A DNA stretch of 44,076 bases from Oscillospiraceae bacterium (GTDB lineage: Bacteria > Bacillota_A > Clostridia > Oscillospirales > Oscillospiraceae). This document shows positions 1-44,076 of this stretch, piece after piece; positions within the stretch are counted from its first letter, which is position 1; the number at the start of each line of letters is the position of its first letter. A program made the translations under genes and the position numbers. Under the pieces are notes generated by a model. The model saw only the letters and a list, made by a program, of their open reading frames with translations, ran no database searches and was not told the origin of the DNA. The DNA is taken from contig JAETOP010000018.1 of NCBI GenBank assembly GCA_021771675.1, positions 1-44,076 on the forward strand. Direction: 5' to 3'.

Positions 1-150
1 GCCAGCTCCCCTTACACAGGGGAGCCTTTCTCAGAAGCCGTTACCCATTACCACGCAACGTTCTGCCCAGAAAACGTTACCGGGCGAAACTTATGCGGTA
101 ATTACTGACCACCCCCGTGCGAGTTCGGGGTGAAGCGCCCTGCGCTTCAA
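1..150. repeat. Dispersed intergenic repeat fragments
   Basis: No gene is seen here. The first 29 bases (hairpin arms GCTCCCCT / AGGGGAGC) belong to the same family as the terminal inverted repeats at 11843-11901 and 12052-12113. Bases 115-150 carry the GAAGCGC-CCT-GCGCTTC hairpin and flanking GTTCGGGGTGAAGCGCC that recur in the tandem repeats at 3831-4065. This looks like a patchwork of chromosomal intergenic repeats rather than a coding region. Confidence 0.6.
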
Positions 151-205
151 ATTTCAATTTGTCCACTTGAATGAATTCCTCATGTACTCCTATAAATTTA
201 GAAAT

Positions 206-220
206 TGATAATCATTTTCA
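206..220 (+). promoter_or_regulatory. Fur-type operator box
   Basis: TGATAAT-C-ATTTTCA is a 7-1-7 inverted repeat differing at one position from the classical Fur box TGATAAT-N-ATTATCA. It lies two bases upstream of the -35 of the promoter for the Fur-family gene at 284, so the regulator probably controls itself and the metal importer. The sequence resembles Fur boxes more than the usual Bacillota Zur box, although the downstream transporter is zinc-like. Confidence 0.6.
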
Positions 221-222
221 TA

Positions 223-250
223 TTGACATTTCCGAAATATGGAGTATAAT
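223..250 (+). promoter_or_regulatory. SigmaA promoter of the metal regulator/importer operon
   Basis: TTGACA (223-228) and TATAAT (245-250) are both perfect and separated by 16 bases. Transcription should begin near 257, downstream of the in-frame ATG at 239. This supports the later ATG at 284, preceded by GGGAG, as the translation start of the regulator. Confidence 0.75.
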
Positions 251-283
251 ATGAGAACTGTTATCAATTTGGGAGTACAATTC

Positions 284-703
284 ATGCAAAATAAGGCTTC
301 TTATAAAACCAAGCAGGGCGACGAGCTGCGCAGCTACCTGGAAAGCGTCCCGGACAGGCACATCACCGCCGCCGATGTCTGTGACTATTTCCGCCGCTCC
401 GGCAAGTCCATCGGCATGGCTACGGTGTACCGGCAGCTGGAACGGATGGTGGACGAGGGTGTCATTGCCAAATACAACATCGACCCGGGCAGCCCCGCCT
501 GCTTCCAGTACCTGGGCCAGCATTCCGGGGAGTCAGTCTGCTACCACTGCAAGTGCCAGGTCTGCGGCAGGCTGATTCACATGCGCTGCCAGGAGCTTCC
601 GGAGCTGCAAAAGCACATCTGGGAGCACCACGGCTTTGCCATCGATCCGGTGCGGACGGTTTTCTACGGTGTGTGCCAGCAGTGCAGGGAGGAAGGAAAA
701 TGA
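284..703 (+). CDS. Fur-family metal-responsive repressor (Zur/Fur-like)
   Basis: This 139-residue protein has an N-terminal winged helix (residues about 5-80, with the family's TVYRQLERMVDEGVI recognition-helix region) and a C-terminal dimerisation/metal domain. Two Cys pairs, CQVC and CQQC, form the structural zinc site typical of Fur/Zur/PerR proteins, and a His/Cys-rich stretch (CYHCKC) lies before the first pair. Its stop codon overlaps the ATG of the downstream binding protein (ATGA), so the regulator heads the znu operon. The operator at 206-220 implies autoregulation. Linkage to a ZnuABC-like importer favours zinc sensing (Zur), but the operator is Fur-like, so the metal is not settled. 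Confidence 0.88.
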   Translation: MQNKASYKTKQGDELRSYLESVPDRHITAADVCDYFRRSGKSIGMATVYRQLERMVDEGVIAKYNIDPGSPACFQYLGQHSGESVCYHCKCQVCGRLIHMRCQELPELQKHIWEHHGFAIDPVRTVFYGVCQQCREEGK

Positions 704-1632
704 GGAAAAAATTGATTTTGGTTCTGGCACTCTGCCTGGGGTTGTGCTTCCTCACAGGCTGCGCCGGGGAGGGGAAGCAGGACAAGCTCAGCGTGGTGGC
801 GGTGATCTTCCCGGAGTATGACTGGGTGCGCCAGATCATCGGAGCGGACAGCGGCATCCAGCTGACGCTTTTGGTGGACGACGGGGTGGACCCCCACAGC
901 TTCCAGCCCTCGGTGGCGGACATGGTGGCGGTGGAGGAGTGTGACCTGCTAATCTATGGCGGTGGAGAGTCCGATGCCTGGCTGGAGGATGCCCTGAAGG
1001 GCAAACAGAAGGCCGCAGTGGCCCTGCTGCCCCTGCTGGGGGACAAGGCCCACCGGGAGGAGATTGTGGCGGGAATGCAGGTCTGTGACCCGGAGGACGA
1101 GACCGACGAGCACGTGTGGATGTCCCTGCCCAATGCGGCATTGTTCTGCACCGCTATCACCCGGCAGCTTTCCAGTCTGGCCCCTGACCGGGCGGAGATA
1201 TTCCAGGCCAATCTGGAAGCTTATCTTGAAAAGCTCAGCGCCCTGGACGAAGCGTACCGGCAGACGGTTCGCAGTGCCAAACGGGATACCATCCTGGTCT
1301 GCGACCGCTTCCCCTACCGGTATCTGACGGAGGACTACGGCCTGAATTATTATGCCGCCTTCCCCGGCTGCTCCGCCGAGACGGGAGCCAGCTTTGAAAC
1401 CGTGGCCTTCCTTTCTGAGCGGGTGAAGGAGTTGAACCTGGATGCCCTGATTATCACGGAAACCGGGGACGACCGCCTGGCAAAAACTGTGGCGGAAAAC
1501 GCCGGACGGGCGGATATGGCGGTGCTGACCCTGAACTCCATGCAGTCCGTTTCCGCCCGGCAGGGGGAAAATACCGACTACCTTTCCATCATGGAACAAA
1601 ACCGCCAGGTGCTGGAACAGGCCCTGAATTGA
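700..1632 (+). CDS. znuA: Zinc/manganese ABC importer, substrate-binding lipoprotein
   Basis: This 310-residue cluster A-I metal-binding protein has a basic start, a hydrophobic signal and lipobox LTGC (Cys21), so it should be membrane-anchored outside the cell. Candidate metal ligands are His66 (DPHSFQP), His138 (DEHVW) and an acidic residue near Glu254. Where ZnuA/AdcA usually have a third His (HxAFxY), this protein has Cys201-Asp202 in CDRFPYRY, so the site is not canonical. The usual long His-rich loop is absent; a short acidic DPEDETDEH precedes His138. The start overlaps the regulator's stop, and the ATPase and permease follow directly. Zinc is the likeliest substrate by context, but manganese is possible. 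Confidence 0.87.
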   Translation: MRKKLILVLALCLGLCFLTGCAGEGKQDKLSVVAVIFPEYDWVRQIIGADSGIQLTLLVDDGVDPHSFQPSVADMVAVEECDLLIYGGGESDAWLEDALKGKQKAAVALLPLLGDKAHREEIVAGMQVCDPEDETDEHVWMSLPNAALFCTAITRQLSSLAPDRAEIFQANLEAYLEKLSALDEAYRQTVRSAKRDTILVCDRFPYRYLTEDYGLNYYAAFPGCSAETGASFETVAFLSERVKELNLDALIITETGDDRLAKTVAENAGRADMAVLTLNSMQSVSARQGENTDYLSIMEQNRQVLEQALN

Positions 1633-1641
1633 GGAGAAAAT

Positions 1642-2340
1642 ATGCCCCAGATCATCTGTGAAAACGCATCACTGGGCTATGAAAACCGGCCCATTGTCAC
1701 GGGACTGAATTTTACCGTTAACGCCGGCGACTACCTGTGCATCGTGGGAGAGAACGGCTCCGGCAAGTCCACGTTGATGAAAACCATTCTGAATCTCACC
1801 CCCACCCTGGCGGGTTCCATCCGCATGGAGGGCCTCCGCCCCACCGAAATCGGGTATCTGCCCCAGCAGACCCAGGTTCAGCGGGATTTTCCCGCCTCGG
1901 TGCAGGAGATCGTCTGTTCCGGCTTTCAGGGGCGGCGGGGCTTGCGGCCCTTCTATACAAAAGAGGAAAAGATATTGGCGGCGGAGAACCTGAATCGCAT
2001 CGGCATGGGGGAGTTCGCAAAGCGCTGCTACCGGGAGCTCTCCGGCGGCCAGCAGCAGCGGGTGCTCCTGGCCAGGGCCCTGTGCGCCACCCGGAAATGC
2101 CTGCTGCTGGACGAGCCGGTGTCCGGCCTGGACCCCAGGGCCACAGTTCAGATGTATGACATCATTTCGGGACTCCACCGGGAGGGCATTACCATCATCA
2201 TGATTTCCCACGATCTGAACGCCGCACTGGAATATGCCACCCACATTCTGCACATCGGGGAGAAGCTGTTCTATGGCACCCGGGAGGAATACCTGGGCAG
2301 TGATATGGGCCGGGTGTTCCTGGCGGGAAAGGAGGAGTAA
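1642..2340 (+). CDS. znuC: Metal ABC importer, ATP-binding protein
   Basis: This 232-residue ABC ATPase powers metal uptake. It shows Walker A GENGSGKST, signature LSGGQQQR, Walker B LLLDEPVSGLD and the switch His in MISHDL. Its length fits ZnuC/MntB subunits. The start is preceded by GAGGAGAAAAT, nine bases after the lipoprotein gene stops. It lies between the binding-protein and permease genes, a standard znuACB order. Confidence 0.92.
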   Translation: MPQIICENASLGYENRPIVTGLNFTVNAGDYLCIVGENGSGKSTLMKTILNLTPTLAGSIRMEGLRPTEIGYLPQQTQVQRDFPASVQEIVCSGFQGRRGLRPFYTKEEKILAAENLNRIGMGEFAKRCYRELSGGQQQRVLLARALCATRKCLLLDEPVSGLDPRATVQMYDIISGLHREGITIIMISHDLNAALEYATHILHIGEKLFYGTREEYLGSDMGRVFLAGKEE

Positions 2341-2342
2341 CC

Positions 2343-3179
2343 GTGCTGAATACCCTGCTGACCTATCTTTCCTATCCCTTTGTTCAGTATGCCCTGATTG
2401 TGGGGGTGCTGATCGCCCTGTGCTCGTCCCTGCTGGGGGTGACGCTGGTGCTGAAACGATTTTCCTTCATTGGAGATGGACTCTCCCATGTGGCCTTTGG
2501 GGCCATGGCCATTGCCGCCGTGCTGAACATGACGAACCGGATGCTGATTGTGCTGCCCATCACGGTGGTCTGCGCCGTGCTGCTGCTGCGCACCGGGCAG
2601 AACACCAAAATCAAGGGGGACGCAGCCATTGCCATGATTTCCGTGGGGGCACTGGCCTTTGGCTACCTGCTGATGAGCATGTTTTCCACTTCCGCCAATC
2701 TGTCCGGGGATGTGTGCGGGGCTCTGTTCGGCTCCACCTCCATCCTGACACTGACCCGCGCCGAGGTCTGGCTTTGCCTGGGGCTGTCGGCGGCGGTGCT
2801 GGTATTTTTTGTGCTGTTCTACCACCGGATTTTTGACGTGACCTTTGACGAGAATTTCTCCCGGGCGGCGGGAACCGGGGTGGAGGCGGCCAATCTGATG
2901 ATCGCCGTCATTACGGCGGTGATTATTGTGCTGGCCATGAACCTGGTGGGCTCCCTGCTGATTTCCGCACTGATCATCTTCCCGGCTCTGTCTGCCATGC
3001 GCATTTTCCGCTCCTTCCTGTCGGTGACGGTGTGTGCGGCGGTGGTGAGCGTGGTGTGCGCCTTCTTTGGAATCATCATCTCCATCCTGACCAGCACCCC
3101 GGTGGGCTCCACTGTGGTGGCCGTGGACGTGGCAGCCTTCGCTCTGTGCGCCCTGATTGGCAGAATTCGAGAAAATTAG
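2343..3179 (+). CDS. znuB: Metal ABC importer, membrane permease
   Basis: This 278-residue polytopic protein of the ABC-3 family forms the membrane channel of the importer. Long hydrophobic segments occupy most of its length, and GDGLSHVAFGAMA matches the conserved early loop of ZnuB/MntC permeases. Translation starts at GTG (2343), two bases after the ATPase stop and behind AGGAGG within the end of that gene, indicating tight coupling. It closes the importer operon; no separate terminator is seen before the next gene. Confidence 0.9.
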   Translation: MLNTLLTYLSYPFVQYALIVGVLIALCSSLLGVTLVLKRFSFIGDGLSHVAFGAMAIAAVLNMTNRMLIVLPITVVCAVLLLRTGQNTKIKGDAAIAMISVGALAFGYLLMSMFSTSANLSGDVCGALFGSTSILTLTRAEVWLCLGLSAAVLVFFVLFYHRIFDVTFDENFSRAAGTGVEAANLMIAVITAVIIVLAMNLVGSLLISALIIFPALSAMRIFRSFLSVTVCAAVVSVVCAFFGIIISILTSTPVGSTVVAVDVAAFALCALIGRIREN

Positions 3180-3248
3180 GCCGATTCGCTGAACGTGGGG
3201 AGGAATTCTCACGGTGAAAGTGGTATGATCTTCCTGGAGGCGAACAGA

Positions 3249-3743
3249 ATGGATCAACTCAAAATCGGAAAATTCATCGCAAAGCTCCGCCGGGAGGCGG
3301 GTCTGACCCAGGAGGGCCTGGGGGAGAAGCTTGGCGTGACAAACAAAACGGTGTCCCGCTGGGAAAATGGGAACTACATGCCGGACATCGAAATGCTCCA
3401 GCTGCTGGCGAAGGAATTTGGGGTCAGCATCAACGAGCTGCTCTCTGGCGAACGGCTGCCGGATGACCGGTTCCGGCAAAAGGCGGACGAAAATGTGATT
3501 TCGGTGTCGAAGATGAGCGCGTTTTCCTTTGAGGAGAAAAAGGCCTATTTCAAGCAGAAATGGCGCAGAGAGCACCGGCTGTTTCTGGGGGCGCTGCTGC
3601 TTGCCTGGGTGGCAGCCCTGGTGTTGCCCTTCGTTTTTGGGAAGCCCTGGTTCGCGGGCCTCGCGCCGCTGCTGGGCCTTGTGGAATACGGGTATCAGAA
3701 CAATAAAATGATGATCTACGTGGAGAATAATCTCTACGATTGA
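3249..3743 (+). CDS. XRE-family regulator with C-terminal membrane segments
   Basis: This 164-residue protein has a Cro/C1-type HTH at residues about 5-60 (LTQEGLGEKLGVTNKTVSRW), then a linker, then two hydrophobic segments (around GALLLAWVAALVLPFVFG and WFAGLAPLLGLVEYG). A membrane-tethered XRE regulator is a common architecture in Clostridia. The chosen ATG follows GGAGG at 3236-3240; an earlier in-frame methionine at 3225 is less well placed. It is followed by a strong terminator, so it may be the last gene of the metal operon or its own unit. Its target is unknown. Confidence 0.75.
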   Translation: MDQLKIGKFIAKLRREAGLTQEGLGEKLGVTNKTVSRWENGNYMPDIEMLQLLAKEFGVSINELLSGERLPDDRFRQKADENVISVSKMSAFSFEEKKAYFKQKWRREHRLFLGALLLAWVAALVLPFVFGKPWFAGLAPLLGLVEYGYQNNKMMIYVENNLYD

Positions 3744-3782
3744 TGCCCTTATCGGGTTTACTCAACAGCCCAACAAACAAAG

Positions 3783-3819
3783 CTGCACCTGTCTCCGGGA
3801 AGGGAACAGGTGCAGTTTT
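3783..3819 (+). terminator. Rho-independent terminator
   Basis: A perfect 10-bp stem, CTGCACCTGT (3783-3792) and ACAGGTGCAG (3806-3815), is followed by TTTT. It ends the znu/XRE transcript just before the repeat cluster. Confidence 0.8.
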
Positions 3820-3830
3820 GTATATGGCAT

Positions 3831-4065
3831 TGGGGTGAAGCGCCCTGCGCTTCAGTCATTAATCTGCGAGTTTGCAACAAAAGCGTTACCGGGCTGAGTT
3901 CGGGGGTGACGATTCTCTCCCAACCCCGTGCGCATTGGGGTGAAGCGCCTTGGGCTTCGGTCATCAATCTGCGTGCTCGCAGCAAAAGCGTCACCGGGCT
4001 GAGTTCGGGGGTGACGATTCTCTCCCAACCCCGTGCGCATTGGGGTGAAGCGCCCTGCGCTTCAT
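3831..4065. repeat. Tandem 105-bp intergenic repeat, 2.2 copies
   Basis: Units begin at 3831, 3936 and 4041 with TGGGGTGAAGCGCC; the first two are 105 bp long and the third is cut off at the upp stop codon. Each starts with a hairpin of the form GAAGCGC-CCT-GCGCTTC (altered in unit 2) and ends with CCAACCCCGTGCGCAT. Related sequence occurs at 115-150. The block separates two convergent transcripts. No protein is supported, although one frame happens to stay open through it. Confidence 0.8.
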
Positions 4066-4694
4066 TACTTGGTGCCGAAAATCCGGTCGCCGGCGTCGCC
4101 CAGGCCGGGGACGATGTAGGCGTGCTCGTTCAGATTTTCATCCATGGCGGCCAGATAAATCTCCACATCGGGATGGGCGGCCTGAACGGCGGCCACGCCC
4201 TCAGGGCAGCCGATGATGTTCATCATGATGATGTTCTTGCAGCCGTGCTCTTTCAGGAAATTGATGGCAGCTACGGCGCTGCCGCCGGTGGCCAGCATGG
4301 GGTCCACCACATAGACCTGACGGCTTTCGATGTCCTCGGGCAGCTTGCAGTAGTATTCTACAGGCTTGTGGGTCTCCGGGTCCCGGTACAGGCCGATGTG
4401 GCCGATTTTGGCGGAGGGGATCAGGGCAACCATGTTGTCCACCATGCCCAGGCCTGCCCGCAGAACCGGGACGATGGCCAGCTTTTTGCCCGCCAGCATC
4501 TTGCACTTTGCGGTGGTGATGGGGGTTTCCACCTCAACCTCCTGGAGGGGCAGGCTGCGGGTTGCCTCATAGCACATCAGCCCGGCGATCTCGCCCACCA
4601 GCTCCCGGAATTCCTTCACACTGGTATCCTTGCTGCGCAGGATTGCCAGCTTGTGCTGGATCAAGGGATGCTCCAATACATGTACTTGTGCCAT
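4065..4694 (-). CDS. upp: Uracil phosphoribosyltransferase
   Basis: This 209-residue enzyme makes UMP from uracil and PRPP in pyrimidine salvage. The sequence has the family's PVLRAGLGM loop, the PRPP-binding stretch [12 protein letters not shown] and the C-terminal uracil-binding [14 protein letters not shown]. Length and ends match Upp. AAGGAG lies six bases before the ATG and overlaps the TAA stop of tsaB, so the gene is read through from the tsaE-tsaB transcript. The 3' end abuts a tandem repeat. Confidence 0.96.
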
Positions 4695-4708
4695 CGTGTT
4701 TTTTCTCC

Positions 4709-5419
4709 TTAATTTTTATTTTGCATCAGTTTCTCGTTGCGCTCCCGCTCCGCCTGACTCAAGCGGAGGTAGTTGGGAACCAGTGCCTCACCGGGAAAGC
4801 TTCCACCAGCTTTCAGCATCCGCTCCGCTTCCAGAGCGACGCCCGACGCCCGCTGGTGCATCCGGTGTTCCGGCGGGAGTACCAGTCCGGGAACCGTCTC
4901 TAACAAAGTATTATAGCACAGAATGCTCCCGTCTCCAACCAAAAAAATGGGCTGCTCCAAATTTTTTACATCTTCCCCTAATTCCTGAAGAGAGATGGCC
5001 CGGTCTTCCCGAATTCTTGTGTACTTTCCACAATCCACCCGGAACAGGGCGTTGTATACCTGACTCCGCCGGGCGTCCATCACCGGGCACACGAAGCCGT
5101 TCCAGACGCCCAGGGAAACGGCCATGGCGGCCAGGGTGCTGACGCCGCAGCAGGGCAGCGACCCTCCCCAGGCAAACCCCTTGGCCGCCGCCACACCGAT
5201 GCGGATGCCTGTGAAGGAGCCGGGGCCGTTGGCCACGCCCAGCCCTGTGAGGTCGGAAACGGTCTTTCCGCACTGCCTGAGCAGGTCCTGGGCCATGACC
5301 ATGATGGTCTGGCTGTGGGTCAGGCCGGTGTTCTGATAGATTTCGCCCAGCAGCTTTCCGTCCTCCAAAAGGGCGGTGGATGCGGCCTTGGCAGAGGTTT
5401 CAAAGGCTAAGATCAGCAA
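4709..5419 (-). CDS. tsaB: tRNA t6A biosynthesis protein TsaB
   Basis: TsaB is the ASKHA-fold scaffold that pairs with TsaD and TsaE to make N6-threonylcarbamoyladenosine on ANN-decoding tRNAs. The 236-residue product starts [14 protein letters not shown] and contains [25 protein letters not shown], a family hallmark. No ATG lies at the right place. The TTG at 5417-5419 sits eight bases after GGAGG inside the end of tsaE, and the two genes overlap by about 20 bases, which implies translational coupling. tsaD is not in the window. Confidence 0.9.
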
Positions 5420-5837
5420 GCGCTTCGCCTCCTTCCAGGGTGATGGCCCGGGTGACATCGTCCAGCTTTTCGATGGAGATGACCATGGGGTTTTCCAGAG
5501 CCTCGGCCACATTCTCACTCCATTCTACGGCGCAGATGCCCCCCCGGTCCAGGTAGTCCTCCCAGCCGATGTCCCACAGGTCGTCGGCGGAGGGGAGGCG
5601 GTACATGTCGAAGTGGAACAGGGGAAGCCGGCCTCCCAGATATTCATTGACAATGGTGTAGGTGGGACTGGTGACGGCGTCGAGGTAGCCCAGTCCCCGG
5701 GCAAGCCCCCGGGTGAAAGCGGTTTTGCCTGCCCCCAGGTCTCCCCGGTAGGCGATCACCGTGCCGGGCTTCAGCTTTTTTGCCAAAGCTGCCCCGATTT
5801 TCTCTGTTTCCTCCGGGGAATGTGTAATGAATTGCAT
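5400..5837 (-). CDS. tsaE: tRNA t6A biosynthesis ATPase TsaE
   Basis: This 145-residue P-loop ATPase activates the TsaBD complex in t6A synthesis. Walker A is GDLGAGKT at residues 32-39, and the conserved SPTYTIVNEY and HFDMYRL motifs are present. The gene is upstream of and overlaps tsaB. About 120 bases containing palindromic repeats separate it from prfA. Confidence 0.94.
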   Translation of the reverse strand: MQFITHSPEETEKIGAALAKKLKPGTVIAYRGDLGAGKTAFTRGLARGLGYLDAVTSPTYTIVNEYLGGRLPLFHFDMYRLPSADDLWDIGWEDYLDRGGICAVEWSENVAEALENPMVISIEKLDDVTRAITLEGGEALADLSL

Positions 5838-5848
5838 GTTTTCCTCCG

Positions 5849-5942
5849 TAGGGCGGGGTCATGACCCCGTCGTTGGGTTCCAATTTTTGAGTACTTTCGA
5901 TGAATGGGACATGTTTTAACTGCTGCCTGATGGGCGGGGTCA
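5849..5942. repeat. GGGGTCATGACCCC palindromic repeat with partial second copy
   Basis: A 16-bp perfect palindrome, CGGGGTCATGACCCCG (5854-5869), recurs as longer versions at 11769-11788 and 22631-22662. A half copy, GGGCGGGGTCAAGCG, lies at 5932-5946. It fills the prfA-tsaE gap on the minus-strand transcript, so it would form an RNA hairpin there. No gene is present. Confidence 0.65.
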
Positions 5943-5959
5943 AGCGTAAGCGCTATGAT

Positions 5960-7018
5960 TTATTTTGCGTTTTTCAGCTTCTCCGCCTGGTCGGCGGCGG
6001 CCAGGGCGGAGATTAGCTCGTCCAGGTCGCCATCCATGATGGAGTCGATCTTATACAGGGTCAGTCCGATGCGGTGATCCGTCACCCGGCCCTGGGGGAA
6101 ATTGTAGGTACGAATCCGCTCGTTGCGCATTCCTGTACCCACCTGACTGCGGCGCATTCCGGTGACCTGGCTGTCTAAGCGTTCCTGCTCCATCTCGTAG
6201 AGCTTGGAGGCCAGCATCCGCATACATTTCTCCCGGTTCTGAACCTGGCTCCGCTCCTCCTGACATGCTACCACAAGCCCTGAGGGCTTGTGGATCAGCC
6301 GAACGGCGGAGCTGGTCTTGTTTACGTGCTGGCCGCCGGCGCCCGAGGCACGGTAGACCTGCATCTCGATGTCGGCGGGATTCAGCTGCACGTCCACTTC
6401 CTCCATCTCCGGCAGCACCGCCACCGTGGCGGTGGAGGTGTGAACCCGGCCTCCGGATTCGGTTTCCGGCACCCGCTGCACCCGGTGAACCCCGGACTCA
6501 TATTTCATCCGGGAGTAGGCGCCCCGGCCAGCGATGACGAAGTCCGCCTCCTTCACGCCTCCCAGCTCTGTGTCATTGTAGTTCAGAAGCTCTATGCTCC
6601 ACCCCTTGGCGGCGGCGTACATGGAGTACATCCGGAACAGGCTGTGGGCAAACAGGGCGCTTTCCTCACCGCCCACACCGCCCCGAATCTCCACAATGAC
6701 GCTTTTTTCGTCGTTGGGATCCTTGGGCAGCAGGAGGATTTGCAGCTTTTCGTAGAGCTCCTCGCAGGTTTGCTTTGCCTGAACGATCGTCTGCTGACAC
6801 AGCTCCTTCATCTCCGGCTCGCCCATCAGCTCCTGGGCTTCAAGCATGTCCTGCTGAGCCTGACGGTAGGCATGGAACGTTTCCACGATGGGCTCCAGCT
6901 CGGTTTTCTCCCGGAGCAGGGCGGCGGCAAGCTTGGGGTCAGCGTAGAAATCCGGCTGCTCCGATTTGGCGCAGAGCTCCTCGTACCGGTTTGCCACGGC
7001 ATCCAGTTTGTCTAGCAT
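5960..7018 (-). CDS. prfA: Peptide chain release factor 1
   Basis: This 352-residue class-I release factor terminates translation at UAA and UAG. The catalytic GGQ is at residues 228-230 (SGAGGQHVNK), and the PET tripeptide at 184-186 occupies the RF1-type PxT codon-reading position, not the SPF of RF2. GGVGGEE and RVHTSTATVAV are conserved domain-2 landmarks. AAGGAG precedes the ATG. rpiB lies just upstream and the t6A genes downstream, in one minus-strand run. Confidence 0.96.
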   Translation of the reverse strand: MLDKLDAVANRYEELCAKSEQPDFYADPKLAAALLREKTELEPIVETFHAYRQAQQDMLEAQELMGEPEMKELCQQTIVQAKQTCEELYEKLQILLLPKDPNDEKSVIVEIRGGVGGEESALFAHSLFRMYSMYAAAKGWSIELLNYNDTELGGVKEADFVIAGRGAYSRMKYESGVHRVQRVPETESGGRVHTSTATVAVLPEMEEVDVQLNPADIEMQVYRASGAGGQHVNKTSSAVRLIHKPSGLVVACQEERSQVQNREKCMRMLASKLYEMEQERLDSQVTGMRRSQVGTGMRNERIRTYNFPQGRVTDHRIGLTLYKIDSIMDGDLDELISALAAADQAEKLKNAK

Positions 7019-7034
7019 GGGGTCACTCCTTGTG

Positions 7035-7475
7035 TTAGTTTTCCAGGGCCATTACCTTGTCGATTCTTCTCTGGTGCCGCTCGTTGTGGGAAAATTCCGT
7101 GTCCAGCCAGGTATCCACAATTTCCAGGGCCAGTCCCTCTCCCACTACGGCGGCGCCCAGGGCCATCATGTTGGTGTCGTTGTGCTCCCGGGTCATCCGG
7201 GCGGACATCAGATCGCTAAGCAGGGCACAGCGGATGCCCTTGACCTTGTTGGCGGTGATGGACACGCCAATGCCGGTGGTGCACAGCACAATGCCCCGGT
7301 CGCATTCTCCGCCGGCCACCGCCCTGGCGGCGGCTGCGGCAAAATCCGGATAGTCACAGCTGTCCAGGGCATAGGTCCCGAAGTCCTTCACTTCAAAGCC
7401 TCGCTGTTCCAGATGGGAAACCACCTTGTTTTTCAGCGCCAGAGCGCCATGGTCGCATCCAATCGCAATTTTCAT
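7035..7475 (-). CDS. rpiB: Ribose-5-phosphate isomerase B
   Basis: This 146-residue RpiB/LacAB-family isomerase interconverts ribose 5-phosphate and ribulose 5-phosphate. It has GCDHGA at its N-terminus (His9), catalytic Cys65 in GIVLCTTGIG, and REHNDTNMMALG near the active site. Two ATGs compete: the one at 7475 is eight bases from GGAG, while the one at 7481 is too close, so MKIAIG is taken as the start. The gene overlaps neither neighbour and lies 14 bases after the SDR gene. Confidence 0.92.
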   Translation of the reverse strand: MKIAIGCDHGALALKNKVVSHLEQRGFEVKDFGTYALDSCDYPDFAAAAARAVAGGECDRGIVLCTTGIGVSITANKVKGIRCALLSDLMSARMTREHNDTNMMALGAAVVGEGLALEIVDTWLDTEFSHNERHQRRIDKVMALEN

Positions 7476-7489
7476 ATCCATATCTCCTT

Positions 7490-8185
7490 CTATATTACAT
7501 AGCCGCCGTCCACATTCAGAATGTGCCCGGTGACAAAATCTGCTTCCGCCAGATATTCCATGGCCCTTGCCACGTCTCGGGGGGAGCCGTTGCGTCCCAG
7601 AGGGGCCTCCTCGGCCAACTCCGCCAGAATGTCGGCAGAGACGCTCTTGCACATATCCGTGAGGATTACCCCGGGGGCCACTGCATTCACCCGGATGCCG
7701 CTGGGGCCCAGCTCTTTGGCCAGCGCCTTGGTCAGGGCAATCACCGCTCCCTTGCTGGCAGAATAGGCGGCTTCGCAGGAAGCGCCGGTTCTTCCCCACA
7801 TGCTGGATACATTGATGACGCAGCCCCGGTGCTTTTCCAGGAAGGAGGGCATGGCGGCGTTGATACAGTGGAAAATCCCTTTTACATTGACATCGAAAAT
7901 CCGACTCCACTGCTGCCCGGTCATCTGGCTCATAAGACCATAATAGCAGATTCCGGCGTTATTTACAAGGATGTCTACCCCCCCAATTTGAGAAAAAGCG
8001 GCCTTCACGGCGTTCTCGTCCGCAACATCGCAGCAGATGGCGGCGGCGCCGGTTCGCTGTGCTACCGATTTTGCGGCCTGATGCTCCTTTTCGTACAGGA
8101 AGTACACCCGGTGTCCCTTGGCGGCGAACAGCTCCACCGCCGCTGCGCCAATGCCCCGGGAGCCGCCGGTGATGACTGTGGTCAT
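7490..8185 (-). CDS. Short-chain dehydrogenase/reductase (FabG-like)
   Basis: This 231-residue classical SDR has the NAD(P)-binding TGGSRGIG at residues 6-13, NNAG at 76-79, catalytic Ser near 128 and YSASK at 141-145. It resembles 3-oxoacyl-ACP reductases, but the genes of fatty-acid synthesis are absent here, so the substrate cannot be assigned. AGGAGG lies close upstream of its ATG, and it is probably co-transcribed with rpiB and prfA. A hairpin separates it from the S1-domain gene. Confidence 0.85.
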   Translation of the reverse strand: MTTVITGGSRGIGAAAVELFAAKGHRVYFLYEKEHQAAKSVAQRTGAAAICCDVADENAVKAAFSQIGGVDILVNNAGICYYGLMSQMTGQQWSRIFDVNVKGIFHCINAAMPSFLEKHRGCVINVSSMWGRTGASCEAAYSASKGAVIALTKALAKELGPSGIRVNAVAPGVILTDMCKSVSADILAELAEEAPLGRNGSPRDVARAMEYLAEADFVTGHILNVDGGYVI

Positions 8186-8206
8186 GTTTTTCCTCCTTTG
8201 CAGGGA

Positions 8207-8234
8207 AAACGGACCGCCGGAAGGCAGTCCGTTT
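8207..8234 (-). terminator. Hairpin between S1-domain and SDR genes
   Basis: Read on the minus strand, AAACGGAC (8227-8234) pairs with GTCCGTTT (8207-8214), followed by TTTCC. It may be a weak terminator or attenuator separating the yabP-S1 segment from the SDR-upp segment. The T-run is short. Confidence 0.4.
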
Positions 8235-8240
8235 CGTGTG

Positions 8241-8741
8241 TTATCTTCTTCTGCTCTTCGTGCGGTGATCGGAATACTGTTTCATGGAGGAAATCTTACT
8301 GTCGGACTCCGACATAAAGGCTTTCAGCTTCTCCTCGAACAGTTGATCTGCGGTTTTGGGAGCGGCATTTTGGACCGGTGCGGTTCGGGGAGTGCGGACT
8401 TGACCCTGGCCGGGATTGGGCCGGGAGCCGTCTCGACGGGCCCCGCCGTTGTTTCGGAAATCCGGTCTGCCGCCCTCCCGCTGGGGCTTGGGCTCCAGAC
8501 GCTTGATGGACAGATTGATTTTTCCGTTATCGGTGCCAATGACCATGACCTTCACATCCTGCCCCTCGGTCAAGTGCTGCCGAATGTCGCTGACGTAAGC
8601 GTTGGCCACCTCCGAAATATGTACCATGCCGGTCTTGTTTTCCGGCAGGGCCACGAAAGCGCCAAAATTGGTGATCGACTTGACTTTCCCCTCTAATACT
8701 GCTCCAACGGTTAACTCCATAGTTTGCTTTGCTTCCTCCAT
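8241..8741 (-). CDS. S1 domain RNA-binding protein (YabR-like)
   Basis: This 166-residue protein has one S1/OB-fold domain at residues about 8-80 (VGAVLEGKVKSITNFGAFV and GMVHISEVA), like YabR/CvfD general stress RNA-binding proteins. A basic, Pro/Gly/Asn-rich tail is followed by a short helical end finishing in KSRRR. The ATG at 8741 shares its A with the TAA of the divIC-like gene, indicating termination-reinitiation; an internal ATG at 8720 is an alternative start. The order divIC then S1 protein matches the yabP-yabQ-divIC-yabR cluster of Bacillus. Confidence 0.87.
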   Translation of the reverse strand: MEEAKQTMELTVGAVLEGKVKSITNFGAFVALPENKTGMVHISEVANAYVSDIRQHLTEGQDVKVMVIGTDNGKINLSIKRLEPKPQREGGRPDFRNNGGARRDGSRPNPGQGQVRTPRTAPVQNAAPKTADQLFEEKLKAFMSESDSKISSMKQYSDHRTKSRRR

Positions 8742-9055
8742 TATTTGACTTGCGCTTCAATCAGGATGGTGTCGGGGGAGACCATGCCCAGCTCTTCCCG
8801 GGCGATGCGTTCCACACTCTTGATGGAACCAAGCTCCTGGGTATACTGCCTCAGCAGCTCATTTTCGTACTCGACCTGACCGGCCTGGGCGCGAAGGTCT
8901 TCGGTTTGGCGGGCCATATGGTTTTCCACCAGTCTGAGGGTTCCCAGAGCGGCGGCTGTGAGCAAAAGCACCAGAGCCAGGGGGATCAGCACCCGGCGGC
9001 TGCTTTTGAAGAATACGACCTGTACCTTTCCGATTTGAAGCTTGCGTTCTGTCAT
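8741..9055 (-). CDS. divIC: DivIC/FtsB-family septum formation protein
   Basis: This 104-residue bitopic protein has a basic cytoplasmic N-terminus, one transmembrane helix (residues about 22-42) and an extracellular leucine-zipper coiled coil (LRAQAGQVEYENELLRQYTQ) ending in VERIAREELGMV. That C-terminal motif is typical of DivIC/FtsB proteins, which bridge FtsL in the division complex. The ATG (9053-9055) overlaps a TGA in the frame alternative to yabQ (see yabQ). The stop overlaps the S1-domain gene. Confidence 0.85.
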   Translation of the reverse strand: MTERKLQIGKVQVVFFKSSRRVLIPLALVLLLTAAALGTLRLVENHMARQTEDLRAQAGQVEYENELLRQYTQELGSIKSVERIAREELGMVSPDTILIEAQVK

Positions 9056-9488
9056 GAATTACACCTCCGTCCGGCTGCCGACGCATTCGACAACCATTCC
9101 ACCATATTGTAACCCATTTTTCCCCAGATGCAAATAAAATTTTCAAAAAATGCAAAATTTTTTTTCCGGGCAGCAAAATCATCCCCAAAATCCAGGCCAG
9201 GGCCTTCCAGAACAGGGAAAAAATGGGACCCATCAGCCGTCCCAGTGTTATTTCCCAGCCGAACCCTCCCACCGCCAGTCCCAGGGAATACCCGGGACGC
9301 AGGTCGCCGCCGCAAACGGCGAAATCCAGATACAGCCATCCCCAGCCCACCCCCAGCAGAAAGAGCAGGTCGCTCAGCAGGACGTGCCGGGGGCGAAGGG
9401 GCCGCAGGAAGCCATAGAGTATTCCCAGTCCCACCCCCAGCAGGCATCCGGCTCCGAAGCGTTGAAGGGAAAGTGCCGGTGGAGTCAT
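8859..9488 (-). CDS. yabQ: Spore cortex protein YabQ, possibly frameshifted at its 3' end
   Basis: The first 125 or so residues contain several hydrophobic segments typical of YabQ, a sporulation membrane protein needed for cortex synthesis. The start ATG overlaps the yabP stop (ATGA). The frame then continues 197 nt into divIC, giving a Pro/Arg/Gly-rich tail that does not look like a protein domain. An A8 run (minus strand, 9158-9165) lies just before the overlap. A one-base change there could move translation into the frame ending at 9052, whose TGA overlaps the divIC ATG. Either the tail is real, or the run carries an indel or slippage. The identity is sound, but the 3' end is uncertain. 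Confidence 0.7.
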   Translation of the reverse strand: MTPPALSLQRFGAGCLLGVGLGILYGFLRPLRPRHVLLSDLLFLLGVGWGWLYLDFAVCGGDLRPGYSLGLAVGGFGWEITLGRLMGPIFSLFWKALAWILGMILLPGKKILHFLKILFASGEKWVTIWWNGCRMRRQPDGGVIHDRTQASNRKGTGRILQKQPPGADPPGSGAFAHSRRSGNPQTGGKPYGPPNRRPSRPGRSGRVRK

Positions 9489-9748
9489 CGGAGCAGCCGG
9501 CTGAACCAGCCGCCCTGCCTGGGCTCCTCATAAATCAGGGCGCTGATGGTTCCCTCCACCTCTACCTGCCCACCTTCCAGGGACAGATTTTTCAGCTGAA
9601 GCTGACTGCCCTGAACCGTCAGCATTCCCATGCTGGTCTGCAAGGTGACCAGAGTATCTTCAAAGCTGATGACCTCCGTCACCCCTGTCACCGTCAGCTT
9701 TTTTCGCTCCACCAGGGTCAGCCGGTGGGGCAGCGGTTCCTGTGCCAT
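9485..9748 (-). CDS. yabP: Sporulation protein YabP
   Basis: This 87-residue YabP/YqfC-family protein is made in the mother cell during sporulation. The sequence has the family core LTVTGVTEVISFEDTLVTLQT and LTVQGSQLQLKNLSLEGGQV. GGAGG lies seven bases before the ATG at 9748. It is followed with a four-base overlap by yabQ. A sigmaE-like promoter lies 40-65 bases upstream. It is strong evidence that the organism forms endospores. Confidence 0.88.
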   Translation of the reverse strand: MAQEPLPHRLTLVERKKLTVTGVTEVISFEDTLVTLQTSMGMLTVQGSQLQLKNLSLEGGQVEVEGTISALIYEEPRQGGWFSRLLR

Positions 9749-9783
9749 AGCCGTTCCTCCTCGATGCAGTGTTCTGCTGGAAA

Positions 9784-9812
9784 AGCCTATGGACAAAATG
9801 CCGATGATATGC
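9784..9812 (-). promoter_or_regulatory. Candidate sigmaE promoter for yabP-yabQ
   Basis: On the minus strand GCATATC (9806-9812), a 14-base spacer and CATAGGCT (9784-9791) resemble the sigmaE consensus (-35 near GNATATT, -10 CATANNNT). Its position and the sporulation genes downstream fit mother-cell expression. It may also let divIC be read from this transcript. Confidence 0.5.
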
Positions 9813-9832
9813 CTGAGAAGATGTTTTCTCCA

Positions 9833-9861
9833 TTGACACAGGGGCAGAAAATGAATAAAAT
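9833..9861 (+). promoter_or_regulatory. SigmaA promoter for the DUF308-PPTase-tatD operon
   Basis: TTGACA (9833-9838), a 17-base spacer and TAAAAT (9856-9861) give a good vegetative promoter, divergent from the sigmaE-like promoter of yabP. The start of transcription should be near 9868, with AAGGAGG at 9920-9926 before the first gene. Confidence 0.65.
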
Positions 9862-9934
9862 AGGCTTGTCCAAGACAATCAGGCGATGTTGGCAATTTGT
9901 GCAGTTTCTAATGAACCCTAAGGAGGTTTTGAAT

Positions 9935-10459
9935 ATGAAGCATTCTTTTGACATTCGTCCCTGGCTGAAGCCGGCCCTGACCTGCATCCTGGGCCTGTGC
10001 CTAATCTTCCGGCCCGGCTCTCTCACCACCTCCATCGCCTGGGCGGTGGGGATTGTGATTGCCCTGGTGGGGGCGGGGAAGATTGTGGCCTTTTTTACCG
10101 ACCCCGGCCCCGGACGGGATTTCCTTCGGCTCTGTGGCGGAGTGATTTTGCTGCTGCTGGGCTTTTCCATTATGCGCAGGCCTGTGCATCTGGAGCAGCA
10201 GGTGGGCCGGATCATCGGCATTGTACTGCTGCTGCAGGGCATCCGGGGCTACGTCAGTCCCTATGCCGCCCATGAGAAGGTCACTTCCGTGCTCAGCTGC
10301 ATTGCGGGAGTGGTTCTCTTCGTGATGCCTCTGGCGGTTTCCCGGCTGGCGGTGGTGATCTGCGGAATCGTGGTGCTGCTCATTGGCGTGGGCATGGTCA
10401 TTGATCTTCTTGCCGGGAGCCATGACAGCGGCGGCCCGGACATCATCGATGCACTATGA
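9935..10459 (+). CDS. DUF308 (HdeD-like) membrane protein
   Basis: This 174-residue protein consists almost wholly of paired hydrophobic helices, about six in total, with short charged links, as in the DUF308/HdeD family. HdeD is linked to acid tolerance in E. coli, but DUF308 proteins in Bacillota have no assigned role. AAGGAGG lies eight bases upstream of the ATG. Its TGA overlaps the ATG of the phosphopantetheinyl transferase gene. Confidence 0.75.
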   Translation: MKHSFDIRPWLKPALTCILGLCLIFRPGSLTTSIAWAVGIVIALVGAGKIVAFFTDPGPGRDFLRLCGGVILLLLGFSIMRRPVHLEQQVGRIIGIVLLLQGIRGYVSPYAAHEKVTSVLSCIAGVVLFVMPLAVSRLAVVICGIVVLLIGVGMVIDLLAGSHDSGGPDIIDAL

Positions 10460-10953
10460 TTGCCGCCTCCTGCTGCCTGGATGGGCGCTCCGGCCACCAG
10501 GCAGGCAGGCTTCTGCTGGAGCGGCTGTACCGTCAGGCCACCGGAGAACCGCTGCCGGACATTCGGCTGACGGACAGGGGAAAGCCCTATTTTGAAAATT
10601 CCCCCTGGTATTTTTCCATCACCCACACCGACCGCCACGCCTTCTGTGTCCTCTCCCTGGCCCCCGTGGGCATCGATGCGGAGGAGCTGGACCGGTCGGT
10701 GCGATTTTCCCTGATTAAGCGGGTGTTATCTCCCGCTGAGGAGCGGCGCTTTGCCCAGGCCCGAACCCCCCAGGAGGCCTTCCTCTGCCTGTGGGTGCTG
10801 AAGGAGGCCGATGCCAAGCGCAGCGGCCTGGGAATTACCGGCTTCCCCAACGGGACGGATTTCTCCCCGGACGACCCCCGGATTCATCGATGGGCGGGGT
10901 GCCTGGTGGCCATTGTGGGGGAGGAAGAAGGAGTGCGCTTTTATGATTTTTGA
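10456..10953 (+). CDS. 4'-phosphopantetheinyl transferase (Sfp-type)
   Basis: This 165-residue enzyme should attach the phosphopantetheine arm of coenzyme A to carrier-protein serines. It shows KPYF, the GIDAE motif with Mg ligands Asp74 and Glu76, and WVLKEADAK (residues 113-121). It is shorter than Sfp (about 220 aa) and intermediate between AcpS and Sfp forms. No carrier-protein or NRPS gene is near, so the target, ACP or otherwise, is unknown. It overlaps both neighbours. Confidence 0.85.
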   Translation: MIAASCCLDGRSGHQAGRLLLERLYRQATGEPLPDIRLTDRGKPYFENSPWYFSITHTDRHAFCVLSLAPVGIDAEELDRSVRFSLIKRVLSPAEERRFAQARTPQEAFLCLWVLKEADAKRSGLGITGFPNGTDFSPDDPRIHRWAGCLVAIVGEEEGVRFYDF

Positions 10954-11704
10954 TACCCATGCCCACATGGACGACCATGCCTTTGACGCCGACCGGGAGG
11001 AACTGCTGTCCCAGCTGCCCTGGGATGGAGTGGGCCTGCTGATGAACCCGGGATGCAGTCTGGCTTCCTCTCTGGCGGCGGTGGAGCTGGCAAAAAAGTA
11101 TGATTATATTTATGCCGCTGTTGGCTCTCACCCGGATGCGGCGGATGAAGTGAACGAGCAGGTTATTTCTCAGTATCGGGAGCTGGTGAAAGCAAATCCC
11201 AAGGCAAGGGCCATCGGCGAGATCGGGCTGGATTACCACTATGAGGATATCCCCCGGGAAATTCAGCAGTGTGCCTTCCGGGCCCAGATGGCCCTGGCGG
11301 CGGAGCTGAATCTGCCCGTTATTGTCCACGAGCGGGAGGCCCATGAGGACGGGATGCGGATTGTCCAGGAGTATCCAGGTGTCACCGGGGTGTTCCACTG
11401 CTATTCCGGCTCCCTGGAAATGGCCCAGTGGCTGATTGCCCGGGGATGGTACATCGGCTTTGGCGGGGTGCTCACCTTCAAGAACGCCAAAAAGGCATTG
11501 CAGGTGGCGGCGAATATCCCGCTGGATCGCATCGTGCTGGAAACCGACTGCCCTTATATGGCTCCTGAGCCCTTCCGGGGCTGGCGGAACGACCCGGGGA
11601 AGCTCTGCCGGGTGGCCCAGAAGCTGGCCGAGCTCCGGGGGAAGACAGCCGAGGAAATCCAGGCCATTACCCTGGAAAACGGGAAAGCGCTGTACCGAAT
11701 CTGA
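10943..11704 (+). CDS. tatD: TatD-family metal-dependent DNase
   Basis: This 253-residue TIM-barrel hydrolase has the metal-binding DTHAHMDD start, the GEIGLDYH motif, a central metal His in VHEREA, HCYSGS and the C-terminal ETDCPYMAPEPFRG signature. TatD enzymes are 3'-5' nucleases with roles in DNA repair and turnover. AAGGAG lies within the end of the transferase gene nine bases before the ATG, an overlapping operon junction. It is the last gene before a repeat-rich gap. Confidence 0.94.
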   Translation: MIFDTHAHMDDHAFDADREELLSQLPWDGVGLLMNPGCSLASSLAAVELAKKYDYIYAAVGSHPDAADEVNEQVISQYRELVKANPKARAIGEIGLDYHYEDIPREIQQCAFRAQMALAAELNLPVIVHEREAHEDGMRIVQEYPGVTGVFHCYSGSLEMAQWLIARGWYIGFGGVLTFKNAKKALQVAANIPLDRIVLETDCPYMAPEPFRGWRNDPGKLCRVAQKLAELRGKTAEEIQAITLENGKALYRI

Positions 11705-11742
11705 TAAGCTGTCTTGTTAGGCGTTTACCGGTGTAACTCGGC

Positions 11743-12130
11743 AAATTGTAATTTAACGAGGTGCGTAGGGCGGGGTCATGACCCCGCCGCCCCACTGCCA
11801 TCTTATGCCGTGCTCCGTTGGTTTTCCTGGTGCGGGAGCACCCCAAAGGCTCCCCTGTGTAAGGGGAGCTGTCAGCGAAGCTGACTGAGGGACTGTACAG
11901 CAGGCACTGAAATAATTGTACAGTCCAATGTGGAAAGATACGATCCAATTTTCCACCTTTTTCCATAATAGCAAGGGTACTGAAACAAAGGGATACAGTA
12001 GACGAACACTTCCGGTATTCGCCCAACATGGTGCAAATGTAGGATATTCTACTGCACAGTCCCTCAGTCACGGCTTCGCCGTGCCAGCTCCCTTTACACA
12101 AGGGAGCCTTTGGGCGCTAAATTACAATTT
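11743..12130. repeat. MITE-like nested inverted-repeat element
   Basis: Outer perfect 13-bp arms, AAATTGTAATTTA (11743-11755) and its complement (12118-12130), enclose a second inverted pair of about 60 bp (11843-11901 and 12052-12113). Those inner arms carry CCAAAGGCTCCC and CTGAGGGACTGT. A CATGA-centred palindrome, GGCGGGGTCATGACCCCGCC, lies at 11769-11788. The interior has no credible gene. The element can be drawn as one long hairpin of about 388 bp. The inner-arm family also appears at position 1. It is probably a non-autonomous or passively spread repeat; no transposase is visible. Confidence 0.75.
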
Positions 12131-12147
12131 TAATTCCTCATTCCTAA

Positions 12148-12308
12148 GGAAACTCTGAATTAATCGTCTACGGCTGAGCAGCGGATCTTTTGCCCCATCT
12201 GTGCAGTTCTAAAACCGGGAAATACATACAGTATTCCTCCGGTTTTAGAACTTTCAGCTGTGACAAAATCTCTCGCTGTCAGCTCTTGCCGATTTAATCA
12301 GAGCTTCC
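12148..12308. repeat. 161-bp structured element, copy 1
   Basis: An imperfect palindrome spans the whole element. Outer arms are GGAAACTCTGA...ATCG and CGATTTAATCAGAGCTTCC. A middle stem pairs TTTTGCCCCA with TGTGACAAAA. The apical stem is a perfect 13 bp (12206-12218 with 12239-12251). Copy 2 at 41072-41232 has the same length and connecting sequence but different stem bases that remain paired. It lies between the repeat element above and larE. I do not recognise the family. Confidence 0.75.
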
Positions 12309-12360
12309 CTAATTTTTAACTCCCAACACGCTTCCCCCGGTTCTTCCGGGATTGGTAAAA

Positions 12361-13119
12361 ATGACTATGGAACTTAACTGTTTTTTTCATGAACATCCCA
12401 AAGCGGCCCTGGCCTTTTCCGGCGGGGTGGACTCGGCGTATCTGCTGTATGCGGGGGTAAAGTGCGGGGCGCAAATCCGGCCCTATTATGTGAAGACCCC
12501 CTTTCAGCCCCGGTTTGAATACGAGGACGCCCAGCGATTGTGCCGGGAACTGGGGGTGGAGATGACCACCCTGGAGCTGGACGTGCTGGAAGACGAAAGA
12601 ATTTCGGCCAATGCCCCCGACCGCTGCTATTTCTGCAAGCGAAAGATTTTCTCCACCATTTTGGAGGCGGCTTACGATGACGGATTCTCCGTCCTCCTGG
12701 ACGGCACCAACGCCTCGGACCAGGTTTCCGACCGGCCCGGGATGAGAGCCCTCCGGGAGCTTTCCGTGCTTTCACCGTTGCGGCTCTGCGGGCTGACTAA
12801 GGAGGAAATCCGCCGCCGCTCCAAGGAGGCAGGCCTGTTCACCCACAATAAGCCCGCCTATGCCTGTCTCGCCACCCGGATTTCAACGGGGAGGGCCATC
12901 ACGGCGAAGGATTTGGAGCGAACCGAGGACTGCGAAGCATTCCTTATGGATATGGGCTTTTCCGGTTTCCGCATCCGTCTGCTGGGAGATTTTGCCCGGC
13001 TTCAGCTGCCGGAAACCCAGCTGTCAGGGCTTTTGGAGCAGCGGGAGCGGGTGCTTGAGGAACTAAAAAAACACTATTCCGGCGTTCTGCTGGACTTGGA
13101 GGTCAGAGATGAACAGTGA
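12361..13119 (+). CDS. larE: LarE, sulfur insertase for nickel-pincer cofactor
   Basis: This 252-residue ATP pyrophosphatase-fold enzyme AMPylates pyridinium dicarboxylate mononucleotide and adds sulfur during nickel-pincer nucleotide synthesis. The PP-loop is AFSGGVDSAY near residues 19-28. YACLATRISTG holds the Cys equivalent to the sacrificial Cys176 of L. plantarum LarE. A CYFC pair earlier gives three Cys in all, as in LarE versions reported to hold a [4Fe-4S] cluster. No strong SD is seen; TTG at 12352 and ATG at 12367 are alternative starts. It overlaps larB. Confidence 0.88.
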   Translation: MTMELNCFFHEHPKAALAFSGGVDSAYLLYAGVKCGAQIRPYYVKTPFQPRFEYEDAQRLCRELGVEMTTLELDVLEDERISANAPDRCYFCKRKIFSTILEAAYDDGFSVLLDGTNASDQVSDRPGMRALRELSVLSPLRLCGLTKEEIRRRSKEAGLFTHNKPAYACLATRISTGRAITAKDLERTEDCEAFLMDMGFSGFRIRLLGDFARLQLPETQLSGLLEQRERVLEELKKHYSGVLLDLEVRDEQ

Positions 13120-13864
13120 CATCCGGCTTTTGTTGGAGGGAATTCAAAATGGCAGCGTCAGCATTGACGACGCCCTGCTGCAACTAAAGCGGCAGCCCTT
13201 TGCGGACATTGGCTACGCCAAGGTGGACATGCACCGGCGCATCCGCCAGGGGGCGGGAGAGGTGATCTACGGGGCGGGGAAGACCGCTGAGCAGATTACG
13301 GGAATCCTCTCCGCCATGGTGGAAAACGGGCAGGAAAACGTACTCATCACCCGGCTGAGCGCCGAAAAAGCCGCCCAGGTGGGAAAAGCCCATCCCATCA
13401 TCTATTATCGAGAGGCCCAAATTGGAATTCTGGGTCAAATGGAAGCGCCCCACGGCATGGGAACCATTGTAGTGGCCACCGGGGGCACCAGCGATGTGCC
13501 GGTGGCGGAGGAGGCGGCCCTGACGGCCCAGTTTTTGGGAAATGAGGTGCTGCGGCTTTATGACGTGGGAGTGGCGGGGATTCACCGGCTGCTGAGCCAC
13601 ACCCAGGAGCTGATGAGCGCCAGCGTCATCATCGCCATCGCCGGAATGGAGGGCGCCCTGGCCAGCGTCATCGGCGGCCTGGTGGAGTGCCCCGTGATTG
13701 CGGTGCCCACCAGCGTGGGCTACGGCGCATCCTTTGGCGGCATTGCGGCACTGCTCTCCATGCTGAATTCCTGCGCCAGCGGCACCGCCGTGGTGAACAT
13801 CGACAACGGTTTTGGCGCCGGCTACATGGCCAGCACCATCAACCACATGGAGGCAAGGCATTGA
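13109..13864 (+). CDS. larB: LarB, nickel-pincer cofactor carboxylase/hydrolase
   Basis: This 251-residue protein carboxylates and hydrolyses nicotinic acid adenine dinucleotide, the first step of nickel-pincer synthesis. The C-terminal half is PurE-like (ATGGTSDVPVAEEA, then VIAVPTSVGYGASFGG and NIDNGFGAGYMA). The N-terminal part has the LarB-typical FADIGYAKVDMHRRIRQG region. Its ATG overlaps larE by 11 bases and its stop overlaps the larC start. Confidence 0.93.
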   Translation: MNSDIRLLLEGIQNGSVSIDDALLQLKRQPFADIGYAKVDMHRRIRQGAGEVIYGAGKTAEQITGILSAMVENGQENVLITRLSAEKAAQVGKAHPIIYYREAQIGILGQMEAPHGMGTIVVATGGTSDVPVAEEAALTAQFLGNEVLRLYDVGVAGIHRLLSHTQELMSASVIIAIAGMEGALASVIGGLVECPVIAVPTSVGYGASFGGIAALLSMLNSCASGTAVVNIDNGFGAGYMASTINHMEARH

Positions 13865-15051
13865 AAACACTGTACTTAGACTGCGGCATGGGCGCCGCCG
13901 GAGACATGCTCACCGCCGCCCTGCTGGAGCTGTTCCCCCAGCGGGAAAAAATGGTGGAGGAGCTGAATGAGCTGGGCATCCCAGGGGTGCGCTATGAGGC
14001 GGAGCCCTGCTCCAAATGCGGCATTCAGGGCACCCACGTCCACGTTTATGTGGGGGATACCGAGGAAGGGGAGTATCATGACCATCCCCACAGCCATCAT
14101 CACAGCGGCATGGAGGAAATTGCCCACTGGATTTCTCACATTCAGGCCTCCCAGACGGTGAAGGAGCGAATCCGCTCCGTCTATGAAACAATCGCCCGGG
14201 CGGAGAGCCTGGTGCACGGAGTGGAGGTTCAGGACATCCACTTTCACGAGGTGGGCACCCTGGATGCCTTGGCGGATGTGACGGCAGTGTGCTATCTCAT
14301 GGAGAAGCTGGGCAATCCCGTGGTTTACGCTTCGCCCGTCCATGTGGGCAGCGGTCATGTGTACTGCGCCCATGGAATTCTGCCGGTGCCCGCCCCTGCC
14401 ACGGCGGAGATTTTGAAGGGCGTCCCCATCTACGGCGGCCAGATTCAGGGGGAGCTGTGCACCCCCACCGGGGCAGCGCTGCTGAAGCAGTTTGTGAGGG
14501 AATTTGGGAACATGCCCGTGATGACCCCTCAGGCAGTGGGCTACGGCATGGGCAAAAAGGATTTCGCCATGGCCAACTGCCTCCGGGCGGTGCTGGGGGA
14601 GAGCGGCGAGGCAGAGGACAGCATTTTGGAGCTGAGCTGCAACTTAGACGATATGACCGGGGAGGACATTGGCTTTGCCATGGAGCGCCTGCTGGAGGCC
14701 GGAGCTCCGGAGGTGTTCACTACCCCTATTTTCATGAAAAAGAACCGCCCCGCTGTGATGCTCACGGTTTTATGCCGGCAGGAACAGCGAGAGGAAATGG
14801 TCCGCCTGATCTTCCGCCATACCACCACCCTGGGCATCCGGGAGACTCTCCGCCGCCGGGCTACCCTGACCCGCCGGGAGGAGCAGGTAATGACGCCCTA
14901 CGGCCCGGTTTCCTGCAAGATTTCCCAGGGCTGGGGGGTCAGCCGCCGGAAGCCGGAATATGAGGATCTGGCCCGGCTGGCAAGAGAAAAGGACATTCCC
15001 ATTCATCAGCTGCGGGAAACCTGGGATAAGGAGGAACCATGGAGCTTGTGA
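13861..15051 (+). CDS. larC: LarC, nickel insertase for nickel-pincer cofactor
   Basis: This 396-residue CTP-dependent cyclometallase places nickel in the pincer cofactor. It begins KTLYLDCGMGAAGDML and has a His-rich loop, HDHPHSHHHS (near residues 72-82), likely for nickel handling. Translation starts at TTG 13861, seven bases after GGAGG and overlapping the larB stop. Here LarC is one continuous frame, unlike the larC1/larC2 arrangement of L. plantarum, which needs a programmed frameshift. No larA or larD is in the window. Confidence 0.92.
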   Translation: MKTLYLDCGMGAAGDMLTAALLELFPQREKMVEELNELGIPGVRYEAEPCSKCGIQGTHVHVYVGDTEEGEYHDHPHSHHHSGMEEIAHWISHIQASQTVKERIRSVYETIARAESLVHGVEVQDIHFHEVGTLDALADVTAVCYLMEKLGNPVVYASPVHVGSGHVYCAHGILPVPAPATAEILKGVPIYGGQIQGELCTPTGAALLKQFVREFGNMPVMTPQAVGYGMGKKDFAMANCLRAVLGESGEAEDSILELSCNLDDMTGEDIGFAMERLLEAGAPEVFTTPIFMKKNRPAVMLTVLCRQEQREEMVRLIFRHTTTLGIRETLRRRATLTRREEQVMTPYGPVSCKISQGWGVSRRKPEYEDLARLAREKDIPIHQLRETWDKEEPWSL

Positions 15052-15395
15052 TGCAGCCCACTGTCACCACCTGCGGCCAGGCGTGCATTGCCATGATTAC
15101 CGGCAGGAGTGTGGAGGAAGTAATCCAAGCCATGAAAACCGATGGCCCCACCAGCATCGGACAGCTGATGGAGGCGCTGGACTTTTATGGCATCCCTCAT
15201 GCGGAACGGAATAAGCGTATCTCCAAGAAAAACCCGGAGCCATACAACCGTTCCATTCTGACCGTCCATACCCAGGAAGGCTACACCCACTGGACGCTGC
15301 TGTGGGACGGAAAATACTATGACCCGGAATTTGGCCTGATCTGCGGCGATTACCCTCACGGAAGAATTACCTCGTTTCTCTCCATTTTGGGGTAG
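15039..15395 (+). CDS. C39-like cysteine peptidase domain protein
   Basis: This 118-residue protein has QPTVTTCGQACIAMITG (candidate catalytic Cys12), HWTLLWDGKYYDPEFG (candidate His and Asp), and no signal peptide, matching stand-alone peptidase C39-like domains. It overlaps the end of larC by 13 bases and precedes a strong terminator, so it belongs to the lar transcript. No leader-peptide substrate or transporter is nearby. A role in cofactor or protein maturation is possible but unproven. Confidence 0.7.
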   Translation: MELVMQPTVTTCGQACIAMITGRSVEEVIQAMKTDGPTSIGQLMEALDFYGIPHAERNKRISKKNPEPYNRSILTVHTQEGYTHWTLLWDGKYYDPEFGLICGDYPHGRITSFLSILG

Positions 15396-15442
15396 CGGGT
15401 TGGAGATAAGAGAGAATCATACTGAAAGCGCCGCCAATGCGA

Positions 15443-15479
15443 AAAATAGCAGGTACTCCGGATGAGTACCTGCTATTTT
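15443..15479 (+). terminator. Rho-independent terminator of the lar operon
   Basis: A perfect 16-bp stem (15443-15458 with 15464-15479), AAAATAGCAGGTACTC and its complement, has a 5-base loop and a T-run. It works in both directions by symmetry, so it may also end the minus-strand gene at 15501. Confidence 0.9.
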
Positions 15480-15500
15480 TGTGCTTAAGCAACGCTGCAA

Positions 15501-15845
15501 TTACTTTGCGTTATTTTTCGCTGTATTGATGGACGAGATCAAAAGTTTTTTGACCTCGATGCACTGATCAAGAATTGTCTTATCACCATAATAACCACTC
15601 TCGATCATCAATTCCAGCCAATACTCGCTTTCAGAGCATTCTTTGAGGGCAATCTGAAGCTTTGCAATAAAGTCCGCCCTGCCATGGGCGTAGAATGCTT
15701 CCCGAATATTGGCGCCGATACTGGTTCCGGAGCGAAGAAGCTGATTGGTCAAAACCGATTCCCGTTTCGTTGACTTCACTTCGTTACATACCTTGATGAT
15801 CCGCAGTGCAAACGCCTTCGACTTATCCTGTAACGCACTTCCCAT
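15501..15845 (-). CDS. Four-helix-bundle protein (S23/IVS-type)
   Basis: This 114-residue, mostly helical protein has the family hallmarks SVLTNQLLRSGTSIGANIREA and KLQIALKECSESEYWLELM of the 23S rRNA intervening-sequence protein family (PF05635-like), which also includes the Avd proteins of retroelements. The function of stand-alone members is unknown. The ATG at 15845 has GGAAGG about 10 bases upstream. The gene follows tRNA-Gln and its terminator, and a 12-bp inverted repeat lies immediately upstream, suggesting a small mobile cassette. Confidence 0.8.
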   Translation of the reverse strand: MGSALQDKSKAFALRIIKVCNEVKSTKRESVLTNQLLRSGTSIGANIREAFYAHGRADFIAKLQIALKECSESEYWLELMIESGYYGDKTILDQCIEVKKLLISSINTAKNNAK

Positions 15846-15872
15846 AATAACGCACCTTCCGCATCCTACTTC

Positions 15873-15936
15873 TTCACTCTTCACAATAACCTTTTCCTTC
15901 CCAAAAATCGGCCCCAATAATTTAGTGAAGAGTGAA
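15873..15936. repeat. 12-bp inverted repeat upstream of four-helix-bundle gene
   Basis: TTCACTCTTCAC (15873-15884) and GTGAAGAGTGAA (15925-15936) are perfect complements 40 bases apart. The left arm lies in the 5' untranslated part of the minus-strand gene. It could be an operator, an RNA hairpin or a remnant of the cassette's insertion. Confidence 0.55.
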
Positions 15937-15941
15937 TAAGT

Positions 15942-15979
15942 AAAAATCGGCAATCTTCTTGCGAAGCTTGCCGATTTTT
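15942..15979 (-). terminator. Terminator of tRNA-Gln
   Basis: On the minus strand AAAAATCGGCAA (15968-15979) pairs perfectly with TTGCCGATTTTT (15942-15953). The stem starts at the final A of the encoded CCA, so transcription ends almost directly after the tRNA. Confidence 0.8.
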
Positions 15980-16052
15980 GGCAGAGGATGAGGGATTCGA
16001 ACCCCCGCAAACGGAGTCAGAGTCCGGTGTGCTACCGTTACACAAATCCTCT
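15979..16052 (-). tRNA. tRNA-Gln (CUG)
   Basis: This 74-nt cloverleaf has acceptor arms AGAGGAT / ATCCTCT, discriminator G and encoded CCA. The anticodon loop CUCUGAC gives CUG, read as glutamine. The T-arm is GGTTCGAATCC-like. The first pair position of the anticodon stem (C with U) is mismatched, which is mildly unusual. Its promoter is at 16070-16097. Confidence 0.9.
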
Positions 16053-16069
16053 ACATTTGGAACGGTATT

Positions 16070-16097
16070 ATTATATCCAATTTTCGGGAAAAGTCAA
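16070..16097 (-). promoter_or_regulatory. Promoter of tRNA-Gln
   Basis: On the minus strand TTGACT (16092-16097), a 16-base spacer and TATAAT (16070-16075) lie 17 bases before the tRNA 5' end. Confidence 0.7.
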
Positions 16098-16191
16098 GCC
16101 TAAATTTCCAAAATATTTCTCCGGGGCCCAAAGCGCCCTTACTCCACAAAGCCCTTCCCAGGAAACTGAAAAAAGGCGGCGGATTTGGCCG

Positions 16192-16220
16192 TTGAAATCG
16201 AATTGCCCATATGGTATCAT
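16192..16220 (+). promoter_or_regulatory. Promoter of the two-component regulator
   Basis: TTGAAA (16192-16197), a 17-base spacer and TATCAT (16215-16220) with an extended TGG just before the -10. It lies about 20 bases before the response-regulator ATG, leaving a very short leader. Confidence 0.7.
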
Positions 16221-16240
16221 AGCCCAAACGAGGTGAGCTT

Positions 16241-16891
16241 ATGAAAATTCTTCTGATAGAGGACGATACCGCCCTGCGCACGGCGTTAACGGAGCTGCTG
16301 CTCCGGGAGGGGTATGAGGTGACACAGGCGGACTGCGTCCTGGAAGCAAAGCGGCTGCTGGGCGGCGACGTTCAGCTGATTCTGCTGGATGTCACCCTGC
16401 CCGACGGCGACGGGGTGGAGCTTTGCAGGCAGTGGCGGGGGGACGGGGTGACCACCCCCATCCTGTTCCTGACGGCAAAGGACGAGGAGTACGATGTGGT
16501 GCGGGGCCTGGACGCCGGGGGAAACGACTATGTGACCAAGCCCTTCCGCATCCAGGAGCTGCTCAGCCGGATTCGGGTGTTGCTCCGGGGCCGGGAGGCG
16601 TCGGACAACCTCAAGCGGCGCAGCGGAATCTGCCTGGATACCGGAAAAATGCTGGCAAGCAAAGAGGGCATCCCTCTGAACCTGACGTTGACGGAGTATA
16701 AGATTTTGCAGTGCCTCATCTCCCACACGGGAATTGTTACCCGCAGCCATCTTCTGGATGCGCTGTGGGATGCTGACGCCAGATTTGTGGACGACAACAC
16801 CCTTTCCGTCCACGTCAGCCGCCTGCGGGAGAAAATCGGCGGGGAACGGATTAAAACCGTCAGAGGAGTGGGGTACCAGTGGGTGGATTGA
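16241..16891 (+). CDS. OmpR/PhoB-family response regulator
   Basis: This 216-residue protein has a receiver domain (residues 1-115) with acidic pocket Glu7-Asp8-Asp9, phosphoacceptor Asp50 (LILLDVTLPDG), Thr near 78 and Lys near 100. A winged-helix DNA-binding domain follows (TLTEYKILQCLI, RFVDDNTLSVHVSRLREKIG). It overlaps its kinase by 13 bases and likely controls the adjacent ABC exporter through the direct repeats at 17764-17795. GAGGTGAG precedes its ATG. Confidence 0.93.
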   Translation: MKILLIEDDTALRTALTELLLREGYEVTQADCVLEAKRLLGGDVQLILLDVTLPDGDGVELCRQWRGDGVTTPILFLTAKDEEYDVVRGLDAGGNDYVTKPFRIQELLSRIRVLLRGREASDNLKRRSGICLDTGKMLASKEGIPLNLTLTEYKILQCLISHTGIVTRSHLLDALWDADARFVDDNTLSVHVSRLREKIGGERIKTVRGVGYQWVD

Positions 16892-17766
16892 TCGCTTTGG
16901 CAGCCGTCCTCGGGGCCTTCTGCATTGCGCTTCTGCTGCTCAGGGTGCGGGATCGCCTTAGAATCCGGCGGCTCCGGCAGCAGACCGAGGACTTTTTAAC
17001 TCATGCCGGCAAACCTATGGATGTGGCGCTGGGGGAGGACGGCATTGCCGTGCTCCAAAATGAAATATGCGAATTGCAGGATCGGCTGATTCGGGCAAGA
17101 GAGCTGCAAAAAGAGGAATGCAGCCGCACCAGCAGCCTGACCGCCGACATTTCCCATCAGCTGAAAACGCCCCTGACCACCCTCCGGCTCTATACCGAGA
17201 TGGACGCCGCACCCCACATGGAGGGGAGCCTGGAACAGATTTCCCGGATGGAGAACCTGATTCAGGGCCTGCTGCGATTGGAGCGGCTCTGCGCCGACGG
17301 CTACAGCTTCGTGTATCAGCAGCAGGATATGGGCGAGCTGATCGAGGAGCAGTGGAGCTTTCTCACGGCGGCGTTCCCGGAGCGGAAGCTGAAAATCACC
17401 GGGGAGGCCACCATTCGCTGTGACAAAAAATGGATGGGGGAGGCCTTCCTGAATCTTCTGAAAAATGCCTGTGAGCATACCCTTCCGGGAGGGAATATCT
17501 GGGTTTCTCTGGAGAAAACCGACGCCGCCTTTTTCTGCACCCTGGAGGATGACGGCGGGGGCGTCCGGGAGCGGGAGCTGCCCCATTTATTTGAACGATT
17601 TTACCGGGCGGAGCACCAAAGCACCCAGGGGGCGGGAATCGGTCTCGCCATCGTCCGGGAAATCATCCGCCGCCATCACGGCGCCATTGTGGCCTGCAAC
17701 ACCCTGCGGGGATTGAAAATGGAGATCACCCTGCCGGTGATTGACGGGATTCTTACGAATTCTTAA
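16879..17766 (+). CDS. Sensor histidine kinase with minimal sensor
   Basis: This 295-residue kinase starts at GTG within the regulator gene. It has one N-terminal hydrophobic helix (about residues 3-22), then a HisKA domain with DISHQLKTPLTT (the phosphorylated His) and a HATPase domain (NLLKNACEH, DDGGGV, GAGIGLAIV). There is almost no extracellular sensing region. This fits kinases that sense through an associated transporter, as BceS does with BceAB, and such a transporter follows. Confidence 0.9.
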   Translation: MGGLIALAAVLGAFCIALLLLRVRDRLRIRRLRQQTEDFLTHAGKPMDVALGEDGIAVLQNEICELQDRLIRARELQKEECSRTSSLTADISHQLKTPLTTLRLYTEMDAAPHMEGSLEQISRMENLIQGLLRLERLCADGYSFVYQQQDMGELIEEQWSFLTAAFPERKLKITGEATIRCDKKWMGEAFLNLLKNACEHTLPGGNIWVSLEKTDAAFFCTLEDDGGGVRERELPHLFERFYRAEHQSTQGAGIGLAIVREIIRRHHGAIVACNTLRGLKMEITLPVIDGILTNS

Positions 17767-17805
17767 GCTTCACGCAAGATGAATGTAAGCTTCGCCTGTT
17801 AGGAT
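17764..17805 (+). promoter_or_regulatory. Candidate response-regulator operator and promoter of the ABC exporter
   Basis: TAAGCTTCAC (17764-17773) and TAAGCTTCGC (17786-17795) are direct repeats with starts 22 bases apart, two helical turns, as expected for tandem OmpR-type dimers. They overlap the -35 zone of an extended -10 (TG-T-TAGGAT, -10 at 17800-17805) with no good -35, which suggests activation. The ABC genes begin 22 bases downstream. Confidence 0.6.
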
Positions 17806-17826
17806 AGAGACAAAGGAGGGATGCAT

Positions 17827-18510
17827 ATGGAAATCATCCATTGCGAAAATCTGAGTAAAATCTATCAAGCGGGCGAAGCTTCTGTTTATGCCCTGGACGA
17901 TGTGAGCCTGAGCCTGGAGGCGGGCACCTTTACCGCCATCACCGGCCCCAGCGGCAGCGGAAAGTCCACCCTGCTGCACCTGCTCAGCGGCCTGGACAAG
18001 CCCACCAAGGGAAAGGTCTTCTACCGGGAAAATGAGCTGTACCGGTATAATGACAATCAGCTCTCCGTCCTGCGCCGCCGCCGGTTCGGCTTCGTGTTCC
18101 AGAGCTATAATCTGGTGAAGGAACTGACGGGCTATGAGAATATCCTTCTGCCCGTGATGCTGGACAGCCGGAAGCCGGACGAGGAATACTTAAACAGCAT
18201 GATTGACCTGCTGGGCATCCGGGAGCGGCTGTCCCACCTGCCCAGCGCCATGAGCGGCGGCCAGCAGCAGCGCTTCTGCATCGCCCGGGCCCTGGCCAAC
18301 AAGCCCGCCATTCTCTTCGCGGACGAGCCCACCGGCAACCTGGACGGCAAGGCGGGCCGGGAGGTGCTGACATTGCTGCGCACCGTCAGCCATGAGCTGG
18401 GAATCACCCTGGTTCTGGTGACCCACGACCTGCATGTGGCGGAGCAGGCCGACCGGGTGATCAAGCTGGAAGACGGCAAAATCATCGCCGACAGCGGGGT
18501 GAGCGCATGA
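17827..18510 (+). CDS. ABC exporter ATP-binding protein (BceA/MacB-like)
   Basis: This 227-residue ATPase has Walker A GPSGSGKST (40-48), Q-loop FVFQSYNLV, signature MSGGQQQR and Walker B ILFADEPTGNLD, the set typical of the LolD/MacB/BceA group. The SD AAAGGAGGG ends six bases before the ATG at 17827; the ATG at 17821 would be too close. It pairs with the FtsX-type permease that overlaps its stop codon. By analogy it may confer antimicrobial-peptide resistance, sensed with the upstream two-component system. Confidence 0.92.
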   Translation: MEIIHCENLSKIYQAGEASVYALDDVSLSLEAGTFTAITGPSGSGKSTLLHLLSGLDKPTKGKVFYRENELYRYNDNQLSVLRRRRFGFVFQSYNLVKELTGYENILLPVMLDSRKPDEEYLNSMIDLLGIRERLSHLPSAMSGGQQQRFCIARALANKPAILFADEPTGNLDGKAGREVLTLLRTVSHELGITLVLVTHDLHVAEQADRVIKLEDGKIIADSGVSA

Positions 18511-21248
18511 AGGCCCTGACTGTGGGCCGCATGGCCGCCGCCCGGCTGAGGACCAACCGAAAGACCTACGTCAGCCTGATTGTGGGCATTTTCCTGTCCG
18601 TGTTCCTGGTGTCCACCCTGGTGCTGTGTATCCAGGGGGTGGTTCTGGGTCAGCTGGAACAGACCGACAAGCGGATGGGCTATGAGGATGCCCTCCTGCT
18701 GGACACCCCGGAGCTGACGGATGGGGAACTGGCCGAAACGGGATTTTTTGACACCATCGGTCACGTTTACGTGTCCGCCGGAGTAAAGGACACCGACATT
18801 TATCTGGGCTGGTACGATGATGCCGGGGCATCATTGCTCTGCCGCCAGCTCCTGGAGGGGAGGATGCCGGAACAGGCAGGGGAGATTGCCATGGAGCGCA
18901 GCGCCATGCTGGCCATCCGGGAGGATGGGCAGTGGCAGCTGGGTGATCAGGTAACGCTGAATCTGACCCCGATTGACGGGGTGGAGGAGGAGAGAACCTT
19001 TACCCTGGTGGGGGTGCTGGCGGAGCAGTCCAGCTTCCTGGCCATTTCCCAGAGAAACGCCCCTACCTTTGTCTCCGGGTTTCCGGCAATTCTGGTTTCT
19101 CCCGAGGAGCCCGCTTTTCTAAGCGGACGGACGGTGCTCCACCGGCTGATGACCCTGAAGGTGCCCATTACCGAGGAGCTGTTTGAAGCCATGCAAACCC
19201 GCATTGCAGGATGCGCCATGGGATATGGACAGTTCCGGGTAAAGACCATGACCGGAAGGCTGCTTGACAATTATTTTGCCCCGGATGTGCTGGGCCTGAA
19301 TTCCGATGCTATGGTGATCGCCATTATGGCGGGAATGCTGATTCTCTCTCTGCTGCTCAGCTGCTGCGTGGGAATTGCTGGGAGCATGGAGGGGATTTTG
19401 AACAAGCGCCGGGAGGAAATCGGTGTCCTCCGGGCTCTGGGGGCCACCAAGGGCCAGATCCGCCGGATGTTCGGCCGGGAGAGCTGGCTGCTGGCCCTGA
19501 CCACCGCCCCGATCTCTATTGGTCTATCCTGCCTGCTGGTATGGGGCCTGGAAAAGTGGGCGCCGGAAAACATGATCTTCAAATTTGATCTGCGGTTGAT
19601 GCTGCCCATTTTTCTGCTCAGCGCCGCTACCGTTCTTCTCTCCGGCAGCATCCCCCTGCGCCGGGCCTCCAACCAGATGCCCATGAGCGTCCTGCGGGAC
19701 ACGGAGCTGCTTCGCAAATCCCGGCTGCTTCGCAGCCAAAAGCAGTTCTCCGTCCCCAATCTCATTTCCCGGCGTATGGTTCGGCTCTATCCCACCCGGC
19801 TTTTGGGAGGTGTTATCCTGTCCGGACTGATGTGCTTCTGCGCCGCCCTGTTTGCCATCGTGGCCTACGAGGGCACCTACACCTTCATGCCCTCCAATTC
19901 CGCATACGACATTGCCATAGATAGTCGGAGCTTCCGCAGCTTTATATCCCTCCAGTCCGGGCGGGGCCTGTCGGATCAGAGCCTGAACCAGCTGGCGAGC
20001 CTCCCCCATGTCCGGAAGGTGGATGTGCGCCGAAATCTGCGGGTCAACCTGCTGCTGGAAAACAAAACCGGATATTTTGACCTGGGATACATGATCAACT
20101 ACCATATGATGTCTGAGGAAGACTGCATGGAATGTTACCGCCGCATGGGTACGGAAATCAACGCAGAAAATGAGGAGGGCTACCGCCAGTCCTATAACGA
20201 TGAGCAGCAGGCCTACAGCGCCCTGAGAAAGGCACAGAATATCTCCCAGGAGGTCGTCCATACCGAACTGCAAACGCTTTCGGCGGAGGAACTGCGGGAA
20301 TTGGAACCCTACCTGGGCTCCGGCAGAATCAATGTGGATGCCATCAACGCCGGACGGGAGGTGCTGATCCTGGCCCCCAAGGTCTATTTTATTCCCTATA
20401 AGGATGAAGCCGGCGGCTGGTATACGGCAGATGCTTCCCGGGCCCAGCGGGACATGGCGTCTTTAAGCGTGGAGAACGACTGGGCCTATGCCGGTCAGAC
20501 CCTTCCCATCATGCAGCTGTATACCGAGGATGCCAGGGAATATGCAGGCGTTGCCGAGAGACTCTTCGCCAACTGCACCCGGCTGGATGCCACGGTCACC
20601 GTGGGCGGCGTCCTGGACAAGCAGCCGGATTATTTGAATGGGCTGTGGGGCAGTGTACTGACCACGGAGCAGGGCCTTCGGAATATGGGTCTCAACCGCA
20701 ACGGCTATGTGGGCATTCAAATTTTCCTGGACGGCGAGGTTGACCAGACTGTCGAAGAGGAGCTGACCAGAAGCATCAACGCCATCGCCCGGCGGGCGGA
20801 GGGCTCCAGGGTGGTGAACAACATGGAGATCGCCCGGGAAGATGCCCGGAGCTATTTCCAGCTCTTTGTTCTGATTGGAGCCATCGCACTGGTGTTCTTT
20901 GCCGTGTCCGCCGGGATGATCCTGTCCACCGTCACCCGGCAGATTCAAGCGGACGGAAAGCGGATCGGGATGCTCCGGGCGGTGGGGGCGGAGGAAAAGA
21001 CCATCCTTCGCTGCTACAGCGGACAGGTGTTCCTCTCCCTGGCCTTGGGCATGGCCCTGGCGATTCTGGTGGTTATTCTCCTGATGGTATTTGCGGGGAT
21101 GAACCTTGGACTGGTGTATTGCCTCTGCGGCATTGCTGCGATCCTGATTTTCAGCGGCTCCTGCCTGGGGCTGTGCATCCTGCTGCTGCGCCGGAGAGTC
21201 CGCCAGGTGACGAATCAAAGCATTATCGAGAACATTCGGGAGCTGTGA
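18507..21248 (+). CDS. Large FtsX-type ABC permease
   Basis: This 913-residue permease has an N-terminal helix (residues about 22-45), a large extracellular domain, an FtsX core with helices near 270-290, 320-345 and 365-385, another helix near 430-450, a second extracellular region, and a last FtsX core (IGAIALVFFAVSAGMIL onward). RREEIGVLRALGATKGQI and DGKRIGMLRAVGAEEKTI are the two cytosolic coupling motifs. It is longer than BceB (about 650 aa) and has two large outside domains. It starts with an ATGA overlap on the ATPase gene. Confidence 0.88.
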   Translation: MKALTVGRMAAARLRTNRKTYVSLIVGIFLSVFLVSTLVLCIQGVVLGQLEQTDKRMGYEDALLLDTPELTDGELAETGFFDTIGHVYVSAGVKDTDIYLGWYDDAGASLLCRQLLEGRMPEQAGEIAMERSAMLAIREDGQWQLGDQVTLNLTPIDGVEEERTFTLVGVLAEQSSFLAISQRNAPTFVSGFPAILVSPEEPAFLSGRTVLHRLMTLKVPITEELFEAMQTRIAGCAMGYGQFRVKTMTGRLLDNYFAPDVLGLNSDAMVIAIMAGMLILSLLLSCCVGIAGSMEGILNKRREEIGVLRALGATKGQIRRMFGRESWLLALTTAPISIGLSCLLVWGLEKWAPENMIFKFDLRLMLPIFLLSAATVLLSGSIPLRRASNQMPMSVLRDTELLRKSRLLRSQKQFSVPNLISRRMVRLYPTRLLGGVILSGLMCFCAALFAIVAYEGTYTFMPSNSAYDIAIDSRSFRSFISLQSGRGLSDQSLNQLASLPHVRKVDVRRNLRVNLLLENKTGYFDLGYMINYHMMSEEDCMECYRRMGTEINAENEEGYRQSYNDEQQAYSALRKAQNISQEVVHTELQTLSAEELRELEPYLGSGRINVDAINAGREVLILAPKVYFIPYKDEAGGWYTADASRAQRDMASLSVENDWAYAGQTLPIMQLYTEDAREYAGVAERLFANCTRLDATVTVGGVLDKQPDYLNGLWGSVLTTEQGLRNMGLNRNGYVGIQIFLDGEVDQTVEEELTRSINAIARRAEGSRVVNNMEIAREDARSYFQLFVLIGAIALVFFAVSAGMILSTVTRQIQADGKRIGMLRAVGAEEKTILRCYSGQVFLSLALGMALAILVVILLMVFAGMNLGLVYCLCGIAAILIFSGSCLGLCILLLRRRVRQVTNQSIIENIREL

Positions 21249-21250
21249 AT

Positions 21251-22522
21251 ATGAGAAAATTTCGTTTCTTTTTGGCTCTTGCGGCCTTGATTTTAATGCT
21301 GAGCAGCGCTGCCTCTGCCGCCGATTTTGAGCTGGACGACAAAGCGGTCTTCTATGGCATGGAGGGCCGGTCCTGGTATCAGGGGTATGAGCCCACGGTG
21401 CAGTGGGGTAATTTCTCCATCTGCCTGCCCCTTCGCTCCGAAAAAGCCTCCGGGGAAATTACTGTGTCCATCGCCCTGGACGACCCGGATGTACTGCTGC
21501 TGCGCTCCCAGCCCGGAAGCACCCGGGTCTCCCCCAGGGAGGGGATTTACCCGGTGGCGCTGACGGTTCCCCTCGCTCAAAACCGGCGAAACGGGGACTA
21601 TGCCGCAAAAATCACCGTCTCCGGCCAGACCCGGGACGGAATCAAAGTGACGGAAATCTTCCCCTGTGTCATTCGGGTTCGGGACGGGGAGTACAACCCG
21701 GAAACCCTGACCCCCAAAATGGAAATTTCCGGCGATTTGAATGTGGGCGAAGACTGTATTCTGAATGTGTCCATCCACAACCCGGCGACTACCCTGTCCA
21801 TGACGGAGGGCACCCTGACGCTGACAGAGGAATCCGGCGATATTCTGGTTTCCGGCTCCGACCGCCTGGAGCTGCCGGAGATTCTTCCTGGGCAGACGCT
21901 CCAAATCCAGGTGCCGGTTACGGTGAAGGGGAAGGCGGCGGTGGAGCCCCACAGCCTGGGACTGAAGCTGTCCTATCAGGTGCTTGACGAGGCAGTCACC
22001 TGGGAGCAGACTTTTACCCATCCGGTGAATCAGCAGATTCGTCTGGAGCAGGGAGGCGTCAGTATGCCCTCCTCCGCTCTCCAAGGGGAGTTGACCAACC
22101 TCTCCGTCCCCCTGATGAACATGGGCAAGGGCAAGCTCTGCAACGCCATGGTCACCCTGGAATTCCCGGAGCTGATTCAGCGGCAGAGCGTGCTGGTGGG
22201 AACCATTGAGCCGGGGGCTACCGGCCAGGCCAAGCTGACCTTCACCCCGCCGGGAGACGCTTTGGGGGAATATTCCGGCACGGTCACCATCTCCTGTGAG
22301 GATGAATACGGCAACATGGAGCAAATGGAGCTTCCCGTAAGCATCACCATCCAGGAGGCAAAACCGGTTTCCACCGCCCAGGCGGAGGAAGAAAAGCCCG
22401 CCGCCCCCGGCTGGCTTCTGCCCCTGGCAGCGGCGATGTGCTTAGGTTTGCTGGTTGGGCTAATCGTGCAAGGGGTGCTGCTTCGCTCCAAGCTCCACAA
22501 ATTGGAGGAGGAACGGCTGTGA
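21251..22522 (+). CDS. Membrane-anchored extracellular accessory protein of the ABC system
   Basis: This 423-residue protein has a signal peptide (MRKFRFFLALAALILMLSS..., likely cleaved after ASA), an all-beta extracellular region resembling repeated CARDB/NEW3-like domains (for example GDLNVGEDCILNVSIHNP and LTNLSVPLMNMGKG), and one C-terminal helix (residues about 395-417) with a short charged tail. It begins two bases after the permease stop, so it should be an outside partner of that exporter. I cannot assign a substrate. Confidence 0.7.
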   Translation: MRKFRFFLALAALILMLSSAASAADFELDDKAVFYGMEGRSWYQGYEPTVQWGNFSICLPLRSEKASGEITVSIALDDPDVLLLRSQPGSTRVSPREGIYPVALTVPLAQNRRNGDYAAKITVSGQTRDGIKVTEIFPCVIRVRDGEYNPETLTPKMEISGDLNVGEDCILNVSIHNPATTLSMTEGTLTLTEESGDILVSGSDRLELPEILPGQTLQIQVPVTVKGKAAVEPHSLGLKLSYQVLDEAVTWEQTFTHPVNQQIRLEQGGVSMPSSALQGELTNLSVPLMNMGKGKLCNAMVTLEFPELIQRQSVLVGTIEPGATGQAKLTFTPPGDALGEYSGTVTISCEDEYGNMEQMELPVSITIQEAKPVSTAQAEEEKPAAPGWLLPLAAAMCLGLLVGLIVQGVLLRSKLHKLEEERL

Positions 22523-22552
22523 GAGAAGGACTTCCAAGACGGTACTTTTTCC

Positions 22553-22581
22553 TTGAAAATCGGGAGCTTTTGTGGTACTAT
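22553..22581 (+). promoter_or_regulatory. Promoter of the FTR-like gene
   Basis: TTGAAA (22553-22558), a 17-base spacer and TACTAT (22576-22581) with extended TGG. Transcription near 22588 gives a leader of about 137 nt that includes the palindrome at 22625-22687. Confidence 0.6.
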
Positions 22582-22624
22582 GGCCGTGGGATGTGTGCTT
22601 ATCATCTTTGCCAAATAGACGGAT

Positions 22625-22687
22625 AAATTGGCGTTTGGCGGGGTCATGACCCCGCCAAACGCAATCACCCCGCCAAACACCAATTTT
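22625..22687. repeat. Triple-arm CATGA palindromic repeat
   Basis: A perfect 32-bp palindrome (22631-22662) is centred on GGGGTCATGACCCC. A third arm at 22667-22687, ACCCCGCCAAACACCAATTTT, can replace the middle arm in pairing with the left arm at 22625-22644. The result is two mutually exclusive hairpins in the leader of the FTR-like gene. Shorter relatives are at 5854-5869 and 11769-11788. Confidence 0.75.
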
Positions 22688-22724
22688 GTGCAGAAATTTA
22701 TAAAAAGGAAAAGGAGCAATTTCG

Positions 22725-22919
22725 ATGGCTGTACGACTGAATGAAGACAAGGAAATGGTGCAAACCATCCGGGAGGGCCTGAAGCATACCGGCGGCTACT
22801 GCCCCTGCCGTCTGGAACGGACGGAGGAGAACAAGTGCATGTGCAAGGAATTCCGTGACCAGATTGCAGACCCCGATTTCAAGGGCTTCTGCCACTGTAT
22901 GCTCTACTACAAGGACTAA
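22725..22919 (+). CDS. Ferredoxin-thioredoxin-reductase catalytic-domain protein
   Basis: This 64-residue protein has three Cys pairs, C26PC28, C38MC40 and C56HC58, in the order seen in the beta subunit of ferredoxin:thioredoxin reductase (CPC, CPC, CHC), which carries a [4Fe-4S] cluster and a redox-active disulfide. The spacing between the first two pairs is shorter than in plant-type FTR, and no alpha subunit or thioredoxin gene is nearby. A redox role is likely, but the electron donor and partner are unknown. AAAGGAG precedes the ATG. Confidence 0.8.
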   Translation: MAVRLNEDKEMVQTIREGLKHTGGYCPCRLERTEENKCMCKEFRDQIADPDFKGFCHCMLYYKD

Positions 22920-22924
22920 GCGAT

Positions 22925-22955
22925 AGGATTCCCCCGGAAAAACCAGGGGAATCCT
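22925..22955 (+). terminator. Hairpin after the FTR-like gene
   Basis: AGGATTCCCC (22925-22934) and GGGGAATCCT (22946-22955) form a perfect 10-bp stem. It is followed by TCAAAAAAA rather than a T-run, so it is a poor intrinsic terminator and may mainly stabilise the mRNA end. Confidence 0.4.
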
Positions 22956-22966
22956 CAAAAAAAGTG

Positions 22967-22995
22967 TTGACAAATGAAGCGGCGAATGGTATGAT
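22967..22995 (+). promoter_or_regulatory. Promoter of tRNA-Leu
   Basis: Perfect TTGACA (22967-22972), a 17-base spacer and TATGAT (22990-22995) with extended TGG. The sequence from the -35 onward closely matches the promoter at the right edge (43971-43999). Confidence 0.85.
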
Positions 22996-23029
22996 AACGG
23001 GGCGTTGGGGAAACCTCAAAAGCGAATAT

Positions 23030-23117
23030 GGGCGAGTGGTGGAATTGGTAGACTCGCTAGATTCAGGTTCTAGTGTTCACTGCGGACGTGCGGGTTCAAG
23101 TCCCGCCTCGCCCACCA
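23030..23117 (+). tRNA. tRNA-Leu (CAG)
   Basis: This 88-nt class-II tRNA has acceptor arms GGGCGAG / CTCGCCC, discriminator A and encoded CCA. The anticodon stem CTAGA/TCTAG encloses TTCAGGT, giving CAG for leucine. A long variable arm (GTGTTCACTGCGGACGT region) is present, as expected for leucine. Confidence 0.95.
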
Positions 23118-23124
23118 AAGTAAG

Positions 23125-23159
23125 TTGACAGGCTACGCAGAGTGTAGCCTGTCAATTTT
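23125..23159 (+). terminator. Terminator of tRNA-Leu
   Basis: TTGACAGGCTAC (23125-23136) and GTAGCCTGTCAA (23144-23155) form a perfect 12-bp stem with a 7-base loop, followed by TTTT. Confidence 0.9.
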
Positions 23160-23215
23160 GCTGTACGGAAGAATAGCACCGGCACAGTTGCCATATGTGA
23201 AAGAAGGGAACTCCG

Positions 23216-25774
23216 ATAAAGGCGAAACCGGACAGACAAAGAAGAGCCAGAGGTCTCTCTCTGCTCCTGCTGATTATCTTATTTTTCTCCATCTTCGGGG
23301 CAATTATTTCCATGGTGTCTCGGAAAATATCCCGGGAGATGTCTGCCTCCGCTATTCAGAACCTGAGCGAGAGCCTGGACTTGATTCAGAGCACCATTGA
23401 GGCGATCTTTCGCAGCCAGGCGGACTTTCAGGCCCTGATTGCCCAGGAGGTCGCCCGCTCGGATGACCCGGCGGCTTATATCCGTGCCTACGGGAAAAAT
23501 CACACCATGGTCAAGCTGTCCCTTATTCCCGCCGGGAAAACCGAGGGCGTCTCCAGCACCGGGGAGCGGTTCACCGAGGAGAGCCTGGACTTTTCTGCGG
23601 GCGGAACCATCTCGGGCATGCCCGTCTCCCAGTCCTACGTGAACGATATGGGCACCTGGGCCTACACGCTGAAATGCCCCGTGGAGCGGAACGGGCAGGC
23701 TGTTGGCGCCCTCTATGCCGAGTATATCTACGATGCCATTGATCGCTCCCTTCCCGAAGGGTTTTACAACAAACGGGCATCACTGTACATCATGGACGGT
23801 CAAAGTCAGCGCTTTGTCCTTAAACCCAAGGGAATGGGGCAGCGCAGTGCGGGCCATCTGAACCTGAATGATTTTTACCGGGCAAACGACATCCAGGATC
23901 CGGAAATCCGGGAGGAGATTACGCAATGCCTCCAGGACGGGCAGGATGTGCTCTTCTATCACAGCATTCGCTCGGTGGACGCCCTCAACTACATCTGGGC
24001 CGTCAACGGCGGGACAATTTACCTGGTGGGATACGTGCCGCTGGAGGCCATCCAGCAGGAGGGGAAGACCGTCAACCAGAACATTTGGACGGTGGTGATT
24101 TCCCTGCTGGCGGCGTTTTTCCTGTGCATCGCCCTGTACAATTGGAACTGGCGGCAGCAGGAGAAGCTGCGGCGGGAGCAGGAAGAGGAGCGGCAGCGCT
24201 ACAACCGGCAGCTGTCAGAGGCCCTGCAGGCCGCACAGGTTGCCAGTGAATCCAAGACCATGTTCCTGTCCAATATGTCCCACGACATCCGCACGCCTAT
24301 GAATGCGGTGCTGGGCTTTACAACGCTGCTGGCCAGAGATGCGGAAAATCCGGCCAAGGTGCGGGAGTATACCAAAAAGATCACCGCCTCCGGGCAGCAT
24401 CTGCTCAGTCTGATTAACGACATTCTGGACATCTCTAAGATCGAGAGCGGGAAGGTGGTGCTGAACCTGGAGCGATTCTCCCTCAGCGATGTGATCTCCT
24501 CTGTGGACGCCATCATTCAGCCCATGGCCAAGGCAAAGGGCCAGACCTTCCACGCAGAGGTGACGGGCATCCGCCACGAGTATCTGTTGGGGGACGAAAC
24601 CCGGCTCGACCAGATCCTCATCAACCTTCTCTCCAACGCCGTGAAGTACACGCCGGAGGGGGGGCATATCTGGTTCCGTGTTATCGGACTCAAGCAGCGT
24701 TCCGGCCAGTATGAGCACATTCGCTTCGAGGTGGAAGACGATGGCTACGGCATGACGCCGGAGTATCTGGAGACCATTTTTGATGCCTTTACCCGGGCGG
24801 AGAACAGCACCACCAACAAGGTGCAGGGCACCGGCCTGGGTATGGCCATCACCAAAAGCATCGTGGAGCTGATGGGCGGCACCATTGACGTATCCAGTCA
24901 GGTGGACAAAGGGAGCCTGTTTCGTGTGGAGTTGGAGCTTCGCATCATGGAGGAGACGGCAGATTGCCAGTTCTGGGCGGATCGGAATATCTGCCGCGTT
25001 TTGTCGGTGGTTGGAAGCACGGACGACGGAGAGAACATCCCAGAGCTGATGCAGGATACCGGCGTTCAACTGGACACCGCCACGGTGGAGGAGGCCCTGA
25101 GCCTGCTGCGCAGCGGCCAGCAATTCCAGCTGGTTCTGCTTGACTGGGAGAACTGCGGCCCCCAGGCGGCAAAAGAGATTCGCTCCCAGCTGCCGGATTC
25201 CGTCCCCCTGCTGCTTCTGGCGGAATTTGACGCCCCTGGAATGGAGCAGACCCTCCAGCTTACCCGCACCGACACCCTGACAAAGCCCTTCTTTGTCTCG
25301 GCGCTGCGGACGATGATTGAGGGACTGTGGAACGAAAAGATTTCTAAGCCGGAGCCGGAAGAGGATGAGTCCCTGGAAGGGATGCACTTCCTGGCCGCAG
25401 AGGACAATGAAATCAATGCGGAAATTCTCACAGAGCTGCTGGAGATAGAGGGCGCCTCCTGTGAAGTTGCTGAAAACGGCCTTTTAGCCCTGGAGCGCTT
25501 CCAAAATTCTGCACCCGGCGAGTTTGACGCCATCCTGATGGACGTCCAGATGCCGGTGATGAACGGCCATGAGGCTGCCCGGGCCATCCGCTCCCTGCAG
25601 CGGGAGGATGCGAGACGCATTCCCATTATCGCCATGACGGCCAACGCCTTTGCTGAGGACGAGAAGGCTGCCCTGGATGCCGGCATGGACTTCCATATAC
25701 CTAAGCCCCTGGACATGGGCCTTCTGAAAAAGGTTATCGGGCAAATAAATCGAAGAGAGGAAAATCAGGCATGA
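23216..25774 (+). CDS. Hybrid sensor histidine kinase, apparent AUA start
   Basis: Read from 23216 the product is 852 aa. It has a basic N-terminus, a first helix (LSLLLLIILFFSIFGAIISM), an extracellular sensor to about 288, a second helix (about 290-310), a coiled coil, HisKA with His356 (SHDIRTPMNA), HATPase (NLLSNAVKYTPEGG, GTGLGMAI), a divergent receiver (Asp643 in LLDW) and a full receiver (Asp776 in LMDVQMPVMNG). The first ATG in frame (23312) would cut away most of the first helix. No ATG, GTG or TTG lies upstream before the TGA at 23198, while ATA at 23216 has AAGAAGGGA at good spacing. It overlaps the binding-protein gene by four bases. Confidence 0.82.
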   Translation: MKAKPDRQRRARGLSLLLLIILFFSIFGAIISMVSRKISREMSASAIQNLSESLDLIQSTIEAIFRSQADFQALIAQEVARSDDPAAYIRAYGKNHTMVKLSLIPAGKTEGVSSTGERFTEESLDFSAGGTISGMPVSQSYVNDMGTWAYTLKCPVERNGQAVGALYAEYIYDAIDRSLPEGFYNKRASLYIMDGQSQRFVLKPKGMGQRSAGHLNLNDFYRANDIQDPEIREEITQCLQDGQDVLFYHSIRSVDALNYIWAVNGGTIYLVGYVPLEAIQQEGKTVNQNIWTVVISLLAAFFLCIALYNWNWRQQEKLRREQEEERQRYNRQLSEALQAAQVASESKTMFLSNMSHDIRTPMNAVLGFTTLLARDAENPAKVREYTKKITASGQHLLSLINDILDISKIESGKVVLNLERFSLSDVISSVDAIIQPMAKAKGQTFHAEVTGIRHEYLLGDETRLDQILINLLSNAVKYTPEGGHIWFRVIGLKQRSGQYEHIRFEVEDDGYGMTPEYLETIFDAFTRAENSTTNKVQGTGLGMAITKSIVELMGGTIDVSSQVDKGSLFRVELELRIMEETADCQFWADRNICRVLSVVGSTDDGENIPELMQDTGVQLDTATVEEALSLLRSGQQFQLVLLDWENCGPQAAKEIRSQLPDSVPLLLLAEFDAPGMEQTLQLTRTDTLTKPFFVSALRTMIEGLWNEKISKPEPEEDESLEGMHFLAAEDNEINAEILTELLEIEGASCEVAENGLLALERFQNSAPGEFDAILMDVQMPVMNGHEAARAIRSLQREDARRIPIIAMTANAFAEDEKAALDAGMDFHIPKPLDMGLLKKVIGQINRREENQA

Positions 25775-27072
25775 AGAAATGGATTGCCGTCTGTTTAACG
25801 GTGCTGGCCCTTTTGCAGCTGTCCGGCTGCGGCGGCCATGAGGAGCCCCAAAATCTGATTACCCAGGATGAGGAGACGAAGCGGGTGGTCACGTTGTTCA
25901 GCCCCATGGAGAAAACCAACCCCGATGCGGAGAATGTGGCCCGGACAGCGGCGGATCTGACAATATCCATGGCGGAGGAGCGGCTGGGAGTCGCCGTGGA
26001 CTACTGGACCTACACCGCAGAGGACTTTCAGGACAAGACCTATGACGAAGTAGCCCTGGAACGGGCACGGAATAATATGGACGACCTGTATCTGCTCAAT
26101 CCGGACATTGTCCTGACTCTGGGGGCAGAGGGACAGCTGATGGATTTGTCCGGGCTGGACAGTACCAAAAATCTGCGCCAGATTATCCACATGGCCAACA
26201 CGGTGGACGGAAAGCTGGTGGCCATTCCCCAGGAGGTGGTGGCCTACGGCCTGTTCCTGAATATGGATTTGTTCCGGAAATACGAGCTCTCCCTCCCGCA
26301 GACGCCGGAGGAATTCCTGGAATGCTGCCGTGTCTTCCGTGAGAACGGAATTGAGACTCCCATTGGAGCCAATCGCTGGTGGCTGGAGACCTTTGTTCTC
26401 GCCCAGGCCTACGCCGATCTGTACAACGGTGGGAACACCCAGGCGGAGATTGCCGCCCTCAACAGCGGTGAGGCCAGGTACAGCGACTATATGCGCCCCG
26501 GCTTTGAGTTCCTCCAGACCCTCATCGACAACGGCTATGTGGATGCGCAGAAGGCCCTGGTCAGTGAGGCGATCGAAGGGGAAGGCCCGGATTTCCTGGC
26601 GGGGAAAACCCCCATTGTCATGGCCTACTGGGGGGCGGCCAACACCGAGACCGCCTACGGCAAGACCGATTTTGAGATGCAGGTCATCGGCTTCCCCAGC
26701 AGCCGGGGACAGATGCCGGTGATGCCCATGACCGGCTGGGCCGTGGGCGCTCAGGCAGAGCATGCCGAGGATGCCATGCGTGTGATGGACGTCATCATGT
26801 CCGACGAGGCCCTTAAGCTGTACGCTGAAACCAACCGGGTCATCTCACCCTCCCAAAACGTGAAGGTGGACTGCGTCCCCGCCCTGCGGCCCCTGAACGA
26901 TCGAATCGAGGAGGGAGTCTACGTGCTGGGTTCCAATGCGGGCATGAGCGTGGAGCAGTGGGGAAACACCTGCCTTATCGTGCGGCAGCTGCTGGCCGGT
27001 GCTTCTGTGGATGAGTGCATGGCATCCTTTGACGCACTGCAGGATGCGGCGCTGGAACAGAGAAAAAGCTGA
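25771..27072 (+). CDS. Extracellular solute-binding lipoprotein paired with the hybrid kinase
   Basis: This 433-residue family-1-type binding protein has signal and lipobox LSGC (Cys20). Typical features are IPQEVVAYGLFLNMDLFRKY near the hinge, PQTPEEFLECCRVFRENGI, and a C-terminal lobe with MPMTGWAVGAQAEHAEDAMRVMD. Such proteins usually bind sugars or peptides for an ABC importer. Here no permease or ATPase is linked; the gene overlaps the kinase by ATGA and is closed by a terminator. It may present ligand to the kinase sensor domain instead of, or besides, serving transport. The ligand is unknown. Confidence 0.82.
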   Translation: MKKWIAVCLTVLALLQLSGCGGHEEPQNLITQDEETKRVVTLFSPMEKTNPDAENVARTAADLTISMAEERLGVAVDYWTYTAEDFQDKTYDEVALERARNNMDDLYLLNPDIVLTLGAEGQLMDLSGLDSTKNLRQIIHMANTVDGKLVAIPQEVVAYGLFLNMDLFRKYELSLPQTPEEFLECCRVFRENGIETPIGANRWWLETFVLAQAYADLYNGGNTQAEIAALNSGEARYSDYMRPGFEFLQTLIDNGYVDAQKALVSEAIEGEGPDFLAGKTPIVMAYWGAANTETAYGKTDFEMQVIGFPSSRGQMPVMPMTGWAVGAQAEHAEDAMRVMDVIMSDEALKLYAETNRVISPSQNVKVDCVPALRPLNDRIEEGVYVLGSNAGMSVEQWGNTCLIVRQLLAGASVDECMASFDALQDAALEQRKS

Positions 27073-27120
27073 AAGCGGCCGTTGTGGAGCAGTTGCTCCA
27101 CAAGCTGGGATATTAAGATT

Positions 27121-27155
27121 GGGAGGCAGATTTTCTGCCTCCCTCCCATTTTTTA
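27121..27155 (+). terminator. Terminator of the kinase-lipoprotein operon
   Basis: GGGAGGCAG (27121-27129) and CTGCCTCCC (27135-27143) form a 9-bp stem followed by TCCCATTTTTT. A second perfect hairpin, TTGTGGAGCA with TGCTCCACAA (27082-27103), lies just upstream, so there are two tandem stem-loops. Confidence 0.75.
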
Positions 27156-27926
27156 CTCCCGGTTCATTTGATCCACAAAGGCAATCTCTTTTGCGGTCAT
27201 TTGTGCCCATGCGGGGCGGAAGCCGCAGCGGATTGCGTTGCGCACGGATTTGATGTTGCACCATGCGGCGCAGTAGAAGGGCACCTTGCCCAGGGCCAGG
27301 GCTTCCAGTGCCAGACGGCTGGTCAGGGCGGAGGCGATGCCCCTGCGCCGGTAGGCTGGCAGTACATCTACACCGATTTGATACATCGTCTCGCAATCGG
27401 CGGAGCAGCCCGCAAGCCCCACCAGGGTGCCTCCGTCGTAGGCCCCCACGCCCAGCACATCCAGCTCCCGGCGCTTTTCGCACAGGGCGTTGCTCCACTG
27501 GGGAAGATAAAGGTCGTTAAAATCCTCCTGATGCAGAACCCGCAGCTCATAGCCGCAGGGCAATTCTTGCACCAAATTCACATCCGGCAGAAAATATTCC
27601 GCCATGAAGCAGACCTTCTGTCCGAAGGGCTGGAGCATTTCGTCCAGAACGTGCAGATTGGGCGTTTCAAAGCAGTGCTCCACGGGATAGCGGTTGATAT
27701 ATTCCTCCACCAGGGGGGCAAGGGCCTCGCTTGCCTGGGCCACAATGTTGGAGCCGTAGCAGACCAAATCGCAGCTGAAAGGTAAATCCAGATATTTTCT
27801 TGCGAGAGGATGCTTTTTGGAGATTGTTACCACGTTTTGCGCTCCGAGAAAATCCTCCGGCAAGCAATTGCAGTCGTATGATGACTGCTGCAAAGCGATG
27901 CGCCATACTTCTTCATTTGTCAGCAT
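27153..27926 (-). CDS. GNAT-family N-acetyltransferase
   Basis: The N-terminal part (to about residue 120) is less conserved. The C-terminal half is a GNAT fold with the acetyl-CoA loop VLPAYRRRGIASALTSRLA (Q/RxxGxG/A type) and FYCAAWCNIKSVRNAIRCGFRPAW near the end. The start at 27926 is preceded by GGAGG; an ATG at 27944 has no SD. It lies downstream of the TetR and flavoprotein genes in one minus-strand operon. The substrate cannot be told. Confidence 0.82.
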   Translation of the reverse strand: MLTNEEVWRIALQQSSYDCNCLPEDFLGAQNVVTISKKHPLARKYLDLPFSCDLVCYGSNIVAQASEALAPLVEEYINRYPVEHCFETPNLHVLDEMLQPFGQKVCFMAEYFLPDVNLVQELPCGYELRVLHQEDFNDLYLPQWSNALCEKRRELDVLGVGAYDGGTLVGLAGCSADCETMYQIGVDVLPAYRRRGIASALTSRLALEALALGKVPFYCAAWCNIKSVRNAIRCGFRPAWAQMTAKEIAFVDQMNRE

Positions 27927-27965
27927 TCTTCTGTTATCCTCCATTTTTTATGAGTGGCGGCGGGG

Positions 27966-28676
27966 TCAGTTCCACGGCCTGGCTTTGCCCAACCAGCCCT
28001 GCTCCGCCCAGTACTTTCCATCCAGATACTCCGGGTCTTTTTGGTGCAGCGACCGCTGCATCAGGCGGCAGACGGAAAATTTAATTTTGGTTGTCAAACT
28101 TGTACCTGCGCTCTTACTGTAGTCCATCCGGGCAAACCGCTGGGACAGCCGGTTTATTTTCCTCGTCAGCTCCTTCCGCTTCCTTTCAGAGAGCTTTTCC
28201 CAGACCACATCGCCCATCAATGCGCCGGTGAAAATTCCAATTTCAGAAATCCCCCACCAGGACAGGCTGTGCCTCAAGTCCTTTGCGGCGGATTTCGCCC
28301 CCGCACCCAGGCACTGGGTGATAATTACAGCCCGCTTTCCAAACATCTGGGGAGCAGGGCGGTGGGGCATCCAGCGGTAGGCAAAATGGTCAAGCAGCGC
28401 CTTCATTGCCCCCGTGGCGTGAAACACATAGGTCGGGGAGGTCATCACAATCAAGTCCGCTTCTAAAAGGGATTTTTCGATTTTTTCTATGTATTCCCCG
28501 TCTTTGCAGGTGCGTTCGCCTCTGAGGAAACAGCTTAGGCAGCCGTTGCAGAAATTGGGGCAGTCCTTTGGAAGATCGTACTCCGTGACATTCGCCTGGA
28601 AGGGTGCCAGGAACATCTCCTTCAGGCGGTAGGTCACACCGTGTTTTTCTGTCCCATTGATGACGGTAATTTTCAT
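27966..28676 (-). CDS. NAD(P)H-dependent FMN oxidoreductase (flavodoxin fold)
   Basis: This 236-residue protein begins MKITVINGTEKHGVTYRLKE, the phosphate-binding loop of NADPH-dependent FMN reductases and iron-sulfur flavoproteins. It has CNGCLSCFLRGERTCKD, a Cys-rich stretch like that of iron-sulfur flavoproteins, and MTSPTYVFHATGAMKALLDHFAYRW at the flavin site. It starts three bases after the TetR stop. A TetR-controlled flavoprotein suggests response to an electrophile, quinone or drug. Confidence 0.85.
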   Translation of the reverse strand: MKITVINGTEKHGVTYRLKEMFLAPFQANVTEYDLPKDCPNFCNGCLSCFLRGERTCKDGEYIEKIEKSLLEADLIVMTSPTYVFHATGAMKALLDHFAYRWMPHRPAPQMFGKRAVIITQCLGAGAKSAAKDLRHSLSWWGISEIGIFTGALMGDVVWEKLSERKRKELTRKINRLSQRFARMDYSKSAGTSLTTKIKFSVCRLMQRSLHQKDPEYLDGKYWAEQGWLGKARPWN

Positions 28677-28679
28677 GCG

Positions 28680-29252
28680 CTAAACCTCCAAAATGTCGTG
28701 AAGAATTTGGCCGTGCCAGACCTTGCGGTTTTCTCTTTTTGACAAATCAAGCCCCATCTGACTTGAAACCGTTTCCCAGCGCAGAAACATCTGCTGCATC
28801 ATGGTAATCAGGCAGAAGGTCTTCCTCTTTACGGTTATCTCGTCCCAGTCCGGGCGGCAGGCTGCCACCAGGGGCAGAAACGCTTCATAGGTTCTGCTGG
28901 TGTTGTCGCTGCGTTTCGGGGAGCGCATATCGGAAAGAACGGATATTTTGGAGATGGCTTTGTGGGCGAACAGGAAATCCAGAGTCATATTGCCGAGATT
29001 TTCCAATTTCTCAAAAGGGGGGAGCGCATCCGTTTCCTCCCGGATGCGCTGAAAATTTTCGATAATCCCGTTGATCATCCGTTCCACGCATTGCTCGATG
29101 AGCTGGTCCTTGTTTCCAAAATGGTAATTGACAAGCCCCAGTCCCACACCGGCTCTTTTGCAGATTTCCCGGACGGTGATGTTTTCCGGATGCTCGCCGT
29201 TTTCCTCGATGAGTGCCGTGGCCGCCTGAATAATTGCTTCCCTGCTGTCCAT
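28680..29252 (-). CDS. TetR-family repressor
   Basis: This 190-residue regulator has an N-terminal HTH (ITVREICKRAGVGLGLVNYHFGNKDQLI, residues about 25-52) and a helical ligand-binding domain typical of TetR proteins. GGAGGG lies before the ATG. Two copies of a palindromic operator flank its -10 box, so it almost certainly represses its own operon with the downstream flavoprotein and acetyltransferase. The inducer is unknown. Confidence 0.9.
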   Translation of the reverse strand: MDSREAIIQAATALIEENGEHPENITVREICKRAGVGLGLVNYHFGNKDQLIEQCVERMINGIIENFQRIREETDALPPFEKLENLGNMTLDFLFAHKAISKISVLSDMRSPKRSDNTSRTYEAFLPLVAACRPDWDEITVKRKTFCLITMMQQMFLRWETVSSQMGLDLSKRENRKVWHGQILHDILEV

Positions 29253-29264
29253 ATGACCCTCCGC

Positions 29265-29311
29265 TGAACGTTGTTCAAATCTATTATACTGAACAGCGTT
29301 CAAAATGTCAA
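29265..29311 (-). promoter_or_regulatory. TetR-operon promoter with twin operators
   Basis: On the minus strand TTGACA (29306-29311), a 17-base spacer and TATAAT (29283-29288) form a consensus promoter. TGAACAGCGTTCA (29290-29302) fills the spacer and TGAACGTTGTTCA (29265-29277) lies just past the -10. Both are TGAAC-N3-GTTCA palindromes with centres 25 bp apart, well placed to block RNA polymerase. Confidence 0.85.
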
Positions 29312-29345
29312 GGGGGAGAAGAGAGAATGTTTTTATAAAAAGCCC

Positions 29346-29374
29346 TTGCCAAAGGGAGCGTTCTCTGTTATAAT
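29346..29374 (+). promoter_or_regulatory. Promoter of the ABC-F gene leader
   Basis: TTGCCA (29346-29351), a 17-base spacer and TATAAT (29369-29374) with TG at -15/-14. Transcription from about 29381 gives a leader of roughly 220 nt before the ABC-F start codon. Confidence 0.75.
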
Positions 29375-29406
29375 CGAAACAACTGATAAAGATTGGAGTT
29401 GAAAGG

Positions 29407-29427
29407 ATGCGCCATACTTCTTGCTGA
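29407..29427 (+). CDS. Leader peptide MRHTSC of the ABC-F gene
   Basis: A six-codon reading frame (ATG CGC CAT ACT TCT TGC, stop TGA) has GGAG eight bases upstream, and its position soon after the promoter is right for a ribosome-sensing leader peptide. It is followed by strong hairpins and a terminator before the resistance-type gene, the usual layout of antibiotic-induced attenuation in Bacillota. Expression is inferred, not shown. Confidence 0.6.
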   Translation: MRHTSC

Positions 29428-29433
29428 TTCGTT

Positions 29434-29478
29434 GGGCATATGTGTAAGCGGCGGAAAGGCCGCTGTGTCCCTATGCCC
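29434..29478 (+). promoter_or_regulatory. Leader stem-loop downstream of the leader peptide
   Basis: GGGCATA (29434-29440) pairs with TATGCCC (29472-29478), and inside it AGCGGC (29447-29452) pairs with GCCGCT (29459-29464). The hairpin begins seven bases after the leader-peptide stop codon. A ribosome paused on the peptide would influence its folding, so it is a candidate anti- or pro-terminator partner. Confidence 0.5.
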
Positions 29479-29550
29479 TGATGCAGGAAGGTATGCGCTG
29501 ATTCAACTGACATCGTGCCGCTGCGCCCGAAAGGGGGCAGTGAACTTGCG

Positions 29551-29587
29551 TTGGCTGCGGGATGCTTTCCTGCGGCCAAAATTTTTT
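29551..29587 (+). terminator. Attenuator terminator before the ABC-F gene
   Basis: TTGGCTGCGGGA (29551-29562) pairs with TTCCTGCGGCCAA (29567-29579), with two G-T wobbles, and is followed by AATTTTTT. It ends 17 bases before the ABC-F ATG and after the leader promoter, so full transcripts require readthrough. Confidence 0.7.
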
Positions 29588-29604
29588 GACTTTCGGAGGG
29601 CACC

Positions 29605-31092
29605 ATGTCTTTGATTCAAGTTTCCAATTTGACCTTTGCCTATGAGGGCAGCTACGAAAACATTTTTGAGAACGTCAATTTCCAGATCGACACCAACTGG
29701 CGTCTGGGGTTTACCGGACGGAATGGCCGTGGCAAAACCACCTTTTTGAATCTGCTTCTGGGGAAGTATGAGTACCGGGGAAACATCTCCTCCTCAGTGG
29801 CCTTTTCTTACTTTCCCTACCATGTGGCGGATGGCAGTGTCCTTGCCATAGATGCAGTGGAGCAGATGTATCCGGACTATGAGTACTGGCGTGTCCAGCG
29901 GGAGATGGCCAAGCTCCAGCTGGACGACGAGGTGCTCTACCGCCCCTATGATACCTTGAGCAACGGGGAGCAGACGAAGCTCCAGCTGGCGGTGCTGTTT
30001 TCCAGGGAGAACAATTTCCTGCTCATCGACGAGCCCACCAACCACCTGGACATCCGGGGCCGGGAGCTGGTGAGCCAGTATCTCAAGGGGAAGAAGGGCT
30101 TCATCCTGGTATCCCACGACCGCTCCTTCCTGGATGGGTGCGTGGATCACATCCTGTCCATCAACAGGTCGGACATTCAGGTCTGCAAGGGCAATTTTTC
30201 CACCTGGATGGAAAACAAGCAGCGGCAGGACGATTTTGAGCGAGCGGAGAATGAGAAGCTGAAGAAGGAGATTTCCCGGCTGGAGGAGACAGCCCGGGAA
30301 AAGGCTCAGTGGGCAGACACCGCCGAAGGGCGGAAAATCGGCGCAGACCCCTTGAAGGTGGACAAACCGAAAAATTACAGACCTTATCAGGGTGCCAAGG
30401 CGGCAAAAGCCATGGCCCGCGCCAAGGCGATTCAGCAGCGCCAGACCGCGGCCATCGAGGAGAAGTCCAGGCTGCTGAAAAACATCGAGCGCAGCGACAC
30501 ACTGAAAATTTTCCAGACGGCCTTTCATTCTGACCGCCTGGCGGAGCTGCGGGACGTGACCATTGCGTATGGCAGGGAGCCGGTTTGCCAGCACATCAGC
30601 TTCGCCATCCGGCAGGGGGAGCGGATCGCCTTGCAGGGGGCCAACGGCTGCGGCAAGAGCAGCATCCTGAAGCTGATCTGCGGACAGGAGATTCCCTACA
30701 CCGGGGAATTCTGGCGGGGAAACGGCCTGAAAATCTCCTATGTCAGTCAGGATGCCTCCAATCTGCGGGGGAGCCTGTCCGATCTGGCCCGAAGCAGCGG
30801 GACGGAGGAGAGCCTGCTGCTGGCCATGCTGGCAAAGCTGGATGTGCCAAAGCTCCAGACGGAAAAGGATTTGTCCAGCTTAAGCGCCGGGCAGAAGAAA
30901 AAGGTGCTGCTGGCCAAATCCATCTGCGAACCGGCCCATCTGCATATCTGGGACGAGCCCATGAATTATATCGATGTGATCTCCCGGATGCAGATCGAGG
31001 AGCTCCTGCTCCAGTTCCGGCCCACCATTTTGTTTGTGGAGCACGACAAGGCCTTCTGCGAAAACGTGGCCACAAAAATCATCAGGCTGTAA
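29605..31092 (+). CDS. ABC-F ribosomal protection protein (Lsa-like)
   Basis: This 495-residue protein has two ABC domains and no membrane segment. The first domain has Walker A GRNGRGKTT (38-46), signature LSNGEQTK and FLLIDEPTNHLD. A charged helical linker follows. The second has GANGCGKSS, LSAGQKKK and HIWDEPMNYID. N-terminal SLIQVSNLTFAYEGSYENIF and VSHDRSFLDGCVDHILSI are close in pattern to Lsa/Vga-type proteins, which displace lincosamides, streptogramin A and pleuromutilins from ribosomes. SD CGGAGGG lies five bases before the ATG. Drug specificity is inferred from family only. The attenuator upstream fits drug-inducible expression. Confidence 0.88.
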   Translation: MSLIQVSNLTFAYEGSYENIFENVNFQIDTNWRLGFTGRNGRGKTTFLNLLLGKYEYRGNISSSVAFSYFPYHVADGSVLAIDAVEQMYPDYEYWRVQREMAKLQLDDEVLYRPYDTLSNGEQTKLQLAVLFSRENNFLLIDEPTNHLDIRGRELVSQYLKGKKGFILVSHDRSFLDGCVDHILSINRSDIQVCKGNFSTWMENKQRQDDFERAENEKLKKEISRLEETAREKAQWADTAEGRKIGADPLKVDKPKNYRPYQGAKAAKAMARAKAIQQRQTAAIEEKSRLLKNIERSDTLKIFQTAFHSDRLAELRDVTIAYGREPVCQHISFAIRQGERIALQGANGCGKSSILKLICGQEIPYTGEFWRGNGLKISYVSQDASNLRGSLSDLARSSGTEESLLLAMLAKLDVPKLQTEKDLSSLSAGQKKKVLLAKSICEPAHLHIWDEPMNYIDVISRMQIEELLLQFRPTILFVEHDKAFCENVATKIIRL

Positions 31093-31283
31093 AATGTCCC
31101 CCTCCCATGTTCCCTTGCGGGCATCGGAGGGGGATAGGAGGTAATCGCTGCCTCCAAGCTGAAGCTCAGTAACGCTATTGCGGAAATAAATGTCCTCCGC
31201 ACTGCTTCATTAACTGTAGTACTGTGGTTCTAAATTTATTTGATTTGCGAGCACTGGCCGTGTTCATTGCTTTCAGTGCCAAG

Positions 31284-31627
31284 CGGAGGCGTTACTTTCT
31301 TGTCTCCGAACAAGAAAGTAACCAAAGAAGTCGGCTTAAGGGGCGCTGAGTGTCGCGCTGCCGCGCGCCAAAGCCGCCCCCTTAAGAATCCTCCGGCCGC
31401 ACTTGGTAAGAGGTTGCTTTTTTACCTGTTTTTCTTTCAGGTGTGCCAAAAACGGCAGATTGTGCTTGCTTTCAGACAAGCCCAATCAGATACGACGCTT
31501 GGCAGTCACCAAGTGCGCGCCGGGAAGGGCCTGGGGAGGGCGGCTTTGCTTGCGGGAGCAAGCAACTCAGCGCCTCCCCGGTCGGCTTCTTTGCTTCCTT
31601 TCTTGCCGAAACAAGAAAGAAAGGCCC
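31284..31627. repeat. Inverted-repeat (MITE-like) element
   Basis: The left end has the hairpin GTTACTTTCTTG / CAAGAAAGTAAC (31291-31322) followed by CAAAGAAGTCGGC. The right end (31580-31627) is the imperfect reverse complement, with GTCGGCTTCTTTG then CTTTCTTGCCGAAACAAGAAAG. Inside lie further inverted pairs, such as CTTAAGGGG/CCCCCTTAAG and CGCACTTGGT/ACCAAGTGCG. No transposase or credible gene is present. Confidence 0.7.
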
Positions 31628-31825
31628 CCGGCAGGGGTTAGGGAGCACCCGGTCTACGGAAAATAGAAAAGATAGTTCCGCCTTTGGCAATAAGCGGAGG
31701 CAATATACAAAGATTTTGCCATTACATGCTACTACGGTTAAAGGGGCGGTGCGGAGGGGAACATTCGCAAAAGCGCCACCGAGCGGGGGTCAAGACCTGC
31801 CCCTACAGGTGTGCGCGGCGAATCT
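31628..31825. other. Gene-free stretch before the CPBP gene
   Basis: No gene is supported. It contains a degenerate copy of the GGGGTCA-type repeat (GCGGGGGTCAAGACCTGCCCC at about 31784-31804) close to the 3' end of the minus-strand CPBP gene. A GC-rich hairpin without a T-run also lies after the ABC-F gene at 31097-31134. Confidence 0.5.
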
Positions 31826-32554
31826 CTATTTCCTCTCTGGAAGGGTTTTGGTCAGGATCAAAGCGTAAGCGGCATTGATTCCGATCAGCACCAGGTGGAA
31901 CACCATCCGCTTTTCCAGGGTCAGGCCGGTTTCATTGGCGAAGGCGCTGGAAGCGTTGATGAAGGAGTGGGCGATGATGCAGGGCAGAAGGCTTTCGCCA
32001 CGGTAGAATAGAATGACAAACAGGAAACCAATGACGATGGCTCCGGTTACCTGGAACAGGTTTTCCGCAAGGGTTGCACCGCTGCCGTTCACCAGGTTCA
32101 GCAGGTGGCCCAAACCAAAGGTAACGCTGGAAATGATAATGGCAGATTTCACATTGTCTTTGGCAATGGCTTTGAACAGAAACCCTCTGAAAATCACTTC
32201 CTCCACAAAGCCCACGCATAGCATACACAGACAATAGCAGATGGTTCCGGCAAGGGGAAGGTTGACGGTGACACCGTTCCAGAAGTTCCTTGACATCAAA
32301 ACAATCAGCGGAATGTAGTAGAGGAATTGGCGGGCAGAGAAGGGGGAGACGCAGAGCCCATACTGCTTCCGTAGCCCGTTCTTTTGAATGAAAACCCAGA
32401 TGGCGATTGCCTGCAAGACACAGAAAATTGCGCTGGCGGAATAGGCGATCCCGATCTTCTCGTTGAGGGGATTGGCCAGAGACTGCAAAACGCAGTAAAT
32501 CCCAATCCATATCAGGGAAAAGGTCAGCTGGTTTTTCTTATATAATTTTTTCAT
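31826..32554 (-). CDS. CPBP-family intramembrane metalloprotease
   Basis: This 242-residue protein has about seven hydrophobic helices and the CPBP (CAAX protease/bacteriocin-processing) motifs in order: EEVIFRG, FGLGHLLN and HSFINASS, which supply the metal-binding and catalytic Glu and His residues. Bacterial members act in bacteriocin self-immunity, peptide processing or unknown roles. Its ATG overlaps the stop of the TetR gene, so it is probably the target of that repressor. Confidence 0.87.
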   Translation of the reverse strand: MKKLYKKNQLTFSLIWIGIYCVLQSLANPLNEKIGIAYSASAIFCVLQAIAIWVFIQKNGLRKQYGLCVSPFSARQFLYYIPLIVLMSRNFWNGVTVNLPLAGTICYCLCMLCVGFVEEVIFRGFLFKAIAKDNVKSAIIISSVTFGLGHLLNLVNGSGATLAENLFQVTGAIVIGFLFVILFYRGESLLPCIIAHSFINASSAFANETGLTLEKRMVFHLVLIGINAAYALILTKTLPERK

Positions 32555-33117
32555 AATTGTTCTTCCTGCAATGCCAATATGGCGCCGGTGTACACCCGCT
32601 TCAGATGGGCGGCGATGAGCTTTTCGTCGTATTCCAGGGAATTGTTGGCGATGATGCTGGCGTAGCCGTGGACGAAAAGGGCAAGGGTCAGAAATACTTC
32701 CTTTGTCTGCTCCAGGCTCACCTGCATGGCCTGCATCATGGCGGAGAGGACGGGCAAGAGCTCCTGGGAGTCAATCATTTCCAGCAGACTGTTCTCCACG
32801 GCATACCCCGACTGGAAGAGAAAGCGGAACAAATTTGGCTCCTGAACAGCGAATCGGATGTAGTTCAGTCCGATGCCCAGCATGGGCTCCTCCTGGCCTA
32901 CATTCATCAGATACTCTGTGTGATACCAATCTGTTTTTGTATAAGCGGCTCTTTTCAGCTCCTCGATGGTGGCGAAATGGTACATGACGGGCTGGGTGGA
33001 GCAGCCCAGCTTCTCTGCAACGGTTCTGGCGTTGATGTTTTCGGCCCCTGCTTCCCGGGCTACCTGAAATGCGGCATCAATGACCATCTCCTTGGTAATC
33101 TTCGCCTTCGGTGGCAC
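32551..33117 (-). CDS. TetR-family regulator of the CPBP gene
   Basis: This 188-residue protein starts at GTG with AGGAAGGA upstream. The HTH at residues about 25-45 (NARTVAEKLGCSTQPVMYHF) and the following helical domain are of TetR/AcrR type. It shares a transcript with the CPBP protease and is divergent from the CRISPR tracrRNA-cas9 promoter. The ligand is unknown. Confidence 0.87.
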   Translation of the reverse strand: MPPKAKITKEMVIDAAFQVAREAGAENINARTVAEKLGCSTQPVMYHFATIEELKRAAYTKTDWYHTEYLMNVGQEEPMLGIGLNYIRFAVQEPNLFRFLFQSGYAVENSLLEMIDSQELLPVLSAMMQAMQVSLEQTKEVFLTLALFVHGYASIIANNSLEYDEKLIAAHLKRVYTGAILALQEEQL

Positions 33118-33158
33118 ATGTCCTTCCTTCTTTGCATTATTTATATTATATAACGATA

Positions 33159-33187
33159 ATTATAAATACTTGCAAACACGTTGTCAA
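33159..33187 (-). promoter_or_regulatory. Promoter of the TetR-CPBP operon
   Basis: On the minus strand, perfect TTGACA (33182-33187), a 17-base spacer and perfect TATAAT (33159-33164). An AT-rich imperfect inverted repeat (TATAA-N6-TTATA) overlaps and follows the -10 and may be the TetR operator. Confidence 0.8.
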
Positions 33188-33236
33188 GTCCTTATAATGT
33201 CTTTTCACACAATTTTTCTTAAAATGCAAAAAAATC

Positions 33237-33264
33237 TTGACAATATGTCTTAAAATGCTATAAT
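33237..33264 (+). promoter_or_regulatory. Promoter of tracrRNA (and probably cas9)
   Basis: Perfect TTGACA (33237-33242), a 16-base spacer and perfect TATAAT (33259-33264) with extended TGC. The start of transcription near 33271 falls just before the anti-repeat. Confidence 0.85.
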
Positions 33265-33270
33265 GAAATT

Positions 33271-33354
33271 ACCTTGTACCACAACGAGGGAACGTAGGTT
33301 ACTACGATAAGGTATTACACCTCGGAGCTCTACCCCGGCTTTTCAGCCGGGGTA
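33271..33354 (+). ncRNA. tracrRNA of the type II-C system
   Basis: The anti-repeat (33277-33308) can pair with nucleotides 1-32 of the minus-strand CRISPR repeat, about 29 of 32 positions counting G-U pairs, with one 2-by-2 internal loop. ACTACGATAAGG just after the duplex resembles the CTACAATAAGG of Neisseria tracrRNA. A 9-10-bp hairpin, TACCCCGGC / GCCGGGGTA (33331-33354), ends it. No T-run follows, so some transcripts may continue into cas9. The anti-repeat fixes crRNA polarity as minus strand. Confidence 0.88.
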
Positions 33355-33380
33355 TCTTCGTATCAGAGAGAGGAGCGGTT

Positions 33381-36300
33381 ATGCAGACATTTCACTATAC
33401 ACTGGGTCTGGACATCGGCATTGCTTCTGTCGGATGGGCCGTGCTCCAGAATGATTCAGATGGAGAACCGATTAAAATTCAAAACCTGGGCGTTCGCATC
33501 TTTGAAAAGGCCGAACATCCCAAAACCGGAGAAAGTCTGGCTGCACCACGCCGGGAAGCACGGAGCGCCCGGCGGAGGCTGCACAGGCACCGCCACCGCT
33601 TGCAGCGGATACGCTGGCTGCTGGAGAAGCAGGGAATCATGCCCGAGCAGGATATTCTGGAGCTGTACCAGCGGGGCGCTTTCTCTATTTCTCCCTATGA
33701 ACTGCGGTGCGAAGCTCTGGAGCGCCCCCTTTCCAAGGAGGAAGCTGTGCGGGTTTTGATTCACCTGGCCCAGCGCCGGGGCTATCAGTCAAACAGCACC
33801 GCAGAGGCTGCCAAGGAGGAGCAAGAAACTGGGAAAATCAAAGCAGCCATCACAGAAAACAGAAGGATTATGGACGAAAAGGGCTACCGCACCGTTGGCG
33901 AAATGCTCTGGAAGGATGAGCGGTGCTGGCAGAAAAACCCTGACGGAACCAAGTTCCATCAGCCTCGAAACAAAGCCGACAGCTACCGGTTTACCGTGAG
34001 GCGGTCGGATATTGTGGAGGAAGTCCATTCAATCTTCCGCAGGCAGCGGGAGCTGGGCGTAACATGGATGACTGAGGAGCTAGAGGAAGCATATCTTTCC
34101 ATTCTGGAAAGCCAGCGCAGTTTTGACGAAGGGCCCGGCGGCGACAGCGTTTACAAGGTGGATTTTAATAAAAGAATCGGCATATGCCCCTTTGAAAAGT
34201 CAGAGCACAGAGCCGCCAAAGCCACCTACACCTTTGAATATTTTAAGCTCTTACAGGACATTAACCACATTCGTCTGGTGGAATCCGGCCAGCCATCCCG
34301 GCCCCTCTGCCCAGATCAGCGGGAGGCCCTGCGCCGTCTGGCCTTCCGTTCAGCCTCTGTGAGCTTCCAGCAGATGCGCAAGGAACTGAACCTTGCCGAT
34401 ACAGTCACCTTTAACTGTCTCTACTACGGCGAGGACGGCGTGGCAAAAGCCGAAAAGCGGAAGTGGCCGCAGATGCAGTCCTATCACAAAATTCGACTTG
34501 CACTGGATAAGGTTGCAAAGGATGCTATTTTGACCCTTTCCACGGCACAACTGGATGAAATCGGCAGAATACTGACCCTGTATAAAAATGACGAAAGACG
34601 TCTTCAGGCACTTCACTCTGCTGGAATCCCGGAAGTGTACCACGCTTCCCTCCTTCCCCTCTCTTTCTCCAAATTTGGGAAGCTGTCTCTTACAGCCATG
34701 AAGAAGCTGATTCCGTTTTTGGAACAGGGCAAACGGTATGACGAAGCATGTGCGGAAGCTGGCATTGTCCGCAGAGACACATCCTCTGTCCAGAAGGGAG
34801 CTAAGCTGTCCATTGATGATTTAGAAGAAATCACAAATCCCGTTGTCCGGCGGGCTGTTTCTCAGACAATTAAAGTTATCAATGCCGTGGTGCGTACTTA
34901 CGGTACGCCGGATGCGGTTCACATTGAACTAGCCAGAGAGATGAGCCGGAGCTTCGCTGACCGGCAGAAGCTTCAAAAACGACAGGATGAGAACCGGAAG
35001 CAGAACGAAAGGCTCAAAGAGCAAATCATGGAGGTCAAGCATTCCACTGCCAGCGGTCTGGATATTGTCAAATTCAAATTGTTCCAGGAGCAGGACGGCA
35101 TCTGCATGTATTCCGGAAAGAATCTGGATATTTCCCGCCTGTATGAACCGGGTTACGTAGATGTAGACCACATTATCCCCTATAGCCGCTGCTTTGATGA
35201 CAGCTACCAAAACAAGGTTCTGGTTCTGGCAAGCGAGAACCGGCAAAAGGGGAATCGGCTGCCCTATGAATATTTCGGCCAGGATGCCCAGCGCTGGCAT
35301 GACTTTGAAGTGCAGGTGGAGACTAAAATTCGCAATTACCGCAAGCGGCAAAAGCTGTTGAAGCGCCAGCTTACCGAGGAAGAATCCCAGACCTTTACCG
35401 CACGGAACTTGCAGGACACCCAGTACATTACCACCGCCCTTTTCCACCTGATAAAGGATCACTTGGAATTCACCCAGGTTCGACCCGCCAGCCGGCAGGT
35501 GCAGGCTGTGAACGGCGCTATTACCGCTATGCTTCGGGGCCGCTGGGGTATCCAGAAAATTCGGGAGGATGGAGATTTGCACCACTGTTTGGATGCGGCA
35601 GTGGTGGCCTGTACCAGTCCCGGAATGATTCAGCGGCTGACTGCGTACAACAAATACCGGGAAAGTCCGATTAACGGACAGTACCTGGACCATTCCACCG
35701 GAGAGTTGCTCACCAAAAAGGAATACGATGAGAAATACGCCCCCAAATTCCCCGAGCCATGGCCCAGGTTCCGGCAGGAGCTGGAAGCACGGATGGAGCC
35801 TGTAGATCCCAGGGGGGCCATTGACCGCTTAAAGCTCAGCACCTACAACAGCGATGAGCCAATCAAGCCCATCTTCGTCTCCCGGATGCCGAACCACAAG
35901 GTCACGGGAGCGGCTCATGCAGAAACCATTCGCAGCAGTGCTCTGGGCGATGGTTATACCGTTTCCAAGGTGCCTCTAACAAGGCTAAATCTGGATAAAA
36001 ACGGGGAGATTCCGGATTATTATAATCCCGCCAGTGACCGCTTCCTCTATGACGCCCTGGTGGAAAGGCTGAAAGCCTTCGGCGGAAAAGGAGAACAGGC
36101 CTTTGCGGAGCCCTTCTATAAGCCGAAGGCAGACGGAACACCGGGACCTTTGGTTAAAAAAGTAAAGGTATACGATAAATCGACCCTGAATCTTTCCGTT
36201 AGAAACGGCGTTGCGGATAACGGCGGCATGGTTCGTGTCGATGTATTTTATGTACCGGGGGATGGCTATTATTTAGTCCCGATTTATGTGGCGGACACAC

Positions 36301-36683
36301 AGAAGGCTGTGCTGCCAAACTGTGCGGTTGTGGCCCACAAGAAGTACGCTCTATGGAAAGAAATGGATGATTCCGATTTCCTGTTCTCCCTCTATCCCGG
36401 AGATTTGATTCGCATCCAAAGCAAAAAAGGAATCACATTGAACATCTCCAAAGGAGGAACGGGAGAAGCGAAGATACTTCGTAAAGATGCACTGTTTTAC
36501 TATTGTGGAACAGACATCGGTTCGGGAAACATTTCTATAGAGACCCATGACCGGCAGTACTCCCAGCCCGGCCTGGGGTTCAAAACGCTGCTTTTGGTAG
36601 AAAAATATCAGGTGGATGTTCTTGGAAATTACTATAAAGTCACTTCACCTGAAAAACGGATGCCGTTCTCCAAGGAGGGCTAA
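33381..36683 (+). CDS. cas9: Cas9 endonuclease, type II-C
   Basis: This 1100-residue Cas9 is compact, as in II-C. RuvC-I has Asp11 in LGLDIGIASVGWAV. The Arg-rich bridge helix is at about 57-80. RuvC-II has Glu516 (VHIELARE). The HNH domain (about 520-650) has Asp596-His597 in VDVDHIIPYS and Asn620. RuvC-III has His735 and Asp738 in HHCLDAAVVA. A C-terminal PAM-interacting region follows. All nuclease residues are intact, so the protein should cut both strands under crRNA:tracrRNA guidance. GAGGAG lies five bases before the ATG. cas1 starts two bases after its stop. The PAM cannot be told from sequence alone. Confidence 0.97.
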   Translation: MQTFHYTLGLDIGIASVGWAVLQNDSDGEPIKIQNLGVRIFEKAEHPKTGESLAAPRREARSARRRLHRHRHRLQRIRWLLEKQGIMPEQDILELYQRGAFSISPYELRCEALERPLSKEEAVRVLIHLAQRRGYQSNSTAEAAKEEQETGKIKAAITENRRIMDEKGYRTVGEMLWKDERCWQKNPDGTKFHQPRNKADSYRFTVRRSDIVEEVHSIFRRQRELGVTWMTEELEEAYLSILESQRSFDEGPGGDSVYKVDFNKRIGICPFEKSEHRAAKATYTFEYFKLLQDINHIRLVESGQPSRPLCPDQREALRRLAFRSASVSFQQMRKELNLADTVTFNCLYYGEDGVAKAEKRKWPQMQSYHKIRLALDKVAKDAILTLSTAQLDEIGRILTLYKNDERRLQALHSAGIPEVYHASLLPLSFSKFGKLSLTAMKKLIPFLEQGKRYDEACAEAGIVRRDTSSVQKGAKLSIDDLEEITNPVVRRAVSQTIKVINAVVRTYGTPDAVHIELAREMSRSFADRQKLQKRQDENRKQNERLKEQIMEVKHSTASGLDIVKFKLFQEQDGICMYSGKNLDISRLYEPGYVDVDHIIPYSRCFDDSYQNKVLVLASENRQKGNRLPYEYFGQDAQRWHDFEVQVETKIRNYRKRQKLLKRQLTEEESQTFTARNLQDTQYITTALFHLIKDHLEFTQVRPASRQVQAVNGAITAMLRGRWGIQKIREDGDLHHCLDAAVVACTSPGMIQRLTAYNKYRESPINGQYLDHSTGELLTKKEYDEKYAPKFPEPWPRFRQELEARMEPVDPRGAIDRLKLSTYNSDEPIKPIFVSRMPNHKVTGAAHAETIRSSALGDGYTVSKVPLTRLNLDKNGEIPDYYNPASDRFLYDALVERLKAFGGKGEQAFAEPFYKPKADGTPGPLVKKVKVYDKSTLNLSVRNGVADNGGMVRVDVFYVPGDGYYLVPIYVADTQKAVLPNCAVVAHKKYALWKEMDDSDFLFSLYPGDLIRIQSKKGITLNISKGGTGEAKILRKDALFYYCGTDIGSGNISIETHDRQYSQPGLGFKTLLLVEKYQVDVLGNYYKVTSPEKRMPFSKEG

Positions 36684-36685
36684 CA

Positions 36686-37585
36686 ATGGAATACCGAAAT
36701 ATCTTCCTGACGACTCCCGCCCGTCTTAGTGTACAGCGGGGGCAACTGGTGATCGAGCAGACAGAAAAGCGCACTGTGCCCCTGGAGGATATTTCAGCCC
36801 TGCTGATCGAATCCCCCCAGGTGACGCTGACGGCCAGAGCTGTCAGCTCCCTGGCCGTCAGCGGTGTGACGGTATTCTTCTGTGATGAGAAGCATCTGCC
36901 CTGCTGCCAGATTCTCCCCACAAATCAATTCTGCCGCCAGCGGAAACTGCTCACAGCCCAGTATGAGCTGGGAAAACCGCTGCAAAAACAGCTGTGGCAG
37001 CAAATTATCATCCGAAAAATAGAAAACCAGGCAAAATGCCTGGTTCTGGCCGGGAAGGAGGGGGCTCAAGAGCTGCGCCAAATGGCGGGCCGGGTGCTCT
37101 CCGGAGACAGTGACAACCGGGAGGCTGTAGCCGCCGCCTTCTACTTCCCTGCCCTCTTTGGCGAAGCCTTTTCGAGAGGGGCGGAAGATTCCAGGAATGC
37201 GGCTCTGAACTATGGCTATGCCATCCTGCGGGGCTGCATTGCCCGCAACCTGGTAATCCACGGACTGGAGCCCTGCATCGGTCTGCACCACCGGAGTGAA
37301 TTGAATAACTTCAATCTGGCTGATGACCTGATCGAGCCCTACCGACCGATTGTTGACCTTTTCGTTGCCACCCATTTCTCGGAGGATACGGAAGTCCTGA
37401 CCCCGGATCAAAAGGTAATGTTGTTTAATTTGACCAATTTCCTGATCAAGCAAGCTGGAAAACAGTATCGGATTTTTTCAGCCATCGGCCGGAGCTGTGC
37501 GTCTTTGGCAAACTGCATCTGCGAAAAGTCTCAAAAGCTGGAGCTCCCGGAACTGATGCCCCTGGAACAGCATCGGTATGAGTAG
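36686..37585 (+). CDS. cas1: Cas1 integrase
   Basis: This 299-residue type II Cas1 joins Cas2 to insert new spacers. The catalytic residues by spacing are Glu146 (NREAVAAAFYF), His202 (GLHHRSELN) and Glu217 (DLIEPYRP). The N-terminal beta domain and helical C-terminal domain are complete. CAAGGAGGG lies in the end of cas9 just before its ATG. Confidence 0.96.
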   Translation: MEYRNIFLTTPARLSVQRGQLVIEQTEKRTVPLEDISALLIESPQVTLTARAVSSLAVSGVTVFFCDEKHLPCCQILPTNQFCRQRKLLTAQYELGKPLQKQLWQQIIIRKIENQAKCLVLAGKEGAQELRQMAGRVLSGDSDNREAVAAAFYFPALFGEAFSRGAEDSRNAALNYGYAILRGCIARNLVIHGLEPCIGLHHRSELNNFNLADDLIEPYRPIVDLFVATHFSEDTEVLTPDQKVMLFNLTNFLIKQAGKQYRIFSAIGRSCASLANCICEKSQKLELPELMPLEQHRYE

Positions 37586-37898
37586 GCTTATGCGAATCCT
37601 GGTGATGTTTGATCTTCCGGTCACAACGAAACAGCAGCGCCGGAAGGCTACTCAGTTTCGGAATTTTCTGCTGAGCGATGGCTACCACATGGTGCAGTTC
37701 TCCGTCTATGCACGGGTATGCGCCGGACGGGACAGTGTAGAAGCCCACCAGAAGCGGCTTCGGCGGGCGCTGCCGCCGGAAGGCTCCGTGCGGATGCTGG
37801 TCATTACAGAAAAGCAGTACAACGCCATTGAACTCCTGGTCGGCCCACCGTCCCCCTGTGATTCCCCTCAGGAATTTGAACAGCTTATGATTTTTTAG
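37578..37898 (+). CDS. cas2: Cas2 adaptation protein
   Basis: This 106-residue ferredoxin-fold protein has the Cas2 start RILVMFDLPV with Asp12, and the basic TTKQQRRKATQFRNFLLSDGYHMVQFSVYAR region. The ATG at 37578 overlaps the end of cas1; the ATG at 37590 is an alternative start. No csn2 or cas4 follows, which places the locus in subtype II-C. Confidence 0.94.
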   Translation: MSRLMRILVMFDLPVTTKQQRRKATQFRNFLLSDGYHMVQFSVYARVCAGRDSVEAHQKRLRRALPPEGSVRMLVITEKQYNAIELLVGPPSPCDSPQEFEQLMIF

Positions 37899-37899
37899 G

Positions 37900-37937
37900 A
37901 AAAAACGGAGAAGGATTCTCAACGAAAATCCTTCTCC
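37900..37937 (-). terminator. Terminator of the minus-strand CRISPR transcript
   Basis: On the minus strand GGAGAAGGATT (37927-37937) pairs with AATCCTTCTCC (37907-37917), followed by GTTTTTT (T6 at 37900-37905). On the plus strand the same stem ends the cas operon, but with a weaker T-rich tail. A second minus-strand hairpin, GGAGGA/TCCTCC (37984-38000) followed by TTTT, lies between it and the array. Confidence 0.8.
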
Positions 37938-38013
37938 ATTTCCTTTGCTTTCCCGGAGTTTTCTCACAAAATAAGCGGGAAAAGGAGGAATTTCTCCTCC
38001 TGGTTTTCAGCCT

Positions 38014-39145
38014 ATTATACCACAACGAGAGAAAATAGGGAACTACGACACGGGTCCACTGAGGATGTGCGGAGCCATTATTATACCACAACGAGAGAAA
38101 ATAGGGAACTACGACCCAGACCGACATCACAGCCACCAGCACCAAATTATACCACAACGAGAGAAAATAGGGAACTACGACTGATTGTGTCAACCTCATC
38201 AAAGGCGTCCTATTATACCACAACGAGAGAAAATAGGGAACTACGACGGTATGGCTGGCATGGTTCGTTGCGTTCGGATTATACCACAACGAGAGAAAAT
38301 AGGGAACTACGACCCCAAACGCCGCTCACGATATTTTTGCCTAATTATACCACAACGAGAGAAAATAGGGAACTACGACAAGTCGCTGTCGGCGAAGTGA
38401 AGTTGAACAATTATACCACAACGAGAGAAAATAGGGAACTACGACACAAATGGAAAGATGCGGCACGGTTGAAAAATTATACCACAACGAGAGAAAATAG
38501 GGAACTACGACCAAGTGCCTGATCGCCCACGCCACCAGCGCATTATACCACAACGAGAGAAAATAGGGAACTACGACTGCAAGGATTTTCTTTTGTTTCG
38601 CACTAATATTATACCACAACGAGAGAAAATAGGGAACTACGACTCACAAGAGCAACTATTCGCAACCTTGCAAATTATACCACAACGAGAGAAAATAGGG
38701 AACTACGACTAGCGGTGTGGGAATCGAGATGGAGATCATATTATACCACAACGAGAGAAAATAGGGAACTACGACCCACGGCGCTGACCACTGTCATCCT
38801 GAACGATTATACCACAACGAGAGAAAATAGGGAACTACGACTGGGTTCGCGGCGTCGGCGGCATCGGTGCTATTATACCACAACGAGAGAAAATAGGGAA
38901 CTACGACATCAGGCACTTGTATACGTATCCCTCATAGATTATACCACAACGAGAGAAAATAGGGAACTACGACCGCAAGCTATGTATACACAGGTGCCCG
39001 CGTATTATACCACAACGAGAGAAAATAGGGAACTACGACCAACGCCACCGGCAAGACCAGCGTCTACGAATTATACCACAACGAGAGAAAATAGGGAACT
39101 ACGACAACTATTGCGGCAACGACAATCTGATTCAAATTATACCAC
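38014..39145 (-). promoter_or_regulatory. Extended -10 promoters embedded in every repeat
   Basis: Each repeat ends on the minus strand in TGGTATAAT, a perfect extended -10 (TG-N-TATAAT). Initiation about seven bases downstream would fall inside each spacer and leave roughly 23-24 nt of guide. The -35 region (TTCCCT) is poor, but extended -10 promoters tolerate this. Individual -10 hexamers lie at the first six plus-strand bases of each repeat (38014-38019, then every 66). Confidence 0.75.
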
Positions 39146-39171
39146 AACGAGAGAAAATAGGAAATAAAAAT
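38014..39171 (-). CRISPR. CRISPR array, 18 repeats and 17 spacers
   Basis: Repeats of 36 bp start at 38014 and every 66 bases to 39136, with spacers of exactly 30 bp. The first 17 repeats are identical in plus-strand order; the last (39136-39171) keeps its first 26 bases and decays after. On the minus strand the repeat begins GTCGTAGTTCCC and ends GTGGTATAAT, like Neisseria II-C repeats. Anti-repeat and terminator evidence show minus-strand reading. The decayed repeat marks the old end, so new spacers probably enter next to cas2. All 17 spacers differ from each other. Confidence 0.98.
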
Positions 39172-39308
39172 ACGCAAAAAGCACAGCTTGAAAGTCTGAA
39201 CGATGATAAAATCCCTGCACTTATACGGTTGAACCGCCGTGTATGGAACGGTATGCATGGTGGCTAGGGAGGCCGGAGCTTACCTACTCAGTTGGCACCT
39301 TAGAGACA
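39172..39308. other. Spacer region between array and HAD gene
   Basis: No gene or clear promoter is seen. On the minus strand this is upstream of the array's oldest spacer and downstream of the HAD gene. No strong intrinsic terminator was found for the HAD transcript, so it may read into the array. Confidence 0.4.
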
Positions 39309-40094
39309 TTAAATCAAACCGTAATGACTCAGGGCCTTTTCGATGCCGTCCTGCATCACCGGATCGGTGACGTATTCGCACAGCCTCTTCACCTCGTCCA
39401 TGCCGCTGCCCATGCAGACGGTATGTCCCGCCAGGCGGAACATGGGCAGATCGTTGGTGCTGTCTCCAATGGCCAGGGTGTCTTCTGCGTTCACACCCAG
39501 GTGGCGGAGGATCAGCTCCATTCCGGCGGCTTTGGAAAAGCCCTTGAGCACCAGCTCATACATGCCGTTTTCCCGGTCAATGATGGTGTAGTCTTCTGCC
39601 AGCTCCCGCTTGAACCCGGCCACATCTCCGTCAGGACTCATGAAGGTGACGAATTTTACAAAATCCGGCTCTTCCTCCTGGTTGAGCTCATGGATGGGGA
39701 ACCCCGCCTGCCGCAGCCGCTCCACTTCCTGGGACATGACGGGGTGGACAGAGTGTTCCCCATCCAAAAGAATGCCCCCGTCTTCGGTTTCGTAGAAGGA
39801 GCACATGCGGTACTTCCGGGAGCAGCGGACGCTCTTCTGGCGCAGGGCCAGGGTTGGTTTTGCCCGAACCAGCCAGGTCCCGTCCAGCTGTACCTCCATG
39901 CCGCAGCCGCAGGCAAACCCCCGGAAGGCCATCTGCTTCACCCGGGGGTCTACCTGGAAAAAGGCCCGGCCGGTGTTGATGATGGGGATGTGCCCGTTTT
40001 CCACCAGGCGCTCTACCGCCCGGATGGCAGAAGGGGGGATTTGATGGGATTGATCGTCGATGATGGTTCCGTCAATGTCGAAAAAGATAACCAT
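39309..40094 (-). CDS. Cof-type HAD-superfamily phosphatase
   Basis: This 261-residue hydrolase has the nucleophile motif FFDIDGT (Asp6, Asp8), motif II Thr in INTGRA, Lys in VLKGFSKAAG and motif IV IGDSTNDLPMF, with a large C2 cap between, as in Cof/YbiV phosphatases acting on sugar phosphates or flavin precursors. AAAGGAG precedes the ATG. It follows the M14 peptidase by 27 bases in the same transcript. The substrate is unknown. Confidence 0.9.
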   Translation of the reverse strand: MVIFFDIDGTIIDDQSHQIPPSAIRAVERLVENGHIPIINTGRAFFQVDPRVKQMAFRGFACGCGMEVQLDGTWLVRAKPTLALRQKSVRCSRKYRMCSFYETEDGGILLDGEHSVHPVMSQEVERLRQAGFPIHELNQEEEPDFVKFVTFMSPDGDVAGFKRELAEDYTIIDRENGMYELVLKGFSKAAGMELILRHLGVNAEDTLAIGDSTNDLPMFRLAGHTVCMGSGMDEVKRLCEYVTDPVMQDGIEKALSHYGLI

Positions 40095-40121
40095 GTTTTC
40101 TCCTTTGTAAAATGGGCGGTG

Positions 40122-41060
40122 TTATGCGCCCCCTGGCAGGCCCAGCGCAGCGGTGACCAGGATGCCCAGATTATCCCGGTAAATTTCGTCGAACTGACTG
40201 ATGGGCAGGGGATTGACGCCGCTGCCAACCTCAATGGTGAATCCGGGACGGCGGAACTCCTGAATAAACCAGTCCTTGAACCCGGCGAAGCTGGATTCAT
40301 AGGGGGTGTCTTCCACGCTGTAGCCGCTGACCCGGGCAAATTCCTGGGCCAGCTCCTGGGCTCCTTCCACATAGTAGTCCCGGAATTGCCAGTAGATGAT
40401 CTTTCCTTGGGTGTGGTATGCCAGTACGATTCGGGGGTCGACCGCCTGGGTATAATCCGCCAGAGCACGGCTCTCCCGCTGGGTCAGCGGTGCCCTGCCC
40501 ACATAATCCCGGGGGCCTGGACGGTCGTATCCGGCGGCAAATTTGATCTCCCGGGCCATCAGCCACCCGGCGGGATATTGAAGATTCAAATCCACTCCCA
40601 GCAGATTGGCTTTCCAACCCTGGGGGAAGGGAATGCTGGGGAAGAAGGAAGCCAGCGACTGGGCCGCTTCATATTGAAGGGAGTCTGGCGCAATGCCCCC
40701 GGTGACCAGGTCCACGCCGTCCGGGTCCACCATGGGCACGGTATGGATGGTGACGAGATTTTCAATGGTTTTCCCCTCCACCCCCCAGATTTTTCCGCCG
40801 GAGGAGATGGCCTGGGCCAATTCCTCCACGAATTTCAGAAGCAATGGGGCAGTAATCCATTCGTTGGCATGGTGGGCGGCGGTAAACAGCACGTTTCGCT
40901 CTCCCGTCCCGATGACCAAGGTTTTCAGCGGCCGCCCAAAGGCAGTCTCCGTCAATGTTTCACTGCTGCAAAAGGGATAGGCATTCACCAGAGCATCGAT
41001 GGTTTCGCTGCACAGTGCCGCCGTCATGGGTACATCCGTTTTCACAATTGCCAATTTCAT
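40122..41060 (-). CDS. M14-family zinc carboxypeptidase-like protein
   Basis: This 312-residue protein has the zinc motif HHANEW (His64, Glu67), an Asn/Arg-type substrate region (VDLNLQYPAGW), a third metal His in LAYHTQGK and the catalytic Glu in FTIEVGSG. That set fits gamma-D-glutamyl-diamino acid endopeptidases acting on peptidoglycan peptides. No signal peptide is seen, so it may act on recycled muropeptides in the cytoplasm. The start at 41060 follows AGGAGG closely; an ATG at 41087 lies inside the structured repeat and is less likely. Confidence 0.82.
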   Translation of the reverse strand: MKLAIVKTDVPMTAALCSETIDALVNAYPFCSSETLTETAFGRPLKTLVIGTGERNVLFTAAHHANEWITAPLLLKFVEELAQAISSGGKIWGVEGKTIENLVTIHTVPMVDPDGVDLVTGGIAPDSLQYEAAQSLASFFPSIPFPQGWKANLLGVDLNLQYPAGWLMAREIKFAAGYDRPGPRDYVGRAPLTQRESRALADYTQAVDPRIVLAYHTQGKIIYWQFRDYYVEGAQELAQEFARVSGYSVEDTPYESSFAGFKDWFIQEFRRPGFTIEVGSGVNPLPISQFDEIYRDNLGILVTAALGLPGGA

Positions 41061-41071
41061 CGCCTCCTGAT

Positions 41072-41232
41072 GGAAGCGATGAATCAATCGTCTGCGGCTG
41101 AGCAGCAGACCTTTTGCCCCATCTGTGCAGTTTGAAAAGTGGGAAATACACAGAATATTCCCCCACTTTTCAAACTTTCATCTGGGACAAAAACGCTTAC
41201 TGCCAGCTCTTGCCGATTTGATTATCGCTTCC
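41072..41232. repeat. 161-bp structured element, copy 2
   Basis: Same length and layout as the copy at 12148-12308. Outer arms GGAAGCGATGAATCAATCG and CGATTTGATTATCGCTTCC pair. The middle stem pairs TTTTGCCCCA with TGGGACAAAA. The apical stem is a perfect 14 bp (41130-41143 with 41162-41175). Four apical base pairs differ from copy 1, each changed on both sides. It fills the gap between the mnmG stop and the M14 gene's SD. Confidence 0.78.
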
Positions 41233-41267
41233 TAATAGAATATGCGCTGAAATTGGAAAAGGTGCCC

Positions 41268-43133
41268 CTATCGCTGCTCCAAATAGATCAGCAGCACGGC
41301 GATGTCCGCCGGACTGACGCCGGAAATCCGTCCGGCCTGACCGATGGAGCGGGGGCGAATCTGGCTGAGCTTCTGCCTGGCCTCCAGTCGCAGACCGCCG
41401 ATGGCCTCGTAATCCAGATTGTCAGGCAGCAGCCGGGACTCCTCTTTTTTGAATTCCTCCACCTGCTTTTCCTGGCGCAGGAGATACCCGGCGTACTTGA
41501 TTTGAATCTCCACCTCTTCCGTCACCGGCTTTGGCAGCGACAGGCGGCCGGGGTCGAAGGGAGCCAAATCCTGGTAGCCGATCTCCGGCCGCCGGAGCAG
41601 GTCTGCCAGCCGGGCGGAGTTGGAGACGGGAGCGCTTCCCTTGGCGGCCAGCATGCCGTTGAGCGCCTGGCTTCCGGGCAGACCGGTGGCTTCCAGCCGC
41701 TCCCGTTCCCGGCGGACGGCCTCATACTTCTCTTCCACCTGGCGCAGCCGCTCCGGAGGAACCAGGCCGATGTCCGCGCCGATTTTTGTCAGCCGCCAAT
41801 CGGCGTTGTCCTGCCGGTGAAGCAGCCGGTATTCACTGCGGCTGGTCATAATCCGGTAGGGCTCCTCCGTCCCCTTGGTCACCAGATCGTCGATCAGGGT
41901 GCCGATGTAGCTGGTGTCCCGGGTCAGAACCAGGGGCGGTTTTCCCTGGATTTTCAGCGCCGCGTTCACTCCGGCCACCAGCCCCTGGACGGCGGCCTCT
42001 TCATAGCCGGAGGTGCCGTTGAACTGCCCCGCACCGTAAAGACCGGAGACCAGCTTGGTTTCCAGGGTGGGCAGCAGCTGGGTGGGATTGACACATTCGT
42101 ATTCGATGGCATAGGCCGGGCGCATCATCTCAGCGTGTTCCAGGCCGGGAATGGTGTGCAGCATCTGAAGCTGCACATCCTCCGGAAGGCTGGAGGAAAG
42201 ACCCTGGATGTACATCTCTTCAGTGTCCAGCCCACAGGGCTCGATGAAGAGCTGATGCCGGGGCTTGTCGGCAAAGCGGACAATTTTTGTCTCAATGCTG
42301 GGACAGTACCTGGGGCCCACGCCGGAAATGGTTCCGTCGTACATGGGACTGCGGTGGAGATTGGCCCGGATGATTTTGTGGGTTTCTTCGTTGGTGTAGG
42401 TCAGGTAGCACACGGCGGAATTATTCACTTTGTGTTCCGTCCGGAAGGAGAAGGGCTCCACGGTCTCGTCCCCGGGCTGCAATTCCATTTTGGAAAAATC
42501 AATGCTCCGGCGGTTCACCCGGGGCGGTGTCCCGGTTTTGAATCGGCGCAGCTCCAGCCCCAGGGTGCGCAGACTGTCCGCCAGCCCCACGCTGGGGTGC
42601 ATCCCGTCGGGGCCGGAGGGAATGACGCTTTCTCCCGTAATAACGGCGCTGTCCAGATAGGTGCCGGTGGCGATGATTACCGCTTTGGCGCTGTAGCGTG
42701 CTCCCAGCTGGGTGAGAACCCCGGTGACGGCGCCGTTTTCGGTGAATACCTGGGTGATCTGAGCCTGCTTCAGCTCCAAATTCTCCTGCAATTCCAGAGC
42801 GTGCTTCATATAGGCCTTGTAGCGAACCCGGTCGGCCTGGGCCCGAAGGGAATGGACGGCCGGCCCTTTGCCCCGGTTCAGCATCCGGTATTGGATGCAG
42901 CTGGCATCGGCGGCGATGCCCATCTCCCCGCCCAAGGCGTCCAGCTCCCGAACCAGGTGGCCTTTACCGGTGCCTCCAATGGCGGGGTTGCAGGGCATGT
43001 TGCCCACGGCATCCAGATTGATGCTAAAGAGAATGGTGTGCAGTCCCAGTCGGGCAGCGGCCAAGGCGGCTTCGATACCGGCGTGGCCCGCTCCAATGAC
43101 GGCCACGTCGCAGCTGCCTGCGAGATAAGTCAT
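41268..43133 (-). CDS. mnmG: tRNA uridine-34 carboxymethylaminomethyl modification enzyme MnmG
   Basis: This 621-residue FAD protein works with MnmE to modify U34 of several tRNAs. The N-terminal dinucleotide fold has [12 protein letters not shown] (Gly14, Gly16, Gly19). [21 protein letters not shown] and FKTGTPPRV are conserved, with the helical C-terminal domain (RPEIGYQDL, then the KYAGYL region). GGAGG lies before the ATG, which overlaps the trmB stop. mnmE is not in the window. Confidence 0.95.
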
Positions 43134-43816
43134 TGGACTTCCTCCTCGATGTGCTTCTTTTCCTCCGGAGGCAGGACAAAGGGCTTGCACACCACCTCAC
43201 AGCGGTGGATGGGGGTGCCCAGGGCGTAAAACTTCTCTTCATACCCCGTCATGACTCCCACAATGCCGTCCTTGTGCAGATCATCGGTGAGGTTCTTCAC
43301 CTCCAGCCCGCAGGCGGCAAACTCCTCCAGGGAGAAGGCAAAGAGGGGGGCGTTGTCGGTCTTGAAGTGGAACTCCCCGCCCTCCCGGACCACCCGGCAG
43401 TATTTGTCCAGGAAGCCCCGATGGGTCAGGCGGCGCTTGGCGTTCTTCTTCCGGGGCCAGGGATCGGGAAAATTGATGAACAGACGGTCGATCTCCCTGG
43501 GACCAAAGACGTCCTCCATCATGGCCACATCCATATCGATATAGTATACATTGGTCAGTCCCATGTCCCGGGCCTTTTCCATGGCGACCACCACTGCCTC
43601 CCGGCAGCGTTCCACGGCAATAAGCAGCACATCGGGATTTAATTGGGCGGTTTCAGCGGTGAATTTGCCTTTGCCGCAGCCGACCTCCACCCAAAGCTCG
43701 GTGCAATCCGGTTTCAGGGAGCGCCAATTATTGCGCAGGGAGGCGGGCTCGGCGATCCGGTAGGCGCTGCACCGCTCCATCCGGGGCTCCAGGTTCCGCA
43801 TCTTTCTCATTCTCAT
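43130..43816 (-). CDS. trmB: tRNA (guanine-N7-)-methyltransferase
   Basis: This 228-residue SAM-dependent enzyme makes m7G46 in tRNA. It shows the SAM-binding [10 protein letters not shown] and the signature [24 protein letters not shown] near the C-terminus is typical. The ATG at 43816 lies eight bases after GGAGG; an upstream ATG at 43831 has no SD. It is coupled to mnmG, so two tRNA-modifying genes share a transcript. Confidence 0.94.
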
Positions 43817-43970
43817 TGGATATTCCTCCATACAAAAGCATACAACCCTCTATTATACAATAAATGAGGCAATTGTCAAAGAAATTTGGTGAAGGAATGC
43901 CGGTTTTGTTGGTGAAGGGAAGCTGCCTGGGTGAGAGCAAAAAAATTTGAGTAAAAAGAGAAAAAAGGGG

Positions 43971-43999
43971 TTGACAAATGGGGCGGGGAGTGGTAATAT
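43971..43999 (+). promoter_or_regulatory. Strong outward promoter at the right edge
   Basis: Perfect TTGACA (43971-43976), a 17-base spacer and TAATAT (43994-43999) with extended TGG. It matches the tRNA-Leu promoter at most positions from -35 to -10. The product lies beyond the window. Confidence 0.75.
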
Positions 44000-44076
44000 A
44001 TGCAAGCTTTCCGATGAACGCCCCCCTGAGAGGGCCGGAGGGGAGCCAAACGGCGAAAAACCTCGAAAAAAGAGAG
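44000..44076 (+). other. Start of an unidentified transcript
   Basis: About 70 bases of leader follow the promoter before the window ends. A short GC-rich inverted pair (GCCCCCC ... GGAGGGG, 44021-44044) is visible, but no start codon with a good SD. A stable RNA or a leader is possible. Confidence 0.35.

Follow-up and report, generated by a model that had tools for sequence, protein, structure and literature searches.

A MITE with IS5-family ends that carries an undescribed, strand-specific structured core

MITEs are generally regarded as empty shells of insertion sequences. REPINs are composed of two inverted hairpins and are associated with a RAYT (Y1) transposase. Among the described systems closest to the element analysed here, Correia or NEMIS is a Neisseria MITE of about 107-155 bp that yields a stem-loop transcript, and transcripts that contain Correia elements are reported to be cleaved by RNase III (PMC2229807 and PMC10969869). 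The portion of PMC11109978 that deals with the MRSC-65-2 motif describes a single long stem with strong covariation and a conserved UYCCGG repeat, often present in dozens of copies per genome, and judges it to be most like a selfish genetic element, possibly in DNA form.

The 44,076-nt stretch of DNA that was analysed (hereafter, the window) contains two copies of a 161-bp sequence, at 12148-12308 (copy 1) and 41072-41232 (copy 2), which are 81% identical and constitute the sole family of that length among the window repeats listed. An earlier note on this DNA had reported the pair and proposed that changes in its stems were compensatory, and both observations hold. The apical left arms read GTTCTAAAACCGG and GTTTGAAAAGTGG, with all four differing positions matched by changes in the right arms, and the outer arms, which also differ between copies, retain pairing in both. 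On the strand considered in that note, the predicted folds reach -68.2 kcal/mol (z -9.6) for copy 1 and -67.0 kcal/mol (z -8.5) for copy 2, and none of 200 dinucleotide shuffles folded as well for either. The reverse complements fold lower still, at -83.6 and -83.5 kcal/mol respectively, and both copies are assigned here to the minus strand as the better-folding one.

Copy 1 is bordered by a perfect 4-bp duplication, with CTAA at 12144-12147 and again at 12309-12312. Its left terminal repeat (12148-12166, plus strand) belongs to the type designated A below and resembles the ends of the IS5-family loci L173 and L165, and its right terminal repeat occupies 12290-12308 on the minus strand. Enclosed by these ends are the conserved core hairpin (12175-12281, minus strand), which scores 109 bits with a covariance model of the core (R2) whose training set includes it, and the apical motif GAAATACATACAGTATTCC (12219-12237, plus strand). 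Copy 2 is flanked by TGAT (41068-41071) and TAAT (41233-41236), an imperfect duplication that matches at three of four positions. Its core hairpin (41099-41205, minus strand) scores 99.7 bits with the same model, being also a training-set member, and its apical motif GAAATACACAGAATATTCC (41143-41161, plus strand) lies one base away from the pattern. Copy 1 is flanked by two genes, one with a TatD domain and one with a QueC domain, and runs antisense to each. Copy 2 is sense to both of its neighbours, mnmG and an M14-peptidase gene, which are both encoded on the minus strand, and the M14-peptidase open reading frame as listed (TTG start at 41087) overlaps the element by 16 bp.

Several other features were recorded in the window. 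Beside copy 1, positions 11836-12115 contain inverted repeats around GGCTCCCCTGTGTAA and ACACAAGGGAGCC, some 200 bp apart, which may represent another small mobile element. A tandem repeat of 105 bp occupies 3827-4064, with a related stretch at 122-149, and a 26-bp repeat with the palindrome CGGGGTCATGACCCCG is present in three copies (5847-5872, 11764-11789 and 22632-22657). A type II-like CRISPR-Cas locus (33381-39173) encodes Cas9 (HNH_4, RuvC), Cas1 and Cas2 and includes an array with a period of 66 bp; its tracrRNA anti-repeat may correspond to the diverged repeat found at 33265-33307.

Scanning the genome collection for one exact 19-mer returned five matches, two of which are true copies of the element, in an uncultured Clostridia MAG (locus L019, genome G001) and an Eubacteriales MAG (locus L020, genome G002). 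BLASTN identified 17 matches in G001 and 14 in G002, and 12 of the 13 full-length ones measure 161 bp. Within the family of G002, matches were detected in 14 of 150 sampled genomes (E <= 1e-6, G002 counted). A covariance model built from 15 copies (R1) returned matches in all 15 genomes previously known to be positive, at 1 to 120 per genome, in counts in which a single palindromic place can enter twice, once per strand. A search with the core model R2 across the class of G002 (391 sampled genomes, E <= 1e-5, strict filters, at most ten candidates scored per genome) was positive in 56, and one across the phylum (398 sampled genomes, E <= 1e-6) in 6, with G002 counted in both. A covariance-model search of related genomes had been proposed in the earlier note; the family is multicopy. 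In genome G099 many model matches fall at the outermost bases of contigs, and since contigs there often start or end inside the element, its copies cannot be counted well; the element seems to limit the assembly of this genome.

BLASTN searches with copy 2 against phage and plasmid sequences returned no match, and neither did searches with L281 against phages or with L288 and L325 against plasmids. In view of these searches, a phage or plasmid origin was rejected. A match at 78.5%, covering 42% of the L288 query, was present in MT838926.1, an unannotated phage scaffold obtained from human faeces. Pattern scans of viral sequences yielded 0, 16, 4 and 3 stretches; the 16 look like chance matches, and two of the four (L281 and L283) and all three of the last set look like real cores.

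Two main types of ends were found among the copies, A (GGAAACTCTGAATAAATCG) and B (GGCATCACCGCACAATTGTG). Of 93 flanked copies, 47 lie between perfect 4-bp direct repeats, against a mean of 5.6 and a maximum of 14 in shuffles, and for each of the other lengths (2 to 9) the longest flanking repeat was of that length in only 0 to 3 of 94 copies. The exact duplication is present in 32 of 67 copies with type A ends, 15 of 23 with type B ends and none of three with other ends, and 30 of the 47 duplications have the form YTAR, which is the target duplication rule of IS5. The element is a multicopy MITE family with a 4-bp target-site duplication, and its mobility is well supported.

The consensus left end of type A coincides at 18 of 19 bases with L173 and at 15 of 19 with L165, which has an intact transposase, and the consensus of type B coincides at 17 of 20 bases with L152, also with an intact transposase. 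L152 is a 1150-bp IS5-family element with B ends and CTAA on each side. L165 spans 1191 bp, with A ends, TTAG on each side and an open frame without stops, and the asymmetry between its left (CTGAATAAA) and right (CTGATTTAAT) ends resembles that of the MITE. Scores with the NF033581 model were 331 bits for L152, 287 for L165, 295 for L164 and 323 for L158 (cut-off 140). Related transposases were detected in 22 of 394 genomes of the order (E <= 1e-20), and a PF05598 search was positive in only 3 of 15 MITE-bearing genomes, which weighs against mobilisation of the MITEs by such transposases. A search for ends around 35 transposase loci, allowing up to five mismatches in 16 and up to one in the duplication, located B ends around L152/L156 (one place), L157, L158, L161/L181 (one place) and L167, and A ends around L164, L165, L168 and L173; no convincing pair was found around the remaining loci of the 35. 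Because near-identical duplications (no more than one mismatch) were a requirement of this search, the duplications flanking the insertion sequences are not independent evidence, and four of the eight end pairs compared come from loci with a broken or partial transposase (L157, L161, L173 and L168). At the level of sequence, then, the terminal repeats match those of IS5-family elements, and the MITEs are probably moved in trans by the transposases whose ends they match. A YTAR duplication is also known for IS701, but this source of the ends was rejected, given that IS701 transposase exceeded the cut-off in none of 15 genomes, with two weak matches under it.

A core of about 105 nt is common to elements with at least five different terminal repeats, as judged by eye: A, B, GGGCACCTCTAAAAACCC (G082), GGGCTTGTTGACGCG (G488), GGGGACGGCGGC (G323) and others, with A and B being the sole types linked to an insertion sequence. 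In the nine insertion-sequence loci searched with R2, no core match was present at E <= 1e-4. The core is absent from the tested insertion sequences and common to unlike ends. When 394 genomes of the order were scanned for the apical motif GAAATACANNNAGTATTCC, 16 were positive, against one for a reversed control; several matches to the apical pattern (for instance L280, L282, L287 and L300) look like chance. A few core loci have no obvious inverted ends. Class-wide relatives also include inverted core pairs separated by about 12 nt, in L322 (1385-1605), L325 (281-502), L303 (1199-1421) and L327 (1501-1700), and in some of these pairs the outer flanks are alike as well. It is conceivable, at somewhat less than even chances, that the hairpin is a selfish RNA cargo of several unrelated MITE families, independent of the transposase. 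If true, this would be a mobile, strand-specific RNA module captured by its carriers in one bacterial class and selected for aiding the spread of any carrier.

The conservation of pairing in the core was assessed on two alignments. In 36 diverse cores (A5: 35 of the 38 representatives plus copy 1 of the window), covariation reached 0.502, as opposed to 0.170 when shuffled and at most 0.131 when slid. In 76 cores (A7) it reached 0.657, compared with 0.175 for the shuffled and no more than 0.140 for the slid control, a score biased by the fitting of this alignment to the model and by the inclusion of the training set; double-changed cells, which count sequences and not events, numbered 561 in this alignment versus 159 after shuffling. 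The earlier note had suggested an R-scape analysis, and in our own R-scape-style test, which used a tree-aware null of 60 simulated alignments, 12 of 31 pairs were significant; 14 column pairs passed, 12 of them in the structure. On statistical grounds, core pairing in these aligned sequences is conserved through compensation. Rfam 15 scans of the element and of the core, also suggested in that note, returned no family at gathering score. The best sub-threshold match was to a miRNA family (E 9e-5, 32.6 bits, gathering score 87), and the window copies gave three weak matches, all under gathering score. Candidates such as attC-like sites, SRP, K-turns and ribozymes were addressed through these Rfam scans alone, again with nothing at gathering score. 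The original proposal of an undescribed element under selection for structure is hence borne out by many copies, very strong compensation and no Rfam match. That note had also named a match to a known transposon end or to an Rfam family as an outcome that would speak against it. No Rfam family was found and the ends do match the IS5 family, which makes the element a mobile one with a structured core and not a free-standing RNA gene.

Parsimony reconstruction in six subfamilies, leaving out three pairing-breaking double changes, indicated that changes away from Watson-Crick pairing were compensated in 35 of 53 cases on internal branches and in 41 of 159 cases on terminal ones (p 3e-7). Copies therefore seem free to decay once inserted, whereas the fold is retained in lineages that go on spreading. 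Selection appears to be exerted on the lineage that spreads, although time since change could also account for part of the contrast. The arms of a passive MITE might alternatively be kept complementary by template-switching self-correction, with no selection on structure. The finding that, in 76 of the 212 counted departures from Watson-Crick pairing, both changes fall on a single inferred branch would fit such a process, as would local duplications in L101, L106, L107 and L108. Self-correction should nevertheless erase the non-complementary internal loops that persist class-wide between freely varying stems, and a burst of 17 copies in G099 contains 11 single and no double changes, making this account improbable.

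The strand on which the core folds best differs from the one considered in the earlier note. In all 52 diverse cores examined (64 representatives minus 12 with internal deletions, duplications or poor alignment), the reverse complement folds lower, with a mean of -50.9 versus -35.5 kcal/mol, although shared ancestry means that these are not 52 independent events. The difference of -15.4 compares with -4.7 (sd 3.6) in mononucleotide shuffles, and the minus strand is also lower in 126 of 126 full copies and in 31 of 33 class-wide cores. On the minus strand, class-wide cores present 79 G-U against 8 A-C cells, in sequences selected by a pair-aware model; the counts are 70 to 39 when the pairs are predicted on both strands, and single changes in a first tree of 88 copies (74 to 43) point in the same direction. 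On the strand of the earlier note, G-U cells number 90 and A-C cells 147, and an RNA read from that strand is not favoured. The preference for the opposite strand points to RNA or single-stranded DNA. The structured core likely acts as RNA, as folding models and wobble counts would have it, and the conserved hairpin suggests an undescribed mobile RNA.

Hairpins form on both strands, which counts against an RNA, and the structure could instead matter as DNA, as a palindrome that is extruded or single-stranded during replication or transposition and recognised by a protein, with no RNA involved. Such a role would suit a mobile element with palindromic ends and mixed orientation relative to genes, and decay within subfamilies is nearly strand-symmetric, with 55 A-C and 36 G-U single changes (p 0.06; unpaired control 136:134) and 45 A-C and 33 G-U core cells. 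A two-strand palindrome, however, predicts symmetry, at odds with the consistent advantage of one strand in the diverse and class-wide cores and with the conserved wobble pairs that this strand carries. The bias would also be compatible with single-stranded DNA of that one strand, but overall we consider a DNA role unlikely.

Simple ORF calls around 160 copies placed 30 and 14 in the two tandem orientations (p 0.02, antisense favoured), 25 between convergent and 22 between divergent genes, and 18 inside open reading frames; 51 copies could not be assigned. Among 34 further cores, the majority of them from other genomes, tandem orientations were unbiased (9 and 7). A fixed cis-regulator was rejected, gene orientation being mixed. 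Five Rfam scans detected five riboswitches in 93 scanned loci, among which one locus appears twice: SAM, TPP (two), cobalamin and lysine. In all five cases (L310, L298, L328, L249 and L036) the core lies 64-109 nt downstream of the riboswitch, in antisense, and in two of them viewed in detail a terminator is followed by the core. This enrichment of riboswitches near cores would favour the core being a host regulatory RNA that became repetitive and controls neighbouring genes. The mixed orientation to neighbours argues against such a function, and high copy number with target duplications is the hallmark of a mobile element, so we regard host regulation as very improbable.

The explanation that we favour, and consider reasonably probable as a whole, is that of an IS5-mobilised MITE whose core works as a minus-strand RNA hairpin. 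The MITE would be non-autonomous and mobilised in trans by IS5-family transposases that bind its terminal repeats, with transposition duplicating 4 bp of target (consensus YTAR). The working form would be a minus-strand transcript, presumably produced by read-through from neighbouring genes, and would fold as a long hairpin whose internal loops are fixed. In what would be the least certain step, a host RNA-processing or RNA-binding factor may recognise this hairpin, which would lower the cost of insertion or aid spread, so that lineages keeping the fold propagate and single copies decay; we put this last part forward tentatively, as a doubtful but plausible suggestion. With exchangeable ends and a conserved middle in which pairing exceeds all the controls applied, the element offers a testable case of RNA function at the transposon level, and the covariance model would enable annotators to spot copies that are intergenic and that, in at least one genome, break the assembly.

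Like other IS5-family-derived MITEs, the element has short inverted IS5-like ends and a YTAR-like 4-bp duplication, encodes no gene and is multicopy; it differs in that only the ends are common to the insertion sequence and in that its conserved core also occurs with other ends. The inverted hairpin pairs about 12 nt apart in L322, L325, L303 and L327 recall REPINs, but the hairpins are 105 nt here and the window copies are single. Literature searches returned no recognised description of the element, which may sit among the unnamed motifs of PMC11109978. With Correia/NEMIS it shares the form of a short MITE with a stem-loop, the hairpin being predicted here from the fold. The host there is Neisseria, whereas the genomes that carry copies here are relatives of two clostridial MAGs, and a core common to several end types goes unmentioned in the available sections of PMC2229807 and PMC10969869. 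The nearest system in kind is MRSC-65-2, whose single long covarying stem and multicopy nature, as given in the relevant portion of PMC11109978, are also observed here; the UYCCGG repeat, in contrast, is found on either strand not at all in 42 of the 52 cores, once in eight and twice in two. Set against these systems, the element is a MITE with IS5-family ends that carries an undescribed, strand-specific structured core.
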